From a virus: 56,184 bases of DNA. This document shows positions 1-56,184 of this stretch, in pieces; position 1 is the stretch's first letter, and each line of letters starts with the position of its first letter. A program made the translations under genes and the position numbers. The DNA is taken from the IMG/VR virus record IMGVR_UViG_3300025759_000118, positions 1 through 56,184 of that record, one strand, 5' to 3'. The notes under the pieces were generated by a model. That model made no database searches and was not told where the DNA came from. It saw only the letters and a program-made list of their open reading frames with translations.

Positions 1-1
1 A

Positions 2-448
2 AAAGAAAGACAGCTTATAAGAAGCACAAGAGAATCTTTTGATGACCCACAAAAACTTAAGCCTTTAATGTTTGCGGGTTTGATAATGGAAGGTGCAATT
101 ATAGGCTATGAGACTAATACTAGAAGCGGAGGTAGAGGTGCAAGGCTATTAGGTATAGGTGCTTCTAAAGAATATAAACAAGATACTGTGACTTTATCTT
201 TAAGAACTGTATCTGTATTAACAGGCAGAGTATTGATAGAAGTTTCAATAACAAAAAGCATTTTAAGTGTTGGCACAAATCAAGACGGATTTAGGTTTAT
301 AGAAAACAGAACAGAGCTAATTGAAATAGAAAATGGTGATGTAGAAAATGAAAGCGTCACGATAGCATTGCAGTCTGCTATAGAAGAAGCAATATTAGCT
401 ACTATAGAAAAAGGAATTCAAAAAAATTTTTGGAGTTATAAGGAATGA
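2..448 (+). CDS. csgG: CsgG-like curli secretion pore protein (C-terminal part, cut at window edge)
   Basis: The reading frame is open from base 2, so the gene begins before the window; only about 148 C-terminal residues are seen. They follow CsgG closely: an ERQ-like start, then MEGAIIGYETN, a Gly-rich RSGGRGARLLGIGAS stretch, a beta-rich segment with LRTVSVLTGRVL, and a final helix ending near GIQKNFW. CsgG is an outer-membrane lipoprotein that forms a nonameric channel for curli subunits in Gram-negative bacteria. Here it is the first of a run that leads into a curlin-like protein and then the lysis genes. The role in a phage is unknown: secretion of the next gene's product or an outer-membrane pore at lysis are both possible. 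The N-terminal signal peptide and lipobox are not visible. Confidence 0.85.
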   Translation, partial: KERQLIRSTRESFDDPQKLKPLMFAGLIMEGAIIGYETNTRSGGRGARLLGIGASKEYKQDTVTLSLRTVSVLTGRVLIEVSITKSILSVGTNQDGFRFIENRTELIEIENGDVENESVTIALQSAIEEAILATIEKGIQKNFWSYKE

Positions 449-1152
449 TAAAACTATTACCAGTTATATTTTTGTTATCAATAAATATTTTTGTTGCAGA
501 CAATGAAATATCTATTGACCAAACTGGAGCTACAGCTAATTTAGATATAGAGCAATTAGGTTCTGGAAACTTAATTGGCGGTTCAACTGCAACTGCTGGT
601 TCTATGACAGCCTTGGATTTAGATGGTGCAACGATGACTTTAGATATTAACCAATTAGGTAATTCTAATTTATTTAGAGGCGATATATATGCAGATAGCT
701 ATACTGGATTTTTTGAATTTACAGGAGACTCTAATACATTTGCTATGCAAACAGACCCAAACAATACTTATGGTGCTGATAGCTCAAATGTAAATGTACA
801 AGTATCAGGCTCTTCAAATGCTTTTACTTTAAACCAAGCTACTAATGCAATGGCATCTACACTAGATTTAGATTGGACTATCAATGGTTCAAACAACAGC
901 ATAACATCTTCTATTGACCAAGATTTAGCTACAAACTATATGAATATTAGTGGCTCTGATAATACAGTCACTTTTGATGGAGATGGCTACCAAGGTGCAT
1001 ATTTTCATCTGACTCATACTGGAGGCTCTAGAACTATAAATGTCACACAACAAAGTACACTTGATAATGATTGGCTCAAGATTACTTCTTCTGGTTCTAA
1101 TGGTACTTTCTGTGTCAATCAAAACGACCAAGGCACTAGCACAAGTTGTTGA
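445..1152 (+). CDS. Secreted curlin-like repeat protein
   Basis: This 235-residue protein has an N-terminal signal peptide (MIKLLPVIFLLSINIFVA). The mature part is a run of about seven imperfect 20-25 residue repeats built on Gly-Ser-x-Asn followed by alternating hydrophobic residues and a Gln or Asp, such as IEQLGSGNLIGG, INQLGNSNLF and VSGSSNAFTLNQ. This resembles curlin repeats (Gln-x-Gly-x-x-Asn), which form stacked beta-strand amyloid. Two Cys near the C-terminus could form a disulphide. It overlaps the upstream csgG stop by ATGA, which suggests coupled translation and that CsgG is its exporter. I infer an extracellular fibre or beta-solenoid; no experiment supports this here. Confidence 0.6.
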   Translation: MIKLLPVIFLLSINIFVADNEISIDQTGATANLDIEQLGSGNLIGGSTATAGSMTALDLDGATMTLDINQLGNSNLFRGDIYADSYTGFFEFTGDSNTFAMQTDPNNTYGADSSNVNVQVSGSSNAFTLNQATNAMASTLDLDWTINGSNNSITSSIDQDLATNYMNISGSDNTVTFDGDGYQGAYFHLTHTGGSRTINVTQQSTLDNDWLKITSSGSNGTFCVNQNDQGTSTSC

Positions 1153-2188
1153 TATAGGAACAGTAGAACAAGTATCAGGATATGCTCGGATAGAAAGAGA
1201 TAAGAACTATGATGTAGTGACTGACTTTGGGATTCAGTCTTACGACAAAGCACAAACTGAAGCAGGTCGTATGGGCATAAGGTTTGTAGATGATACAACT
1301 ATAAGAATTACAGAACACTCTATGGTTGTTATAGATGAATTTGTTTTTGACCCAAACCCTGATAACTCAAAGTTAGCTTTGAATTTTGTAAAAGGTACAG
1401 CTAGATTTACTTCAAGCTTAACCAATGCAATATCAAAAAAAAATATTAAGTTAAAAACTAATTCTGCAGTAGTCGGTATACGAGGTACAGATTTTACTAT
1501 TACAGTAGAACCTGATACTGGTAAGAGTTTATTTATATTATTGCCAGATGAAAATGGTAATCCTTCTGGAGAAATATCAGTCACAACTGCTATTGGAACA
1601 GTTATATTAAACAAGCCATATCAAGCAACAACGACTAGAGTTTATGAAGCAATGCCAAGTAAACCAGTCATTTTAGATTTGTCTTTAGATTTTATAAATA
1701 ATATGTTGTTGATTGCACCACCAGAAGAAGATAAAGAACAAGAAGAAGAGCAATCAGAAAGCAAGCAAGATAATAACTTGTTAGATTTTGGAGAGTTAGA
1801 TATTGATTATTTAGCCGATGACTCTTTAGATAAAGACGAATTAGAATTTACAGAACTAGATTATGATGCTTTGAATGTAAATTTTTTAGAAGATTTACTT
1901 GATATAATTACAGAGCTTGATGTTTTAGATAATGAAGAAGAACTTACTCAAACAATATCTGCTGTAAATATAGAAGGAACTAATATAGGTCAAGACCAAA
2001 AAACACAGATAACAACAGTAGTTTCAGGTCAAGAAATAAAACTTACAAGAGAAGTTGCACAATCAACATCTATACAAATAGATAGTGGCGAAAGTTATTT
2101 AGTTGTATTAGAACAAGATGGAGTAATGAATCAAGTTAAAGTAAATGGTGGAGGGTCATCAGTAATAGTGATAAGACAAAGTCAATGA
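1067..2188 (+). CDS. Secreted FecR-domain protein
   Basis: I chose the ATG at 1067 because it begins a clean signal peptide (MIGSRLLLLVLMVLS, then an ALA cleavage box); an ATG at 1040 would add nine polar residues. The gene overlaps the curlin-like gene by 86 bases in another frame. After the signal comes a FecR-type beta domain (VEQVSGYARIERD, then VVGIRGTDFTITV, the usual AVRGTDF-like box). Next is an acidic linker rich in Glu and Asp (about residues 190-290) and a C-terminal beta domain. FecR domains are found in periplasmic and surface proteins. It shares the reading block with csgG and probably acts in the envelope. Confidence 0.6.
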   Translation: MIGSRLLLLVLMVLSVSIKTTKALAQVVDIGTVEQVSGYARIERDKNYDVVTDFGIQSYDKAQTEAGRMGIRFVDDTTIRITEHSMVVIDEFVFDPNPDNSKLALNFVKGTARFTSSLTNAISKKNIKLKTNSAVVGIRGTDFTITVEPDTGKSLFILLPDENGNPSGEISVTTAIGTVILNKPYQATTTRVYEAMPSKPVILDLSLDFINNMLLIAPPEEDKEQEEEQSESKQDNNLLDFGELDIDYLADDSLDKDELEFTELDYDALNVNFLEDLLDIITELDVLDNEEELTQTISAVNIEGTNIGQDQKTQITTVVSGQEIKLTREVAQSTSIQIDSGESYLVVLEQDGVMNQVKVNGGGSSVIVIRQSQ

Positions 2189-2376
2189 GAAAAATATTAT
2201 TAACAATAATTACATTTGCATTTTTATTAGGTTGTACAGAAACAATCGTAGCTTATGATGAAGCTACAAATAATTTTATTATGAAGCAAGGCAAAGCAAC
2301 TGCAGGAACAATAACTGTAGATAAGAACGATAACTGTCAAGTAGTTGATGGAATCTTTGTGGTGTGTGGTCAATGA
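2185..2376 (+). CDS. Small lipoprotein
   Basis: This 63-residue protein starts with a basic n-region and a hydrophobic stretch ending in the lipobox LLGC at about residue 17, so the mature protein should be lipid-anchored. The remaining 46 residues contain two more Cys that could pair. It overlaps the FecR-domain gene by ATGA and the inner spanin gene by ATGA, so it lies in one translational unit with them. It could be an accessory of the CsgG pore or a lysis lipoprotein; I do not recognise the family. Confidence 0.55.
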   Translation: MRKILLTIITFAFLLGCTETIVAYDEATNNFIMKQGKATAGTITVDKNDNCQVVDGIFVVCGQ

Positions 2377-2765
2377 GTAAAATACTTTTAGGAGTTATAG
2401 CAGTTTTGATTTCTATATGTGGATTTTTGTATTGGCAAAATTCTTCTCTTCAATCTTTGAACAGAGCTTATGAGTTAAGAGACCAAGAACAAAAAGAAGC
2501 AATAGAAAATATGCAACAAGATTTTGAAATGCAAACACGAGGATTAGTAGAACTTCAAACAAGAAACCAAGAAATCCAACTAGAGATGAATAGGTATCTT
2601 GATATTTTTAAAAGACACAATCTTAGCAAGCTAGCAGCAGCTAAACCGGGGTTGATAGAAAAGAGGGTGAACAATGGAACTAAAGAAGTATTTGATGGCA
2701 TTGAAGCAGATAGTCGTATTATTGATGGTCTCGATGATGGCTTACAGTTGCAGCCTGATTCCTAA
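2373..2765 (+). CDS. Inner-membrane spanin (Rz-like)
   Basis: The start is the ATG at 2373, overlapping the previous stop as ATGA. The 130-residue product has one N-terminal transmembrane helix (about residues 4-22) followed by a long coiled coil rich in Gln, Glu and Arg, then LAAAKPGLIEKRVNNGT, a phrase I associate with Rz-type proteins of marine podoviruses. Inner spanins span the periplasm and pair with an outer-membrane lipoprotein to fuse the two membranes in the last step of lysis. The next gene starts inside this one in another frame, the classic overlapping Rz/Rz1 arrangement. Confidence 0.7.
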   Translation: MSKILLGVIAVLISICGFLYWQNSSLQSLNRAYELRDQEQKEAIENMQQDFEMQTRGLVELQTRNQEIQLEMNRYLDIFKRHNLSKLAAAKPGLIEKRVNNGTKEVFDGIEADSRIIDGLDDGLQLQPDS

Positions 2766-3048
2766 ACAAGTAGATGTAATAAGCAAACCTCTCAAAAGAA
2801 CCATAGCTCAACCAGTTATGCCTAGAGAGATAGATTTAAATGAGCCATATTGGTTTGTAGTATCAGAGCTTAATGTTGATGAGTTTTTAGAAAGAGTAAA
2901 AAAAGAAGAAGGTCGTATAGTATTTGTAGCTATGTCAATTCCAGACTATGAGTTGATGGCTTACAATATGCAAGAACTAAAGAGGTATATAAATGAGCTT
3001 AAAGAAGTGGTGGTCTACTATAGAAAAGTCACTACCAATGAGGAATAA
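2674..3048 (+). CDS. Outer-membrane spanin-like lipoprotein (Rz1-like)
   Basis: The gene begins inside the inner-spanin gene in a different frame. The ATG at 2674 has a good ribosome-binding site (GAGGGTGAACA). The N-terminus is a lipoprotein signal ending in MAYSC, with Cys at about residue 26. The mature part, about 98 residues, is longer than classic Rz1 and has no proline-rich stretch, but ends in a helical segment (YNMQELKRYINELKEVV). The position, lipobox and overlap argue for the outer-membrane half of the spanin pair. It could instead be a lysis-associated lipoprotein of another type. Confidence 0.6.
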   Translation: MELKKYLMALKQIVVLLMVSMMAYSCSLIPKQVDVISKPLKRTIAQPVMPREIDLNEPYWFVVSELNVDEFLERVKKEEGRIVFVAMSIPDYELMAYNMQELKRYINELKEVVVYYRKVTTNEE

Positions 3049-3052
3049 GAAA

Positions 3053-3496
3053 ATGAAAATATCTAAAGAGGGTATTGCCCTTATTAAAAAGTTTGAAGGA
3101 TTAGAGCTTAAAGCTTATCAAGATAGTGTTGGTATATGGACAATAGGTTGGGGTCATACTAAGGAAGTATTTGAAGGTATGGAAATATCTAAGGAAGAAG
3201 CAGAAGCATTTTTAGAAATAGAGCTTGAGGAGTTTGAAAGTTATGTCGAAGATTTAGTAGATGTAGAACTAGAACAATGTCAGTTTGATGCTTTAGTTTG
3301 TTGGACATATAACTTAGGACCAACAAATTTAGCTAGCTCTACAATGCTTAAAGTTTTAAATAAAGAAATGTACGAAGAAGTTCCATATCAAATGAAAAGA
3401 TGGAACAAGGCAGGAGGAGAAGTATTGCAAGGATTAGTTAGAAGGAGAGAAGCAGAAGCTTTACTTTTTCAAGGAGAGCCTTGGCACGAAGTATAA
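3053..3496 (+). CDS. Endolysin, T4-type lysozyme (GH24 muramidase)
   Basis: The start at 3053 follows a GAGGAATAAGAAA ribosome-binding site. This 147-residue protein has the GH24 catalytic triad in its usual spacing: Glu15, Asp24 and Thr30 (KKFEGLELKAYQDSVGIWT). The GWGHT box and the C-terminal RRREAEALLF signature follow. GH24 enzymes cut the glycan strands of peptidoglycan. No signal peptide or SAR anchor is visible, so release needs a holin; none is obvious next to it, and a two-helix protein at 54113-54355 is a distant candidate. With the two genes before it, it makes a lysis cassette. Confidence 0.9.
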   Translation: MKISKEGIALIKKFEGLELKAYQDSVGIWTIGWGHTKEVFEGMEISKEEAEAFLEIELEEFESYVEDLVDVELEQCQFDALVCWTYNLGPTNLASSTMLKVLNKEMYEEVPYQMKRWNKAGGEVLQGLVRRREAEALLFQGEPWHEV

Positions 3497-5341
3497 ATGG
3501 CATTAGTTAAATATCAATTCAGACCCGGAATAAATAAAGAGCTAACTTCATATGCAAATGAAGGTGGCTGGAGAGACTCTGATAAAATTAGATTTAGATT
3601 TGGCAAACCTGAAAAAATAGGAGGCTGGTCTAAAAATTCAACCAATAGTTTTTTAGGAACTTGCAGAGCATTGCATACATATAAAACTTCTACCCTTGCT
3701 TCTTATAATTCATTAGGCACACATTTTAAATGGTACATTCAAGAAGGTGATACTTTTTATGATATTACACCTGTTGATAATACAACTGCTGCAGGTGATG
3801 TGACTTTTACAGCAGCAAATGGTTCTACATCTTTGACAGTAAATGACACAGCACATAATGCAAATCCCGGAGATTATGTAATCTTTTCTGGTGCGGTAGC
3901 TGTAGGTGGTAATGTTACTGCTGATGTTTTAAACCAAGAATATCAAATACAAACTACAACAACTAATACTTATACAGTCACTTTAGCTCAAGCTTCAGAC
4001 CATACTGGTAGTGGTGGTGGTTCAAACACAGTTGGTACATATTTATATGGTTCAGGTCTGGATGTATTTGTTGCAGGAACAGGTTGGGGTGCAGGTCAAT
4101 GGGGTCAAAGCACTTGGGGTAGTACAAGTCCTGTTGCTGTTTTTAGTCAATTAAGATTATGGAGTATAGATAATTTTGGAGAAGATTTAGTAGCTGTACC
4201 TAGAGGTGGTCCTTTATTTATCTGGCAAAAAGCAAATGGTTTAGGCACTAGAGGAGTCTTAGCAAGTTCTTTAGCTGGTGCAAGTAATTGTCCTATATCT
4301 GCTTTTCAAGTTATGACTTCTGATGTAGATAGACATTTAATAGCTTTGGGTTGTAATCCTATTGGTAGCAGTACAGTAGACCCTTTGTTTGTAAGATGGT
4401 CTGACTCAGAGAATATGGTTGATTGGACACCATCAGCTACAAACTCAGCAGGTGGAGTAAAGCTATCATCAGGTAGTCAAATTATTGGTGCTATACAAAC
4501 AAGACAAGAAACATTAGTTTTTACTGATACAAGTATTTTTTCTATGAGATTTGTCGGTAGTCCTTTTTATTTTTCTTTTAATGAAATAGCTAGAGGAATA
4601 GGAATGATTGCACCTAAAGCAGGAGTTGCAGTAGGTGGTCAAGTTTACTTTATGGATGATGGTGCTTTTTACAGAGCTACAGGTAATATAGAAAGAATAC
4701 CTTGTACTGTGCTAGACCATGTTTTTAGTGACATAAATAAATCACAAAGATTTAAAATTTTTGCAGGACACAATCAAGTTCACAATGAAGTTATTTGGTT
4801 TTATCCTTCTGCAAGTAGTACCGAAATAGATAAGTATGTGACTTATAACTATGCGGAAAAAGTTTGGACTGTTGGAACTACTTCAGATGGCTATACAAGA
4901 ACTGCATGGAATCCAGCACCTTTGTTAGACTTTCCATTAGCTACAGGCAAATTAGATAACACACAAAATAATTATCTTTACAATCATGAAACTGGTAATA
5001 CTGCAGATGGCTCTGATTTTAGTGCCTATATAGAATCAGCAGATATTGATTTAGACCCAGATGGAGAATCATTTATGTTTATTAGCAAAGTAATTCCAGA
5101 CATAGAGTTTTTAGAATCTAGCAATTCTAATGATACTGTTAATTTAACTTTGAAGGGTAGAAGGTATCCAGCAGAAAGTCGCTCAACTTTATCTACTATT
5201 TCTTTAACACCAAGCACACAGTTTACAAATACAAGAGGCAGAACAAGACAAGTTTCTGTTCGCATTGAAAATAATTCTGGAGATTTTCGTTGGCGACTAG
5301 GTGATTCTAGATTTGATATTCGTTCTGATGGGAGGAAATAA
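3497..5341 (+). CDS. Tail hub / DNA stabilization protein (P22 gp10-like)
   Basis: This 614-residue virion protein starts immediately after the endolysin stop. Its opening (FRPGINKELTSYANEGGW followed by DKIRFRFGKPEKIGGW) is the signature of a family in marine podoviruses usually compared with P22 gp10, which closes the tail below the gp4 ring. The body is beta-rich with many Trp-Gly motifs, as in a propeller, and contains a Gly/Thr-rich insert (about residues 95-190) that looks like an added Ig-like loop. The gp4-like partner is at 47488-48177. Function is by family resemblance. Confidence 0.65.
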   Translation: MALVKYQFRPGINKELTSYANEGGWRDSDKIRFRFGKPEKIGGWSKNSTNSFLGTCRALHTYKTSTLASYNSLGTHFKWYIQEGDTFYDITPVDNTTAAGDVTFTAANGSTSLTVNDTAHNANPGDYVIFSGAVAVGGNVTADVLNQEYQIQTTTTNTYTVTLAQASDHTGSGGGSNTVGTYLYGSGLDVFVAGTGWGAGQWGQSTWGSTSPVAVFSQLRLWSIDNFGEDLVAVPRGGPLFIWQKANGLGTRGVLASSLAGASNCPISAFQVMTSDVDRHLIALGCNPIGSSTVDPLFVRWSDSENMVDWTPSATNSAGGVKLSSGSQIIGAIQTRQETLVFTDTSIFSMRFVGSPFYFSFNEIARGIGMIAPKAGVAVGGQVYFMDDGAFYRATGNIERIPCTVLDHVFSDINKSQRFKIFAGHNQVHNEVIWFYPSASSTEIDKYVTYNYAEKVWTVGTTSDGYTRTAWNPAPLLDFPLATGKLDNTQNNYLYNHETGNTADGSDFSAYIESADIDLDPDGESFMFISKVIPDIEFLESSNSNDTVNLTLKGRRYPAESRSTLSTISLTPSTQFTNTRGRTRQVSVRIENNSGDFRWRLGDSRFDIRSDGRK

Positions 5342-5547
5342 TGGCAGCTAAATCATCACCACCTCTTCCATTGCCAGAAACAGAGTATCAATTAGAAAAT
5401 GAGTTTGTCACTAGAAGAACTATAGAACAAATAATACAAGATATTTTTAATGACTTAGCTAATGTAGATACTTTAAGAACAGCTTCATTATCTAAGGCAG
5501 TTAAGCGTCATCAATTTTTATTAATGGGTACTAAAGGAAATGTCTGA
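5341..5547 (+). CDS. Small conserved virion-module protein
   Basis: A 68-residue protein whose ATG overlaps the preceding stop. The first 20 residues are Pro/Glu-rich and the rest is helical (EQIIQDIFNDLANV). Similar short genes sit after the gp10-like gene in related marine phages, so I take it as a small tail or assembly factor. No catalytic motif is visible. Confidence 0.5.
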   Translation: MAAKSSPPLPLPETEYQLENEFVTRRTIEQIIQDIFNDLANVDTLRTASLSKAVKRHQFLLMGTKGNV

Positions 5548-5875
5548 TAGTTTAAAAGTATTAGGACAGATAGCTCCAGCAGCTACTACAGAAACAGATT
5601 TATATACAGTACCCGCAGCTACACAAACTACTGTTAGTTCAATAGTAATAGCTAATAGAGATTCAGGTGCAGCAACTTACAGATTGTCTGTATCTACAGC
5701 AGGTTCAGCAACTGGAACAAAAGACTATTTAATTTTCGACAAAGCATTAAGCGGTAATACAACTGATACATTAGTGATTGGCATTACCCTTAATGAAACT
5801 GATAAAATAAGGGCATATGCGTCTACTGCTAATCTTAGTGTAAACGCATTTGGCTGTGAAACATCTGAGGAATAA
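5540..5875 (+). CDS. Small beta-rich virion protein
   Basis: A 111-residue protein overlapping the end of the previous gene. It is Thr/Ser/Ala-rich with alternating hydrophobic residues (TVSSIVIANRDSGAATYRL), typical of a small Ig-like or jelly-roll structural protein. Pro-Ala-Ala-Thr motifs and the lack of charged clusters fit a virion surface or tail component. It has no recognisable enzyme motif. Confidence 0.5.
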   Translation: MSDSLKVLGQIAPAATTETDLYTVPAATQTTVSSIVIANRDSGAATYRLSVSTAGSATGTKDYLIFDKALSGNTTDTLVIGITLNETDKIRAYASTANLSVNAFGCETSEE

Positions 5876-5876
5876 T

Positions 5877-7745
5877 ATGAATAATATCCAAAGCCAAGTT
5901 AAAAACATAGCTTCTAGAGGAAGATATGGAGACTCTACTCTTGTGCATATGAACCCAACTGAATTAAGTGGGTTAGCACAAATGGGTCAAATGACTGTCA
6001 ATCCAGAAACAGGATTGCCTGAAGCTTTTGGCTTGCGTGATGCAATCCCTATTGCTGCAAGTATTGTAGGCGGTGTATTTGGTGGACCAGTAGGTGCTGG
6101 TCTTGGTTCAGGTTTAGCAACAGGTTTATTAGAAGGAGACTTAAAGAAAGGTTTATTAGCTGGTCTTACTTCGTATGGTTTTGGTTCTATATTACAAGGT
6201 GCTGGTGCTGCTGCTAAAGGTGCAGAAGCTGCTGCACAAGCTACTGCTCAAGCTACAAAAACTGCTGGAGAAGAAGCTGCAAAAGCAGCAGCCGAAGAAG
6301 TTGCTAAAGCAGGTACAGAGGAAGTTGCTAAAGTTGCAACAGAAGAAGTAGCTAAAAGTGCTGGAGAAGAAGTAGCTAAAGCTGCTGGAGAGGAGGCTTT
6401 ATCAGAAGCTACAAAACAAAGTATTTTTAAAGCAGCACAAGAAACAGGACAAACTGCAACAGAAAAAGCTTTGTCAGAAGGTTCTAAAAATCTTTTGACA
6501 TCTGCAAAAGATGCTTTTACTCCGCCTTCTGGAGCAGAAGGTTTTGACAAGTTTACTTCTGTATTTGACAATTTAGCTTTTGGTGCTTCTCAACCATCAG
6601 CCTATATACCTATTGGTATAGGTGGTAGTGGTTTAGGCATGATGCAAGCACAAGAACAATATGAAGAAGATTTAGCAGAAGGTCAAAGGCAAGACTTATT
6701 ACAAAGAGAGTACGAAGCTATGATGAGACCTGAGCCTATATTGTATTCAGCTACAGGAGGTCTTACACAATTTAATGAAGGTGGCGATATAAAACCACAA
6801 GTTATTTCTAGACAAAAAAGACCTTATGCAATTAACACAGATTATATGCCGGGCATAAATCCTGAAGTTTTATATTTTAATCCAGCTACTATGAACCCTG
6901 CAGCAATGACTATTATGGAAGATGGTACTGATGTAAATAGAACTGTACAACAAAATCCAATATCGCCAGATTTCTACGACAACTTTAGCAAAGGTGGATT
7001 TGATGTAGATTATAAAACTGTTCCAACTCAAACATCTATAGACCCTTATCAAAAATATACAGGTGTTGCACCGCCAGCTTATCTACAAAAATCAGCTATA
7101 CCTAGTCCTGAAATAAACATGAAACCATTAGAGACTATGCCTTTACCAGCACAAGATGACCCTTTGGATGATATACCAGCTACCTATAACGGAATTCCTA
7201 TGCCAGTTCTTGCTTCTATAAGCATGGGCATGGGATTACAACCTAAAGGAATGTTAAAAGATTATATAGATTCTGGAGGAGAAGTAGCTACAGCAGATGC
7301 AAAGGCTTCTTTATTTAATAAAGGTGGCGATACAAGTATTGACCCATTAATAACAGAAACAAAAGCTTTTATTATGGGAGAAACATCTGATGATACTGTT
7401 ATAAAAAGATTTATAGAAAAGTATGGAACAGAAGCATTTTTAGGTTTAAGAGAGGAAGTATTACAATCTCTTATTCCTGATGCACAAACAGAAGGACTGA
7501 TTGCAGGAAAAGGTAATGGCGGTATGGATGATGACCTTCGAGGAAACATTGGAGGCAAAGAAACTATAGCTGTATCTCAAGATGAATTTATAGTTCCTGC
7601 AGATGTAGTTTCTATGTTAGGTGATGGTAGTTCTGATGCTGGTGCAAAAGAACTATATAACATGATGGATAAAGTTCGCACAGAAAAATATGGAACTAAA
7701 CAACAAGCTAAACCTATAGACACTAGTAAGGTATTGCCAGCATGA
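5877..7745 (+). CDS. Internal virion / tail-associated protein with VHM and SDAGAK motifs
   Basis: The start is the ATG at 5877 after a GAGGAATAAT site; a TTG at 5850 is also in frame but lies inside the previous gene. The 622-residue product opens with RGRYGDSTLVHMNPTELSGL, a motif common in structural proteins of marine podoviruses. A glycine-rich hydrophobic segment (about residues 55-110) and a long Ala/Glu/Lys helical repeat (about residues 115-200; KAAAEEVAKAGTEEVAK) follow. The C-terminus carries QDEFIVPADVVSMLGDGSSD, another hallmark of these virion proteins. It is probably an ejection or tail-interior protein. Confidence 0.6.
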   Translation: MNNIQSQVKNIASRGRYGDSTLVHMNPTELSGLAQMGQMTVNPETGLPEAFGLRDAIPIAASIVGGVFGGPVGAGLGSGLATGLLEGDLKKGLLAGLTSYGFGSILQGAGAAAKGAEAAAQATAQATKTAGEEAAKAAAEEVAKAGTEEVAKVATEEVAKSAGEEVAKAAGEEALSEATKQSIFKAAQETGQTATEKALSEGSKNLLTSAKDAFTPPSGAEGFDKFTSVFDNLAFGASQPSAYIPIGIGGSGLGMMQAQEQYEEDLAEGQRQDLLQREYEAMMRPEPILYSATGGLTQFNEGGDIKPQVISRQKRPYAINTDYMPGINPEVLYFNPATMNPAAMTIMEDGTDVNRTVQQNPISPDFYDNFSKGGFDVDYKTVPTQTSIDPYQKYTGVAPPAYLQKSAIPSPEINMKPLETMPLPAQDDPLDDIPATYNGIPMPVLASISMGMGLQPKGMLKDYIDSGGEVATADAKASLFNKGGDTSIDPLITETKAFIMGETSDDTVIKRFIEKYGTEAFLGLREEVLQSLIPDAQTEGLIAGKGNGGMDDDLRGNIGGKETIAVSQDEFIVPADVVSMLGDGSSDAGAKELYNMMDKVRTEKYGTKQQAKPIDTSKVLPA

Positions 7746-8221
7746 ATGATGTTGCATTAAAAAACGAAGCTACTGGAGAATATAGTTTTTCTATAGTCAA
7801 TAATGACGAGTTAGTTTTAGTTTGGGAAGGTGCTAAAAAATATTTAGAAAAATCTTGTAAGCGTTCTAATGGTCGAATTAGACCTGAAGATATTTTTTAT
7901 GATTGTTTAAATGGCAGTCATAGACTTTGGATAGTATTTGATACTGGCTCATTTGATATAAAAGGAATAGTAGTCACACAAAAAGTAATATATCCAACAG
8001 GCAAAGCTATGTTAAGTCTTGAACATATTACTGGAAATAATATGGAGGACTGGGTTGAAACTCTTATAGAAGAGTTAGAAGTAGTTGGCAAAAAAGATGG
8101 ATGCGATGGCATAGAAGGTATAGGTCGTGCAGGATTTTGGAACTGGATTAAAGATAAAGATTGGAAAAAACTAGCAGTTTTTTTTGAATATAACTTTGAG
8201 GTAAAAGATGAGAAGATATAA
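7742..8221 (+). CDS. GNAT-like protein of the virion module
   Basis: A 159-residue protein overlapping the previous stop by ATGA. It has an acetyltransferase-like layout: a strand pair (HRLWIVFDTGSFDIKGIVVT), then a helix with WVETLIEELEVVGKKDGCD and a GRAGFWNWIKDKDWKK segment. Similar proteins lie next to internal virion genes in podoviruses and are often labelled acetyltransferase. The acetyl-CoA P-loop (Arg/Gln-x-x-Gly-x-Gly/Ala) is not visible, so enzymatic activity is doubtful. Confidence 0.4.
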   Translation: MNDVALKNEATGEYSFSIVNNDELVLVWEGAKKYLEKSCKRSNGRIRPEDIFYDCLNGSHRLWIVFDTGSFDIKGIVVTQKVIYPTGKAMLSLEHITGNNMEDWVETLIEELEVVGKKDGCDGIEGIGRAGFWNWIKDKDWKKLAVFFEYNFEVKDEKI

Positions 8222-9164
8222 AGGTGGAGGAGGAACTCCGCAGAAACAAGAAGTTTTTTCTACAAAACTTCCAGCATTTGCACAGCCTTATTTTGATAGG
8301 CTTTTGCAAAGGTCTGAGTCATCAAGCTTACAACAATACACTCCATATGGTGGGATAAGACTTGCAGACTTTGGACCTGATGAAGCTTTATCACAAGCTA
8401 TGACAAGAGGCTTTGCTACTGCAGGTACGCCTGATGAATTTACTCAAGCTTCTGATAGTCTTGGACAAATAGCTACAAGCAGACCAAATATAAATCCATA
8501 TGAAAGATTGTCTTTTGAAGATGGAATAAGTCAGTTTATGAATCCATATCAACAGAATGTAATTGATATAGCTAAAAGAGAAGCTATGAGAGGTTCTGAG
8601 ATACAAGCTGACCAAATAGCTTCTAAAGCTGCACAGTCTGGAGGTTTGGGCGGTTATCGTGAAGCTATCATGCAATCTGAAAGAGAAAGAAACTTAGGAC
8701 AAAGATTAGATGATATACAAGCTAAAGGACAAGACAGAGCATTTAATATGGCTATGCAACAACTAGCTAGAGAAAGACAAGTAGGCTTGCAGGAAGAACA
8801 GCTAAGGCAAGCTGGGGATAGACTTGGAATACAAGGAAGTCGTTCACTTGCAGATATTGGTTCTTTAATACAACAAGATGCTTTAAATAGAATTGGTGCT
8901 TTAGGCAGAGTAGGAGAGCAAGAAAGAGCTATGAGACAAGCTGGTCTTGATATAGGTTATGATGATTTTGTAAGACAAAGAGACTTTGATAGAGACCAAA
9001 TAGGATTTTTTAGCAATGTATTACAAGGTATTCCTATTAAACCAGACCAAACAGTATCAACATTTCAAAGACAACCCGGATTGATAAGCCAAGCTACAGG
9101 TGCTGGTCTTACAGGACTTGGCATATATAGAGCTTTACAACCGGGTGGTGGAGGACAAGCATGA
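8208..9164 (+). CDS. Internal virion protein, helical
   Basis: A 318-residue protein overlapping its neighbours at both ends. It begins with a basic, Gly-rich tip (MRRYKGGGGTPQKQ), then LPAFAQPYFDRLL. A long Gln/Arg/Glu-rich helical middle follows, and a Gly-rich end (TGAGLTGLGIYRALQPGGGG). These features are typical of podovirus ejection proteins lying between the gp10-like gene and the giant internal protein. No enzyme motif is visible. Confidence 0.5.
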   Translation: MRRYKGGGGTPQKQEVFSTKLPAFAQPYFDRLLQRSESSSLQQYTPYGGIRLADFGPDEALSQAMTRGFATAGTPDEFTQASDSLGQIATSRPNINPYERLSFEDGISQFMNPYQQNVIDIAKREAMRGSEIQADQIASKAAQSGGLGGYREAIMQSERERNLGQRLDDIQAKGQDRAFNMAMQQLARERQVGLQEEQLRQAGDRLGIQGSRSLADIGSLIQQDALNRIGALGRVGEQERAMRQAGLDIGYDDFVRQRDFDRDQIGFFSNVLQGIPIKPDQTVSTFQRQPGLISQATGAGLTGLGIYRALQPGGGGQA

Positions 9165-10723
9165 GCAACTTAGTAGAGATAGCAAAAGATTTAGAATATG
9201 TTCCTGATGAACAACTAATAGAATTAGCTAATGGAAGTGACCCTCGCTTTCCACCTTTTGTAGTTATATCAGAGATAAAAAGAAGAACTGATATGAGAAG
9301 TAGAGCATCTGAACCAATGCCTAAAACTACAGTTGCACAAGAAATGGTTCAAGAATTTGCTATGCCTAGTAGGCAAGGCTTGGAAGGTATGTCTCAGGAT
9401 GCTACAGGTATCCTCCCCCCAACTGTATATAATAGAGATATGCCTTCCTCTAACATGGCTGATGGTGGTTTAGTTGGTTATGCTACTGGAGACGAAACTA
9501 AATATCGTGGAAAAATAAATCAATTAGTTGGTGCTAAGTTAGGTCCAAGCAATCCAGAAAGTCTTAGTGAATCAATGTCTAAGTTAGAGCGTTATAGAAA
9601 AAGCCAACAAATAGGCAGGCTTATAAATGACCCTAACCATCCTCTTAATAAATTTTTTAGATACATACCTGATGGACAACAAATGTCTAATTATTTACTA
9701 GGCAGAAAAGGAGAAGATTTTACACCAGATGTAAGAAGAGCCACAGATAAACCTATGGATAAAAAACAAGAAGGTGGTTTGACTGGTTATCAAACTGGAA
9801 ATCAAACCGCACTTACTAATACTTTTTTGTATACTCCGACAATAGAAGGTAATGTTCCTATTTCTGAACAAGGTCTTTATAGATTATTAGAAGAGCGTGG
9901 TATAAGAAGCGAAGAAGAGCAACAAGAAATATCAAAAATTTTGAGTAGCGGTTTAGCTAGATTTACTCAACCAAGAGATATACAAATAGCTGATGTTTTA
10001 AGAAGGTCAGATGACTTTTTAGCTGAACCAAAAGTTGATTCTCCTTTTGGAAGAATCTCTGATAGAAGAAGTTTTGCAGGAGAAATATTAGAAGGTGTTT
10101 CTCCCGGACCAAAAGTTCCTGAAGGTTTTACGCCACCAAAAGATAATAATAATAACAAAAATGATAATGAAATTGTTTTTGGAGACACACCTCCTGATGA
10201 TAAACCATCTGGACTTGCATCGGCTAAACCTCAGTTAGAGTTGCCTGAACCACCTAAACCTCCAACTGCAGCAGAAAGACAACAAGAACTTAATGCAAAT
10301 GTTCTTATGACTTTAGGTTCTGCTATAGGAAGTTCTACAACACCTCAAGAAATATTTAAGAATTTATCAGGATTGCCTCAGCAATTAATGGCTATTAAAA
10401 GCAGACAAAGACAAGATGATAAAGATTATAAAGCAGACTTAAGAGCTAATATTAAAGACAAAGCTAATTATGATATAGCTTTGAAAAAATTAGATGTATC
10501 TATTACAGCAGCTCGAAACTCTAAGAACTCAAATTTAGTTAAATACTTAGGAGAGCTTAAAGATTTATTTACCGAAGCATCTTCTGAGTCTGAAAGAACT
10601 AGATTAATGAATGAAATAAATAATGTAAGCGATACAATTTTTTCAGCTTTAGTAGGCAAAAGTCCAAGTTCAAATAATACCGATGCTTTGAACAATGCTA
10701 TAACGGCAGGAACTAAATCATAA
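9161..10723 (+). CDS. Internal virion protein
   Basis: A 520-residue protein overlapping the previous stop by ATGA. The N-terminus is an ordered domain (LVEIAKDLEYVPDEQLIEL) followed by two copies of a Gly-rich motif, ADGGLVGYATG and EGGLTGYQTG, a repeat common in these virion proteins. Pro/Asn-rich disordered stretches lie at about residues 300-375, and the C-terminal 150 residues are charged and helical. It is probably packaged with the giant protein that follows after one base. Function is inferred from position. Confidence 0.5.
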   Translation: MSNLVEIAKDLEYVPDEQLIELANGSDPRFPPFVVISEIKRRTDMRSRASEPMPKTTVAQEMVQEFAMPSRQGLEGMSQDATGILPPTVYNRDMPSSNMADGGLVGYATGDETKYRGKINQLVGAKLGPSNPESLSESMSKLERYRKSQQIGRLINDPNHPLNKFFRYIPDGQQMSNYLLGRKGEDFTPDVRRATDKPMDKKQEGGLTGYQTGNQTALTNTFLYTPTIEGNVPISEQGLYRLLEERGIRSEEEQQEISKILSSGLARFTQPRDIQIADVLRRSDDFLAEPKVDSPFGRISDRRSFAGEILEGVSPGPKVPEGFTPPKDNNNNKNDNEIVFGDTPPDDKPSGLASAKPQLELPEPPKPPTAAERQQELNANVLMTLGSAIGSSTTPQEIFKNLSGLPQQLMAIKSRQRQDDKDYKADLRANIKDKANYDIALKKLDVSITAARNSKNSNLVKYLGELKDLFTEASSESERTRLMNEINNVSDTIFSALVGKSPSSNNTDALNNAITAGTKS

Positions 10724-10724
10724 T

Positions 10725-13700
10725 ATGCCAAGATATAATTTACCTGATGGAAGATATGTAGATGTTCCAGCAGATGCAGATAGAGATTATTATATAAGGC
10801 TTCAAAATACTCTTGCTCAAGAGTACCCCGATAACTTTACCCAATACCAAGAACCTACCGAAACTACTCTAGGCGGAAATGTCTTAGAGGTAGCTAAAGG
10901 TATACCTAGAGGATTAGGACAAGGTCTTTTATCAGGTTTAGAGGGTGTAGTAAATATATTTGATGTTGGCAATGACTCTGCAATAGGAGATTCATTAAGA
11001 AATGCTCAAGACTTTATTGGAGAGCTTGAAGGCTTAAAACCAGCAAAAGGATATGAAGATAAGTTTAGTACACAGTTTGGGCAAGGTTTAGGTTCTTTTG
11101 CTTCTTTTTTAATTCCGGGTACTGCTGTTGGAAAACTTACAGGTCTTTCAGGCAAAGCTTCACAATTACAAAGGCTTGCAAAAACTCAAGGTGGTACACA
11201 GCTTACAAAAACTCTTAAAGAATTAGAAGAAGTTTCTACTAGATTAAATAGAGCAAGAAGAAATGCAACATTAGGATTTGCAATACCAACTGGTATATCT
11301 GAGCAAGGCAGTAGAATTGAAAGAGCAGAACTAGAAGGTGAAAGTGTAAATCCAACACAAGAAATATTTTCAGAAATATTTGGTGGTGCAGTAGGTGCTA
11401 CTGAAATATTTGCACCTACTAGATTATTAAAAAGCTTAACTAAATCTGATGCAGAAAAATTAAATGTTGTTGATAGATTGAAGTCTGCTGCTGCAACTGG
11501 TGGTGTAGAAGGTTTACAAGAAGGTGTTGCTGAAGTTATGCAAGATGCAATAGCTGCAAATATGTATAACGAAAATTTAAAAATAGGAGAATCATTCTTA
11601 GATAGTGCAATGACAGGTGGTGCTGTTGGTGCTACTGCTGACTTAGTTCTTCGTGGGTTTATGGGCAAAAATAAAATAGGTCAATCTATAGATATTGAAC
11701 AAGAATTAGACTCTAGAGAAGTAATGGAAGGTGCTAGAGAAAAAGAAAGAGAGACAACAAAAGATATTAATTTTGAAACTACCCCTATAGTAGAAGATAC
11801 ACCGCCTGTTGCTGAAGAAATATTAGAAGATACAACCTCAGAACCTAAACAAGACTTACCTGTATTAGAAGAAGTACAAGTTGTACAAAATGAGGATGGT
11901 TCTTCTTCAGTTGTAGGTGTTGATAGTGGAATTATTTACGAGACTTCAAGAGTTTTGATACCAAAGGTGCAGATAGAAAATAGACCCCCACCACCTGAAG
12001 AAGTTGATGTTCTTGGTTCTTTAGAAGAAGCTTCAAAAAAAGCTTTAGAAGTACAGCAAACTTTAAGAACTAATTACATAAATAATATTGCAGAACAAAT
12101 TGCAGGCATAAATGGATTTTCAGAAAGTGGCACTATGAAATGGTTGCTACGACTTTTATATAATCCTCAAAGAAATATATTAGATGCAAGAAGAGTAGCA
12201 CTTCTTGATTCTGTAGTAAGTGGTGAAAGAAGAAGGCAGATAAAAGATTTTGAAAGAATACAAGAGTTAGAAAAATCTGTTAATACTTTAGAGTTAATAG
12301 ATGCTTTAACTAGAGGTGATGGAAACTTAGAAGCTAGGCAAAAATTAGAATCAGAAATTAATCAATTAAAACCTGTTTATAAATTAGATGAGATACCTGC
12401 AGAATATCAAGATAAAAAGAAATCTAAGGCACAGCTTAAGAAAGAACTTACAAGAGAGTTTGGTGCAGAAAAAGCTAATGAGCTTATAAAAAAATATGAA
12501 AACGGAGAAATAGTATCTCCTTTACAAGAAGCATTAATGTCTGAAGAAAATTCTAGTTTATTAAATGACTTTCAAACAAGAGCAGAAAAGAAAGGTTTTG
12601 GGAAAAAAAGTTTCTACACAATAGACGAAGTAAAAAGAATTTTAAAACCTGCAGACTTTAATCAGTTGATGAGAGATAGAGCAAATATTATTTTTGAATT
12701 AGATGCACAATATGGTTTGTTAAATGAAGTAGGCAGAAGAGAAGATAATACTATCGATGTATCGCCAGCAGCGTTTAAAAAAATATTAGCTGCTAAAAAT
12801 ATTGAAGGAAATATTACTGGTCCAGAGTTTGAGTTTATTAGAAAAACTATAACAGGCGAAGCTAAGTTTTCTAAAATGAACTTGGGTCAAAAAGAAATGT
12901 TGATGACTAGACTAGGTGCTTTACCTAGATTTGATACTCCAACTGCTTTACCTGATTTAACTCCTAGACAATATACAGAGCAACAACTAAATGCTTTTGC
13001 AAATCAATATCAAAATAGTGCTATTACTGATAGAGAGATACAAGCTTACTTTGATTCTCAAAATTTAATTAATACTAAAACACAAAGAGACAAGTTTAAA
13101 AAAGATTTATTATTTAGTCAGCGTGCTATAAAAAAAGGCAATCGAGTTCTTGGCAATCCTAATTACAAACTAGACCAAGCTAAAAATGCTACGCCTGATA
13201 ATGAAACTCAGAGTGAATACATAGAAAGATTAGAGAAAACACAACTTACTCCTGAAGAAGTTGATAAGTTAGTCTTTGGTCCACCTAAGCCTGCATTAGC
13301 TTTGCCACCGCCTATTACTTTAGAAAGCTATGATACTTTAGCAAAAGCTTTAGACCGAAGATTAAAGAAACTAGGTCTTAGTAAAGATGTCAGGATTAAG
13401 ATTACCGATTATTACAAGGGTATGCAAAATGCTGTTAGAGATAATAATGGTAATGTTATCGGTTTTAAAGAAGGTACTGAAAAACCAGATGCTGAATACA
13501 ATAAAGCACATAAAATAATGCTGTTTTATATGGCACAGATAAATCCCGGTGGGATGCCTTTTGGCGGGATGCCTGCTCTAGAAGAAAAGATGGTAGAAGA
13601 TTTAAACCATGAAGTCATTCATGCTATGAGGAATTTAGGTTTATTTACAGAAGGAGAGTATCAACAATTAGTTAAAGAAGCCAAAGCAGCTTTACCTCAA

Positions 13701-16700
13701 AATGTTAAAGATTCAATAAAGTCAAACTATGTTGATGACCTTAAGCTGCCACCTTATGCAGTTGATGAAGAATTAGTTGCAGAGTTTTTTAGAGTTTATA
13801 CAAAAGACCCAAGCAGTTTAAATCGTACACAAAGAACTAGAGTACAAAGATTTTTTGATTTTATAAGAGAGATGTTTAATGGCATTTATATTTCTGACTT
13901 CAGAAATCCTTACAAAATTTTAGAAGATATAGAAGCTGGTGTTATAGGTAGAAGAGATAGAAATAAAATTAGGTCAGCTAATGACTCTATGATACTGACT
14001 AATCAACTAGTAGGTGCTGGTGCTAGTTTAAATACTCCTCAAGCTACTGGAGATACTGATGGTGAAAGAGAACAGCCTATTAAAGTAGCATTGAAAGATG
14101 TTATTGAAGAACCTAAAGCTTTTAAATTAGATAGAGATAATTCTTCAGGTCATGTAGCAGATTATGTGCCTCCACAGTATGGTCCATCTGCAGATAATTT
14201 AAATGAAGATACTACTAATAAAGAATTTTACCAAGGATTACTTGGTCAGTATGGAACATTTGGTGTAAGCGGAAATCTTTATGACCCAAATGAATTTCAA
14301 ATTTTTTCTTCTTATAGAAATAGGTTTAGTCAAATAAATAAATATGTAGAAGAAAATGGGATGGAGTCTTTGGTAAACCCACAGACTGATGAAGCTATAT
14401 ACATTAAAGATAGCTTACAACTTTTAGCAGAAGAGCAACAACTTTTTCAAGCATTGCAAGAAGCACAAGGTAATCCTAATGCTCGTATAACTGTGTATCA
14501 AGCTGCACCACAAAGAGATTTGCGAGAAGGAGACTTAGTGACTCCTCTTAGAACAGAAGCTATGCAATTAGTAAAAGAGTCACAAATAACAAGAAATGAA
14601 ATTAGAGAAGCAGAAAGAGAAAGATTAAGACAACAAGATATTGAAAGAACAGGTGCTATAGATTTAAACGCTGAAAGACAAAGAAACCAAGTAGACGAAC
14701 TTTTTGCAATCGAAATACAAGGCGGACCTATTCCTGAAGCAACTCCATCAAAGCTACATGAATATACTATAAGAGCAAGAGAACTTCGTTGGGATGGTAA
14801 TGGAGGCTGGGGTAGATGGGGATATTTCCCTGAAAAAATAGTAGACCTGCCGACATTCAATAGAAAAGTTAGTCCACAAAAATCTGTAGACTTTAAAGAT
14901 AAGGGTGGACTCAATGAAAAAATAGAAGCTACTGTTGATTTAAATGGAGTTAGTACAGATATTGTTTTAAGTAAGACTGGTCAATCAACTGAAACTAATC
15001 CTTCTTTTGCAGCAGACCTTATCTTTGATAGAACATATGAGTTATATGAAGTATATGCCAAGCCTAGTAATGAAATAAGAGATATTCTTTTTTCTAATCC
15101 TGTGCATAACGCACTACTTGGTTTTAAACAATTTGGTTTCTTCAATGAAAAGCTAGGAGAAAGACTTACATTTAATTACAACACTCCATTAGTATTAGTA
15201 GCTAAAGAGATAAACGACTCTCTCAATATATCTCCTGATGACCCTGCTTATCTTAGACCTTCGCCACCAGCCGATTTAGTTGGTGGAGTTTCAATAGGTA
15301 GAGATGAAGATGGAAACATAACTCATTTAGAAAATATTTTTATAGACCAAAATCAACAAGGCAATGGGATAGCAAAAGCTATTCTTGAAACTATTATGTC
15401 TACTAATCCTAATATAGTAGATGGCAAAGAAAAACTTAACATAATAAACATAACACCTTCTGCATTAGACTTTTGGCAAAACTTAGGAACTGGTTTTATT
15501 GCAGATAAATATGGAGATATAGAACTTACTAGCGGTAGATTAGGTTTTTCAGATGTTGTTTATTCTAAACCAACTGCAGAGTTAGACTCAGCTAAAGAAG
15601 AAACCTTGGCTCAAGAGCAAGCAAAAATAAAAGAAGCTAAAGATTTTATACAAAAAGAAAACGAACAAACTTATTCAGAAGCTGTGCCTAGGTTTAATAA
15701 TAAGGCAAGTGATTTAGCACAAAAAGTTGCATATGAAATAGAACAAGAAAATGATGAAAGCTATAAAGACTTACCTACTTTTAGAATAGATAAACAACCT
15801 GTACCTAAAGAACATGAAAAAATAGTTGATGATGCTTTAGGACAAATAGAAGATGCACCTTTATCTTTTTGGGAAAGAGTATCTGAAGGAACTGTTTTTG
15901 GAAATCCAAGTAGATGGCTTACATCTTTGAGAGCAGCAATCATTGATAAGTACAACAAAGAACTACAAGGTATTAAAAAGAATGTTGCAGCTAATCCAGA
16001 TTTAGAAAACATAGAAAGGTTTGCAGAAACTGGTGCATATCAAGCTATGTTGTGGACAGATAAAGCTAAAGGTATTTTTGCATCTGTAATTAAAGATGGC
16101 TTCATGACTATGAAGAATGGGTTAGCTTCTGTCGAAATAGATGGAAGATTAAATTTTATAAATGCTTTTGGAAGATTATATGACCTAGCACAGAAAGAAA
16201 GCATAGATGCTGAAAAACTTTTTGGTACTTATGGAGTAGGTATTAGAAGTAAAACTATCTTAGATAAGAATCAGTACGATGAGAATGGCAAATTAGTTAA
16301 AGGACAACCAATACCTTTACAAGTTAATAGAGAAGATGGAGAGATAGACTTAGATGCAACTGTAGCTAAAATTGAACAAGCTCTAGCTATAGGAAATGAA
16401 TACAAAGAAGTTAAAGAAGCTTGGGATATTTTTACAGAGATAAATGCAAAGACTATACAGTTTGGTATAGATACTGGAATGATTTCTGATTTAGCACCAA
16501 TACCTGAAATAAGAAAAGCTTTATTAGACAATGGTATTGAGTCAGCAAAAGATGCTTCGGATGCTAAGTTATTATTACTTGCTGAACAGTTTAATAGTGT
16601 TAAAGGACTACAACCTGAAAATATTATTGAGACTAGGTCTACTGCACAGATATGGAAGGATGATGCTTCTTATTATCCTTTTTATAGAGCCATGGTTAAT

Positions 16701-18671
16701 GAAGCTGAAAGCAAAGTTAATGCACCTAATATAGGTGGCGGAATACTAGGTGGTAATCCTTTAGCCATACCTATGAGAGGTAAGGAAGAAGCTGTTAATG
16801 TTAGACCTATTGAAGCTATTCTAAGAAATCAACTAGCAATTCTTACTGCTGGAATGAGAAACGATGCTGCACAAAAGCTTATGAGAAACCATCTCCTATC
16901 AAGAGTAGATAATGCTGATGGAGATTTAGAATTAGGTGCAAGAGAAGTGCCATCTGATAAAGCACAAGGCATAGATATTATTCCAGTATTTGTAGATGGT
17001 AGAAAAAAATTCTTTCAAGTGGCTGACCCATATTACTTTGAGGGTTTAAGAACACTTGGTATACAAGATGACTTAGGAGTTATATCTACTTTCCTAGGTA
17101 TGCCTGCAACCTTACTTAGAGAGACAGTCACAAGAGACCCCGGATTTATACTTATCAATATGTTGAGAGATACAATGTCAGCTTCTGTGACAAGTGGTTC
17201 TCGCATAACACCTGTCATAGATACCTTTAGAAATTTTCAACTATTTGGTGCTACGGATTTAAGAGAGCTAGAAAGATTTGGTGTTCTTGGAGGATATGAT
17301 TATTCAGCAGACTCTGTAGATGCAGTTAGATTTTTTGATAAGAAAGTAAAAGAAGCTGGCTATGGAGAGAATGGTAGCCTTAATCCTAAAGATGCCATGA
17401 TAAAAGTATGGGATTATTTGGGCAGAAAAACTTACGAGTCAGATGGTGCAACTAGATTAGGTGTCTATAAAAAAGTTTTAGAAGCTACTGGCAGTCACAC
17501 CGAAGCGGCTTTCCAAGCATCAGAAATAATTAACTTCTCAAGAAGAGGTGGGCATCCAATCATGTCTATCATTACAACAGCTATTCCATTTTTAAATGCA
17601 AGAATACAAGGACTAGATGTACTGTACAGAAGTATGACTGGTAAATATTCTGCAGGCAGCCCGGGAGCTGCTGTCACCTCAGATAACCAAATTCGGAATA
17701 ATATCATCAAAGGATTTGCATTTAGAGGTGGATTACTTGCGATGGCTACACTACTTTATTATGCAATGGTTAGTGATAAGGATGAGTACAAAGCAAGAAG
17801 AAGAGAAGAGAGAGATGACAACTGGTTTATCTTTGCATCTGAAGGACTCCCACCTTTGAAAATACCAGTACCTTTTGAAGTAGGAGTTTTATTTAAAACT
17901 TTACCTGAAAGAATAGCGGATGTTTTAATTGGTCAATCAAGCTTAGAAGATTTAAGCAGAACATCTTCAAGGGCATTGACTCAAACATTCATGGTAGACA
18001 TCTTTGGCTTCCAAGCTATCAAACCTTTCTATGAAGCATACATAAATAATAGAAGTGGCTTTACTGGTAATCGTGTTGTACCTGATTACATAGAAAGAAG
18101 CTTAGAACCTAGACTACAAGTCACACCTCAAACAAATGAATTCATAAGATTAGTAGGGCAAGGATTAAACATCTCCCCTATGAAACTTGAATATGCCTTG
18201 AGTGGATATGGCGGAACTATAGGTACTTACATTCTGAGCCTCATAGATGCGGTCACAAGAGGCGTGACTGGTAAAGACATAGTGACCCCTACGATAGATA
18301 GATTGCCTCTCCTGAAGCGTATATTTGCCTCTGAGGTAGGTGCTGGTGTTCAGCAACAATTCTATGAACTAAGAGAGGAAAGCAATAGAGCCATTGCAAC
18401 TATCAATGAATTGAAAGAAAGAGGTATGTACAAAGAAGTCCAAACATATCGAGCCAACAATGAAGGCTTGATAGAAACCAGACCTCAAGTGCTGGCTATC
18501 GATAGGTATATGAAAAGATACAGAGATAGAAGAGATGCAATCAGAAGAGATGAGACTATCTCAGATGAAGTAAAAAAAGAATTGCTTAAGCAACTTGACC
18601 TTTCTAGAAATGCAAGACTATCTAAAGTACCCTATCTTCGTACCAAAATAGAAACTTTCATAAATCAATAA
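10725..18671 (+). CDS. Giant polyvalent internal virion protein (zincin, ART-like and GNAT-like domains)
   Basis: At 2648 residues this is the largest gene. N-terminal Gly-rich amphipathic segments (about 45-240) precede long helical regions. A zinc-protease motif HEVIH lies at 962-966, with a possible third ligand in EELVAEFF about 50 residues on. An ADP-ribosyltransferase-like segment follows near 1255-1370 (ITVYQAAP, later WDGNGGWGRWGY). It has Gln where the catalytic Arg usually is. A GNAT-like segment is near 1520-1620 (IDQNQQGNGIAKAIL). The C-terminal third (LRETVTRDPGFILINMLRD and an 18-residue hydrophobic stretch near 2330) resembles domains at the ends of phage polyvalent proteins. 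Such proteins are packed in the virion and injected with the DNA. Domain calls are by motif only. Confidence 0.65.
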   Translation: MPRYNLPDGRYVDVPADADRDYYIRLQNTLAQEYPDNFTQYQEPTETTLGGNVLEVAKGIPRGLGQGLLSGLEGVVNIFDVGNDSAIGDSLRNAQDFIGELEGLKPAKGYEDKFSTQFGQGLGSFASFLIPGTAVGKLTGLSGKASQLQRLAKTQGGTQLTKTLKELEEVSTRLNRARRNATLGFAIPTGISEQGSRIERAELEGESVNPTQEIFSEIFGGAVGATEIFAPTRLLKSLTKSDAEKLNVVDRLKSAAATGGVEGLQEGVAEVMQDAIAANMYNENLKIGESFLDSAMTGGAVGATADLVLRGFMGKNKIGQSIDIEQELDSREVMEGAREKERETTKDINFETTPIVEDTPPVAEEILEDTTSEPKQDLPVLEEVQVVQNEDGSSSVVGVDSGIIYETSRVLIPKVQIENRPPPPEEVDVLGSLEEASKKALEVQQTLRTNYINNIAEQIAGINGFSESGTMKWLLRLLYNPQRNILDARRVALLDSVVSGERRRQIKDFERIQELEKSVNTLELIDALTRGDGNLEARQKLESEINQLKPVYKLDEIPAEYQDKKKSKAQLKKELTREFGAEKANELIKKYENGEIVSPLQEALMSEENSSLLNDFQTRAEKKGFGKKSFYTIDEVKRILKPADFNQLMRDRANIIFELDAQYGLLNEVGRREDNTIDVSPAAFKKILAAKNIEGNITGPEFEFIRKTITGEAKFSKMNLGQKEMLMTRLGALPRFDTPTALPDLTPRQYTEQQLNAFANQYQNSAITDREIQAYFDSQNLINTKTQRDKFKKDLLFSQRAIKKGNRVLGNPNYKLDQAKNATPDNETQSEYIERLEKTQLTPEEVDKLVFGPPKPALALPPPITLESYDTLAKALDRRLKKLGLSKDVRIKITDYYKGMQNAVRDNNGNVIGFKEGTEKPDAEYNKAHKIMLFYMAQINPGGMPFGGMPALEEKMVEDLNHEVIHAMRNLGLFTEGEYQQLVKEAKAALPQNVKDSIKSNYVDDLKLPPYAVDEELVAEFFRVYTKDPSSLNRTQRTRVQRFFDFIREMFNGIYISDFRNPYKILEDIEAGVIGRRDRNKIRSANDSMILTNQLVGAGASLNTPQATGDTDGEREQPIKVALKDVIEEPKAFKLDRDNSSGHVADYVPPQYGPSADNLNEDTTNKEFYQGLLGQYGTFGVSGNLYDPNEFQIFSSYRNRFSQINKYVEENGMESLVNPQTDEAIYIKDSLQLLAEEQQLFQALQEAQGNPNARITVYQAAPQRDLREGDLVTPLRTEAMQLVKESQITRNEIREAERERLRQQDIERTGAIDLNAERQRNQVDELFAIEIQGGPIPEATPSKLHEYTIRARELRWDGNGGWGRWGYFPEKIVDLPTFNRKVSPQKSVDFKDKGGLNEKIEATVDLNGVSTDIVLSKTGQSTETNPSFAADLIFDRTYELYEVYAKPSNEIRDILFSNPVHNALLGFKQFGFFNEKLGERLTFNYNTPLVLVAKEINDSLNISPDDPAYLRPSPPADLVGGVSIGRDEDGNITHLENIFIDQNQQGNGIAKAILETIMSTNPNIVDGKEKLNIINITPSALDFWQNLGTGFIADKYGDIELTSGRLGFSDVVYSKPTAELDSAKEETLAQEQAKIKEAKDFIQKENEQTYSEAVPRFNNKASDLAQKVAYEIEQENDESYKDLPTFRIDKQPVPKEHEKIVDDALGQIEDAPLSFWERVSEGTVFGNPSRWLTSLRAAIIDKYNKELQGIKKNVAANPDLENIERFAETGAYQAMLWTDKAKGIFASVIKDGFMTMKNGLASVEIDGRLNFINAFGRLYDLAQKESIDAEKLFGTYGVGIRSKTILDKNQYDENGKLVKGQPIPLQVNREDGEIDLDATVAKIEQALAIGNEYKEVKEAWDIFTEINAKTIQFGIDTGMISDLAPIPEIRKALLDNGIESAKDASDAKLLLLAEQFNSVKGLQPENIIETRSTAQIWKDDASYYPFYRAMVNEAESKVNAPNIGGGILGGNPLAIPMRGKEEAVNVRPIEAILRNQLAILTAGMRNDAAQKLMRNHLLSRVDNADGDLELGAREVPSDKAQGIDIIPVFVDGRKKFFQVADPYYFEGLRTLGIQDDLGVISTFLGMPATLLRETVTRDPGFILINMLRDTMSASVTSGSRITPVIDTFRNFQLFGATDLRELERFGVLGGYDYSADSVDAVRFFDKKVKEAGYGENGSLNPKDAMIKVWDYLGRKTYESDGATRLGVYKKVLEATGSHTEAAFQASEIINFSRRGGHPIMSIITTAIPFLNARIQGLDVLYRSMTGKYSAGSPGAAVTSDNQIRNNIIKGFAFRGGLLAMATLLYYAMVSDKDEYKARRREERDDNWFIFASEGLPPLKIPVPFEVGVLFKTLPERIADVLIGQSSLEDLSRTSSRALTQTFMVDIFGFQAIKPFYEAYINNRSGFTGNRVVPDYIERSLEPRLQVTPQTNEFIRLVGQGLNISPMKLEYALSGYGGTIGTYILSLIDAVTRGVTGKDIVTPTIDRLPLLKRIFASEVGAGVQQQFYELREESNRAIATINELKERGMYKEVQTYRANNEGLIETRPQVLAIDRYMKRYRDRRDAIRRDETISDEVKKELLKQLDLSRNARLSKVPYLRTKIETFINQ

Positions 18672-18694
18672 CTATCTGTGAAACACCAGAGTGT

Positions 18695-18718
18695 GAAACA
18701 TTGACCAGTAATATTTTC
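18695..18718. repeat. Dispersed palindrome, copy 1
   Basis: The right half, AGTAATATTTTC, is perfect; the left half matches GAAAATATTACC at 8 of 12 positions. It is intergenic and part of the first duplicated block. Confidence 0.6.
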
Positions 18719-18785
18719 TCCAAACAGGAAAAATCTGGGTTGCAGGTGAAAGCCAGAAATCAGCAGAACCGAAAGCCTTGTAGTA

Positions 18786-18809
18786 CAAACTATGACTGGT
18801 AATATTTTC
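18786..18809. repeat. Dispersed palindrome, copy 2
   Basis: The right half, GGTAATATTTTC, is perfect; the left half matches at 9 of 12. It is intergenic, part of the second duplicated block, followed by a GAGCTA/TAGCTC hairpin. Confidence 0.6.
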
Positions 18810-18853
18810 TTCGGAGCTAAAAAATCTAGCTCGCAGGTGGGAGTTGTTTTGGA

Positions 18854-19201
18854 TTAGAAGTCTAAAGCTTCGCCTAGTTTTTCTATCAGCTTTTCTTCTT
18901 TGAATGGCTTGGTTCTGAAGAACCCTTTGTGTTGTGGATGCCTAGCATGGAACAACCTAGCATAGAAAGATATGTAATCATTACTAATCTTGAAGTCTCC
19001 TCCTTGAGTTTCTATCTCTCTATCCCAGCGTATCCGATTGATAATCGCCCATTGGGAATAATGTTTCCTTCCTGACTGTATCGCTCTTAGCGTGTACTCT
19101 TCAAACGCTTCCCACACTTGAGGATTTTTCTTATGCCAATCCCACCAATGTCTCTTTCGTTCTTCGAGTTCTTCCTTAAGTTGTTCCGCTAGCAGACTCA
19201 T
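18854..19201 (-). CDS. Conserved phage protein, unknown function
   Basis: A 115-residue protein, last in the - strand early run. It has a Trp-rich start (RHWWDWHKKNPQVWEAFEEY) and a basic helical middle (SGRKHYSQWAIINRIRW). The end, FYARLFHARHPQHKGFFRTK, I recognise as a phrase common in small phage proteins. The basic, aromatic composition would suit nucleic-acid binding, but no function is established that I know of. It overlaps the upstream gene by four bases. Confidence 0.6.
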   Translation of the reverse strand: MSLLAEQLKEELEERKRHWWDWHKKNPQVWEAFEEYTLRAIQSGRKHYSQWAIINRIRWDREIETQGGDFKISNDYISFYARLFHARHPQHKGFFRTKPFKEEKLIEKLGEALDF

Positions 19202-19398
19202 ATCTCTAGATAGTTTTCATCCATGAATTCTGTCTCTTCAATATCTCGCCAAGTCCTTTCGATACCATCCTCGATTGGCTTGCCTTCATTGTCTAACCCA
19301 TCCATGAGTTTATCGACAGCTTCTTCTAGAGACTTAGCTTTTACATGGTAGCATTGATAAGTCTTTTCTAGCATGATGACCTTTACTTTGTTATCCAT
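19198..19398 (-). CDS. Small early protein, unknown
   Basis: A 66-residue acidic protein with a strong ribosome-binding site (GGAGGAAACTA before ATG). A short beta-alpha start (VKVIMLEKTYQCYHVKAKSLEEAVDKLMDG) resembles small phage proteins that pair a strand with an 'A-x-x-A/V' helix. It overlaps both neighbours, so it belongs to the early operon. Confidence 0.5.
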   Translation of the reverse strand: MDNKVKVIMLEKTYQCYHVKAKSLEEAVDKLMDGLDNEGKPIEDGIERTWRDIEETEFMDENYLEI

Positions 19399-19612
19399 TA
19401 GTTTCCTCCCAAGGAAAAAGGTCTATATGGACACTTTCGACTTCAAAGTCATCTAGTTTTTCAGGCATATTACCATCGCCAATTCTTATTTTGTTGTAGT
19501 GTTCCAACCACCTTTCAGGATTGTCTGTCATACCGACAGCCTCCTTCTCTCCATAAGAATTTATATGACTAATCTTATAGGCAGTCATTTTTCTGACATT
19601 CGTACCATTCAT
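19391..19612 (-). CDS. Small early protein, unknown
   Basis: A 73-residue protein whose ATG overlaps the upstream stop. The sequence AYKISHINSYGEKEAVGMTDNPERWLEHYN suggests a small beta-alpha domain; the C-terminus is acidic. An internal ATG at residue 9 could be the real start. No family is recognised. Confidence 0.45.
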   Translation of the reverse strand: MNGTNVRKMTAYKISHINSYGEKEAVGMTDNPERWLEHYNKIRIGDGNMPEKLDDFEVESVHIDLFPWEETNG

Positions 19613-19950
19613 TTTACTGACCTACCCAACTCGTTAGTATCTTCAAAGCTAATGAAGTTTTCCATACTTATCTGAGCATCATCGCCATACTCTGTGCCAC
19701 GAAAGATAACGAATATGTCGTTGCCTTCATCGTTTCTATAGTGCATAGAACTTCCCTCAGTAGTTATATCTACCTGAGCCAAAGCTTCAATGACTTCATC
19801 CATCTCGTCATCGCCCAAAGGATTGGTGCTTTCGATGGTATAGTTTCTTAAATCGACAGTCTGTTCTACAACATCAACAGAGAAGTTATATTGTGGAATA
19901 GACTCATCGCCCTCTTTAGAGACATAAAATGTCTTTGCGTTTTCACTCAT
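19609..19950 (-). CDS. Acidic early protein, unknown
   Basis: Two ATG codons are adjacent at 19951-19953 and 19948-19950. The GGAGGTAA site spaces better to the second, giving 113 residues. The protein is strongly acidic, with a beta-rich first half (FYVSKEGDESIPQYNFSVDV) and 'DDEMDEVIEAL' in the middle. Acidic small early proteins of phages are sometimes DNA mimics, but nothing specific supports that here. Confidence 0.45.
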   Translation of the reverse strand: MSENAKTFYVSKEGDESIPQYNFSVDVVEQTVDLRNYTIESTNPLGDDEMDEVIEALAQVDITTEGSSMHYRNDEGNDIFVIFRGTEYGDDAQISMENFISFEDTNELGRSVK

Positions 19951-20287
19951 CATTTACCTCCATAAATAATTTAATAAAGTGTTCTGCATCCACTACAACG
20001 AGTGGCTTTGTTCTGTTTCTTTTGATGACTACCAAAGGTTCATACCCCTTGCAGTTCTCAGTAGCTTGCTCATAAGCCTTCCATACATTTAAGGCTTCTT
20101 GGTTCTTACATTCAATACTGTAGGGAAACACTTCTCTTGATTGCTTACCCATGATTATATCCTCGCCTTGACTACCCATAGGTCTTGACTCTAAATCCTC
20201 TTCGTCTAGTTTCAAAAACTCCACCAGTTTTTCTACAAACCATTTCTGTAAATTCCTTCCTTTTGCTTTTGCAGATTGTGGTTTCAT
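19943..20287 (-). CDS. PD-(D/E)XK nuclease, Holliday-junction-resolvase-like
   Basis: A 114-residue protein with a basic start (KAKGRNLQKWFVEKL). It then has SRPMGSQGEDI (acidic Glu42/Asp43), SIECKNQEAL (Glu59-x-Lys61) and a helix with WKAYEQA. This order of Asp, Glu-x-Lys and a Gln/Glu-bearing helix is the PD-(D/E)XK core seen in small resolvases and VRR-type nucleases. It would cut branched DNA during replication or before packaging. It overlaps the HNH gene by four bases. Its ribosome-binding site lies next to dispersed palindrome copy 3. Confidence 0.6.
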   Translation of the reverse strand: MKPQSAKAKGRNLQKWFVEKLVEFLKLDEEDLESRPMGSQGEDIIMGKQSREVFPYSIECKNQEALNVWKAYEQATENCKGYEPLVVIKRNRTKPLVVVDAEHFIKLFMEVNDE

Positions 20288-20595
20288 AAACTACTACCAG
20301 TAATATTTTCTTCTAGCAAGAGCCTGACTTGCTCTAACAATTCTTCTTCAGTTCCATAAGCTTCTTCAAATCTTTTCTTGTTGGGATGTCTGCTTATTGG
20401 TGGATTGTGACTGCCATTCCTATGATGGATTGCACATAAAGGCAAGACTTTCATATGACTTCTCTCGCCATCTATGATGTGATGTATTTCTGCTGGTGTA
20501 TTTGGATACCCATTATTGAGGCACACTATACAACCCAACGCTCTTACTCTGTCCATATGTTTCTGTTCTTCCTTAGTAGGTGTCTTGCCCTTCAT
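20284..20595 (-). CDS. HNH-superfamily nuclease, Ref-like
   Basis: A 103-residue protein with Cys22-x-x-Cys25, then AEIHHIIDGERSHMKVLPLC with His38/His39 and Cys54, then IHHRN and a late His70 followed by FEEAYGTEEELLEQV. This Cys/His layout with a conserved 'YGT-E-LL' ending matches Ref/NinX-type HNH proteins, which act in phage recombination. Its last codons are formed by dispersed palindrome copy 3 (…ENITGSSL). No clear ribosome-binding site precedes the ATG. Confidence 0.65.
   Translation of the reverse strand: MKGKTPTKEEQKHMDRVRALGCIVCLNNGYPNTPAEIHHIIDGERSHMKVLPLCAIHHRNGSHNPPISRHPNKKRFEEAYGTEEELLEQVRLLLEENITGSSL
20287..20310. repeat. Dispersed palindrome, copy 3
   Basis: The right half, AGTAATATTTTC, is perfect; the left half matches at 9 of 12. 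It forms the 3' end of the HNH gene, where it encodes Glu-Asn-Ile-Thr-Gly, and overlaps the upstream side of the nuclease gene start. Confidence 0.6.
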
Positions 20596-20637
20596 GTGTT
20601 ATGACTAGGTATGATGTTAGCAAAGTACCAATTAAAT

Positions 20638-20979
20638 CTAAGCACCATACCTAGCTTGTTCTCTCCTCTGAGAAACTTCTCTTGTTCGCCAAACTTCATA
20701 GCCAACCTCAAGACTCTTCAGCTTTACTCGTATAGCTTCTAGAGTTCCCTTGGCTACCCCAACTTTTATCCTAGCATCTTTCAATTCTTCCGATGCTTCG
20801 GCATAAGTCTCCTGACCGCTATTGGTTTTGATACCACTATCCAAAGCTTTCAGCTTCAACACAGCTTGCAACTGCTTGACCTCCGCTTCTTTCGTGTGTA
20901 CTTGAACCATCGCATCTTCGATTAGAGGTGCTAACTTTCTAATCATGTGTTGCCAGTTTTCAATTACTTCTTCACTCAT
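20638..20979 (-). CDS. Coiled-coil early protein, unknown
   Basis: A 113-residue, almost fully helical protein with heptad-like spacing (VHTKEAEVKQLQAVLKLKALD and KVGVAKGTLEAIRVKLKSL), ending in a basic tail (WRTREVSQRREQARYGA). Small phage coiled-coil proteins of this sort occur beside recombination genes. The palindrome at 20982-21005 lies directly upstream of its ATG, where an operator would sit. Confidence 0.5.
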   Translation of the reverse strand: MSEEVIENWQHMIRKLAPLIEDAMVQVHTKEAEVKQLQAVLKLKALDSGIKTNSGQETYAEASEELKDARIKVGVAKGTLEAIRVKLKSLEVGYEVWRTREVSQRREQARYGA

Positions 20980-20981
20980 GA

Positions 20982-21005
20982 CAAAATATTACCAATCATA
21001 ATTTC
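20982..21005. repeat. Dispersed palindrome, copy 4
   Basis: The left half matches GAAAATATTACC at 11 of 12 and the right half at 9 of 12. It overlaps the end of the 20996-21268 gene and lies just upstream of the next - strand start codon. Confidence 0.6.
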
Positions 21006-21268
21006 TGCGTGAAAACATCTGCGTTGTCAGATTTGATAGCTTGATATTTGTCAGCGTTTTCTTCGATGACTTCTGCATCTTCTATCTCGTCTCTCATGGC
21101 TGGTGTGCAGACACAAACCAAATCAACTCCTTCGCTATAGACAACCTCCCAATCTTCATTGTCAGCTAAGTCTACTTTTCTTTTAGCATCTTCAAGATTG
21201 TCAGCTTCAACTGTTATCTCTTCAACCCTATTGATAGATAACTCAAATGTGTAAAGTCCTCTGCTCAT
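20996..21268 (-). CDS. Small early protein, unknown
   Basis: A 90-residue acidic protein with a ribosome-binding site (GGAGTAGAAGA). It has a strand-helix unit, FELSINRVEEITVEADNLEDAKRKV, similar in style to the 19198-19398 protein, suggesting a repeated small-domain family in this operon. Three Asp/Glu-rich stretches follow. No enzyme motif is seen. Confidence 0.5.
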   Translation of the reverse strand: MSRGLYTFELSINRVEEITVEADNLEDAKRKVDLADNEDWEVVYSEGVDLVCVCTPAMRDEIEDAEVIEENADKYQAIKSDNADVFTQKL

Positions 21269-21543
21269 TCTTCTACTCCCATTGTTGCTCTGCCCTCAAG
21301 CAATTCTCCTATCTCACATTCAAAGTCTTGAAGTTCTCTGATAGTCCTTTGCTTAAGTGCATCCATCATGTTCTTGATTGCCGAGTAGCTAGGCTCTTCT
21401 TTCTTCTCTAGTTCATTGAATACAGTTTCTAAAACCTCATGAACCTCAAATTCAAATCTCCTTTCTACTATCCCATATACCCTATCGAATATCTTATGGT
21501 AGCCATCGTATGATGGTAGATTACTTCTCTGTTTCTGTGCCAT
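21265..21543 (-). CDS. Small helical early protein, unknown
   Basis: The start is the ATG at 21543, seven bases after GGAGGT; an upstream TTG at 21555 is less likely. The 92-residue product is helical and charged (IFDRVYGIVERRFEFEVHEVLETVFNEL is one continuous helix region with alternating Val/Phe). It overlaps the next gene by ATGA. No function is recognised. Confidence 0.5.
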   Translation of the reverse strand: MAQKQRSNLPSYDGYHKIFDRVYGIVERRFEFEVHEVLETVFNELEKKEEPSYSAIKNMMDALKQRTIRELQDFECEIGELLEGRATMGVEE

Positions 21544-21736
21544 CTGCACCTCCAAAAAAATTAGTTAAGTCTTTCTTTTCAAGAATTCTATTCCCATAGA
21601 GTTCTGTGAAAATCCTTTTGCCTATAGGAAAAGGATGAGGCTCTTGGTTATATGCCCTCCTTTCCCTAGAGTTTTCGTTGTACCAAAGCTTGAAGTTCTC
21701 TTCAAAACCTATCTTGCTGTCATACTCAAATTCCAT
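21521..21736 (-). CDS. Small early protein, unknown
   Basis: A 71-residue protein rich in aromatic and charged residues (FEENFKLWYNENSRERRAY). It overlaps the downstream gene by 23 bases and is separated from the SSB-like gene by five. No motif is recognised. Confidence 0.45.
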   Translation of the reverse strand: MEFEYDSKIGFEENFKLWYNENSRERRAYNQEPHPFPIGKRIFTELYGNRILEKKDLTNFFGGADGTETEK

Positions 21737-21741
21737 AACAA

Positions 21742-22062
21742 CTAGAATGGCACATCAATATCTTCCAAGACTGGATGAGTTCGCTTCTCCTCTTCAGGCT
21801 TAGGCTCTTCAGCTTTAGTCTCAGTATTTTGTTTCATAGGAATATCAAGACGAGCATACTTGTAATCGTTGCCATTCTTACTAGTCCTATCCCAAAGAGC
21901 AACTCTGAGTTCTGCTGGTTCTCCAGTCTTAACTTTCTCTACCAACTCTTTCAGAGTATCTCTGTGTATCTCAATCTTCCCAGTCCAATCAGGCTGTTTA
22001 TCAGTCTTTTTGTAATTGTTCTGATAGATTGCACCATCGCTTTGCGGTCTTTCGTCTGCCAT
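21742..22062 (-). CDS. Putative single-stranded DNA-binding protein
   Basis: A 106-residue protein with a strong GGAGGGTTAAT ribosome-binding site. The N-terminal part (GAIYQNNYKKTDKQPDWTGKIEI, then AELRVALWDRTSKNGNDYKYARLDI) looks like a small beta-barrel. A Glu/Lys/Pro linker follows, and the extreme C-terminus is EDIDVPF, close to the DDDIPF tip of bacterial SSB that recruits partner proteins. Its place directly behind the annealing protein gene supports a recombination or replication role. The fold is not proven. Confidence 0.55.
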   Translation of the reverse strand: MADERPQSDGAIYQNNYKKTDKQPDWTGKIEIHRDTLKELVEKVKTGEPAELRVALWDRTSKNGNDYKYARLDIPMKQNTETKAEEPKPEEEKRTHPVLEDIDVPF

Positions 22063-22063
22063 A

Positions 22064-22744
22064 TTAACCCTCCTTTTTAGTTAGTTCTTCGGCTTTCTCT
22101 GTGAACAGCGTATCTAACTTTTCCTTATGGTCAGGAAACTTCTCGCCCAATACTGCGATGTGCTTTGCATTAGACTTGTAGTTCCCTCTAAGTTCTTCGG
22201 TAGTATCAAAGGCTGTGATAATCAAAGACATTCCCTCAACGAAAGCTTCCGCCCAAGCTTCATCATAAGCTGGCTCTTCTTCTTTCTGAGGCTGTTCTTC
22301 TTTCATCTTGACAACCTTCTTAGCTGTTTTCTTTTTAACTTCCTCAGACTTCTTGTCCTTGCTTTCGTCAGGCAAGTCATCCGAGAAACCCATGTACAAT
22401 GATATACCCAATCCGAACATGGCAATCGCCTTCGTAAAACATCTCTGCTTATTGTCGTTGATTTGCCTACTATCAGGATTGATTATGCTATTGTTCTTGT
22501 AGTCCATAACTGGCAAGGTAGCAGAACGACTGCACTCGCCAATGGTTATCGTGACAGCAACTTCTAAAGTGCCATCCTCAAATTTCTTCGGCTCATGATA
22601 CAGATACTTAGCATCAGGATAATTCTGACAGAGCAAGTACCATGCTCTACTCCATGAAAGGTAAGACAAGTTCATCTTCTCTTCTACATATTCTGAGACA
22701 TCTACCTGAGATAGTGTCTCCCATATTTCTTTATAGTCAGACAT
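22064..22744 (-). CDS. Sak3-like single-strand annealing protein (DUF1071-type)
   Basis: I place the start at 22744, nine bases after GGAGG; an ATG at 22774 would add ten residues. The 226-residue product carries the DUF1071/Sak3 phrase 'VEEKMNLSYLSWSRAWYLLCQNYPDAKY', here split across residues 19-47. Then comes SATLPVMDYKNNSI and a Lys-rich linker before a helical C-terminus. Sak3-type proteins anneal complementary strands in phage recombination. The exonuclease at 23116-24006 and the SSB-like protein complete the usual trio. Confidence 0.65.
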   Translation of the reverse strand: MSDYKEIWETLSQVDVSEYVEEKMNLSYLSWSRAWYLLCQNYPDAKYLYHEPKKFEDGTLEVAVTITIGECSRSATLPVMDYKNNSIINPDSRQINDNKQRCFTKAIAMFGLGISLYMGFSDDLPDESKDKKSEEVKKKTAKKVVKMKEEQPQKEEEPAYDEAWAEAFVEGMSLIITAFDTTEELRGNYKSNAKHIAVLGEKFPDHKEKLDTLFTEKAEELTKKEG

Positions 22745-23123
22745 TTGCACTCGCCTCCATCTCCATCTGTTCATTCCAGTATGCCTCTAGGTCAGGCAAC
22801 TGTCCTCGTATAATGTCATCAAGGTCGTAGCAATAAGCAACTCCATGCTTCTGCATAACCTTAGCTTCAGACTTCTTGAGTTTCCTAACCTCTTCGATTC
22901 TGATAAGTCTGTTTCCATCTGTGTACCAGTTCTGATTGTCAGCATCCTGACAACTTGAGTAGTTCCAAGAAAGATAACATTGCTCAGTCACATCATCCTC
23001 AGCTTTGGGATGTTCTCCCCATTTGTATTTACTAGATACCATTGCTTTATCATGGTATTCGTGAAAACCATCACGACAAGTCGTGGTGATTAGGTAAATA
23101 TTACCAGTTATATTTTCATCCAT
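22737..23123 (-). CDS. Early protein, unknown, N-terminus encoded by palindrome
   Basis: A 128-residue protein with a strong GGAGGTAGCCG ribosome-binding site. Its first residues, MDENITGNIYLI, are encoded by dispersed palindrome copy 5, so the repeat is part of the coding sequence. The rest contains TTTCRDGFHEYHDKAMVSS, several Trp and Cys residues and an acidic C-terminus. It lies between the exonuclease and annealing genes and may assist them. The family is not recognised. Confidence 0.5.
   Translation of the reverse strand: MDENITGNIYLITTTCRDGFHEYHDKAMVSSKYKWGEHPKAEDDVTEQCYLSWNYSSCQDADNQNWYTDGNRLIRIEEVRKLKKSEAKVMQKHGVAYCYDLDDIIRGQLPDLEAYWNEQMEMEASANV
23094..23117. repeat. Dispersed palindrome, copy 5
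   Basis: The two halves match the consensus at 11 of 12 each. It lies in frame at codons 3-10 of the - strand gene 22737-23123, encoding Glu-Asn-Ile-Thr-Gly-Asn-Ile. Confidence 0.65.
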
Positions 23124-24006
23124 CGGCTACCTCCATAGCATATTGATTACAAAACTGTGAGACATTGCAGTAGTCTTTGCACTTACGACTCTCGCCTTTG
23201 ACAAAGTCTACATACAAATCTTTATCGTTTTGTTCGTTAATAAAATCGTTCACTTCCTCCTCAGTATTCAGAACACGAATTGCTCGTACTCTGTTTTTCT
23301 TTAATACTCTGTAAGAGTCAGCTTGTTTCCATCGTTCCTCGTCAGTACACAAGGGCAAGTCCTTACTTATAAGATAGTCAGCATCTGCCTCTTGATGTGC
23401 CTTGACTCTAGACACAATGAATTCTTCTTGCTCTTCTTCAGTCCAAAGCTTGATAGGTATTACTGATACCTGAGCATCAGGATAATCCCCACCGCTTCTC
23501 TGCTTCTGCCTCTCAGACCAATCTCTATTGATGGTTATAATCTCCAACTTCTCAACATCCTTGTTGTGATTCTTCTTGTATAACCAAGCATAACAATTCA
23601 ACTGTTGTTCCCATTCAATCTTCCCTTCCTTCAGAGCGTGCATCACAGTCCATGAGGAAGTGACCTTCAAATCTCTGAGAGCAGAGTCCTTCAATGACAT
23701 CGAGTCAAATTGTCCTGAGATAGTCCAGCCTCGCACATTCCAGTACAAGCGTTCTTCGGTTATCGTTCCTTCGTGACCGATGTTGGCTTGTTCCATAATG
23801 TAGTGCGAAGCTGTTCCTAATATCTTCCATATCTCGTCTGATACATCGACAACTAATTCGTTGTGATGTTCTCTCGCCAAGATATTAGGTCGAGGTGCAG
23901 AGAGTAATCCAGTCACACTTATCGAAGCCTCGCCCTTAGAGTATGTGTCTTGCTGGACAGCACGAACAATCTCTTCAGGCAAGTTATTCTTATTAGTGTA
24001 CTTCAT
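23116..24006 (-). CDS. Cas4/RecB-type PD-(D/E)XK exonuclease
   Basis: This 296-residue protein starts at the ATG 24006, overlapping the upstream stop as TGATG. Motifs in order are GTASH (His68), GQFD (Asp101), RDLK (Asp112-x-Lys114) and a QQLNCYAW helix. Four Cys in the C-terminal 80 residues (LPLC, KCKDYC, QFC) resemble the iron-sulphur cluster ligands of Cas4 and AddB-like nucleases. It would resect DNA ends for the annealing protein encoded two genes later. Confidence 0.7.
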   Translation of the reverse strand: MKYTNKNNLPEEIVRAVQQDTYSKGEASISVTGLLSAPRPNILAREHHNELVVDVSDEIWKILGTASHYIMEQANIGHEGTITEERLYWNVRGWTISGQFDSMSLKDSALRDLKVTSSWTVMHALKEGKIEWEQQLNCYAWLYKKNHNKDVEKLEIITINRDWSERQKQRSGGDYPDAQVSVIPIKLWTEEEQEEFIVSRVKAHQEADADYLISKDLPLCTDEERWKQADSYRVLKKNRVRAIRVLNTEEEVNDFINEQNDKDLYVDFVKGESRKCKDYCNVSQFCNQYAMEVADG

Positions 24007-24317
24007 CAATCTTGTGGTAAAGAAAAAAATCTTCTAATCGCTTCCGCCCAATAAGTCCAAGTAGAAGGAGAATACTTTACACCGAACCATCTGAGGTTGA
24101 AGTCTGCCCTCAACTCTGCTCGCTTGGTTTCAAGTCTTTCTATCCTTCTCCTTAGCCTATCGGTTTCCTTAACTATCTCCTTGACCTTATCGTCAAGAGC
24201 ATAAAAGTCCTCAGCAAATATAGGTCTGTGCTTCTTGCGAATCTTTTGAATGACCTTGATGCAACGAGTGACTTGTCTTTCGCCCAAGTCATCAAAAAAT
24301 TTTTCGCTATATCCCAT
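24006..24317 (-). CDS. Basic helical early protein, unknown
   Basis: The ATG at 24317 follows GGAGTTGAGTG and overlaps the upstream stop. The 103-residue product has a long basic coiled-coil segment (VKETDRLRRRIERLETKRAEL) and ends with aromatic residues (TYWAEAIRRFF). It may bind nucleic acid or act as an adaptor to the exonuclease that follows. The family is not recognised. Confidence 0.45.
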   Translation of the reverse strand: MGYSEKFFDDLGERQVTRCIKVIQKIRKKHRPIFAEDFYALDDKVKEIVKETDRLRRRIERLETKRAELRADFNLRWFGVKYSPSTWTYWAEAIRRFFSLPQD

Positions 24318-25135
24318 CACTCAACTCCAAAGTCTTTCTTCTCTATAGGAGTGCCAAGCTGTACAACTGCTTTAGCTATCCTAGTCACAACTCCAGCCAA
24401 GCTTAGAGTAGAACCCATGTTTCTTGTAGTGCTGTGCGAGTATCTTCTTAAATCTCTGAGACTTATATTGCCATCCCTGAACCTATCAAGAGTTTGCTGG
24501 TGTGCAATCTTGCTAGCAGAGTTCTTAAACCTAGTGTGGCAGTTAGTCATTCTGTCAGGATGACCCTTCAAGAATTGACCTATGACATGAAGGTCATGGT
24601 AAGTACAGAACGCTATCGATTTGCAATCGAAAGTCAAAACAACTTCTGCATCCTTTTCTTCGGATTGCTCTTGCTTCTCAACAGCCTTGGATTTCTTGAC
24701 CTCTGCATCTGCGAAGGCTTTCGACATGGCTGTGTCTCGATGGTTGTTTGTAATATTATAAACTGTGACTGGTCTAGATTTCTTCTCAGCCTCAGCATTG
24801 ATAACTTCTTTTACATTATCAACCTTCGATGTACTCAAGAGTTTCTCTGAGAGAATGTCTATCGTGCCATCTGCATACTTGAGTCTATGTACTTTGATGA
24901 CTTCTAAAGATGCCTCGCCTTTAAATCTAAACTGTCTGTGATTAGTCAGGTCAGATAGCTGGACAGCCATAGTGTCAGTAGTGCCTACCTTACCAATGAT
25001 AGCTACTCCTACTTCATAGTCTCTGATTTTATTTACAGTAATGTCCAATACTTCGTATAGTCCACCACCACCATTGCGGTCTGTCTCATTTACTTTCTGA
25101 AACATCTGACCATTTTTGATTTGATTTGTTTCCAA
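24317..25135 (-). CDS. Early protein of unknown function, probable TTG start
   Basis: The best start is TTG at 25135, preceded by AAGGGAGG six bases away; a GTG at 25183 would overlap the upstream gene and lacks a good site. The 272-residue protein has a beta-rich N-terminal half with GGGGLYEVLDITVNKI. A charged middle (AEVKKSKAVEKQEQSEEKD) precedes a helical half with CTYHDLHVIGQFLKGHPDR and many Arg. It belongs to the recombination operon, and single-strand binding is possible but unsupported. Confidence 0.5.
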   Translation of the reverse strand: METNQIKNGQMFQKVNETDRNGGGGLYEVLDITVNKIRDYEVGVAIIGKVGTTDTMAVQLSDLTNHRQFRFKGEASLEVIKVHRLKYADGTIDILSEKLLSTSKVDNVKEVINAEAEKKSRPVTVYNITNNHRDTAMSKAFADAEVKKSKAVEKQEQSEEKDAEVVLTFDCKSIAFCTYHDLHVIGQFLKGHPDRMTNCHTRFKNSASKIAHQQTLDRFRDGNISLRDLRRYSHSTTRNMGSTLSLAGVVTRIAKAVVQLGTPIEKKDFGVE

Positions 25136-25154
25136 TTCTGCCTCCCTTATAAAG

Positions 25155-25406
25155 TTAGTTAGTTCGCCATATACCAACACCACCTTTCATCTTAATAACA
25201 GAGAACGACATATCAAGTCGCACAGATTTAAATCTATGAACAGCGTTTCTTATTATCTTGATTTCCTTATCAATCTTAGACTTACTAATCTTGATAAAGA
25301 TATGGTCTCCCTTGTCCATCTCGACAAGAGGCAAGTCGTACTTGATAGGTTTCCCTCTCACATTACGCTCAGGCATTGGCACATCTTTTTCAATTTCGTA
25401 TTTCAT
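25155..25406 (-). CDS. Small conserved early protein, first gene of the leftward operon
   Basis: I use the ATG at 25406 (MKYEIEKDVPMPERN); upstream codons would run into the promoter region. This 83-residue protein has LPLVEMDKGDHIFIKI and a C-terminal 'VGIWRTN'. The pattern is of a small beta-alpha protein common in phages, where it usually follows an early promoter. It is basic in the middle (SKIDKEIKIIRNAVHRFKS), consistent with nucleic-acid binding, but function is unknown. Confidence 0.55.
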   Translation of the reverse strand: MKYEIEKDVPMPERNVRGKPIKYDLPLVEMDKGDHIFIKISKSKIDKEIKIIRNAVHRFKSVRLDMSFSVIKMKGGVGIWRTN

Positions 25407-25507
25407 AGTAGTTAATGTGTATATAATATGTACATACTGTACCACAAAAATGAGAAAGCGGTTCACTAAATTTGAAAAAAATTAAAAAAAAATTTATACT
25501 GCCTCTC
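25407..25507. promoter_or_regulatory. Divergent promoter region between leftward and rightward early genes
   Basis: This 101-base AT-rich gap separates the first leftward gene from the rightward replication genes. It contains TATAAT on the + strand at 25422-25427, with TATTATAT on the - strand over the same bases. An inverted repeat GTACA-TAC-TGTAC at 25430-25442 could bind a dimeric regulator. The -35 boxes are not convincing. Confidence 0.4.
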
Positions 25508-25759
25508 ATGGATTTTGGTAAGCATCTCGATAAGAAAATTTTGCAACAAGCAATACGAGACCTCGCTTCCAAAAACCTAGACATTTCCACAGAAGCCATT
25601 GAGTATTTCCAGTCAGAGTCTTTTAAGAATCTCTGCATGAGATATGAAATAAATTCTAGGAATGTCTTGGAGGCTGTTAAGAACCTTTATGATTATCCGC
25701 TTGTGTCTAGAAAAAAACTTGCGAATGAAATAAATCGCATGGTAGATAGTAAGTGGTAG
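25508..25759 (+). CDS. Small helical early protein upstream of primase-helicase
   Basis: I use the ATG at 25508; a TTG at 25472 would add a Lys-rich extension. The 83-residue product is helical (DFGKHLDKKILQQAIRDL, then SFKNLCMRYEINSRNVLEAV), ending in a basic segment. The spacing of helices could be a winged or simple helix-turn-helix, and its place beside the divergent promoter makes a regulator possible. No ribosome-binding site is clear for either start. Confidence 0.45.
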   Translation: MDFGKHLDKKILQQAIRDLASKNLDISTEAIEYFQSESFKNLCMRYEINSRNVLEAVKNLYDYPLVSRKKLANEINRMVDSKW

Positions 25760-25807
25760 TAGGTACTTAGTAAGTATTTAAGTAAGTATATACATAGTAA
25801 GTATATA
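25747..25807. repeat. Tandem AGTAAGT repeats upstream of primase-helicase
   Basis: Four copies of TAGTAAGT or TAAGTAAGT occur at 25747, 25768, 25779 and 25795, the last two extended to GTATATA. They begin in the last codons of the previous gene and fill the gap before the primase-helicase. They could be regulator sites or origin iterons. Confidence 0.5.
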
Positions 25808-25818
25808 GGAGAGTGAGA

Positions 25819-27633
25819 ATGGAAAAGAAAGAAATTCGCCAGCATATTGATAGCAACCCAAGGACATCAGGTCTGAAGGTAGGTCAATACAAAATCATTT
25901 GCCCTAACTGTTCCAGCCAAAGAAAGAAAAACAAAAAGGACACACCTTTGAGTGTGAACATTAGCATAGATATGATTACCTATTACTGCCATCATTGTAA
26001 TATCAAGGGAGGCATATCAAGAAAAGGAGAAAGAAGTATGGAAATAGTAAGCGACTCAACAACATCAGCGACACTAACAACAAGTGGTAGTTTAAGCATC
26101 ATGAGTTCCAAAGGAGGAAGCATATCTATAGGCACAATAAAAGAAGAGAAGCTATCGGAGTGCGAGCAGAAGATTGGAGAATGGCTGGGCAATAGAAAGA
26201 TTGATTTGGATACCGCCAAAAAGATGGATTGTGTCTGGGAGGAGACAAAACATTTACTGGTAATAGGTTTTCCATACTGGGAAAACGGAAAAGTTTCTGC
26301 TTGTAAATGGCGTACAGCCAATGGCAAGAAAGACTTTTGGTGGACAAATTCTGCTAGCAGATTGTGGGGAAAGGAAGGAGATGAAGGCAAAAGGATTGAG
26401 GGATTGGTTATAACAGAAGGAGAGATGGATGCCTTGTCAATTAAGCAAGCTTTCTTGGATGCAGATATGGATGTCTCTGTTTTCTCTGTGCCAAATGGAA
26501 GTCCTAACAAGATTACTGATGGAAAGGTAGACCCAAGTGAAGATGGTAGGTTCAAGTATGTTTGGAATGATAAAGATTTGTTAGACAAGTACGACAAAAT
26601 AATACTAGCCTCAGATACTGATACTGCTGGAGATTGTTTGGTTCACGAATTGAGCAGAAGGATTGGGAAAGCAAAGTGCTATCGTGTTGATTACAAAGGA
26701 TACAAGGATGCCAATGAATTACTTATCAACACAGATGAGACTACTCTGAGAAAGCAAGTCCTCAATGCAGAGCCTATTGAATTACATGGATTGCACAACA
26801 TGAAGCATTACTCAGATGAGTTCGAGACTTTGTACAAAGATGGTAAGCCATCAGGTATATCGACTGGGATAAAGTCTTTAGATGATTTGTTCACACTTCA
26901 GACTGGTCAGCTTTATGTCGTGACTGGATGGGCTGGTCATGGGAAGTCTGCTTTCCTTGACCAAGTGATAGTCAATGCTGGCAAGCTGTATGGTTGGAAA
27001 ACTTGTTATGCTAGCTTTGAGAAACCGCCTTCGTTCCATAGCGTACAGCTAGCACAGATACTAACTGGCAAGCCTTTCTTTAAAGGACACAATGAAAGAA
27101 TGACAGAGGCAGAAAGAGATAGTGCTTCCGCATGGATAGAAGAACACATACTGTTCCAAGATTATTTGGATGGAGGATTGCCGACAATAGAAGCTGTCTT
27201 AGAAAAAGCACAAGCAAGTATTCTAAGGATGGGATGTAGGATGTTAGTGATAGACCCATTCAACTTTATACATACTGATAAGTCTTATGCTTTAGAAACA
27301 GATATGGTCAGCGATATGTTGAGCAAGGTGCAACTCTTTGCCAAGCAGACTGATTGTTTGGTTTGGTTCGTGGCACATCCGAGCAAGCCATTCAACAAAG
27401 AGAAGGTAGGACACCCAACACCGCTTGATATTGCTAAGTCAATGGCATGGAGTACCAAGCCTGATGTATGCCTCGCAGTCCATAGAGGCAACGAGGCTGT
27501 CGAAATACATTGCACCAAAGCAAGATGGTATTGGAACGCTAAACTTGGCTGTGTTAAGCTTAAATACAATGCAGTAAATGGAAGGTATGCAGAGATTGAA
27601 GAACAAGAAGATGACTTCGACTGGGATTTCTGA
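25819..27633 (+). CDS. Bifunctional primase-helicase (T7 gp4-like)
   Basis: I use the ATG at 25819 after AGGAGAGTGAGA. The 604-residue protein carries a primase zinc finger (CPNC at 28-31 and CHHC at 57-60), then a Ser/Thr-rich linker. A toprim domain follows (VITEGEMDALS near 195, ASDTDTAGD near 262). The C-terminal DnaB-type helicase has Walker A GWAGHGKSA near 370 and Walker B MLVIDPFNF near 474. It unwinds DNA and primes lagging-strand synthesis. No DNA polymerase is encoded nearby, so the phage may use the host replisome. Bases 26245-26273 resemble the dispersed palindrome. Confidence 0.9.
   Translation: MEKKEIRQHIDSNPRTSGLKVGQYKIICPNCSSQRKKNKKDTPLSVNISIDMITYYCHHCNIKGGISRKGERSMEIVSDSTTSATLTTSGSLSIMSSKGGSISIGTIKEEKLSECEQKIGEWLGNRKIDLDTAKKMDCVWEETKHLLVIGFPYWENGKVSACKWRTANGKKDFWWTNSASRLWGKEGDEGKRIEGLVITEGEMDALSIKQAFLDADMDVSVFSVPNGSPNKITDGKVDPSEDGRFKYVWNDKDLLDKYDKIILASDTDTAGDCLVHELSRRIGKAKCYRVDYKGYKDANELLINTDETTLRKQVLNAEPIELHGLHNMKHYSDEFETLYKDGKPSGISTGIKSLDDLFTLQTGQLYVVTGWAGHGKSAFLDQVIVNAGKLYGWKTCYASFEKPPSFHSVQLAQILTGKPFFKGHNERMTEAERDSASAWIEEHILFQDYLDGGLPTIEAVLEKAQASILRMGCRMLVIDPFNFIHTDKSYALETDMVSDMLSKVQLFAKQTDCLVWFVAHPSKPFNKEKVGHPTPLDIAKSMAWSTKPDVCLAVHRGNEAVEIHCTKARWYWNAKLGCVKLKYNAVNGRYAEIEEQEDDFDWDF
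26245..26273. repeat. Possible degenerate palindrome copy inside the primase-helicase gene
   Basis: ACAAAACATTTACTGG followed by TAATAGGTTTTCC resembles the variant copies at 27871 and 29106 (TATTTAC(C/T)AGTAATAGTT) with one inserted G. It lies in a coding frame that does not give Asn-Ile-Thr, so chance is possible. Confidence 0.3.
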
Positions 27634-28135
27634 GGAAGTTCTAATCGTAAATGATGTAGGAAATTCCTATCTACATCTGAGGCACAAGGTAGAAGTCAGA
27701 AGCATTGATAATACTAAGGTTGGTAGAGCCATAGTCTTTGACCAGCATATTATCGACAAGCTTTATACCGAACAACTAATCAACGAGAAGCAACACAATG
27801 TTTGCGACAAATATCTTGGTTTGATTTCTAGGTCAGGAGTTTTCCCACAGAGTTCCGCTGGCGACCTTGATAAAATATTTACTAGTAATAGTTCTCCCAG
27901 CGTCAATACAAAACCACTTGTACTAAGTCAAGTTCAAAACAGATTGGTCGAGGATTGTGGGAGTAAGAAGGAGAAAGAGTTTTGGAAAGTCATGACTGAG
28001 AACCCTGATAGGATTACTCAGTCGCAACTTGATAGTGTGATTGATTGCTCAGATGCAATGCTTAACTTTTGGTATCTTAGTCAGACGAGTCCGATTTCCT
28101 TATTTCAGAAAGCTTTTCTAAACCTGACTGAGTAA
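27611..28135 (+). CDS. Early protein downstream of primase-helicase, unknown
   Basis: The likely start is the ATG at 27611, inside the end of the helicase gene; an ATG at 27578 is also in frame. The 174-residue product has VGNSYLHLRHKVEVRS and a helical C-terminal half (KEKEFWKVMTENPDRITQSQLD). Dispersed palindrome copy 6 lies in frame near residues 87-95. Its 3' end overlaps the convergent 28077-28415 gene by 59 bases. It is probably co-transcribed with the primase-helicase; function is unknown. Confidence 0.5.
   Translation: MTSTGISEEVLIVNDVGNSYLHLRHKVEVRSIDNTKVGRAIVFDQHIIDKLYTEQLINEKQHNVCDKYLGLISRSGVFPQSSAGDLDKIFTSNSSPSVNTKPLVLSQVQNRLVEDCGSKKEKEFWKVMTENPDRITQSQLDSVIDCSDAMLNFWYLSQTSPISLFQKAFLNLTE
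27871..27895. repeat. Dispersed palindrome, copy 6 (variant)
   Basis: TAAAATATTTACTAGTAATA followed by GTTCT keeps the ACTAGT centre and one good half, with an extra T in the left half. It is inside a + strand coding region, encoding Phe-Thr-Ser-Asn. Confidence 0.5.
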
Positions 28136-28415
28136 GTCTGCCCTGACCTTCCCACTCTTCTAAGACTTCACGAGGAACATCGTCTCTGTGTTCATAATAC
28201 TCTTCCTTGTTCATGCCTTGATACTTGTCATCTTCTTCAGCTTGAATAGGTTGTGGTTCTGCAATCGCTGGTTCTGATTTCACAACGCTATCATAAGCTT
28301 CATTGATTAAATGAATTACTTGTCTGTTCAAAGAGCGAAGATTTTTTTGTGCCAACTCTCTTGCCTTCACATAGGTTTCTTCGTCACACCTAATATATAA
28401 ATTTTTCTCAGCCAT
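28077..28415 (-). CDS. Ribbon-helix-helix DNA-binding protein (Arc-like)
   Basis: A 112-residue protein with a GAGGAGGCTAT ribosome-binding site. Residues 4-38 (NLYIRCDEETYVKARELAQ, then LRSLNRQVIHLINEAY) fit a ribbon-helix-helix domain: a short strand for operator contacts, then two helices for dimer formation. The rest is acidic and probably disordered (PAIAEPQPIQAEEDDKYQ), with a last charged helix. Such dimers bind short palindromes, so it is a natural candidate to recognise the dispersed palindromes in this block, but no direct evidence links them. Confidence 0.55.
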   Translation of the reverse strand: MAEKNLYIRCDEETYVKARELAQKNLRSLNRQVIHLINEAYDSVVKSEPAIAEPQPIQAEEDDKYQGMNKEEYYEHRDDVPREVLEEWEGQGRLTQSGLEKLSEIRKSDSSD

Positions 28416-28424
28416 ATAGCCTCC

Positions 28425-28736
28425 TCAATTAATTTGGTTATCGTCATCATGTAAGTACACTATGTCAGGCGAAGGTTCTACTTCTGCTATCGCTACGCTT
28501 TCTTTACCCAACTGATAGAACCTATTATTTTTTAACTGTTCTATAGCAATATCCATCGCCCACTCATCATGTTTCAATAGAGGCTCGTCAAGTAATTTAA
28601 TCGCATGAGCAATCGCATCTAACTCAGAGTCATGTACCCACACCTTATGCACCCATCTCCCAATACTTTTCTGAGAAGATTTAACAAAAGGCTCAGGCAA
28701 ATCTAATTCGTAAGTGTGTCTTACAACTGCATACAT
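28425..28736 (-). CDS. Early protein, unknown
   Basis: A 103-residue protein transcribed with the ribbon-helix-helix gene (nine-base gap). It starts with a beta-rich YAVVRHTYELDLPEPFVKSS, has a helix (SELDAIAHAIKLLDEP), and ends acidic (DIVYLHDDDNQIN). Its ribosome-binding site is weak. Family not recognised. Confidence 0.45.
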   Translation of the reverse strand: MYAVVRHTYELDLPEPFVKSSQKSIGRWVHKVWVHDSELDAIAHAIKLLDEPLLKHDEWAMDIAIEQLKNNRFYQLGKESVAIAEVEPSPDIVYLHDDDNQIN

Positions 28737-28783
28737 AATGCTATTGTAGAGAAATGCTATCAGTAATTCAATTTTAATTTAGA

Positions 28784-28829
28784 GAGGAGGCACTAGAAGA
28801 GAATTATTTTGTTGTACTAGCACCTCCTC
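28784..28829. other. Long inverted repeat
   Basis: GAGGAGGCACTAG at 28784-28796 pairs with CTAGCACCTCCTC at 28817-28829, with two mismatches in 13 and a 20-base loop. It hides a GAGGAGG ribosome-binding-like sequence. No T-run follows on either strand. Confidence 0.5.
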
Positions 28830-28876
28830 ATTGGGAGAATTGGTATGAAAAAAATAAACCAATAACCCATTATATA

Positions 28877-28908
28877 AAAAAAGAGAGAGGCAGTCTATTA
28901 CCTCTCTC
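28877..28908 (-). terminator. Intrinsic terminator, - strand
   Basis: Read on the - strand, GAGAGAGG and CCTCTCTC form a perfect eight-base stem with a ten-base loop, followed by TTTTTT. It would stop leftward transcripts before the 28425-28736 gene. A TATATAAT sequence directly beyond it could be the -10 box of a fresh promoter. Confidence 0.6.
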
Positions 28909-28924
28909 AACTTTTAACTTTCTT

Positions 28925-28949
28925 AGGAGGTGTTGTTAAAACACTTCTT
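28925..28949. other. Hairpin with ribosome-binding-like stem
   Basis: AGGAGGTGTT pairs with AACACTTCTT over ten bases including two G-T pairs, loop of five. Role unknown; part of the structured origin-like zone. Confidence 0.4.
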
Positions 28950-28952
28950 AAT

Positions 28953-28989
28953 AGCGACAATCTCTAAACATAGGAAAAGACTTGTCGCT
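28953..28989. other. Inverted repeat AGCGACAA / TTGTCGCT
   Basis: A perfect eight-base inverted repeat separated by 21 bases. It lies about 50 bases from the DnaA boxes. Confidence 0.4.
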
Positions 28990-29039
28990 GTTCATCTAGT
29001 ATAGCAATCGGCTTGCACCTCGTCAATCTTATTAACAGC

Positions 29040-29060
29040 TTATCCACAGAGTTATTCACA
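29040..29060 (+). promoter_or_regulatory. Two tandem DnaA boxes
   Basis: TTATCCACA at 29040-29048 is the exact consensus DnaA box, and TTATTCACA at 29052-29060 fits TTATNCACA. They are direct repeats twelve bases apart. Together with nearby AT-rich DNA and hairpins they suggest a DnaA-dependent origin or a DnaA-regulated site. Confidence 0.6.
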
Positions 29061-29105
29061 TTCAACTTTTCACAACTAACTTCGCCCAAGGGAACACGAG
29101 ATGTT

Positions 29106-29133
29106 AAAAAAATATTTACCAGTAATAGTTTTC
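29106..29133. repeat. Dispersed palindrome, copy 7 (variant)
   Basis: AAAAATATTTACC followed by AGTAATAGTTTTC. It is intergenic, about 50 bases from the DnaA boxes, and shares the TATTTAC insertion with copies 6 and 10. Confidence 0.6.
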
Positions 29134-29151
29134 GGGAGAGGATTTTTGACC

Positions 29152-29201
29152 AAAAAAAAAGCGGAGACTATGCAGTAAATTAATACCACATAGCCTCCGC
29201 T
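29152..29201 (-). terminator. Strong intrinsic terminator, - strand
   Basis: On the - strand AGCGGAGGCTATG (29201-29189) pairs with CATAGTCTCCGCT (29172-29160), 12 of 13 bases, and is followed by a run of nine T. It sits just past the stop of the 29224-30231 gene and would end the transcript from the MoxR/VWA/ART region. Confidence 0.8.
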
Positions 29202-29223
29202 AGTTTTTACTTCCTTGTTTTTT

Positions 29224-30231
29224 TTATGCTTTAGTTATTCTGAATTGTTCTTCGATACAGAAATCAACAAAGGTTTCGGCTGGAGGTCTGAGAATAATCT
29301 CCTCCTCGTTTCTTGCATTGATATAAGCAAGCACCTCATCTTTCTTGATACGCTTTTCAAAAAGCTTGCACTCTCGAAACCCTTCGTATCTATCTCTAAA
29401 CCATTCAGCTTTTTCTTTGCTTAAAGTCCAAGACATATGCTCGTGTTCTCCACCTCGATAGACTGTGAACTCGTCAGGCAAAGAGTCAAAGGTTTCCCTA
29501 TCCTCTTTATCCATCATTAGCCTTATGTCTTTCGTATCGTGGTCTAATATCAGAGCCATCCAAGGAACAAAATGTTCATAGACATTCTCTGTATCAGTCC
29601 ACAACCAGCGAACAACCTCCCAATATTTCTCTCTTGAGAGATTGCAATGCCTAGTATATTCACTCGGATTGGCATCGTTTTTCTGCTGGTCATGTAAGCA
29701 CCAACGAATAAACTCAGGCACTCGATAAGGTCTTTCTATCATCATGAGATAAGCATCAACATCTTTTTCAAGATAAGCTTTTCTCAGATAGAAAACTTTA
29801 TTCCAGTATCTGAGATTGGTTTCATGAATATGCCAATTTGTAGATGGATACACGATAGAGATTAAGCAAGGATGATGAAGCATGAAATTACCACGCTCTC
29901 CATACTCACGCTTATGGCAATCCCACGAGAGACCATCTTCAAGCAAGTCATCCATTTCCGACTCATCGCCATGAAGGTTTTGCATATGAGCCTTTAACTC
30001 TTCGAGCAAAACATCCTCATCAATGAACCTATCAATCCATTTACCATTGATGTCTACATAATCAAGCATCGAAGTAATGTACTCTCCATCCGAGTCGATA
30101 GTGTTGTATCTATTCTCAACACTAAAACGACCATCCATTTTGTGAACACTTCCATGAGGTAAGGTAGAGAAATGTTCATTGATAACATCCCAATTCAACC
30201 ATGTAGGATTAGCTTTTGAAATAAGACTCAT
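29224..30231 (-). CDS. ADP-ribosyltransferase-like early protein
   Basis: I use the ATG at 30231, four bases after GGAGGT; a GTG at 30237 overlaps that site. The first 250 of 335 residues form a helical, Trp-rich region with no recognised family. The C-terminal 80 residues show the R-S-E order of ADP-ribosyltransferases: Arg259 in TVYRGG, Ser267-Trp-Thr269 in MSWTLSKEKAEWF, and Glu309-311 in NEEEIIL. Such enzymes transfer ADP-ribose from NAD to host proteins, as T4 Alt and ModA do. It is last in its unit, before a strong terminator, and may reprogram the host early in infection. Confidence 0.55.
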   Translation of the reverse strand: MSLISKANPTWLNWDVINEHFSTLPHGSVHKMDGRFSVENRYNTIDSDGEYITSMLDYVDINGKWIDRFIDEDVLLEELKAHMQNLHGDESEMDDLLEDGLSWDCHKREYGERGNFMLHHPCLISIVYPSTNWHIHETNLRYWNKVFYLRKAYLEKDVDAYLMMIERPYRVPEFIRWCLHDQQKNDANPSEYTRHCNLSREKYWEVVRWLWTDTENVYEHFVPWMALILDHDTKDIRLMMDKEDRETFDSLPDEFTVYRGGEHEHMSWTLSKEKAEWFRDRYEGFRECKLFEKRIKKDEVLAYINARNEEEIILRPPAETFVDFCIEEQFRITKA

Positions 30232-30506
30232 GACCACCTCCCATCTTCACTCATTCGTTCCGCAAGGACAGTAATAAAATCTGCTGTCTTTAACTTAGCA
30301 CTCTCAGAGTATCGAGAAGCTTTTGAAAAAGTATCCATCAAATCATAGACAGCATCGAAGCTTATAGTGTCGAGTCTTTTTAATGACTCCGACCAACTCT
30401 CAAGCATCTCTGCATGACTGAGTATTGTCTGAATATCTCTTATGAGTTTCGTCTGCAACTCGTCTCGTTCCTCGATAGTCAATAAGTTTTTAGATATAAC
30501 TGCCAT
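30228..30506 (-). CDS. Small helical early protein, unknown
   Basis: A 92-residue helical protein with a GGAGGTGCGTA site. The pattern of Leu and Ile at heptad-like spacing (ERDELQTKLIRDIQTILSHA) suggests a coiled-coil or bundle. It overlaps the ART-like gene and may be its partner. Family not recognised. Confidence 0.45.
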   Translation of the reverse strand: MAVISKNLLTIEERDELQTKLIRDIQTILSHAEMLESWSESLKRLDTISFDAVYDLMDTFSKASRYSESAKLKTADFITVLAERMSEDGRWS

Positions 30507-30685
30507 TACGCACCTCCAGTTTTTGTGGTGCTTGAGGAAATATTACTCGTAATATTTTCTCCTCCCTGTTCCACAGGATTGTGCAAAACAAGAACACCAC
30601 CATTCTCATACGAAAGATAATAAGGTTTATCTTCCACCACTTGAGTTTTGAAAAGACTCAAAAACTTTTCATATATTTTTTTCAT
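30506..30685 (-). CDS. Small early protein behind hammerhead leader 4
   Basis: The ATG at 30685 follows GAGGTGCAT, itself 27 bases after the hammerhead element. The 59-residue product has an amphipathic start (MKKIYEKFLSLFKTQVV), a beta segment (YYLSYENGGVLVLHN), and a disordered tail. Its codons EENITSNIS-like at the end come from dispersed palindrome copy 8. Unknown function; the strong leader makes it notable. Confidence 0.5.
   Translation of the reverse strand: MKKIYEKFLSLFKTQVVEDKPYYLSYENGGVLVLHNPVEQGGENITSNISSSTTKTGGA
30536..30559. repeat. Dispersed palindrome, copy 8
   Basis: Both halves match the consensus at 11 of 12. It lies in frame near the end of the 30506-30685 gene, encoding Glu-Asn-Ile-Thr-Ser-Asn-Ile. 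Confidence 0.65.
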
Positions 30686-30711
30686 ATGCACCTCGCATTT
30701 GAAAGTTAAAA

Positions 30712-30800
30712 GGAACTGATTTCGGTTCTTTTGAACCAACGCTTACACGCTCTCATATTGAGTCATCAGGGGAAAACACACATTCTCCCTATCAGTTTCC
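30712..30800 (-). ncRNA. Hammerhead-like ribozyme 4 (type III, enlarged stem II)
   Basis: Read on the - strand. Stem III pairs GGAAACUGAU (30800-30791) with AUCAGUUCC (30719-30712 plus A30720), with one bulged A. The cleavage triplet is AUA, with the cut expected between 30790 and 30789. Stem I is GGGAGAA / UUUUCCC around loop UGUGUG. The box CUGAUGA is at 30769-30763 and GAAA at 30723-30720. Between the boxes lie two hairpins (CUCA-AUA-UGAG and GGUUC-AAAA-GAACC) instead of one simple stem II, so activity is less certain. The start codon of the next gene is 27 bases downstream. Confidence 0.6.
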
Positions 30801-30839
30801 TGAATTTGACCTCCATAGAGGCTCTCTCGCTGGCGAAAA

Positions 30840-30882
30840 GAGAGGAGGCTAAGGTTTAGTACCACCCTAAAAACCTCCTCTC
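30840..30882 (-). terminator. Terminator-like hairpin after the VWA gene
   Basis: On the - strand GAGAGGAGG (30882-30874) and CCTCCTCTC (30848-30840) form a nine-base stem with a long loop, followed by TTTTC. It lies between the VWA gene stop and hammerhead leader 4. Termination is probably partial, given the short T-run. Confidence 0.5.
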
Positions 30883-30898
30883 AGAACGCTCATTGAGA

Positions 30899-32446
30899 TT
30901 AACTCATGTAGATAACTTCTCCGAAGCCTGACTCTTCAATCTCATTACCGCCTTCGTTATCGCCATCTTGACCATAGCTAAAGACATGGCAGATTGGAGT
31001 ATCAAGCAAGGCATCGTGGTCTTGCTCGAAGTATCCCTCTCCATCCGAGAAGTGAATAATCAAATCAATATCATCAAGGTCTAGGAACTCTTCGACAGCG
31101 TTGAAAGGTGCATCGAAGTTAGTCCACCCTGACCCAGCAAAATTGATTTCATCCTTATCAGGCATCTCATCTCCTTGGTCAGTATCGTAGACATCGAAGT
31201 ATTCTCCTTTCTCATTTCTGAGAGAGACACCAGCATACCTATTGACCATAAGTTTCTTGACCTGAAACTCTTCGAGGATAGCGAGAGCCTCAGTAATGAA
31301 TGAGTCTCTATCTCCCTCAGTAGAACCTGAAACATCAACAAGCATCACAACATTTTTGATTGATGGTTCTTTGTCCTTACTAGGCATATAAATACCTCGA
31401 GCCATATGTCTGCGATTAGGCATAGACCAAGTGTTATTGTTCGATTGAACCTGAGTGAACATATCTCTAAACATATCCTCCCAAGGAACAACTTGCTCGA
31501 CCAATTCAGACTTACGACCTCCGAGGTAATCAATCCCTGAGCCTTCGCCTGAGTTAATCATGCCTTGAACTTTCTCTGCCATCATTACCTGAGCATCAAG
31601 TTTAGTTATCTGTTCTTGCAACTCATCTTCAGAAAACTGAGAGCCATCTTCATTAGTCATATCAAAGACACCGCCAGCCATCTGAGGCAAATCATTCAAG
31701 TCAATCTTTCCTGACTCATTGGTCTCAGGAGAACGCTCATCGGAGAAACCTCGACCAGTAATATTTTCATCATCACCAGTCTCCGCATCTCCATCTGCAT
31801 CTCCGCCTGAGCCCTGACCTTCGGATTCCTCATCGGATTCCTCATCGCCATCGCCTGAGCCTGAGCCTTGAGTATCCTCTTCAGACTCATCTTGATTGTC
31901 ATCCTGACCCTGACCCTGACTTTCGTTCTCGTCAGAGTCATCGCCCATCTGCTGTTGCATATCATCGATAGCTTCTTGAAGAGCCTCATCATCATCGAAC
32001 AAGATGTCATGAATAGTATCCGCATCCATGATAGAGCCATCTTTGTTTAGGTATCTATGCGAAAGCAATGCACCTTGAGGCAACTGTTTCCCAAGCTTAT
32101 AAACTTCATAGCCATTGATTGCATAATCGGTAGCAATGTTCCAAAGCTTGTGATGTCTATCGCCTCTTCTAAGATGATGACCCCATACAACATGAAGAGC
32201 CTCGTGAATGAGAACACCTTTTATTTCCTCCATCGGTAGACCGAGGACAAAATCAGGATTGTATTTTATGACCTCGCCATTGGTTGCCATGGTGTCAAAA
32301 GAACTATCCTCCTCTAAGGGCAGACTCAAAAGAATTGATGCAAGTCCTGACTCAGAATTCATCAATTTGTTTTTCGCCTTGAGCATTACCTCATTAGCAG
32401 AGAGACCACCATGAAGCGAACTCTTAGATTTATCGTAGCTACTCAT
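30899..32446 (-). CDS. VWA / putative metallopeptidase protein (DUF2201-type, CobT-like)
   Basis: A 515-residue protein with a strong GAGGAGGGCAAGTA site. The N-terminal domain has HEALHVVWGHH (His81, Glu82, His85, His90), a zincin-like motif. A very acidic Asp/Glu/Ser/Gly linker spans about 155-235. The C-terminal von Willebrand A domain has the metal site DVSGST near 370 and later FSDGEG. Proteins with this order pair with MoxR-family ATPases, and the ATPase gene lies two genes upstream. Phage copies are often called CobT, but no cobalt chelatase genes are present, so a chaperone-like or remodelling job is more likely. Palindrome copy 9 is in the linker. Confidence 0.75.
   Translation of the reverse strand: MSSYDKSKSSLHGGLSANEVMLKAKNKLMNSESGLASILLSLPLEEDSSFDTMATNGEVIKYNPDFVLGLPMEEIKGVLIHEALHVVWGHHLRRGDRHHKLWNIATDYAINGYEVYKLGKQLPQGALLSHRYLNKDGSIMDADTIHDILFDDDEALQEAIDDMQQQMGDDSDENESQGQGQDDNQDESEEDTQGSGSGDGDEESDEESEGQGSGGDADGDAETGDDENITGRGFSDERSPETNESGKIDLNDLPQMAGGVFDMTNEDGSQFSEDELQEQITKLDAQVMMAEKVQGMINSGEGSGIDYLGGRKSELVEQVVPWEDMFRDMFTQVQSNNNTWSMPNRRHMARGIYMPSKDKEPSIKNVVMLVDVSGSTEGDRDSFITEALAILEEFQVKKLMVNRYAGVSLRNEKGEYFDVYDTDQGDEMPDKDEINFAGSGWTNFDAPFNAVEEFLDLDDIDLIIHFSDGEGYFEQDHDALLDTPICHVFSYGQDGDNEGGNEIEESGFGEVIYMS
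31745..31768. repeat. Dispersed palindrome, copy 9
   Basis: The right half AGTAATATTTTC is perfect, while the left half is poor (7 of 12). It lies in frame in the acidic linker of the VWA protein, encoding Glu-Asn-Ile-Thr-Gly. Confidence 0.5.
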
Positions 32447-33411
32447 TACTTGCCCTCCTCAAGTCCGACACCTGAAAAGATTTTGCCAAGCGTATTCTGA
32501 TTAAGAATCGACTTAGCCTTCTCCATGTCCTGAGTGACTTTTGCTCTTTTGGTTTTTCCAATATCGCCTTTATCTCTCAGAGAGTCGATGTCATTTACTG
32601 AAGCGAGAGACTCGACACAGACTGCAACAGCCTTATCAATCTCTTCACTTTTGAAGAGAGATTTATTCAGGTCTCTGCAAGTTTCAATTTGGTTTTTAAG
32701 ACCTTGAAACACGCTGTCCTTGAAAAAGGATTTACCTGAGCCATCTTTCTTTAGAGCATTGATGATATTAGATATAGAACCTTCCAAATCCTCCTTCATC
32801 TTCTCCGCCATGGTTTTGAAGTTAGCCTCATAACGAGAAGCAATATTGTTCTCTATCGCTTTCCTTCTCTTAGCATCCGCATGGATTCTTTCGTCATTGC
32901 TCGTATCATAAGAACTGAAAAAGTCAGTCGTTATAGTAAAGGCAAATTTCTTTTCAATCTCATGCCATTCTTTATAGTCATCTTCATTCGCAAGCTTACC
33001 GAGTTTAGCCATGCCTTCTTGGATGAGTCTAAGATAATCAGTCTTAATCTCATTGACCAACTCTGAGAACTTAGCCTCATACTCTTCATAACCATTAAGC
33101 AAAGTATCAAGCTTATCATTGGAGACTATCCTCCACTCAGATGCCATGCCCTCGCCATCTTGCCAAGCGTGAGAAAATTTATAAAGATAATTCTTTCTAA
33201 ATTCATTCTGAATTTTTCGGAACTCTTTATTAATATCTCTACCGAAGATTTTTTTATTAACACCAACGAGAGAAGCGACAGCATTTTTATTGCTGGCTAA
33301 CTCCTCACTCGCAAAGCTATCTTTTTTGATACCACTAATGGCAGACGAATAAAACCTGACCTTCGTGAAAGTATCTTGAAAGATAGTATCTATTTTAGTT
33401 TTCTTTTTCAT
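32446..33411 (-). CDS. Helical protein between MoxR and VWA genes
   Basis: The ATG at 33411 follows GCGGAGGTGCAAT. The 321-residue product is nearly all helix and strongly charged, with no transmembrane segment and few Cys. It lies between the MoxR ATPase and VWA genes, overlapping the latter by one base, so it is probably the third part of that system, perhaps an adaptor or substrate. It is preceded by hammerhead leader 2. Family not recognised. Confidence 0.55.
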   Translation of the reverse strand: MKKKTKIDTIFQDTFTKVRFYSSAISGIKKDSFASEELASNKNAVASLVGVNKKIFGRDINKEFRKIQNEFRKNYLYKFSHAWQDGEGMASEWRIVSNDKLDTLLNGYEEYEAKFSELVNEIKTDYLRLIQEGMAKLGKLANEDDYKEWHEIEKKFAFTITTDFFSSYDTSNDERIHADAKRRKAIENNIASRYEANFKTMAEKMKEDLEGSISNIINALKKDGSGKSFFKDSVFQGLKNQIETCRDLNKSLFKSEEIDKAVAVCVESLASVNDIDSLRDKGDIGKTKRAKVTQDMEKAKSILNQNTLGKIFSGVGLEEGK

Positions 33412-33450
33412 ATTGCACCTCCGCAAAATTAAATTTAAAGAAAGTTAAAA

Positions 33451-33506
33451 AAACTGTTTCATGCTTTTGCAATCATCAGACCGAGTACCCACTCGATTAC
33501 AGTTTC
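33451..33506 (-). ncRNA. Hammerhead ribozyme 2 (type III)
   Basis: Read on the - strand. Stem III pairs AAACUGU (33505-33499) with ACAGUUU (33457-33451). The triplet is GUA, with the cut expected between 33498 and 33497. Stem I is AUCGAGU / ACUCGGU around loop GGGU. CUGAUGA is at 33479-33473. Stem II is UUGC-AAAA-GCAU with a U-U mismatch at its base. GAAA is at 33460-33457. The start codon lies 40 bases downstream. Just before stem III, CAGTTTC-A-GAAACTG (33514-33500) could form a competing hairpin. Confidence 0.75.
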
Positions 33507-33518
33507 TGAAACTGAGTA

Positions 33519-33548
33519 GGGAGAAATATTTACTAGTAATATTTCCCC
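33519..33548. repeat. Dispersed palindrome, copy 10
   Basis: GGGAGAAATATTTACT followed by AGTAATATTTCCCC, centred on ACTAGT, with one extra T. It is between the MoxR gene and hammerhead leader 2, and could form a 12-base RNA hairpin. Confidence 0.65.
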
Positions 33549-33561
33549 CCACCAGTCTGAT

Positions 33562-34638
33562 TTAGATTAACACCTTGTCATTTTCAGAAATGAAAACTGA
33601 ATAGGTGCTGGTGTTTTTCAACTCAGGGCAGACACCGACCACCGCTCTCATGAAAAAGACTGAGAACTCTTTCGATGGAAAAGTATCAATCCATTTCAGA
33701 GAGTTATCGAAGTATGTAGGCTTCAATTTCTCGTCTGCATCTTGGATGGCAGAGACCAAAGCAACAGCAGTCGCATATTGCAGACCCATGGTCTCAGGAA
33801 CATCGACCTCCTTGCCATCGACAATGTCTGCAAGGTTCGGAATATCCTGAGATAGATTTACAAAATTCATAAACTCTAACCCAGCCTCGATACCGACATT
33901 GCTCTGAGCGTGGAAAGGCATCAAGTCTTTGTCACTCTCAGGCATTGCCTTCATGATGTCAGACAGTCTCGACCATGCTCTTGGAGAAGGTTGAGGATTG
34001 CTATCCTTGGCATCGAACTTCCACAACAACTTAGGCATAAAATTTATGAACCCTAAGATAGAGGAATGAACACCAGCCTGAGAACCCCACACGAGCCAGT
34101 CATTAACATCATGCTTGAAATTAATCAGAGCCAGCCTATTGGTCATATGAGCAAGCATCTTGTTAGCACCTGACCTATCGGTTGCTCTGTTTCCAGCCAT
34201 GACAATATTCCAGCCTTCAGGCATGACATATTCTCCCAGCCTTCTCTCATGAACCAACTGTCCGAGAAGCTTCTGCATATCTGCTGTCGCTTGTGCGAAC
34301 TCATCGATAAAAAGTAGACCCTCATTAGCAACTGGAAGATTTCCGAGAAATGCTCTCTTCTGTTCTCCATTGTCTATAAAAGGTAGACCACCCAACTCAA
34401 TCGTCTCATACAGACTCGCTCTAAAATCAATGAATCCGAATTCATCTTTTTTAGGTCTAATCGTCTCAACGACTTTTCTCTTTCCAGCCAGCACCTGAGC
34501 GAACTCATTTACTATCGCAGATTTACCGACACCAACACCGCCTAAGAGCATCGGAACTTTTCCAGCACTCACGACATTGTTTAATAGCCTCAACGCTTTA
34601 GATGGAGAGGCTTCCATCATTTTATTTTCTTCACTCAT
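33562..34638 (-). CDS. MoxR-family AAA+ ATPase (CobS-like)
   Basis: I use the ATG at 34638 after GCGGAGGTGCAAT. The 358-residue protein has Walker A GGVGVGKSAI (about 33-42), Walker B GLLFIDEFAQ (about 107-116) and a sensor-1 segment VMAGNRATDRSG. MoxR ATPases act with VWA-domain proteins to remodel or metallate partners (RavA-ViaA, NorQ-NorD, CobS-CobT). Its partner is encoded downstream at 30899-32446. Hammerhead leader 1 lies directly upstream, so this gene would be released as a single-gene RNA between two ribozymes. Confidence 0.8.
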   Translation of the reverse strand: MSEENKMMEASPSKALRLLNNVVSAGKVPMLLGGVGVGKSAIVNEFAQVLAGKRKVVETIRPKKDEFGFIDFRASLYETIELGGLPFIDNGEQKRAFLGNLPVANEGLLFIDEFAQATADMQKLLGQLVHERRLGEYVMPEGWNIVMAGNRATDRSGANKMLAHMTNRLALINFKHDVNDWLVWGSQAGVHSSILGFINFMPKLLWKFDAKDSNPQPSPRAWSRLSDIMKAMPESDKDLMPFHAQSNVGIEAGLEFMNFVNLSQDIPNLADIVDGKEVDVPETMGLQYATAVALVSAIQDADEKLKPTYFDNSLKWIDTFPSKEFSVFFMRAVVGVCPELKNTSTYSVFISENDKVLI

Positions 34639-34670
34639 ATTGCACCTCCGCAAATTGTGAAAGTTAAAAG

Positions 34671-34729
34671 AACTGTTTCGGAACTTTTGTTCCATCATCA
34701 GACCGAGGCACACACCTCGATGACAGTTT
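34671..34729 (-). ncRNA. Hammerhead ribozyme 1 (type III)
   Basis: Read on the - strand. Stem III pairs AACUGU (34728-34723) with ACAGUU (34676-34671). The triplet is GUC, with the cut expected between 34722 and 34721. Stem I is AUCGAGG / CCUCGGU (one U-G pair) around loop UGUGUG. CUGAUGA is at 34701-34695. Stem II is GGAAC-AAAA-GUUCC, with one extra U at its base. GAAA is at 34679-34676. The MoxR start codon lies 33 bases downstream. All catalytic-core residues of the hammerhead are present. Confidence 0.8.
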
Positions 34730-34736
34730 TTTGAGA

Positions 34737-34762
34737 GAGAGGATTTATTGCTAAACCCTCTC
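34737..34762. other. Hairpin upstream of hammerhead 1
   Basis: GAGAGGATTTA pairs with TAAACCCTCTC, ten of eleven bases, loop TTGC. It lies just after the 34773-35030 gene. On the - strand it is followed by CTCTCAAAAAA rather than T, so it is not a standard terminator; it may protect the 3' end of the RNA left after cleavage. Confidence 0.45.
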
Positions 34763-34772
34763 CTCATATGGA

Positions 34773-35030
34773 TTAGAAATTTGGATTATTCCAAATCTGC
34801 TTTTCCCATTCTTGAAAGTCCTCGCTTTCGTGTTGCTCGTCAATCCAATCACGAACAGTCTCATAAGTAGGCAACAAATATTCGTTATGCCATTCGCTAT
34901 CCCACTTATACTCTGCATGGTAAAAGACATCCTTCCCAGCCAACTCAGAATTAACAGTTATCTTTCGAATTCTGAAACCCTTGTACTCGCATACTTCGAC
35001 TGTTTCTTTAGTCAGATAAAAATCTTCCAT
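34773..35030 (-). CDS. Early protein, unknown
   Basis: An 85-residue protein with a strong GGGAGGTGGCGTA site, its ATG overlapping the upstream TAA. The sequence has a beta-rich first half (YKGFRIRKITVNSELAGKD) and a Trp-rich acidic end (EWHNEYLLPTYETVRDWID). It is co-translated with the 38-residue protein upstream, both behind hammerhead leader 3. Family not recognised. Confidence 0.5.
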   Translation of the reverse strand: MEDFYLTKETVEVCEYKGFRIRKITVNSELAGKDVFYHAEYKWDSEWHNEYLLPTYETVRDWIDEQHESEDFQEWEKQIWNNPNF

Positions 35031-35146
35031 TACGCCACCTCCCTAGATGTAGCTTCCCAATACTGAGAACTGTTTTTAAATTTACGAACAGATTGCTTTC
35101 TGCTATCTCTGTTCCCTTTGATATTTCTAATATAGAAATTTTTCAT
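35030..35146 (-). CDS. 38-residue basic protein behind hammerhead leader 3
   Basis: A very short gene: ATG at 35146, TAA sharing a base with the next ATG at 35030. The ribosome-binding site is GCAGAGGTGCATT, the same type as behind the other hammerheads. The product begins MKNFYIRNIKGNRDSRKQ and is strongly basic and polar. The clean spacing, coupling and conserved leader argue that it is real. Confidence 0.55.
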   Translation of the reverse strand: MKNFYIRNIKGNRDSRKQSVRKFKNSSQYWEATSREVA

Positions 35147-35173
35147 AATGCACCTCTGCATAAAAGTTAAAAG

Positions 35174-35227
35174 TATCTGTTTCTGCTTTCGCTTCATTCA
35201 GGCAAGGCACACACCTTGCGACAGATA
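35174..35227 (-). ncRNA. Hammerhead ribozyme 3 (type III, variant core)
   Basis: Read on the - strand. Stem III pairs UAUCUGU (35227-35221) with ACAGAUA (35180-35174). The triplet is GUC, with the cut expected between 35220 and 35219. Stem I is GCAAGG / CCUUGC around loop UGUGUG. The first box is CUGAAUGA (35201-35194), one base longer than CUGAUGA. Stem II is only GC-GAAA-GC with A-A at its base, and GAAA is at 35183-35180. The longer box and short stem II may weaken it. A start codon lies 28 bases downstream. Confidence 0.65.
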
Positions 35228-35231
35228 TTGC

Positions 35232-35256
35232 GAGGGATAGCAAAGAGCCATCCCTC
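35232..35256. other. Hairpin upstream of hammerhead 3
   Basis: GAGGGAT and ATCCCTC form a perfect seven-base stem with an eleven-base loop, directly before ribozyme stem III on the - strand. It parallels the hairpins before hammerheads 1 and 2. Confidence 0.45.
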
Positions 35257-35257
35257 A

Positions 35258-35452
35258 CAAAAAATTTTCTTTAAGGAATTTGTTTTTCATAAATGTTTTT
35301 TTATTCTCGTTTCAGAGTCGGATGAGTTAGCGGTCTCTGTCACTCTGCTCTGTTCATCCATTCGTCACTCGGTAGTGACCATCATTTACCTTTTGCGACA
35401 TCTTGTTTCGTGCTAACAAGTGCTAGTCTTGTTTCGCTGTCTGTCCGAGGAT
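35258..35452. other. Intergenic stretch with only very short frames
   Basis: Between hammerhead leader 3 and the broken frame upstream I see only short - strand frames, such as 24 residues at 35287-35361 with an ATGA overlap to an 11-residue frame. None has a good ribosome-binding site, and I do not call them genes. Confidence 0.4.
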
Positions 35453-35668
35453 TTATTCTTGTACCTCATCCGCCAGTCTGCGAGTTTTCCTTCCTGAGTT
35501 AGAGAGCCAAGGAGAGACTCCACGCTTGCCACCTTCTCTAGATGTTTTCCGCAAGCGGTCAGATAAAAATTCTTACTGGTCTATTTTTTCCACCTCCATA
35601 TTTTGTCCACGACCCAGCGACAGAACTTGTCGCTCTGGAAAATCGTGTATGTCAAAAGTCGTTGTCAT
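35453..35668 (-). pseudogene. Small basic early frame interrupted by an in-frame TAA
   Basis: From the ATG at 35668 the frame gives 31 residues (MTTTFDIHDFPERQVLSLG…) to TAA at 35575-35573. The same frame continues for 39 codons (LSDRLRKTSREGGKRG, then SGRKTRRLADEVQE) to TAA at 35455-35453. The second part reads like a natural basic protein, so this may be one 71-residue gene broken by a point mutation or sequencing error. Two separate short genes or chance are also possible. No clear ribosome-binding site precedes the ATG. Confidence 0.35.
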
Positions 35669-35745
35669 GAAACCATTCTATCAAAATGACCAGTCAGAGC
35701 AAGCAATTAGATAGCTAAAAGCAATACAGCAGAGCCTAGGGATTA

Positions 35746-35769
35746 GAAAATATTACTAGTAAAATTTCC
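35746..35769. repeat. Dispersed palindrome, copy 11
   Basis: The left half GAAAATATTACT is perfect and the right half matches at 10 of 12, with centre ACTAGT. It ends two bases before the small terminase start and lies upstream of the leftward early block, so it could control both directions. Confidence 0.65.
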
Positions 35770-35771
35770 GC

Positions 35772-36260
35772 ATGACGCAATCCAAAAAACCCAATTTAAA
35801 AATCGTACCGAATCAATCCGACCTCACACCGAAGCAGAGAAAATTTGTAGACCTAATCATAAAAGGAAAGCACTCATACAAAGACGCTTACTGCGAGGCA
35901 TATGATGTAAAGATGAAAAAGGATGGAAGTCCGCCTAAATGGACAGAGACAGAGTCGAGCAAGCTTCTAGCGAACCCTAAGATTGCACTAAGCATACAAA
36001 GAGCAATTCAGAAGGTAGAGCAGTCCTCAGTAGCATCCTCAGTCAGAACGAGAGAGTATGTTCTTGAGAGGCTAATGAATGAGAGCAAGGAAGCGGATAG
36101 TGATGCAAGCAGAGTCAGGGCATTGGAACTTCTAGGAAAGACCATCGGATTATTCACAGACACAGTCGAAGTAAAAGAGACGAGAGATAGCGAAGAGATT
36201 GCATCGGATATAGAGGAGAAGATAATCGCTCTATTAGAGGAGACCACCGAGAGCGAATAG
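35772..36260 (+). CDS. terS: Terminase small subunit
   Basis: A 162-residue protein with the typical helix-turn-helix opening of small terminases (LTPKQRKFVDLIIKGKHSYK, then DAYCEAYD). After ANPKIALSIQRAI comes a long helical middle for ring formation and an acidic C-terminus. It recognises the packaging site and brings DNA to the large subunit, whose gene follows after 390 bases. No ribosome-binding site is visible before the ATG; the palindrome abuts it. Confidence 0.8.
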   Translation: MTQSKKPNLKIVPNQSDLTPKQRKFVDLIIKGKHSYKDAYCEAYDVKMKKDGSPPKWTETESSKLLANPKIALSIQRAIQKVEQSSVASSVRTREYVLERLMNESKEADSDASRVRALELLGKTIGLFTDTVEVKETRDSEEIASDIEEKIIALLEETTESE

Positions 36261-36650
36261 TAAGACCCAAATAAAAAGACCCACCCTTTTATTTTAGAAA
36301 GTCAGGAAATCAAAAGACCCCCACCCCCCATACGCTAGCAAGGTACTTGCATAACATACATACATAGTGATTCACACATTTGATGTTGCATTTTCATGTA
36401 CCCCCCCCTATTGTATTGCAAAATGATAGCGTTTTTTAATCCATATATATAATCGAATGTGGAAACAGGGTAGGAATCCTACACCCCCCATAGTATATTT
36501 TTTGATTTATATGTTGCATTTGATGTTAAGACCCTATAATATGGTAAAGTCTAGCAGTAGATATACCTACTACTTAGTATATACCCACTCAGTTATATAC
36601 CCACTAAAGAATTTTTTAATTAGTATCTACTAATCTAGTATGTACCTACT
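36261..36650. other. Terminase intergenic region with C-tracts, repeats and a promoter candidate
   Basis: This 390-base gap has no gene. It contains C-runs (near 36325, 36401 and 36483), an inverted repeat GTAGGA-A-TCCTAC at 36470-36482, and two copies of a TGTTGCATTT word. A promoter-like pair is TTGCAT (36514-36519) and TATAAT (36535-36540), spaced 15. Tandem TATACCYACT words run up to the terL start. A packaging (pac/cos) site or late promoter could lie here. Confidence 0.45.
36562..36650. repeat. Tandem TATACCYACT repeats before terL
   Basis: Copies at 36562-36571 (TATACCTACT), 36580-36589 and 36596-36605 (both TATACCCACT) and 36641-36650 (TGTACCTACT), plus a shorter TATCTACT at 36624. 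The reverse complement, AGTRGGTATA, resembles the AGTAAGTATA repeats at 25747-25807. Confidence 0.5.
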
Positions 36651-38147
36651 ATGAATCAAAATGTTTTAAATCAGATAAGGAGTCTTAGTAATTCTCAGAA
36701 AGCAGAGCTATTGGATTTGCTTGAAGAATACGAGGATGCGAAGCAGAGAGAGTTATCCCACGATAACTATCTTAACTTCGTACAAGAGATGTGGTCAGCG
36801 TTTATTCATGGTAAACATCACGAGATAATGGCTGAGGCTTTCGAGAAGGTCGCTAGAGGCGATATAAAGCGTTTAATTATTAATATGCCTCCTAGACATA
36901 CCAAGAGTGAGTTCGCCTCTTATTTGCTCCCTGCGTGGTTCTTAGGGCGTTCTCCTGACAAGAAGATAATCCAGACTGCCCATACTGCAGAATTAGCGGT
37001 TGGCTTTGGTAGGAAGGTTAGAAACCTTGTGAACAGCAAAGACTACAAAAGGATATTCCCTGATGTCAGTTTGCAAGCAGATAGTAAAGCTGCTGGTCGT
37101 TGGAATACTAACAAAGGTGGCGAATACTTTGCGATTGGTGTAGGCGGTGCGGTGACTGGTAAAGGTGCAGACCTATTGATAATCGATGACCCTCATTCAG
37201 AACAAGAGGGTGCGAGTGGCGATGTCAATGTATTTAATAGAACTTACGAGTGGTATACATCAGGACCAAGACAGCGTTTGCAACCGAATGGCGCTATCGT
37301 TGTGGTAATGACAAGATGGCATCAGCGAGACCTTACTGGTCAGGTTATAGATGCTAGCATAAAGCGAGGTGGTGCAGACCAATGGGAAGTAATAGAACTC
37401 CCAGCCATCATGCCTTCAGGTAATCCATTGTGGGAAGAGTTTTGGTCGCTCACAGAATTAGAAGCTTTGAGAGCAGAACTGCCTAATAGCAAATGGCAAG
37501 CACAGTATCAACAAGACCCTACAGCAGAAGAAAGTGCTTTGGTTAAAAGGGAATGGTGGAAAACATGGGAAGGCAGAAATCCACCAGACTGTGAGTTTAT
37601 AATACAATCTTGGGATACTGCCTTTATGAAGAACCAGCGTGCTGACTTTTCTGCTTGTACTACATGGGGAGTGTTCTATAAAGAAAACGATGAAGGGATG
37701 CTAGCACCCAATGTAATATTGCTAGATGCCTATAAAGATAGGCTGGAGTTTCCAGAGCTAAAAGTAAAAGCTATGGATAAGTATAAAGAATTCAAACCCG
37801 ATGCTTTCATTGTTGAGGCAAAAGCAGCAGGGATGCCTTTGATATTTGAACTGCGTGCTATAGGAATACCAGTACAAGAATACACGCCAAGCAGAGGTAA
37901 TGATAAGATTTCGAGAGTAAATGCTGTATCAGATTTATTTTCATCAGGAGTAGTATGGTGTCCTGAGACTCGTTGGGCAGAAGAAGTTGTCGAAGAGTTT
38001 GCAGGATTTCCTAATATGGAACATGATGATTTAGTTGATAGCAGCACGCAAGCTCTGTTAAGATTTAGACAAGGTGGCTTTATTCCTTTGGATAGTGACG
38101 AGGAAGAAGAACCATTAGAACATAATAAAGTCGCAGACTATTACTGA
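36651..38147 (+). CDS. terL: Terminase large subunit
   Basis: This 498-residue packaging motor has the ATPase Walker A-like MPPRHTKS (about 79-86) and Walker B LLIIDDPHSE (about 175-184). The nuclease domain has its first acidic residue in SWDTAF (about 319), IVEAKAAG in the middle and DDLVDS near 477. It cuts concatemers and pumps DNA through the portal. The ATG has no ribosome-binding site; the TATACCYACT repeats end directly against it. Confidence 0.95.
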   Translation: MNQNVLNQIRSLSNSQKAELLDLLEEYEDAKQRELSHDNYLNFVQEMWSAFIHGKHHEIMAEAFEKVARGDIKRLIINMPPRHTKSEFASYLLPAWFLGRSPDKKIIQTAHTAELAVGFGRKVRNLVNSKDYKRIFPDVSLQADSKAAGRWNTNKGGEYFAIGVGGAVTGKGADLLIIDDPHSEQEGASGDVNVFNRTYEWYTSGPRQRLQPNGAIVVVMTRWHQRDLTGQVIDASIKRGGADQWEVIELPAIMPSGNPLWEEFWSLTELEALRAELPNSKWQAQYQQDPTAEESALVKREWWKTWEGRNPPDCEFIIQSWDTAFMKNQRADFSACTTWGVFYKENDEGMLAPNVILLDAYKDRLEFPELKVKAMDKYKEFKPDAFIVEAKAAGMPLIFELRAIGIPVQEYTPSRGNDKISRVNAVSDLFSSGVVWCPETRWAEEVVEEFAGFPNMEHDDLVDSSTQALLRFRQGGFIPLDSDEEEEPLEHNKVADYY

Positions 38148-38155
38148 GGTACTAA

Positions 38156-40639
38156 GTGGCAATAGAAAGAGATAACCCAGCAACTCCCATAGCTGGTACA
38201 GACGAAATGCCAGAGCAAGAAGAATTATCAATCTCCATAGATAATCCTGATTCGGTAGCAATAGCTACCGATGATGGAGGGATGATTATAGATTTTGAGC
38301 CTGACAAACAAAACATAATGGCTGAGGACTTTGATTCAAACCTTGCTGACTATATGGATGAATCAACCCTGAATGAATTAGGTGGTGATTTAATTAGTCA
38401 GTATCAAGCAGACAAAGACTCTCGTTCCGAATGGGAAGAAAGTTATGTCAAAGGTTTAGACCAACTAGGTTTGAAGATTGAAGAAAGAACTACGCCTTGG
38501 GCAGGAGCTTGTGGTGTATTCCATCCGATGTTGAGTGAAGCAGTTATTAGGTTTCAATCGCAATCTATTGCAGAGATGTTTCCAGCACAAGGACCAGTAA
38601 GAACAAAGATTGTTGGTAAGCTTACTGATGAAAAGACAAAGCAAGCTGGTCGAGTGCAAGATTATCTAAATTATCTTTTGACACATGAGATGTCAGAGTA
38701 CCGAACCGAAACAGAGAAGATGTTATTCTCTTTACCTTTGGCAGGTTCTGCATTTAGAAAAGTTTATTATGACCCTAACTTAGAAAGACCTGCTTCTATC
38801 TTTGTACCAGCAGAAGATGTTGTAGTTAATTATGGTGCAAGCGATTTAGAAACTTGTCAGCGTGCAACTCATGTAATGCACAAATCATCTAACGAAGTTC
38901 GTAAGATGCAAGTAGCTGGATTCTACAGAGACATAGATATACCTGAGCCAGCAAATAATCAGTCTGATATTCGTAAGAAGTATGACGAGATGACTGGCGA
39001 AAGCAGAACTTATAACTACGATGATAGGCATACTGTTTTAGAAATGCAGGTAGACCTTGATTTAGAAGGTTATGAAGATATGGCTGATGGCAAACAAACT
39101 GGGATAGCTTTGCCTTATGTTGTATCTATTGATTATCCTAGCGGGCAAGTATTAAGTATCAGAAGAAATTATTTTCAGGATGACCCAAAGAAACTCAGGC
39201 GTATGCACTTTGTTCACTATCAATATTTGCCGGGTCTTGGTTTCTATGGCTTTGGTCTGATACATATGGTTGGTGGTTTAGCTAAATCAGCAACATCAAT
39301 TTTAAGACAGCTTGTAGATGCTGGAACATTATCTAACTTGCCGGGTGGTTTAAAGGCTAGAGGTCTTAGAATAAAAGGCGATGATACTCCTATAATGCCC
39401 GGAGAGTTTAGAGATGTTGATGTTCCCGGTGGTGCTATTAGAGATAACATAACCTTCTTACCATACAAAGAACCATCAGGAACTTTGTATCAACTATTAC
39501 AAAACATTGTGGAAGAAGGTAGGCGTTTTGCTAGCATGAATGATATGAAAGTATCTGACATGAACAACCAAGCACCAGTAGGAACTACTCTAGCTTTGTT
39601 AGAAAGAAACATGAAAGTTATGTCAGCAGTACAAGCAAGACTTCATGCTTCTATGAGAAAAGAATTTGAAATCCTTGTGGGCATTGTTAGAGACTTTACT
39701 CAGCCTGCATATCCATATGAAATGGATGATGATGAATTTATTAAGGTAGAAGATTTTGATAACAGAGTAGATGTGCTACCAGTATCTGACCCTAATGCTT
39801 CAACAATGGCACAAAGAATTATGCAGTATCAAGCTGCAATGCAGTTGGCTACATCTGCACCACAGATTTACAATATGCCTGAGCTACATAGACAAATGCT
39901 CGAAACACTTGGTATAAGGAATGTAGAAGATATTATTCCTGATACAGATGATGTTAAACCTGTAGACCCTGTGACTGCAGTACAGAATTTAATTAATGGT
40001 AAACCTGTGAAAGCATTTAGCTTTCAAGACCATGAAGCTCATATTGAAACAGTTGTGGCTGCACAACAAAATGCAGACATACTGGAACAACTTGAGCAAA
40101 GTCCAAATCAAAATGCCATCCTTGCTAATGCAAGTGCATATGTGAATGAGCATTTAACTATGATGTTTAGAAAACAAGTAGAAGAAGAAATGGGTATACC
40201 ACTTCCACCTGAAGGAGAACCTTTACCTCCTGAAGTTGAGAAGAGAATATCTGACCTTGTAGCTGAAGCTGCACAAAGAGTTGCAATTACATCTCAAGCT
40301 AAACAGCAACAAGCTAGAATACAAGAACAACAACAAGACCCACTACTGCAAATGAAAGATAGAGAGATTGCAGTTAAGGAAGCTGATGTACAAAGAAAGA
40401 TTGCTGTCGATACTGCGAAGATACAACTTGATGCAGAGAAAGCAGAAAACAGAGATGAGATAGAAAGAGAAAGGATAGCATCTCAAGAGCAAATTGCTGG
40501 CGTTAAAATAGGTCAGGATATTGCTAGAGATTTGCTAGAGATTGAAGAGCGTGAAGATAGCAAAAAGCGAGAGGATTACAAATTAGGACTTGACATAGCC
40601 AAAGACTTGGTTCAAAGTGCTAAAGATAATGGCGATTGA
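38156..40639 (+). CDS. Portal protein (P22-type, large)
   Basis: The start is GTG at 38156 with GAGGT five bases upstream. At 827 residues it matches the large portals of P22-like podoviruses. Typical signs are ERTTPWAGACGVFHPMLSEA near 105, a long middle with the conserved GLIHMVGGLAKSATSILRQ, and a C-terminal Gln/Glu/Lys-rich helical barrel (AKQQQARIQEQQQDPLLQ, then IAVKEADVQRKIA). It forms the dodecameric ring at the capsid vertex. Confidence 0.85.
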   Translation: MAIERDNPATPIAGTDEMPEQEELSISIDNPDSVAIATDDGGMIIDFEPDKQNIMAEDFDSNLADYMDESTLNELGGDLISQYQADKDSRSEWEESYVKGLDQLGLKIEERTTPWAGACGVFHPMLSEAVIRFQSQSIAEMFPAQGPVRTKIVGKLTDEKTKQAGRVQDYLNYLLTHEMSEYRTETEKMLFSLPLAGSAFRKVYYDPNLERPASIFVPAEDVVVNYGASDLETCQRATHVMHKSSNEVRKMQVAGFYRDIDIPEPANNQSDIRKKYDEMTGESRTYNYDDRHTVLEMQVDLDLEGYEDMADGKQTGIALPYVVSIDYPSGQVLSIRRNYFQDDPKKLRRMHFVHYQYLPGLGFYGFGLIHMVGGLAKSATSILRQLVDAGTLSNLPGGLKARGLRIKGDDTPIMPGEFRDVDVPGGAIRDNITFLPYKEPSGTLYQLLQNIVEEGRRFASMNDMKVSDMNNQAPVGTTLALLERNMKVMSAVQARLHASMRKEFEILVGIVRDFTQPAYPYEMDDDEFIKVEDFDNRVDVLPVSDPNASTMAQRIMQYQAAMQLATSAPQIYNMPELHRQMLETLGIRNVEDIIPDTDDVKPVDPVTAVQNLINGKPVKAFSFQDHEAHIETVVAAQQNADILEQLEQSPNQNAILANASAYVNEHLTMMFRKQVEEEMGIPLPPEGEPLPPEVEKRISDLVAEAAQRVAITSQAKQQQARIQEQQQDPLLQMKDREIAVKEADVQRKIAVDTAKIQLDAEKAENRDEIERERIASQEQIAGVKIGQDIARDLLEIEEREDSKKREDYKLGLDIAKDLVQSAKDNGD

Positions 40640-40832
40640 TTTCAAAGAGCAATCACTTTCAGAGTTTCTGAAAGACAGACTTGGCGAAATTAAAACCGAA
40701 CATAGAGACCATTTGAGTGCAGGAAACTTGAAAGACTTTGCTGAATACAAAAGGTTCTCTGGAATAATCGAGGGCATTGCCCTTGCAGAAAGGGAGTTGG
40801 CTGACTGGATAGACAGACATACTCGTGAATAG
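40629..40832 (+). CDS. Small head-module protein
   Basis: A 67-residue charged helical protein starting at ATG 40629, overlapping the end of the portal gene in another frame. It has LSEFLKDRLGEIKTEHRDHL and FSGIIEGIALAERELADW. Small proteins of this size follow the portal in many marine podoviruses; the role is unknown. Confidence 0.55.
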   Translation: MAIDFKEQSLSEFLKDRLGEIKTEHRDHLSAGNLKDFAEYKRFSGIIEGIALAERELADWIDRHTRE

Positions 40833-40862
40833 GAACTCGACTCCTAAAGTCGTGCAAGCAAT

Positions 40863-41243
40863 ATGACAGAAGCAATTAAGAAAGAAATCACACCACCTGT
40901 AGAAGAAGATAAAAGGAAACAATTACCTGAACCTAAAGGCTGGAAGATTTTAGTTGCTATGCCACAAGCAGATGAAAAAACTGATGGTGGTATTATCAAA
41001 GCGTCTACCACAATAAGAGATGAAGAAGTATCTAATATCTGTGGTTATGTTATGAAGCTAGGACCAGATGCGTATAAGGATACAAAAAGATTTTCAGAGC
41101 CTTGGTGTAAGAAAGGTGACTGGGTAATCTTTAGAGCTTACTCTGGAACTAGGATAGTAATGTATGGACAAGAGTTTCGTTTAATAAATGACGATACTGT
41201 GGAAGCAGTCGTTGATGACCCAACAGGAGTGGTAAGAGCATGA
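40863..41243 (+). CDS. GroES-like co-chaperonin
   Basis: A 126-residue protein whose body fits the Cpn10 fold: KGWKILVAMPQADEKTDGGI (mobile-loop region), EVSNICGYVMKLGPDAYKD, WCKKGDWVIFRAYSGTRI and GQEFRLINDDTVEAVV. The gene lies between portal and scaffold, so it probably works with host GroEL to fold the capsid protein, as T4 gp31 does. The N-terminal 20 residues are a polar extension beyond normal GroES. Confidence 0.7.
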   Translation: MTEAIKKEITPPVEEDKRKQLPEPKGWKILVAMPQADEKTDGGIIKASTTIRDEEVSNICGYVMKLGPDAYKDTKRFSEPWCKKGDWVIFRAYSGTRIVMYGQEFRLINDDTVEAVVDDPTGVVRA

Positions 41244-42268
41244 GCGAAACAGAAATAATACATGAAGAACCTAATATACCTGATACGCCAATAACTTCAG
41301 AAGAAGATAAATTCTTTGGCAAAACTACTGAAGTAGATAACTCTTTGGTAGAAGGTTTAGAAGTAGAGGTTGTAGACGATACACCTGAAGAAGATAGGAG
41401 ACCGCCTAAAGACGAAACTGCAGAAACAGAAGTCACAGATGAAACACTTGATGCAGAGATAACTGATTATTCTAAAAGAGCAGGCGATAGAATTAACAAG
41501 CTTAAGTATGACTTTCATGAAGAGCGTAGAGCTAAAGAAGCTGCACAAAGAGAGTCACAAGAAGCTGTAGCAAGACTACAAACCTTAATGAATGAAAACC
41601 AAAAGCTACAAGCTTTTGTAGAACAAGGTGGAGAAGTCTTAAATAAACAAGCAGCTAACAATGCTTTGTGGGCAAAACAAAATGCACAAGCAATGTACAA
41701 GGCTGCTTACGAAGCTGGCGATGCAGATAAAATGGCAGAGGCTCAAGAGCTTTTATCAAAAGCTGTGCTAGCAGAACAGACAGCCACTAACATGGCAACC
41801 AATGTTCAACAAGAGATTGAAAAAGAATTAGTAATACCTGAAGCTGAAGAAACTCCTCAGCCACAACAGGTAGACCCTGAATTACAAAAGTGGGCAGCTA
41901 AGAACCCTTGGTTTATGGGAAGCGAGCCAGTTCATAAAGAGATGACTAGCTTTGCAATGTATGCAGACCAAAACATAAAAGCCAAAGGAATAGACCCCAT
42001 TGCTCAAGCTGATAAATACTATGAAGAAGTAGATATAGCTATGAGAAAACAGTTTCCAAATTTTTTTGGAGTTGCTACTGAAAGTGTGGAAGCACCAGAA
42101 GAGCCAACAAAAAGACAACCTTCAACAGTTGTCGCAACTGCATCGAGAGAAAGCAGTAATAAAAAACCCTCGCAAGTACGATTGACTCAGACACAAGTTA
42201 GGCTAGCTCGCCAACTTGGAATTAGTCCTGAGCAATATGCAAATCAATTATTAAAGGAGGCAACATAA
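41240..42268 (+). CDS. Scaffolding protein
   Basis: A 342-residue protein overlapping the GroES-like gene by ATGA. It has a very acidic N-terminal third, a long coiled coil (about 85-210; FHEERRAKEAAQRESQEAVA), and a basic C-terminal helix (RLTQTQVRLARQLGISPEQY). That order, and its place before the capsid gene, are typical of internal scaffolds, whose basic end binds the coat protein. Confidence 0.7.
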   Translation: MSETEIIHEEPNIPDTPITSEEDKFFGKTTEVDNSLVEGLEVEVVDDTPEEDRRPPKDETAETEVTDETLDAEITDYSKRAGDRINKLKYDFHEERRAKEAAQRESQEAVARLQTLMNENQKLQAFVEQGGEVLNKQAANNALWAKQNAQAMYKAAYEAGDADKMAEAQELLSKAVLAEQTATNMATNVQQEIEKELVIPEAEETPQPQQVDPELQKWAAKNPWFMGSEPVHKEMTSFAMYADQNIKAKGIDPIAQADKYYEEVDIAMRKQFPNFFGVATESVEAPEEPTKRQPSTVVATASRESSNKKPSQVRLTQTQVRLARQLGISPEQYANQLLKEAT

Positions 42269-42771
42269 TGTCTGACGAAAATAAAACTGAAGAGATTATT
42301 GAATCTCCAAATCAAGAGCGTTCCCCTAGGGGATTAGATAGTCGAGAGGCTACCCAGAGAAAAATGAACTGGGAAAATGAAAGCAACCTACCTGACCCTG
42401 AGCCACAAGATGGCTGGGTTTTCAGATGGATTAGAACTTCTCTTTTAGGGAATAGTGATAATCCTAATGTATCAAGAAGGTTTCGTGAAGGATGGCAACC
42501 TTGTCGTTTGGAGGACCACCCTGAGCTTCAGGTACATATGATGGACCATCAATCTGAATGGGCAACTAAAGGTAATATTGAAATCGCTGGTTTATTGTTA
42601 TGCAAGATACCAAAGGAAGTTGTAGACGAAAGGAACAAGCACTTTGAAAATATTGCACAGCAACAAATAGAAGCAGTTGATAATACCTTTTTTAAAGACC
42701 AAGATAGTAGGATGGCTACTAAAGAAGTATATGAACGCAAATCAAAAACGACTTTTGGTAAAGACTCTTAG
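42268..42771 (+). CDS. Conserved head-module protein
   Basis: A 167-residue protein overlapping the scaffold stop (TAATG). The middle, DGWVFRWIRTSLLGNSDNPN followed by VSRRFREGWQP and a 'DHPE' box, is conserved in this position in marine podoviruses. The N-terminus is polar and the C-terminus charged. Probably a minor head component. Confidence 0.55.
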   Translation: MSDENKTEEIIESPNQERSPRGLDSREATQRKMNWENESNLPDPEPQDGWVFRWIRTSLLGNSDNPNVSRRFREGWQPCRLEDHPELQVHMMDHQSEWATKGNIEIAGLLLCKIPKEVVDERNKHFENIAQQQIEAVDNTFFKDQDSRMATKEVYERKSKTTFGKDS

Positions 42772-42822
42772 AGTCTAATTTAATAATTTTTTTTCTGCAG
42801 TATTGCAGAGGAGTAAAATACT

Positions 42823-43410
42823 ATGGCTTCAACAGCTTCACCTATGGGTGCAAGACCAGTAGGCTCTTTAGTATCGGCTGCTTACAACGCAAAGATTACT
42901 CACTATAAAATTAACAATGCTTATGGCACAGATATTTTTTATGGTGACTTTGTTAAGTGGGCAGATAACAACCCAAACACTACAATTCAAAAGGATACTG
43001 GCACAACTGCCATGACTCCTATTGGAGTATTCTTAGGTTGTTCCTATACTGACCCTTCAACTGGTCAAACGACTTTTAATCAATATTACCCAGCATCAAC
43101 TGCTGCGGATGATATTATGGCATATGTTGCTTCTGACCCATTCTTAGTAATGCAGATGCAATCTGACGAAGCTCTTACTCAAGATGACTTGGGCAAGAAT
43201 GTCGCAGTTGTTCAAACTGGTGGCTCAACAGCTATCGGCACAAGCAAAAATGCAATCGATGGGAGTACAGCAGCTACTACCAATACACTACCTTTAAAGA
43301 TTATCGACTTTGTCGAAGGTCCTGATAGTGCTATTGGTGATGCAAAAACTGATGTACTTGTAATGTTTAATGTAGGACATCAGTTGTTAAACGCAACTGG
43401 TATCGGTTAA
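42823..43410 (+). CDS. Head structural / decoration protein
   Basis: A 195-residue protein with a GAGGAG site. Its start (ASPMGARPVGSLVSAAYNAK) and the following NNAYGTDIFYGDFVKW are a recognisable signature of head proteins encoded before the major capsid gene in marine podoviruses. It is beta-rich and Thr/Asp-rich. Likely a decoration protein. Confidence 0.6.
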   Translation: MASTASPMGARPVGSLVSAAYNAKITHYKINNAYGTDIFYGDFVKWADNNPNTTIQKDTGTTAMTPIGVFLGCSYTDPSTGQTTFNQYYPASTAADDIMAYVASDPFLVMQMQSDEALTQDDLGKNVAVVQTGGSTAIGTSKNAIDGSTAATTNTLPLKIIDFVEGPDSAIGDAKTDVLVMFNVGHQLLNATGIG

Positions 43411-43422
43411 GGAGAATAAATT

Positions 43423-44334
43423 ATGGCTGCTATTTCAAGAGCAAATGAGTTAAAGCAACTCCTACCGGGATTAAATGCCCTTTTTGGCGAAGAGTACGCA
43501 ACTCATGACAATGAGCATGAGGAAATCTATACAACTGAAAACTCTGAAAGAAGTTTCGAAGAAGAGTTAAAGCTGTCGGGATTTGGTGCTGCTCCAGTAA
43601 AAGACGAAGGTTCGGCTATCACTTATGATACTGCACAAGAGTCTTTTGTCGCTAGATATACACACGAAACTATAGCAATGGGATTTGCTGTGACAGAAGA
43701 AGCAATGGAGGATAACCTCTATGTGCAACTATCTGCCAGATATACCAAAGCTTTGGCTCGTGCTATGGCGTACACAAAACAAGTGAAAGCTGCATTACCA
43801 CTTAACAATGGTTTCAGTTCTTTCCAAAGTGGTGATGGTGTAAGTTTATTCAACACATCACACCCACTTGTTAATGGTGGTACAAACTCAAACAGACCAA
43901 CAACTGGTGCAGATTTGAACGAAGCTTCTCTAGAAGATGCGATTATTCAAATTGGTAAGTACACAGATGAAAGAGGTCTTAAGATTGCTGCTAGAGCAAG
44001 AAAGTTAATCATACCTTCTGAGCTTCAATTCGTAGCAACTAGACTACTTCAAAGTGACTACAGAGTTGGTACTGCAGATAATGATATTAACGCAATCAAA
44101 ACTAATGGTGTAATTCCTGAAGGTTTTGTTGTAAACCATTATCTGACTGACACTAACGCTTTCTTCATTACTACAGATATTCCTGATGGAATGAAGCACT
44201 TCGTTAGAAGTCCAATGACAACCAGCATGGATGGTGACTTCGAAACTGGAAATGTTAGATATAAAGCTAGAGAAAGATACTCCTTTGGTGTATCAGACCC
44301 TCTAGGCATCTACGCAAGTCCGGGAGCGAGCTAA
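43423..44334 (+). CDS. Major capsid protein
   Basis: A 303-residue protein with a GGAGAATAAATT leader. It has the Mu gpT-like order: acidic N-arm (YATHDNEHEEIYTTENSERS), SGFGAAPVKDEGSAITYDTA, then ETIAMGFAVTEEAMEDNLY, and a C-terminal RSPMTTSMDGDFETGNVRYK. It is followed by a strong terminator, as expected for a highly expressed coat gene, and lies after the scaffold. No cleaved pro-domain is evident. Confidence 0.85.
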   Translation: MAAISRANELKQLLPGLNALFGEEYATHDNEHEEIYTTENSERSFEEELKLSGFGAAPVKDEGSAITYDTAQESFVARYTHETIAMGFAVTEEAMEDNLYVQLSARYTKALARAMAYTKQVKAALPLNNGFSSFQSGDGVSLFNTSHPLVNGGTNSNRPTTGADLNEASLEDAIIQIGKYTDERGLKIAARARKLIIPSELQFVATRLLQSDYRVGTADNDINAIKTNGVIPEGFVVNHYLTDTNAFFITTDIPDGMKHFVRSPMTTSMDGDFETGNVRYKARERYSFGVSDPLGIYASPGAS

Positions 44335-44343
44335 TAGAATTTA

Positions 44344-44369
44344 GGGGAGACTTCGGTCTCCCCTTTTTC
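44344..44369 (+). terminator. Intrinsic terminator after the capsid gene
   Basis: GGGGAGAC-TTCG-GTCTCCCC is a perfect eight-base stem with a stable TTCG tetraloop, followed directly by TTTTT. It is the clearest + strand terminator in the window. Confidence 0.9.
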
Positions 44370-44454
44370 TGTATCTAGGATTTAATTAACTTCTCTATCA
44401 ACTGACCTAGCAGACAACCCAAGATGATAGAGTTTTTCCTTTAAGGAGGGAATA

Positions 44455-44910
44455 ATGGGAACAACAACATTCTCAGGACCAGTAAAAGCTGGTTCAATCA
44501 AAGACACAACTGGAACTACTGTAGGTACTGATATATCTAATGTAGGTTCTGTCGTCATGGCACAATCTGCAGTCTTAGATATTATTGGTGCTTCTGCTGC
44601 TGACCAAGTAGTAGCTACTATTCCAGCTAATTCACAAATCATAGATGTCATATTAAATGTGACTACTGTCAGCAATGATGGTGGTGCAGCTACTGTTTCT
44701 ATTGGTACATCTGGAGATGCAAATGCTTTTATTGATGCACAAAATGTAAAAGCCTTAGCAACTACTAGAGGCACTTTAGATACTGAAGCTACCGATGTAG
44801 GTTCTACTGACATCCAAGTCTTAGCAGACTTTTCTGGAGCGAATGGAGATGGCACAACAGGTGCAGCTACAGCAACAGTCTTATATATCCAAAACAACAA
44901 CTTAAGTTAA
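44455..44910 (+). CDS. Small virion protein, beta-rich
   Basis: A 151-residue protein with a strong AAGGAGGGAATA site. Gly/Thr/Ala-rich with many Val strands (SVVMAQSAVLDIIGASAADQ), no Cys. It is the first gene after the capsid terminator, so a separate promoter may lie at 44370-44440. Probably a head or tail surface protein. Confidence 0.55.
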   Translation: MGTTTFSGPVKAGSIKDTTGTTVGTDISNVGSVVMAQSAVLDIIGASAADQVVATIPANSQIIDVILNVTTVSNDGGAATVSIGTSGDANAFIDAQNVKALATTRGTLDTEATDVGSTDIQVLADFSGANGDGTTGAATATVLYIQNNNLS

Positions 44911-44919
44911 AGGTAAATT

Positions 44920-45324
44920 ATGGCAGATGCAGTCACAAGCCAGACTATAGTAGATGGCGAAAGAAACTGTATTATGAAGTTTACCAATGTCAGCGATGGC
45001 ACAGGTGAATCTGCAGTTGCTAAAGTAGATGTTTCTGCTTTAGGTACAGACAATGCAGGTCGCTCTTGTTCTGAGGTAAGAATACTCAGAATAAGTCATG
45101 CCATCGTTGGTATGTCTGTTCAATTATTTTTTAATGCTACTTCTAATGTATTAATAGCAGAACTAGCTGAAAGTAGTAATGGACATATGGATTTTAAAGA
45201 CTTTGGCGGAATACCGAATAATGCAGGTAGTGGAAAGAATGGTGACATTCTCTTTACAACCAAGGGTGCTAGTAGTGGGGATACCTACTCTATAACTCTT
45301 GAAATGACAAAAATATATTCTTAA
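44920..45324 (+). CDS. Small virion protein
   Basis: A 134-residue protein, nine bases after the previous gene. It is beta-rich (QTIVDGERNCIMKFTNVSDG) with an Asn/Gly-rich loop near the C-terminus. Similar proteins follow the capsid gene in marine podoviruses. No enzyme motif. Confidence 0.5.
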   Translation: MADAVTSQTIVDGERNCIMKFTNVSDGTGESAVAKVDVSALGTDNAGRSCSEVRILRISHAIVGMSVQLFFNATSNVLIAELAESSNGHMDFKDFGGIPNNAGSGKNGDILFTTKGASSGDTYSITLEMTKIYS

Positions 45325-45333
45325 GGAGTTATT

Positions 45334-45636
45334 ATGGCAACTAAGAAAGCAATTATTTCTACAAGTGGTTTTCCACAACAATACTTTGTTTTACAAGCAA
45401 ATGAAGAAGGTATCTATGAAGTTGTATTTGGACCTGACCCTGATTTAGAAGATGCTCAAAGAAAAGCAGATGAACTAAATGGTGTCAGAGCTAGAACAGC
45501 TAAAGGTCACTATGTGGCTGATGACCCTTCAACACCTGATGTAAACGAAGCTTATGTTGGTGGCAAAACACCAAAGAAAAAAGCAACTAAGAAAAAACCC
45601 GCAGCTAAAAAGAAAGCTGCTACAAAAAAGAAGTGA
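45334..45636 (+). CDS. Protein with histone-H1-like lysine tail
   Basis: A 100-residue protein with a compact acidic N-terminal domain (FVLQANEEGIYEVVFGPDPD) and a C-terminal tail of about 27 residues made almost only of Lys, Ala, Pro and Thr (KKKATKKKPAAKKKAATKKK). Such tails bind DNA. It starts a run of very basic small proteins that may condense DNA inside the head. Confidence 0.55.
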   Translation: MATKKAIISTSGFPQQYFVLQANEEGIYEVVFGPDPDLEDAQRKADELNGVRARTAKGHYVADDPSTPDVNEAYVGGKTPKKKATKKKPAAKKKAATKKK

Positions 45637-45643
45637 GGTAATT

Positions 45644-45808
45644 ATGCCGGGTACTATGATGAAGAAAGACAAGAAGGGCAGCTATGGACATGGCGGTAGC
45701 ACTCCGAGTCTTAAAAAAAACAAACATCAAACATACATGGGCGGAGGTGTTATGAAAAAGAAAGCACCTATGTCTGCAATGTTTCGTGGTGGTAAAACAG
45801 GCAAATAA
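45644..45808 (+). CDS. Small basic protein
   Basis: A 54-residue protein starting at ATG 45644 after GTGAGGTAATT. It is Lys-, Gly- and Met-rich (MPGTMMKKDKKGSYGHGG…FRGGKTGK). Its stop shares a base with the next ATG. Part of the basic protein run; probably a minor virion or DNA-binding peptide. Confidence 0.5.
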   Translation: MPGTMMKKDKKGSYGHGGSTPSLKKNKHQTYMGGGVMKKKAPMSAMFRGGKTGK

Positions 45809-46101
45809 TGTCAGGAGCTAAGAAGGACTCTCGTTTAAAAAGAGCAGGAGTATCAGGTTATAACAAACCAAAGCGTACTCCTAATCATCCCAAGAAGTCT
45901 CATATTGTTGTTGCTAAAGAAGGTAGCAAAGTAAAAACCATTAGGTTTGGACAGAAAGGTGCAAAGACTGCAGGTAAACCAAAAGCTGGAGAGTCTGCAA
46001 GAATGAAAGCAAAACGAAAATCCTTCAAAGCTCGTCATGCAAAGAATATCAAAAAAGGTAAGATGTCAGCAGCTTACTGGGCAGATAAGGTCAAGTGGTG
46101 A
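45808..46101 (+). CDS. Basic conserved phage protein
   Basis: A 97-residue, highly basic protein. It has GYNKPKRTPNHPKKSHIVVA, IRFGQKGAKTAGKPKAGESA and a C-terminal NIKKGKMSAAYWADKVKW, phrases I recognise as conserved in marine phages. About a third of residues are Lys or Arg. DNA binding in the virion is likely; no experimental role known to me. Confidence 0.6.
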   Translation: MSGAKKDSRLKRAGVSGYNKPKRTPNHPKKSHIVVAKEGSKVKTIRFGQKGAKTAGKPKAGESARMKAKRKSFKARHAKNIKKGKMSAAYWADKVKW

Positions 46102-46286
46102 GTAGACAAAAGAAATCTAAATCAAGAGTTAATGAGGCAGGTAATTACACAAAACCTACCATGCGTAAAAGACTATTCAATCAAATTAAAGCTGGCAGCA
46201 AGGGTGGTAAGCCGGGTCAATGGTCAGCGAGAAAAGCTCAGATGCTGGCGAAACGCTATAAAGAAAAAGGCGGTGGATATAAATGA
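46095..46286 (+). CDS. Basic conserved phage protein
   Basis: Starts with two adjacent GTG codons at 46095 and 46098, either of which could be used, overlapping the previous stop. The 62-63 residue product has RVNEAGNYTKPTMRKRLFNQ and GGKPGQWSARKAQMLAKRYK, a conserved phage signature. Strongly basic. Same likely role as its neighbours. Confidence 0.6.
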   Translation: MVSRQKKSKSRVNEAGNYTKPTMRKRLFNQIKAGSKGGKPGQWSARKAQMLAKRYKEKGGGYK

Positions 46287-46543
46287 AAAAGCAACTTAAA
46301 CCAGTTCCTGAAGGGAATAAAGGATTATCTAAGCTTCCTTCAGATGTAAGAAACAATATGGGATTTATGAAGTCAGGCGGAAAAACTGCATCTTCTAAAG
46401 GAGTAAAAGCTCCTGATGGATTTCATTGGATGAAGAAAGAAGGCGGGGGATATAACTTAATGAAACACGAAGGCAAGTTTAAAGCTCACAAAGGTGCAAC
46501 TTTAGTAGCTAAGTTTGATATACAAAAAAAACACAAAGCATAA
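46283..46543 (+). CDS. Basic protein of the same run
   Basis: An 86-residue Lys/Gly-rich protein overlapping its neighbour by ATGA. It has PDGFHWMKKEGGGYNLMKHE and a basic end (KFDIQKKHKA). No known domain. Probably DNA-binding or a minor structural peptide. Confidence 0.5.
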   Translation: MKKQLKPVPEGNKGLSKLPSDVRNNMGFMKSGGKTASSKGVKAPDGFHWMKKEGGGYNLMKHEGKFKAHKGATLVAKFDIQKKHKA

Positions 46544-46548
46544 ACTAT

Positions 46549-47133
46549 ATGAAATCTTTGTTTGCTGTTTTACCAGAAACATTACCTGATGTTGTAATTA
46601 ACGATATATGTGAAATGGCAAAACTTTTTCCAGAAGAAGAAGGAAAAGTAGGTGCTGCTGGTACAAATATTGAAGGTACAAAAGACAACACTATTAGAAA
46701 CTGTAAAGTTCGTTGGATACAACCAGATACTGACGAAACAAAAAAATTAACTAATCTTTGTACTACTTTATTTCAAGATGCTAATAGAATGTTGTTTGGT
46801 GTAGATTTAACAAAAATATTTAACATTCAATATACTGAGTATCATGGAAATACTAAAGGTTTTTATCATACACATATGGATTCTTATCTTGGAAGTGGAG
46901 AAGTATCAGATAGGAAACTAAGTATGACTATACAACTTTCAGACTCAAATGAATATGAAGGTGGTGATTTTGTATTAAGAGATGAAATACAAAATTTTCC
47001 TGACAAAGAAGAACTAAGAAAAAAAGGAACTGTTTTAGTATTCCCTTCTTTTTTAAATCATAGTGTGCAACCTGTGACCAAGGGTATAAGAAAAAGTCTT
47101 GTGACTTGGATAGAAGGTCCTGCATGGAGATAA
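46549..47133 (+). CDS. 2-oxoglutarate/Fe(II) oxygenase (prolyl-hydroxylase-like)
   Basis: A 194-residue protein with the iron facial triad His109-x-Asp111 (YHTHMDSY) and His171 (LNHSVQPV). The 2-oxoglutarate-binding Arg181-x-Ser183 is in KGIRKSLVTW. Enzymes of this fold hydroxylate Pro, Lys or nucleobases. Marine phages often carry them, target usually unknown. Here it sits in the middle of a run of Lys-rich virion-type proteins, which may be its substrates; that link is my inference. Confidence 0.8.
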   Translation: MKSLFAVLPETLPDVVINDICEMAKLFPEEEGKVGAAGTNIEGTKDNTIRNCKVRWIQPDTDETKKLTNLCTTLFQDANRMLFGVDLTKIFNIQYTEYHGNTKGFYHTHMDSYLGSGEVSDRKLSMTIQLSDSNEYEGGDFVLRDEIQNFPDKEELRKKGTVLVFPSFLNHSVQPVTKGIRKSLVTWIEGPAWR

Positions 47134-47139
47134 ACAAAT

Positions 47140-47379
47140 ATGCCCTTAAAAAAATCACAAAGGTCTTTAAAAAACTGGACTAAGCAAAAGTGGAGAACCA
47201 AATCAGGAAAGCCATCAGCTAAAACTGGTGAACGCTATTTACCTGAAAAAGCTATTAAAGCTTTATCTTCTGCAGAATATGCAGCTACAACTAGAGCCAA
47301 AAGAAAAGGAACTAAGAAAGGTAAACAGTTTGTAAAACAACCAAAGAACATTGCAAAGAAAACAGCGAGGTACAGATGA
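47140..47379 (+). CDS. Basic conserved phage protein (DUF5872-like)
   Basis: A 79-residue basic protein with RSLKNWTKQKWRTKSGKPSA, GERYLPEKAIKALSSAEYAA and KGKQFVKQPKNIAK, which I recognise as the DUF5872 type. Function unknown. It resumes the basic run after the oxygenase gene. Confidence 0.65.
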   Translation: MPLKKSQRSLKNWTKQKWRTKSGKPSAKTGERYLPEKAIKALSSAEYAATTRAKRKGTKKGKQFVKQPKNIAKKTARYR

Positions 47380-47498
47380 CAATAGCTAGAACTAATATGC
47401 AACAGCAGATTGAAAAGTCTGGTAAAAAAAAACAAAAAATCATAACCCAAGAAAAGCGAGGAGAAATAACAGTAATAAGAATTAGATATGGCGACTAG
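47376..47498 (+). CDS. 40-residue basic protein
   Basis: A very short gene whose ATG overlaps the previous stop (ATGA) and whose end overlaps the next start. The product (MTIARTNMQQQIEKSGKKKQ…) is Lys/Gln-rich. The coupling at both ends and composition like its neighbours support it; too short to assign a family. Confidence 0.5.
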   Translation: MTIARTNMQQQIEKSGKKKQKIITQEKRGEITVIRIRYGD

Positions 47499-48177
47499 CG
47501 GAACTAACACATTTAACTTAGACATAACTGAAATCATGGAGGAAGCATTTGACCTCTGTGGTTTAGATTTAAGGTCGGGTGGAGATTACAATACAGCAAA
47601 GAGAGCTTTGGATTTAATATTTCTTGAATGGCAAAACAAAGGATTGAATCTTTGGAAAGTAGAGCAAGGCAGTATGACTCTTACTGCTGGTGCTAATTTA
47701 TATGATGCAGATGCTGCAGCATTAGAAATAGTTGATGTTGTTTTAAGAACTGATGCTGGAGACCAAGATGAGCAGTTTGACCAAAGGCTCACAAGAATAA
47801 GCAGAACTGAATATAATCATCAAGCTAAAAAACTTTTGCAGTCAAAACCTACACAATACTATGTAGATAAAGGTTTAACTTTGAAGATTGGAGTATGGGC
47901 AACACCTGACTCTGCACAAACATATACTTTAATATATGACTACATAAAGAAAATTGAAGATGCAGGAACTAATGCTAGCTTTACAACAGATGTACCAGCA
48001 AGATATTTACCATGCTTAACTTATGCTTTGGCATTTAATATTGCTTGTAAGAATGAACAATCTCAAGCTAGAGTTCCTATGATTAAAGCAAGATATGATG
48101 AATTATGGAAAGAAGTTTCTGAAGCTGATAGAGAAAGAGCTTCAGTTAAATTTGTTCCGAATATGAATAGCTATTAA
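47488..48177 (+). CDS. Head-tail adaptor (P22 gp4-like)
   Basis: A 229-residue helical protein opening with LDITEIMEEAFDLCGLDL and having RALDLIFLEWQNKGLNLWKV, the typical start of gp4-like tail accessory factors. The C-terminal half is helical (PARYLPCLTYALAFNIACKN). In P22 this ring extends the portal and carries the gp10 hub, whose homologue here is at 3497-5341, 44 kb away in the linear window but close if the map is circular or permuted. Confidence 0.7.
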   Translation: MATSGTNTFNLDITEIMEEAFDLCGLDLRSGGDYNTAKRALDLIFLEWQNKGLNLWKVEQGSMTLTAGANLYDADAAALEIVDVVLRTDAGDQDEQFDQRLTRISRTEYNHQAKKLLQSKPTQYYVDKGLTLKIGVWATPDSAQTYTLIYDYIKKIEDAGTNASFTTDVPARYLPCLTYALAFNIACKNEQSQARVPMIKARYDELWKEVSEADRERASVKFVPNMNSY

Positions 48178-48179
48178 TT

Positions 48180-48995
48180 ATGGCATACGCAGCAGGCAAA
48201 AAAGCTTTAGGTATCTGCGATAGATGTGGATTTTCCTATAAGCTTTCTGAATTAAAGTATGAAGTTCAAGACCAAAAAAGAACTGGTAGTAGAGTTTGCA
48301 TATCTTGTTTAGACCCTGACCATCCTCAACTTAGATTAGGAGAGGTAAATACTTCAGATTCAATAGGATTGTTTAATCCAAGACCAGATACAAACAGAAA
48401 AGATTTTGCATCATATTATGGATTTAATCCTGTTAATAGCACAGGAATAGTTTTAAAAGCACAAGTTGGTAAAGTAAAAATAACTAATACTGTTTCAGAA
48501 GGTGGCGGTGCTGGAGCAGGAACTGTTAGTTCTACAGTTTCAATATCTACTAATGTAGGTAATGCTTTATTAGGTACTCCTAACATTGTGACTAATTCTT
48601 CTATTACCTCAGTTTCAGGTACAACATCAGCAGGTATCGCAGGTACTGTAAATGTAGTAGCAGGAAATACTTTTGCAGTCACAGTAGCATCTTATGGCGG
48701 TGGAAATAGATTCTATATAGATGGAGTTGTTTATCCGACATTGAATTTAACAGAAGGACAAACATATACATTCGACCAATCTGATGCTAGCAATTCTAAT
48801 CATCCATTAAGATTTTCTACTACTTCTAATGGTACGCATGGAGGCGGTACAGAATATACAACAGGAGTCACTACTAATGGAACTCCCGGAAACTCAGGAG
48901 CTTATACAAGAATTACAGTTGCTATAGGAGCACCAACACTTTATTACTATTGTTCTAATCATTCAGGCATGGGTGGTCAGGCTAATACACCATAA
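48180..48995 (+). CDS. Virion protein with zinc ribbon and cupredoxin-like domain
   Basis: A 271-residue protein in two parts. The N-terminus has a four-Cys ribbon (CDRC at 13-16, CISC at 40-43). After a Thr/Ser-rich linker comes a cupredoxin-like domain whose type 1 copper ligands are present in order: His208 (SNHPLRF), Cys258, His261 and Met264 (YYCSNHSGMGG). Such domains bind copper in blue copper proteins. Similar domains occur in tail proteins of marine phages. Copper binding is inferred from residues only. Confidence 0.65.
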   Translation: MAYAAGKKALGICDRCGFSYKLSELKYEVQDQKRTGSRVCISCLDPDHPQLRLGEVNTSDSIGLFNPRPDTNRKDFASYYGFNPVNSTGIVLKAQVGKVKITNTVSEGGGAGAGTVSSTVSISTNVGNALLGTPNIVTNSSITSVSGTTSAGIAGTVNVVAGNTFAVTVASYGGGNRFYIDGVVYPTLNLTEGQTYTFDQSDASNSNHPLRFSTTSNGTHGGGTEYTTGVTTNGTPGNSGAYTRITVAIGAPTLYYYCSNHSGMGGQANTP

Positions 48996-48999
48996 AAAT

Positions 49000-49641
49000 A
49001 TGACATATACTGAATTACAAAATTTAATACAAAGTTATTTAGAAAACTCTGAAACTACTTTTGTAGGAGATTTGCCTCAAATAATTAAACAAGCAGAAGA
49101 GAGAATACTCAAGTCTGTAAAACTACCTGTGTTTAGAAAAAATGTTTCAGGTGTTTTTACTTCAGGTAATCAGTTTTTATCTACACCATCTGACTTTTTA
49201 GATAACTTTTCTTTAGCTGTAATCTCTAATAATAGTATGGACTTCTTGTATTTTAGAGATGTAAACTTTATTAGAGAGGCATATCCAAATACAACAACAC
49301 AAGGTATTCCAAAAAATTATGCACTATACGATGATAATTCCTTTATTGTTGGTCCTGTTCCTGACCAGAATTATTCAGTTGAATTACACTACTTTTACCG
49401 CCCTACCTCAATAACAGCAGGCGGAGGAAGTGGCACTACATGGTTATCAACAAATGCTTCAAATGCTTTGTTATATGGCTGTCTAATAGAAGCTTATGTC
49501 TATATGAAGGGTAATCGAGAGATGCAAGCTGAATACGAAAAAAGATATTTTCAAGCTATATCAAGATTACAAAATCTTGGTGAAGCAGACAATACTATTG
49601 ATACATATAGCAATGGTACATTTACGAGGGAAAGAACATAA
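49000..49641 (+). CDS. Tail / connector protein
   Basis: A 213-residue protein starting at ATG 49000. It opens MTYTELQNLIQSYLENSE and has IIKQAEERILKSVKLPVFRK, a pattern of podovirus connector and tail-tube-associated proteins. Later HYFYRPTSI and a helix with EAYVYMKGNREMQAEYEKRY are also typical. Probably part of the neck between adaptor and tail. Confidence 0.6.
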   Translation: MTYTELQNLIQSYLENSETTFVGDLPQIIKQAEERILKSVKLPVFRKNVSGVFTSGNQFLSTPSDFLDNFSLAVISNNSMDFLYFRDVNFIREAYPNTTTQGIPKNYALYDDNSFIVGPVPDQNYSVELHYFYRPTSITAGGGSGTTWLSTNASNALLYGCLIEAYVYMKGNREMQAEYEKRYFQAISRLQNLGEADNTIDTYSNGTFTRERT

Positions 49642-49931
49642 TGATAAGCGTAGATTCAAAACCAGAAGTAGGCAGCGTGAATGTTGTAGCTACAGAAAAC
49701 AAAGGATTAAGTCCTGAATATTGGACTGAAAGAATACTTGAAAGATTAATTTCTATTAGTGATAGTGCAGACCCAATGGTTAAAGCACAAGCTGATGCTT
49801 TTAGAAATAGTATTGCTCAAGTTATTTTAATATACATGAGACAGGCTATAGCTTCTGATAGAAGCACAGTAGCAGGTCTGTTAGAAAAACAAGGTCATAA
49901 AGATATGGCTGATATTATAAGGAGGCTGTAA
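49641..49931 (+). CDS. Small helical tail-module protein
   Basis: A 96-residue helical protein. It overlaps the previous stop (TAATG) and the next start. Segments ERILERLISISDSADPMVKA and FRNSIAQVILIYMRQAIASD suggest a helical bundle. Small proteins in this position are common; role unknown. Confidence 0.5.
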   Translation: MISVDSKPEVGSVNVVATENKGLSPEYWTERILERLISISDSADPMVKAQADAFRNSIAQVILIYMRQAIASDRSTVAGLLEKQGHKDMADIIRRL

Positions 49932-50362
49932 TGGCAATATCTCAAGCGATGTGTACATCATTTAAAAAAGAACTTTTAGAAGGTGTACATAATTTTAAAA
50001 ACTCAGGCGGTAGTACATTTAACTTAGCTCTATATACAAGTAGTGCTTCTTTAGATGCAGCTACTACTGCATACACTACAAGTAATGAAGTATCTGGTTC
50101 AGGCTATACTGCTAAGGGTGGAGCTTTAACTAGGGTAGACCCAACTACATCTGGTACTACTGCATTTACTGACTTTGCAGATTTAACTTTTAGTAGTTCA
50201 ACTATTACTGCTAATGGTGCATTGATATTTAATGATAGTGCATCAGGCGACCCTGCAGTTGCAGTATTAGCTTTTGGTGGAGATAAGACTTCTACTAATG
50301 GAGACTTCACAATTCAATTTCCAACAGCAGACGCTTCAAACGCAATTATTAGAATAGCTTAA
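49931..50362 (+). CDS. Virion surface protein
   Basis: A 143-residue beta-rich protein (FNLALYTSSASLDAATTAYT, then TFSSSTITANGALIFNDSAS). It is a type often found among tail genes of marine phages and thought to be a small tail or head-fibre component. Overlaps both neighbours by one base (TAATG). Confidence 0.55.
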   Translation: MAISQAMCTSFKKELLEGVHNFKNSGGSTFNLALYTSSASLDAATTAYTTSNEVSGSGYTAKGGALTRVDPTTSGTTAFTDFADLTFSSSTITANGALIFNDSASGDPAVAVLAFGGDKTSTNGDFTIQFPTADASNAIIRIA

Positions 50363-51597
50363 TGGCATTAGTTCTTAACGATAGAGTTAAGGAAACAACA
50401 ACCACAACAGGCACAGGCACAGTAAATTTAGCAGGTGCTGAGACAGGTTTTGAATCCTTTGTAGCAGGTATAGGTAATTCCAATACTTGTTATTATGCTA
50501 TCGTTCATCAAACTGCAGATGAGTTTGAAGTTGGATTAGGAACAGTCACCGATGCAACTCCAGATACTTTAGCGAGAACTACAGTTATTAGTAGTTCTAA
50601 CTCTGACTCCGCAGTAAATTTTTCTGCAGGAACTAAAGATGTATTTTGTACTTTACCTGCAAGTAAATCTTTATTTGCAGATGCTTCTGGTAATGTTGGA
50701 ATCGGTAATTCTAGTCCAGCAGAAAAACTAGATGTAAGTGGAGATATAAAAGCAACAAAAATTGGTGCTGGTATAAGTCCTATAGTGCCTTGTGAGGTCC
50801 TCTCCACAGGTGCTACATCTACAGCATTACGAGTTCTTAAAAGCGGAAGTAATGATTCAACGCAGAACAACTTGTTTTCAGTCACAGAAATTTCAGGTCA
50901 TGGCAGATTAAGTATTCATAATTCTTCGCAAAGCGAATATATAAGACTTGATAGCAATGGTGATTCTTATTTTCTTGGTGGAAAGGTTGGTATTGGTACA
51001 GCTGCTCCAGACACAGAAGGATATACTTTTGCAGAGGATTTAGTTCTTAATGCAGGAGCTTCTGCTGATGATGGTGTAGGTCTTTCACTTCAATCTCAAT
51101 CTAGAAGATATGGTGTTATTGCCTTTGGAGATACTTCAGATACTAATGCAGGAGAACTTTGGTACGACCATAATACTAATAGTTTTAATATAAGAACTAA
51201 TAGTACACAGAGATTTGCATTAGACTCTGGTGGCAATGCAACATTCACAGGAAATGTGACAGCGTATGGAAGTGTTTCAGATGAAAGACTAAAAGAAAAT
51301 ATTAAAGTTATAGAAAACCCTATTGAAAAAATAAAAGATTTAAAAGGTGTCACTTTTACTTACAAAAAAGATGGAGAAAAAAGTACAGGACTTATAGCAC
51401 AAGATTTAGAAAAAGTATTACCAGAGGCAGTATATACCTCCGAAACTATAGCAGACGAAAGAGAAGACGAAGAATCAGAAGAACACTTAGCTATTCGTTA
51501 TGGCAATACAGTAGGTTTATTAGTAGAAGCTATTAAAGAACAACAAGAACAAATAGAAACTCTTACAGCTAAAGTAAAAGAACTAGAGGATAAATAA
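50362..51597 (+). CDS. Tail fibre with C-terminal endosialidase-type chaperone (Peptidase S74)
   Basis: A 411-residue protein. The N-terminal 100 residues form a beta domain, then come repeated 'GNVGIGNSSPAEKLDVSG' and 'GKVGIGTAAPDTEG' units typical of fibre shafts. The last 105 residues are an intramolecular chaperone: SDERLKENIKVIENPIEKI, LKGVTFTYKKDG, GLIAQDLEKVLPEAV and a long coiled coil. These domains trimerise the fibre and then cut themselves off before the Ser of the first motif. Confidence 0.85.
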   Translation: MALVLNDRVKETTTTTGTGTVNLAGAETGFESFVAGIGNSNTCYYAIVHQTADEFEVGLGTVTDATPDTLARTTVISSSNSDSAVNFSAGTKDVFCTLPASKSLFADASGNVGIGNSSPAEKLDVSGDIKATKIGAGISPIVPCEVLSTGATSTALRVLKSGSNDSTQNNLFSVTEISGHGRLSIHNSSQSEYIRLDSNGDSYFLGGKVGIGTAAPDTEGYTFAEDLVLNAGASADDGVGLSLQSQSRRYGVIAFGDTSDTNAGELWYDHNTNSFNIRTNSTQRFALDSGGNATFTGNVTAYGSVSDERLKENIKVIENPIEKIKDLKGVTFTYKKDGEKSTGLIAQDLEKVLPEAVYTSETIADEREDEESEEHLAIRYGNTVGLLVEAIKEQQEQIETLTAKVKELEDK

Positions 51598-52346
51598 TGG
51601 CAATCCCTGCAAGTGGTCAAATAACTATGGGTACAATACAAAGCGAATGGGGTGGTAGTAGTCCTATTAGTTTGAACGAGTATTATTCTGGCAGTCTAGC
51701 TTCTAATAGTACCTCTAGTAGTGTTAGTCCTACTGTAGGTACTCTTACTACTAGTATTTATACTCCGGGTGGAAAAGGTTATGCTGCTTTCACCACATAT
51801 TACAGAGCATCTGGTTTTAGAAATACTAATATACAGTATTCCACTATACTAGTAGGTACAACATTAGGCTCAGGTTCTGCAACATGGACAACTACATCAG
51901 GTATAGACCAAGTAGGAAATGCAGGACAAATACCTTCTTCTGGTGCTATACAAATGAATCATTTTAGAGGAACTAATGGTTCTGCAACATCAAGCAATTT
52001 AGTTTCTTATGGATTCCAAGTTTATCAAAGTAGTGGAAACCCTTCTGGACCTTGGAGTACATCTGTACAAATTTGGATTTCAGGTCATTATGGTACTAAT
52101 GGCTCTGGGAGTAATTGGAGTAATGTTCCTTTTCGTTGGATAGACTCTCCTGCTAAAGGTGGAGTTGCTGCTACTAGATGGTATGGCTCAGATTCTCATT
52201 CAAGTAATGGTAGTAATACAGGTAAGAGTAATATTTCTCATGATACTTTTCCAAATATTGGTGCTTGTACAAGATATATATATAACACTAATATAAGTCC
52301 ATCAGTCTCAATGTCTGGAACATGGACCTTAACTGTACAACGATAG
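51597..52346 (+). CDS. Tail protein, Gly/Ser-rich
   Basis: A 249-residue protein opening IPASGQITMGTIQSEWGG, a start common in small tail-tip proteins of marine phages. The rest is Gly/Ser/Thr/Asn-rich with Trp residues and no charged helices, typical of a beta-structured receptor-facing protein. Overlaps its neighbours. Confidence 0.55.
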   Translation: MAIPASGQITMGTIQSEWGGSSPISLNEYYSGSLASNSTSSSVSPTVGTLTTSIYTPGGKGYAAFTTYYRASGFRNTNIQYSTILVGTTLGSGSATWTTTSGIDQVGNAGQIPSSGAIQMNHFRGTNGSATSSNLVSYGFQVYQSSGNPSGPWSTSVQIWISGHYGTNGSGSNWSNVPFRWIDSPAKGGVAATRWYGSDSHSSNGSNTGKSNISHDTFPNIGACTRYIYNTNISPSVSMSGTWTLTVQR

Positions 52347-52579
52347 TGGTTGAAAAAGCAGAAGATATTACTTATTACGAAGAAACTATAACTGATGGTA
52401 CTGTTGTTTTTCGCTGTGATTATAAAGGTGTTGCTATTCGATATGAAAAGTCTATGTTCGATGGAATGACAGAATTACAGATTCAACAACATTTTTTTCA
52501 ACATATAAATTTTGAAATAGAAGAAACTGTTTACGATATATATAAACACGCAGAAAGAAAAACAAGTGAGGAAATATAA
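52322..52579 (+). CDS. Small tail-module protein, unknown
   Basis: Up to 85 residues. The ATG at 52322 lies inside the previous gene; a GTG at 52346 that shares the TAG stop base is an equally good start. The product is acidic with YYEETITDGTVVFRCDYKGV and a helical C-terminus. Family not recognised. Confidence 0.45.
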   Translation: MDLNCTTIVVEKAEDITYYEETITDGTVVFRCDYKGVAIRYEKSMFDGMTELQIQQHFFQHINFEIEETVYDIYKHAERKTSEEI

Positions 52580-53280
52580 TGACAGTCCGATATGATTTTG
52601 TATTAGTGCCAGAAACTCTTAAAGTAATTGATGGTGAATTTCAAATAGTAGTAGTTGAAGGCAAACAGGGAGATGTAGTTTCTAGAACAGAAAAATCAGA
52701 AATAAATGAAATAGGAAAACAAACTTTTGATACTGAAAGTTCAAACATACTTAAAACTCCAAGTGCATTTTCTCTTTTAGGAGGCAGTATAGAAGTTTCT
52801 TTAAGTTGGGAAGATGATGACATTACTGAGTCTGATATACAAAGACTAAACGAATTGACTGAAAATGATTATTTAAAAAATGGCTCTTTTACAGAAACAA
52901 GTGTTGAAGAAGCTATGGCTAACAAAAGTTATAAAGCTACTTATGCTTTTGGTAATAATTACGAAACTTTACAAGAGAAAGGTTTTTCTTGGGGATTGTA
53001 TGCTAAATATGCAGAAGTAAAAGCAACCCAAGACAATACCAGATTAATTTGTTTTCAACCTATAGTTGAAGGATATTATGGCAGTATTCTAGATATAGGA
53101 GTTGGCGAAACTAAAACGATTAATAAATCTGATAATTTAATGTATTTATTTTTTTCCCAGAATTGTTCTATAGATGGTACACAAATGAATCAGTATGATG
53201 TTAAAAGATTAAATAGTTCTTCGGTAAATATTAGAAATGAATCAGAAGCTACTGCAAGAATCATGGTATATAGGAGGTAA
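52579..53280 (+). CDS. Tail-module protein, unknown
   Basis: A 233-residue protein overlapping the previous stop (TAATG). The first 85 residues are beta-rich and charged, the middle has ESDIQRLNELTENDYLKNGS, and the end has YYGSILDIGVGETKTINKSD. The N-terminal part could be a small tail-chaperone-like domain. Not recognised. Confidence 0.45.
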   Translation: MTVRYDFVLVPETLKVIDGEFQIVVVEGKQGDVVSRTEKSEINEIGKQTFDTESSNILKTPSAFSLLGGSIEVSLSWEDDDITESDIQRLNELTENDYLKNGSFTETSVEEAMANKSYKATYAFGNNYETLQEKGFSWGLYAKYAEVKATQDNTRLICFQPIVEGYYGSILDIGVGETKTINKSDNLMYLFFSQNCSIDGTQMNQYDVKRLNSSSVNIRNESEATARIMVYRR

Positions 53281-53285
53281 TAAAT

Positions 53286-54137
53286 ATGGCATGGAATTTA
53301 AAGAAAATATATAAATACAGCAGAGATGTATTTGAAGCAGACCATGGAGCAATTCTTGTAGAAGATGACTCTGGTGAAGAAAGATTAGATGTTCTTCAAG
53401 GTATGTATAGGGAATTTGGTTTTCCTTCTAATCTTAAAGCTTTAATTAAGTGGTTTAAAAGTCCAAAAGAAAGAAGAAAGATTTTTATGGGTACTGACTA
53501 TAATGAAGAAAGTTTTGTTAAGGAAGAAGTAGTTTCAAAGTTATCAGATGTAGAATACTTACAATCTTTACCACCAAATACTGTTGGTGGTCATTTAGGA
53601 AACTTATTTAAAAATTGGTCAATAGAAGAATTATACGAAAAAAGATACCTAGAAGTCGAAGAAGATGAAGAATCTTTTCTTAAAGGCAGTTTTGGCACAG
53701 AAATAAGAACTAACATCTCAAGACATTTATTTTTGTGGCACGATATGTTTCATATTTTATTTAGATATGATACTTCTATTTTTGGAGAAGCATTAGTACA
53801 GAAAGTTACTTGTAAAGCTGTACCTAGTTGGGCACCAACTTATGTAGCTTTTATAGTGACACTTAAAGTTGCTTGGCGTACTAAATCATTAATGCCTTTT
53901 AAAGCTTTTAAAGAAGCGGGTAAGTTAGGTGAGGCAGCCGATAAAAAAGATTTAATTTGTCGTAGTCCTTTATCTTTATTAGAAAGAGATATAGAAGAAG
54001 TAAGAGAAGAATTTGATATAGGTGTTCCTATTGAATTTTTAAAATGGTCAAAAAAACACCCAGACATTTTTAGAGGCGATTGCATACACCCAGAATATGA
54101 ACAGGATTTAATATGGCACAAAGCAGAATCAATTTAA
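53286..54137 (+). CDS. coq4: COQ4-like ubiquinone biosynthesis protein
   Basis: A 283-residue protein with a GGAGGTAATAAAT site. The COQ4 signature is complete: LPPNTVGGHLGNLF near 95-108, then RHLFLWHDMFHILFRYDTSI with the metal motif His152-Asp153-x-x-His156-x11-Glu168. A C-terminal DIEEVREEFDIGVP resembles the usual 'VR--LGI' ending. COQ4 binds a metal and acts in ubiquinone synthesis at the membrane, in removing and replacing the C1 group of the ring. It lies among tail genes, an odd place for a metabolic gene. The first 90 residues are also of the family's style. Confidence 0.75.
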   Translation: MAWNLKKIYKYSRDVFEADHGAILVEDDSGEERLDVLQGMYREFGFPSNLKALIKWFKSPKERRKIFMGTDYNEESFVKEEVVSKLSDVEYLQSLPPNTVGGHLGNLFKNWSIEELYEKRYLEVEEDEESFLKGSFGTEIRTNISRHLFLWHDMFHILFRYDTSIFGEALVQKVTCKAVPSWAPTYVAFIVTLKVAWRTKSLMPFKAFKEAGKLGEAADKKDLICRSPLSLLERDIEEVREEFDIGVPIEFLKWSKKHPDIFRGDCIHPEYEQDLIWHKAESI

Positions 54138-54355
54138 GATGGAACTTTCCTATTGCTCAAGTAGCGATTAAGAAAATAAAATCAGTATATAAAGAAAAAG
54201 GTTTATTAGAATCCATAGCATATGTAATTGCTATAGTAATTGGATTTAAAGTTGTAGTTATCAATGGATTTATTTATTTAATAAATTATTTATTTTTGAC
54301 CGACATTAAATATGGACCTGTTCTCTATTATATTTTTGGAGTTCAATTAATTTAG
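54113..54355 (+). CDS. Small membrane protein, two helices; possible holin
   Basis: An 80-residue protein overlapping the COQ4-like gene. After a basic N-terminus (about 28 residues), two hydrophobic helices follow (SIAYVIAIVIGFKVVVINGF and YLINYLFL…VLYYIFGVQLI). Size and layout suit a class II-type holin, which the window otherwise lacks; alternatively it may tether the COQ4-like protein to the membrane. Both ideas are inference. Confidence 0.45.
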   Translation: MAQSRINLRWNFPIAQVAIKKIKSVYKEKGLLESIAYVIAIVIGFKVVVINGFIYLINYLFLTDIKYGPVLYYIFGVQLI

Positions 54356-55090
54356 ATGTTTGGATTAAGTGCATTTGCACAAGCACCTTTTGCATCTTTA
54401 GGAACATCAACAGGTCCTAATGTAGTAATAGCTGTTGCAACAAATGTAGGAGTTATGTCTGTAGGCACAGTTGTAGCAAGTGCAAGTGCAAGAATACATG
54501 AAGATATTTCTGGATTACAAGCAACAACTTCAGTAGGAACTACTACATTTACAGCTACTACGACACCGCCTATAACAGGAGTATCAGCAACAAGTTCTGT
54601 TGGTAATTTACAAAATACTGCAGGTGCAGTTGTAAGCGTAGCAAATACTATTGATACCGACACTATTACAGGAACAACAGCAGTAGGAAACGCAGTTGTA
54701 TTTGGTGGTGCAGTTCAAGGAGTTTCTTCTGATGCTAAAGTATCTGCACTAGGAGATGAAACAATAACTGCTGATTGTAATGTGACTGCAGCACAAATAG
54801 GGAGTGTATCTGCTACTACAGCTTTAGGTAATGAATCTTTAATTACAGAAAACAATATTGTACCTACAGGTGTATCAGCAACATCTGCTATAGGAAGTGA
54901 AACAATAATTGCAAAAGCAGTTGTAGAAGTTAGCGGTGTTGCAGCTTCGGTTTCAATAGGTAATGTAAGAATTTGGAGTAGAGTTGATGATGACCAAAGT
55001 TCAAACTTTACACCAGTTAGTGATTCACAAACTCCTTCTTGGAGTACAGTAAATGATTCTCAAAGTCCAGATTGGAATGAGGTCGCATAA
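54356..55090 (+). CDS. Repetitive virion protein
   Basis: A 244-residue low-complexity protein made of about seven repeats of the form 'GVSATxSVGN' separated by 18-25 residues rich in Thr, Ala and Val, such as ISGLQATTSVGT, ITGVSATSSVGN and VSGVAASVSIGN. It suggests a beta-solenoid. The last 40 residues carry Trp-x-x-Val-x-Asp-Ser-Gln units (WSTVNDSQSPDWNEVA), an ending common in marine phage structural proteins. Confidence 0.6.
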   Translation: MFGLSAFAQAPFASLGTSTGPNVVIAVATNVGVMSVGTVVASASARIHEDISGLQATTSVGTTTFTATTTPPITGVSATSSVGNLQNTAGAVVSVANTIDTDTITGTTAVGNAVVFGGAVQGVSSDAKVSALGDETITADCNVTAAQIGSVSATTALGNESLITENNIVPTGVSATSAIGSETIIAKAVVEVSGVAASVSIGNVRIWSRVDDDQSSNFTPVSDSQTPSWSTVNDSQSPDWNEVA

Positions 55091-55105
55091 TCAAAGAGGT
55101 AAATT

Positions 55106-56184
55106 ATGCCAAGTTATGATAACGATTTAGTATTAACCGAACTAGCTACTGGAGAAGGTAGTGGTACATGGGGTGATACTACTAATGTAAATTTAGAGCT
55201 AATAGGAGAAGCTTTCTCTTATGGCACAGGTGCAACTTTTGGAAGTGATGCTGACCAAACTGTCACAGTAAATCAAGCTTCGCACTTATATAGAAGAATG
55301 TTTATCTTAGTCACTTCTACTCCTTCATTAAGTGCAACAAGAACCTTAACTATAAATCCAACTACGATTTCTAAAATGATGTTAATAAGAAATGGAACAT
55401 CAGGAAATCAATCAATAATAATTAAGCAAGGCTCAGGTGCAACAGTCACTATTCCAAATGGTATGACAAAAATGGTTGTGCTTGATGGAGCAGGTTCTGG
55501 TGCTGCAGTTATAGATTGTTTAGATTATGTAAGCTTATCTTCTAATGCAACTATAGGCGGAGTCACTCCTATTAGTGCAGACAGTACCACAACATTTACT
55601 AATAAAACTTTTGATGCAGATGCAACGGGTAATAGCTTAACTAATGTAGAAGATGCCAATATCAAATCAGGTGCTGCAATAGATGCTGCAAAAATTGCCA
55701 ACGGAAATGTTAGCAACACAGAGTTTCAATATTTAGATGGCGTAACATCTGCTATACAAACTCAACTTAATGCAAAAGGGGATATTACAGGAGTAACTGC
55801 AGGTAGTAATTTAACAGGAGGTGGCACTTCTGGTACTCCAACTTTAGCTCTATCAGCTAATCCAAGTGTCACAACAGTCACCGCATCTAGCACAATTACA
55901 GGACAGATAAGCAATAATAGTTCTTATGGATTTATGTCCTCAATATCAGGCGGTGCAAATCGAGCACCTGATGTTTTAAAACGAGATTACTCAACTCCGC
56001 CAACAGGATTAGGCACAGCAGCTACAGGATATTTTTGGCATCCATTAGCAACAACAGTAAGGTATGGCTACAATGGAACAAGTGTCACAGGAAACTATAT
56101 AACATTGCCTGCAGGCACATGGTATCTAAGAGGCTCGGCTTCTTTAGGAAGGTATGCAAGTGATACTGCAGATACAACTTATAT
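55106..56184 (+). CDS. Tail fibre protein (5' part, runs off window)
   Basis: Begins at ATG 55106 after AGAGGTAAATT and is open to the last base, so at least 359 residues. The start, SYDNDLVLTELATGEGSGTW followed by GDTTNVNLELIGEAF, is a fibre N-terminal domain common in marine podoviruses. A shaft of the kind 'TTFTNKTFDADATGN' and 'EFQYLDGVTSAIQTQLNAKG' follows, and then a beta-rich head domain begins. It is probably the main adsorption fibre; the receptor-binding end is outside the window. Confidence 0.75.
   Translation, partial: MPSYDNDLVLTELATGEGSGTWGDTTNVNLELIGEAFSYGTGATFGSDADQTVTVNQASHLYRRMFILVTSTPSLSATRTLTINPTTISKMMLIRNGTSGNQSIIIKQGSGATVTIPNGMTKMVVLDGAGSGAAVIDCLDYVSLSSNATIGGVTPISADSTTTFTNKTFDADATGNSLTNVEDANIKSGAAIDAAKIANGNVSNTEFQYLDGVTSAIQTQLNAKGDITGVTAGSNLTGGGTSGTPTLALSANPSVTTVTASSTITGQISNNSSYGFMSSISGGANRAPDVLKRDYSTPPTGLGTAATGYFWHPLATTVRYGYNGTSVTGNYITLPAGTWYLRGSASLGRYASDTADTTY

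Follow-up and report, generated by a model that had tools for sequence, protein, structure and literature searches.

Marine phages boost host photosynthesis, nucleotide supply and other pathways, and the Coq4 family takes part in the synthesis of the respiratory lipid ubiquinone in animals and yeast. The locus described here raises the question of what a Coq4-like gene might do for a phage that carries it among its tail genes. The gene is an open frame within a same-strand series of tail genes (Table 1). The virus record that contains it, 56,184 bases long and referred to below as the window, also encodes a terminase, a portal protein, a major head protein, a DNA ejection-like protein, a phrog_3287 virion protein and a DNA primase/helicase. 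A sequence-only reading of this DNA had assigned the gene to Coq4 from a metal motif of the form HDxxH-x11-E, an LPPNTVG box and the C-terminal end of the family, and had placed it among tail genes ahead of a small two-helix protein. All of these features are borne out by the open reading frames and by the Pfam alignment. The same reading had proposed that the gene could sustain respiration through ubiquinone synthesis or, alternatively, that the phage reuses the fold structurally; these two proposals fared differently.

Table 1. Features of the Coq4-like locus, in window coordinates
Feature	Position	Strand	Remarks
Tail fibre protein with S74 chaperone domain	50362..51597	+	
Fibre-like protein (cluster 1)	51597..52346	+	Upstream neighbour in many loci
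C2 protein, 233 aa	52579..53280	+	All-beta cupin/bicupin-like model, no histidines
Coq4-family metalloenzyme-like protein, 283 aa	53286..54137	+	Metal motif H152 D153 H156 E168
LPPNTVG box, residues 95-101	53568..53588	+	T99 and G101 invariant in 19/19 window-clade sequences
Metal motif HDMFHILFRYDTSIFGE, residues 152-168 (H152-D153-x-x-H156-x11-E168)	53739..53789	+	
TM5, 80-aa hydrophobic protein	54113..54355	+	25-base overlap with the end of the Coq4-like gene

The only Pfam family matched by the window protein is Coq4 (PF05019), with a score that passes marginally (E 5.5e-5, 23.0 bits against a cut-off of 22.9) over profile positions 125-218 of 221, so that the C-terminal end is matched as well. 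Its relatives match the same profile clearly, both in the close set (5/5 members, best E 7e-7) and in a wider set (22/22 relatives, best E 6e-21), which removes the doubt left by the marginal score. A profile built from these 22 relatives recovered two Coq4-family entries in the PDB, 3msq (6.9e-16) and 6e12 (6.3e-10); the metal motif lines up in each of them, and the LPxxTxG box does so in 3msq. Structure prediction and comparison with COQ4, which the sequence-only reading had suggested as a check, led to the same family: the AlphaFold2 model (mean pLDDT 87, pTM 0.87) superimposes on 6e12 with Z 18.5 (203 aligned residues, 2.6 A) and on 3msq with Z 16.4 (204 aligned residues, 3.3 A), while the next-best structural match reaches a Z of only 4.2. 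A Foldseek search of the predicted viral structures in BFVD gave no match to the model at E <=0.001.

The close set consists of five loci recovered from IMG/VR by peptide-pattern searches. A degenerate DNA pattern for the metal motif retrieved at least 120 viral stretches, of which at least 119 are Coq4-like by profile; one pattern match that is not a Coq4 (L036) was removed. All IMG/VR counts given here are lower bounds, and some contigs may be redundant. Invariance of the motif across this wider set is uninformative because the DNA pattern itself demands it, but the motif is also present in every relative read through that was found without a motif query and has the region covered, namely the close loci recovered with other peptides and the loci fished with the C2 protein. 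Seven further positions that the search pattern does not demand (T99, G101, R120, N143, H147, E210 and R240) are invariant in 19/19 members of the window clade. Substitution rates (NG86) were dN 0.038 and dS 0.150 between the window gene and L002 (dN/dS about 0.25) and dN 0.017 and dS 0.154 between L003 and L005 (about 0.11); on these sequence comparisons, the Coq4-like gene is under purifying selection.

Terminase similarity and gene order suggest that the phage is a podovirus related to the HTVC023P-type pelagiphages. Its terminase is 59% identical to those of Phage DSL-LC04 and 023Pt_psg01, 57% to that of Pelagibacter phage HTVC027P and 53% to that of HTVC023P, and a SAR11-like host is therefore likely. 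Elsewhere in the window, the structural region holds a 2OG-Fe(II) oxygenase gene (46549-47133; PF13640, 3.1e-14), relatives of which lie near the Coq4-like gene in L017, L022, L030, L048 and L084. A FecR-domain protein (PF04773, 1.6e-9) is encoded at 1040-2188; FecR has been described as a component of pelagiphage curli secretion modules (PMC9599517). A single 2648-aa open frame (10725-18671) lies between the structural genes and a minus-strand region. When the two ends are joined, the frame that runs off the right end (55106-56184) is in phase with the left-end open frame (1-448), which, as read from the coordinates, suggests a circularly permuted record split within a single tail gene.

A tree of 50 sequences, including only five cellular ones, all plasmid-borne, resolved three main clades. 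These carry recognisably different motifs, mostly HDxxHFxNxYDT in clade A, mostly HDxxHxxxRYDT in clade B, to which the window belongs, and RYRDTHD in the T4-type clade, which is closest in the tree to a Cupriavidus plasmid protein. The window clade sits on a long branch, distant from the five plasmid-borne proteins, and the deepest joins, with long branches and thin cellular sampling, have moderate support only. Scans of genome contigs found no close cellular relatives of the Coq4-like protein.

Genomic settings of the gene differ markedly between loci. Among the matches listed, the C2 protein is present in 62/119 loci, mostly in tail clusters, and 33 loci are T4-like: terminase or tail sheath genes were found there, but neither C2 nor fibre. 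In six of the T4-like loci (L014, L018, L027, L028, L033 and L040) the gene has those for a gp17-like terminase large subunit and a gp18-like tail sheath on either side. Again among the matches listed, ribonucleotide reductase genes lie nearby in 3/119 loci, and a further setting, here called the redox setting, comprises 11/119 loci in which the gene adjoins peroxiredoxin or phosphoribosyltransferase genes, some of them also with a glutaredoxin-like protein and a glycosyltransferase. In the L075-type cluster the order is CHASE2, HAD-like, peroxiredoxin, phosphoribosyltransferase, Coq4-like, TM5, glutaredoxin-like and glycosyltransferase-like, and the CHASE2-domain protein (L075:4666-6468, and its relatives) heads the cluster. 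Tail and redox settings are interleaved in the tree within clade B.

Two neighbours recur. The downstream one, TM5, has two hydrophobic stretches in its sequence and no Pfam or PHROG match, and corresponds to the two-helix protein of the sequence-only reading; it is a real open reading frame, and most loci of the clade have a relative of it after the Coq4-like gene. Among the matches listed, a TM5 relative comes directly after the gene in 39 of 51 loci (26 with C2 and 13 without), where the 51 are the provisional clade B motif class with enough downstream sequence; since a few members of this class fall outside clade B in the tree, the actual frequency within the clade is somewhat higher. TM5 also occurs in 8/11 redox-setting loci among the matches listed, and is missing from clade A and T4-type members. 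The upstream neighbour, C2, lies less than 100 bases before the Coq4-like gene on the same strand in 61 of the 62 listed loci that have both. Its model (pLDDT 92) is all-beta and of cupin or bicupin type, with a middling match to YhhW (Z 9.4 over 156 residues). A role for C2 as a cupin enzyme was rejected, as the window C2 is without histidine and so has no usual cupin metal site, and a match to PF04185 (E 0.069) was taken as chance. With C2 as query, the Coq4-like gene came next in 12/14 contigs, most of them already known through the Coq4-like gene.

We favour, with a confidence that falls a little short of even, the reading that this is an auxiliary metabolic gene for a Coq4-fold membrane metalloenzyme that sustains ubiquinone supply and respiration. 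The predicted fold, the putative metal site, purifying selection, the conserved hydrophobic partner and the changes of setting are all consistent with such an enzyme. We infer its metal binding, catalysis, membrane location, expression timing, quinone substrate and benefit. The Coq4-fold protein would act as a metal-dependent enzyme at the inner membrane of the host, where TM5 would probably hold it or feed it. Its position among the tail genes would provide for late expression together with them and would not imply membership of the tail. Most likely it would remove the C1 carboxyl, perhaps with hydroxylation, from a polyprenylated precursor of the 4-hydroxybenzoate type, and ubiquinone supply and respiration would thereby be kept up while progeny are produced. 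This chemistry follows cellular COQ4, for which the protein with the HDxxH-x11-E motif has been reconstituted in vitro as a Zn-dependent C1 decarboxylase (PMC7615680) and the human protein reported as an oxidative decarboxylase that converts carboxyl to hydroxyl in one step (PMC11495197). In SAR11 cells infected by HTVC027P, a phage of the HTVC023P type, genes of oxidative phosphorylation and a gene for a quinone oxidoreductase are upregulated (PMC12753301); such a respiratory effect needs no Coq4-like gene, as HTVC027P is without a PF05019 match.

The ubiquinone part of the proposal is the less secure. The fold, conservation, purifying selection and changes of setting support membership of the Coq4 family, the residues of the metal site and a role in metabolism rather than in structure, whereas ubiquinone synthesis specifically is less well supported, the same motif being present in two cyanobacterial proteins (Alr8543, and that of 3msq) and in sphingomonad plasmid genes. 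The motif is thus common to family members not tied to ubiquinone: cyanobacteria produce plastoquinone, not ubiquinone, and the sphingomonad plasmid members sit among P450 and acyl-CoA dehydrogenase genes. A Pfam scan of the window proteins, covering part of the open reading frames, revealed no ubiquinone genes near the Coq4-like gene.

The alternative that survives best, less probable than the ubiquinone reading and yet a serious possibility, is that the protein is a Coq4-fold metalloenzyme or lipid-binding protein acting on another membrane lipid (a fatty acid, an isoprenoid or a phage-induced lipid) and remodelling the membrane during infection. Its closest solved structure, Alr8543 (6e12), was crystallised with oleic acid and Mg, and the cellular members of the family include proteins from catabolic plasmid clusters and from cyanobacteria. 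A fatty-acid substrate could also be indicated by an exchange at the locus itself. In two of the 14 C2 contigs (L147 and L148) the Coq4-like gene was not found after C2; in L148 the frame directly after C2 (L148:3681-4436) encodes a membrane fatty-acid desaturase (PF00487, E 2.1e-9) in the slot otherwise held by the Coq4-like gene, and in L147, which has the same C2 match, the contig ends before the next gene would show. The L148 desaturase is followed by an 89-aa protein that by eye resembles the cluster-8 family, which in clade A loci is encoded downstream of the Coq4-like gene. Against this, L147 and L148, with the same match scores, are probably one lineage, so that the desaturase swap counts once, the crystal ligand may be a purification guest, and in the literature searched the only published biochemical activity is the quinone reaction. 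Desaturases of T4-like phages (L028, L095 and L105) were rejected as further exchanges, being distant (25%) and, in L028, several genes away. A related proposal is that marine phages carry a mobile lipid-chemistry cassette, in which the Coq4-fold enzyme and TM5, often placed after C2 and exchangeable for a desaturase, would make an altered quinone or membrane lipid rather than top up ubiquinone; we consider this rather unlikely.

Reuse of the Coq4 fold as a tail or virion protein, or as a tail-assembly factor, was the other option in the sequence-only reading and is suggested by the location of the window gene among tail genes, right after C2, and by the presence of C2 in 62/119 loci among the matches listed. 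It has become improbable. The protein of L013, from a C2 setting in a T4-like phage, is 77-79% identical to those of L015, L029 and L075 in the redox setting; tail-gene probes had no match within reach of any of the 11 redox-setting loci among the matches listed, and one protein there is 79% identical to a tail-setting one. Since such similar proteins occur both in a tail cluster and in a redox cluster, a tail-structural role is argued against, as movement between settings would be unexpected for a protein bound to tail structure and expected for an enzyme. The invariance of the putative catalytic residues and the T4-like phages that carry the gene between terminase and sheath weigh in the same direction. 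Least probable of all is a control of infection without lipid chemistry, through lysis timing with TM5 as a holin-like protein or through a superinfection block at the membrane: it fits a small hydrophobic TM5 that overlaps the Coq4-like gene, but TM5 is found downstream in the redox setting too, it is absent from clade A and T4-type members, and no lysis family was matched in Pfam or PHROG.

Within the searches made, this is an auxiliary metabolic gene of a known enzyme family that had gone unreported in phages, together with a conserved partner gene. The sequence-only reading had set Coq4 apart from the usual auxiliary genes of phages. In 50,697 phage records, tblastn with the window protein, a clade A member, a T4-type member and a clade B segment found nothing convincing, no PHROG family matches the protein, and a search of the open-licence literature on Coq4 with phage and viral terms found no report. 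A survey of 80 uncultured HTVC023P-type genomes listed 54 auxiliary gene families, and neither ubiquinone nor coq occurs in its main text (PMC9599517). Relatives of the gene are present in many uncultured marine phages, often beside the same small membrane protein, so that phages may routinely adjust the respiratory or membrane lipids of their hosts, a so far unnoticed handle of which a Coq4-type form is not described in the literature we found. The phage family also offers many diverged natural variants for testing Coq4 function, since recent papers disagree on whether it is decarboxylation by itself or decarboxylation coupled to hydroxylation in one step, and these variants could further test whether the family functions outside ubiquinone.

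Compared with known systems, the phage protein shares the HDxxH-x11-E motif and the C-terminal profile region with human and ancestral COQ4 (PF05019) of the ubiquinone metabolon, but differs in its very low sequence similarity, its extra N- and C-terminal parts, its location in a phage genome with a small hydrophobic protein encoded downstream, and an enzyme activity that is putative. The cyanobacterial proteins Alr8543 (6e12) and Npun02000094 (3msq) have the fold in common with it over about 200 residues and bear the same metal motif; they are 16% identical to it, are cyanobacterial rather than phage proteins, and have entry titles that give no function. The pelagiphages HTVC023P, HTVC027P and 023Pt_psg01 resemble the window in gene order, in terminase (53-59% identical) and in the presence of metabolic genes among tail genes, and are unlike it in having no PF05019 match; their corresponding tail region encodes 2OG-Fe(II) oxygenases, together with a putative ferrochelatase in the case of HTVC023P and 023Pt_psg01. 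The auxiliary metabolic genes of marine phages, such as fatty-acid desaturases and ubiG, the latter reported by a Baltic study (PMC9301287), likewise place a host-type enzyme in a phage, and a desaturase is able to take the very slot of the Coq4-like gene.
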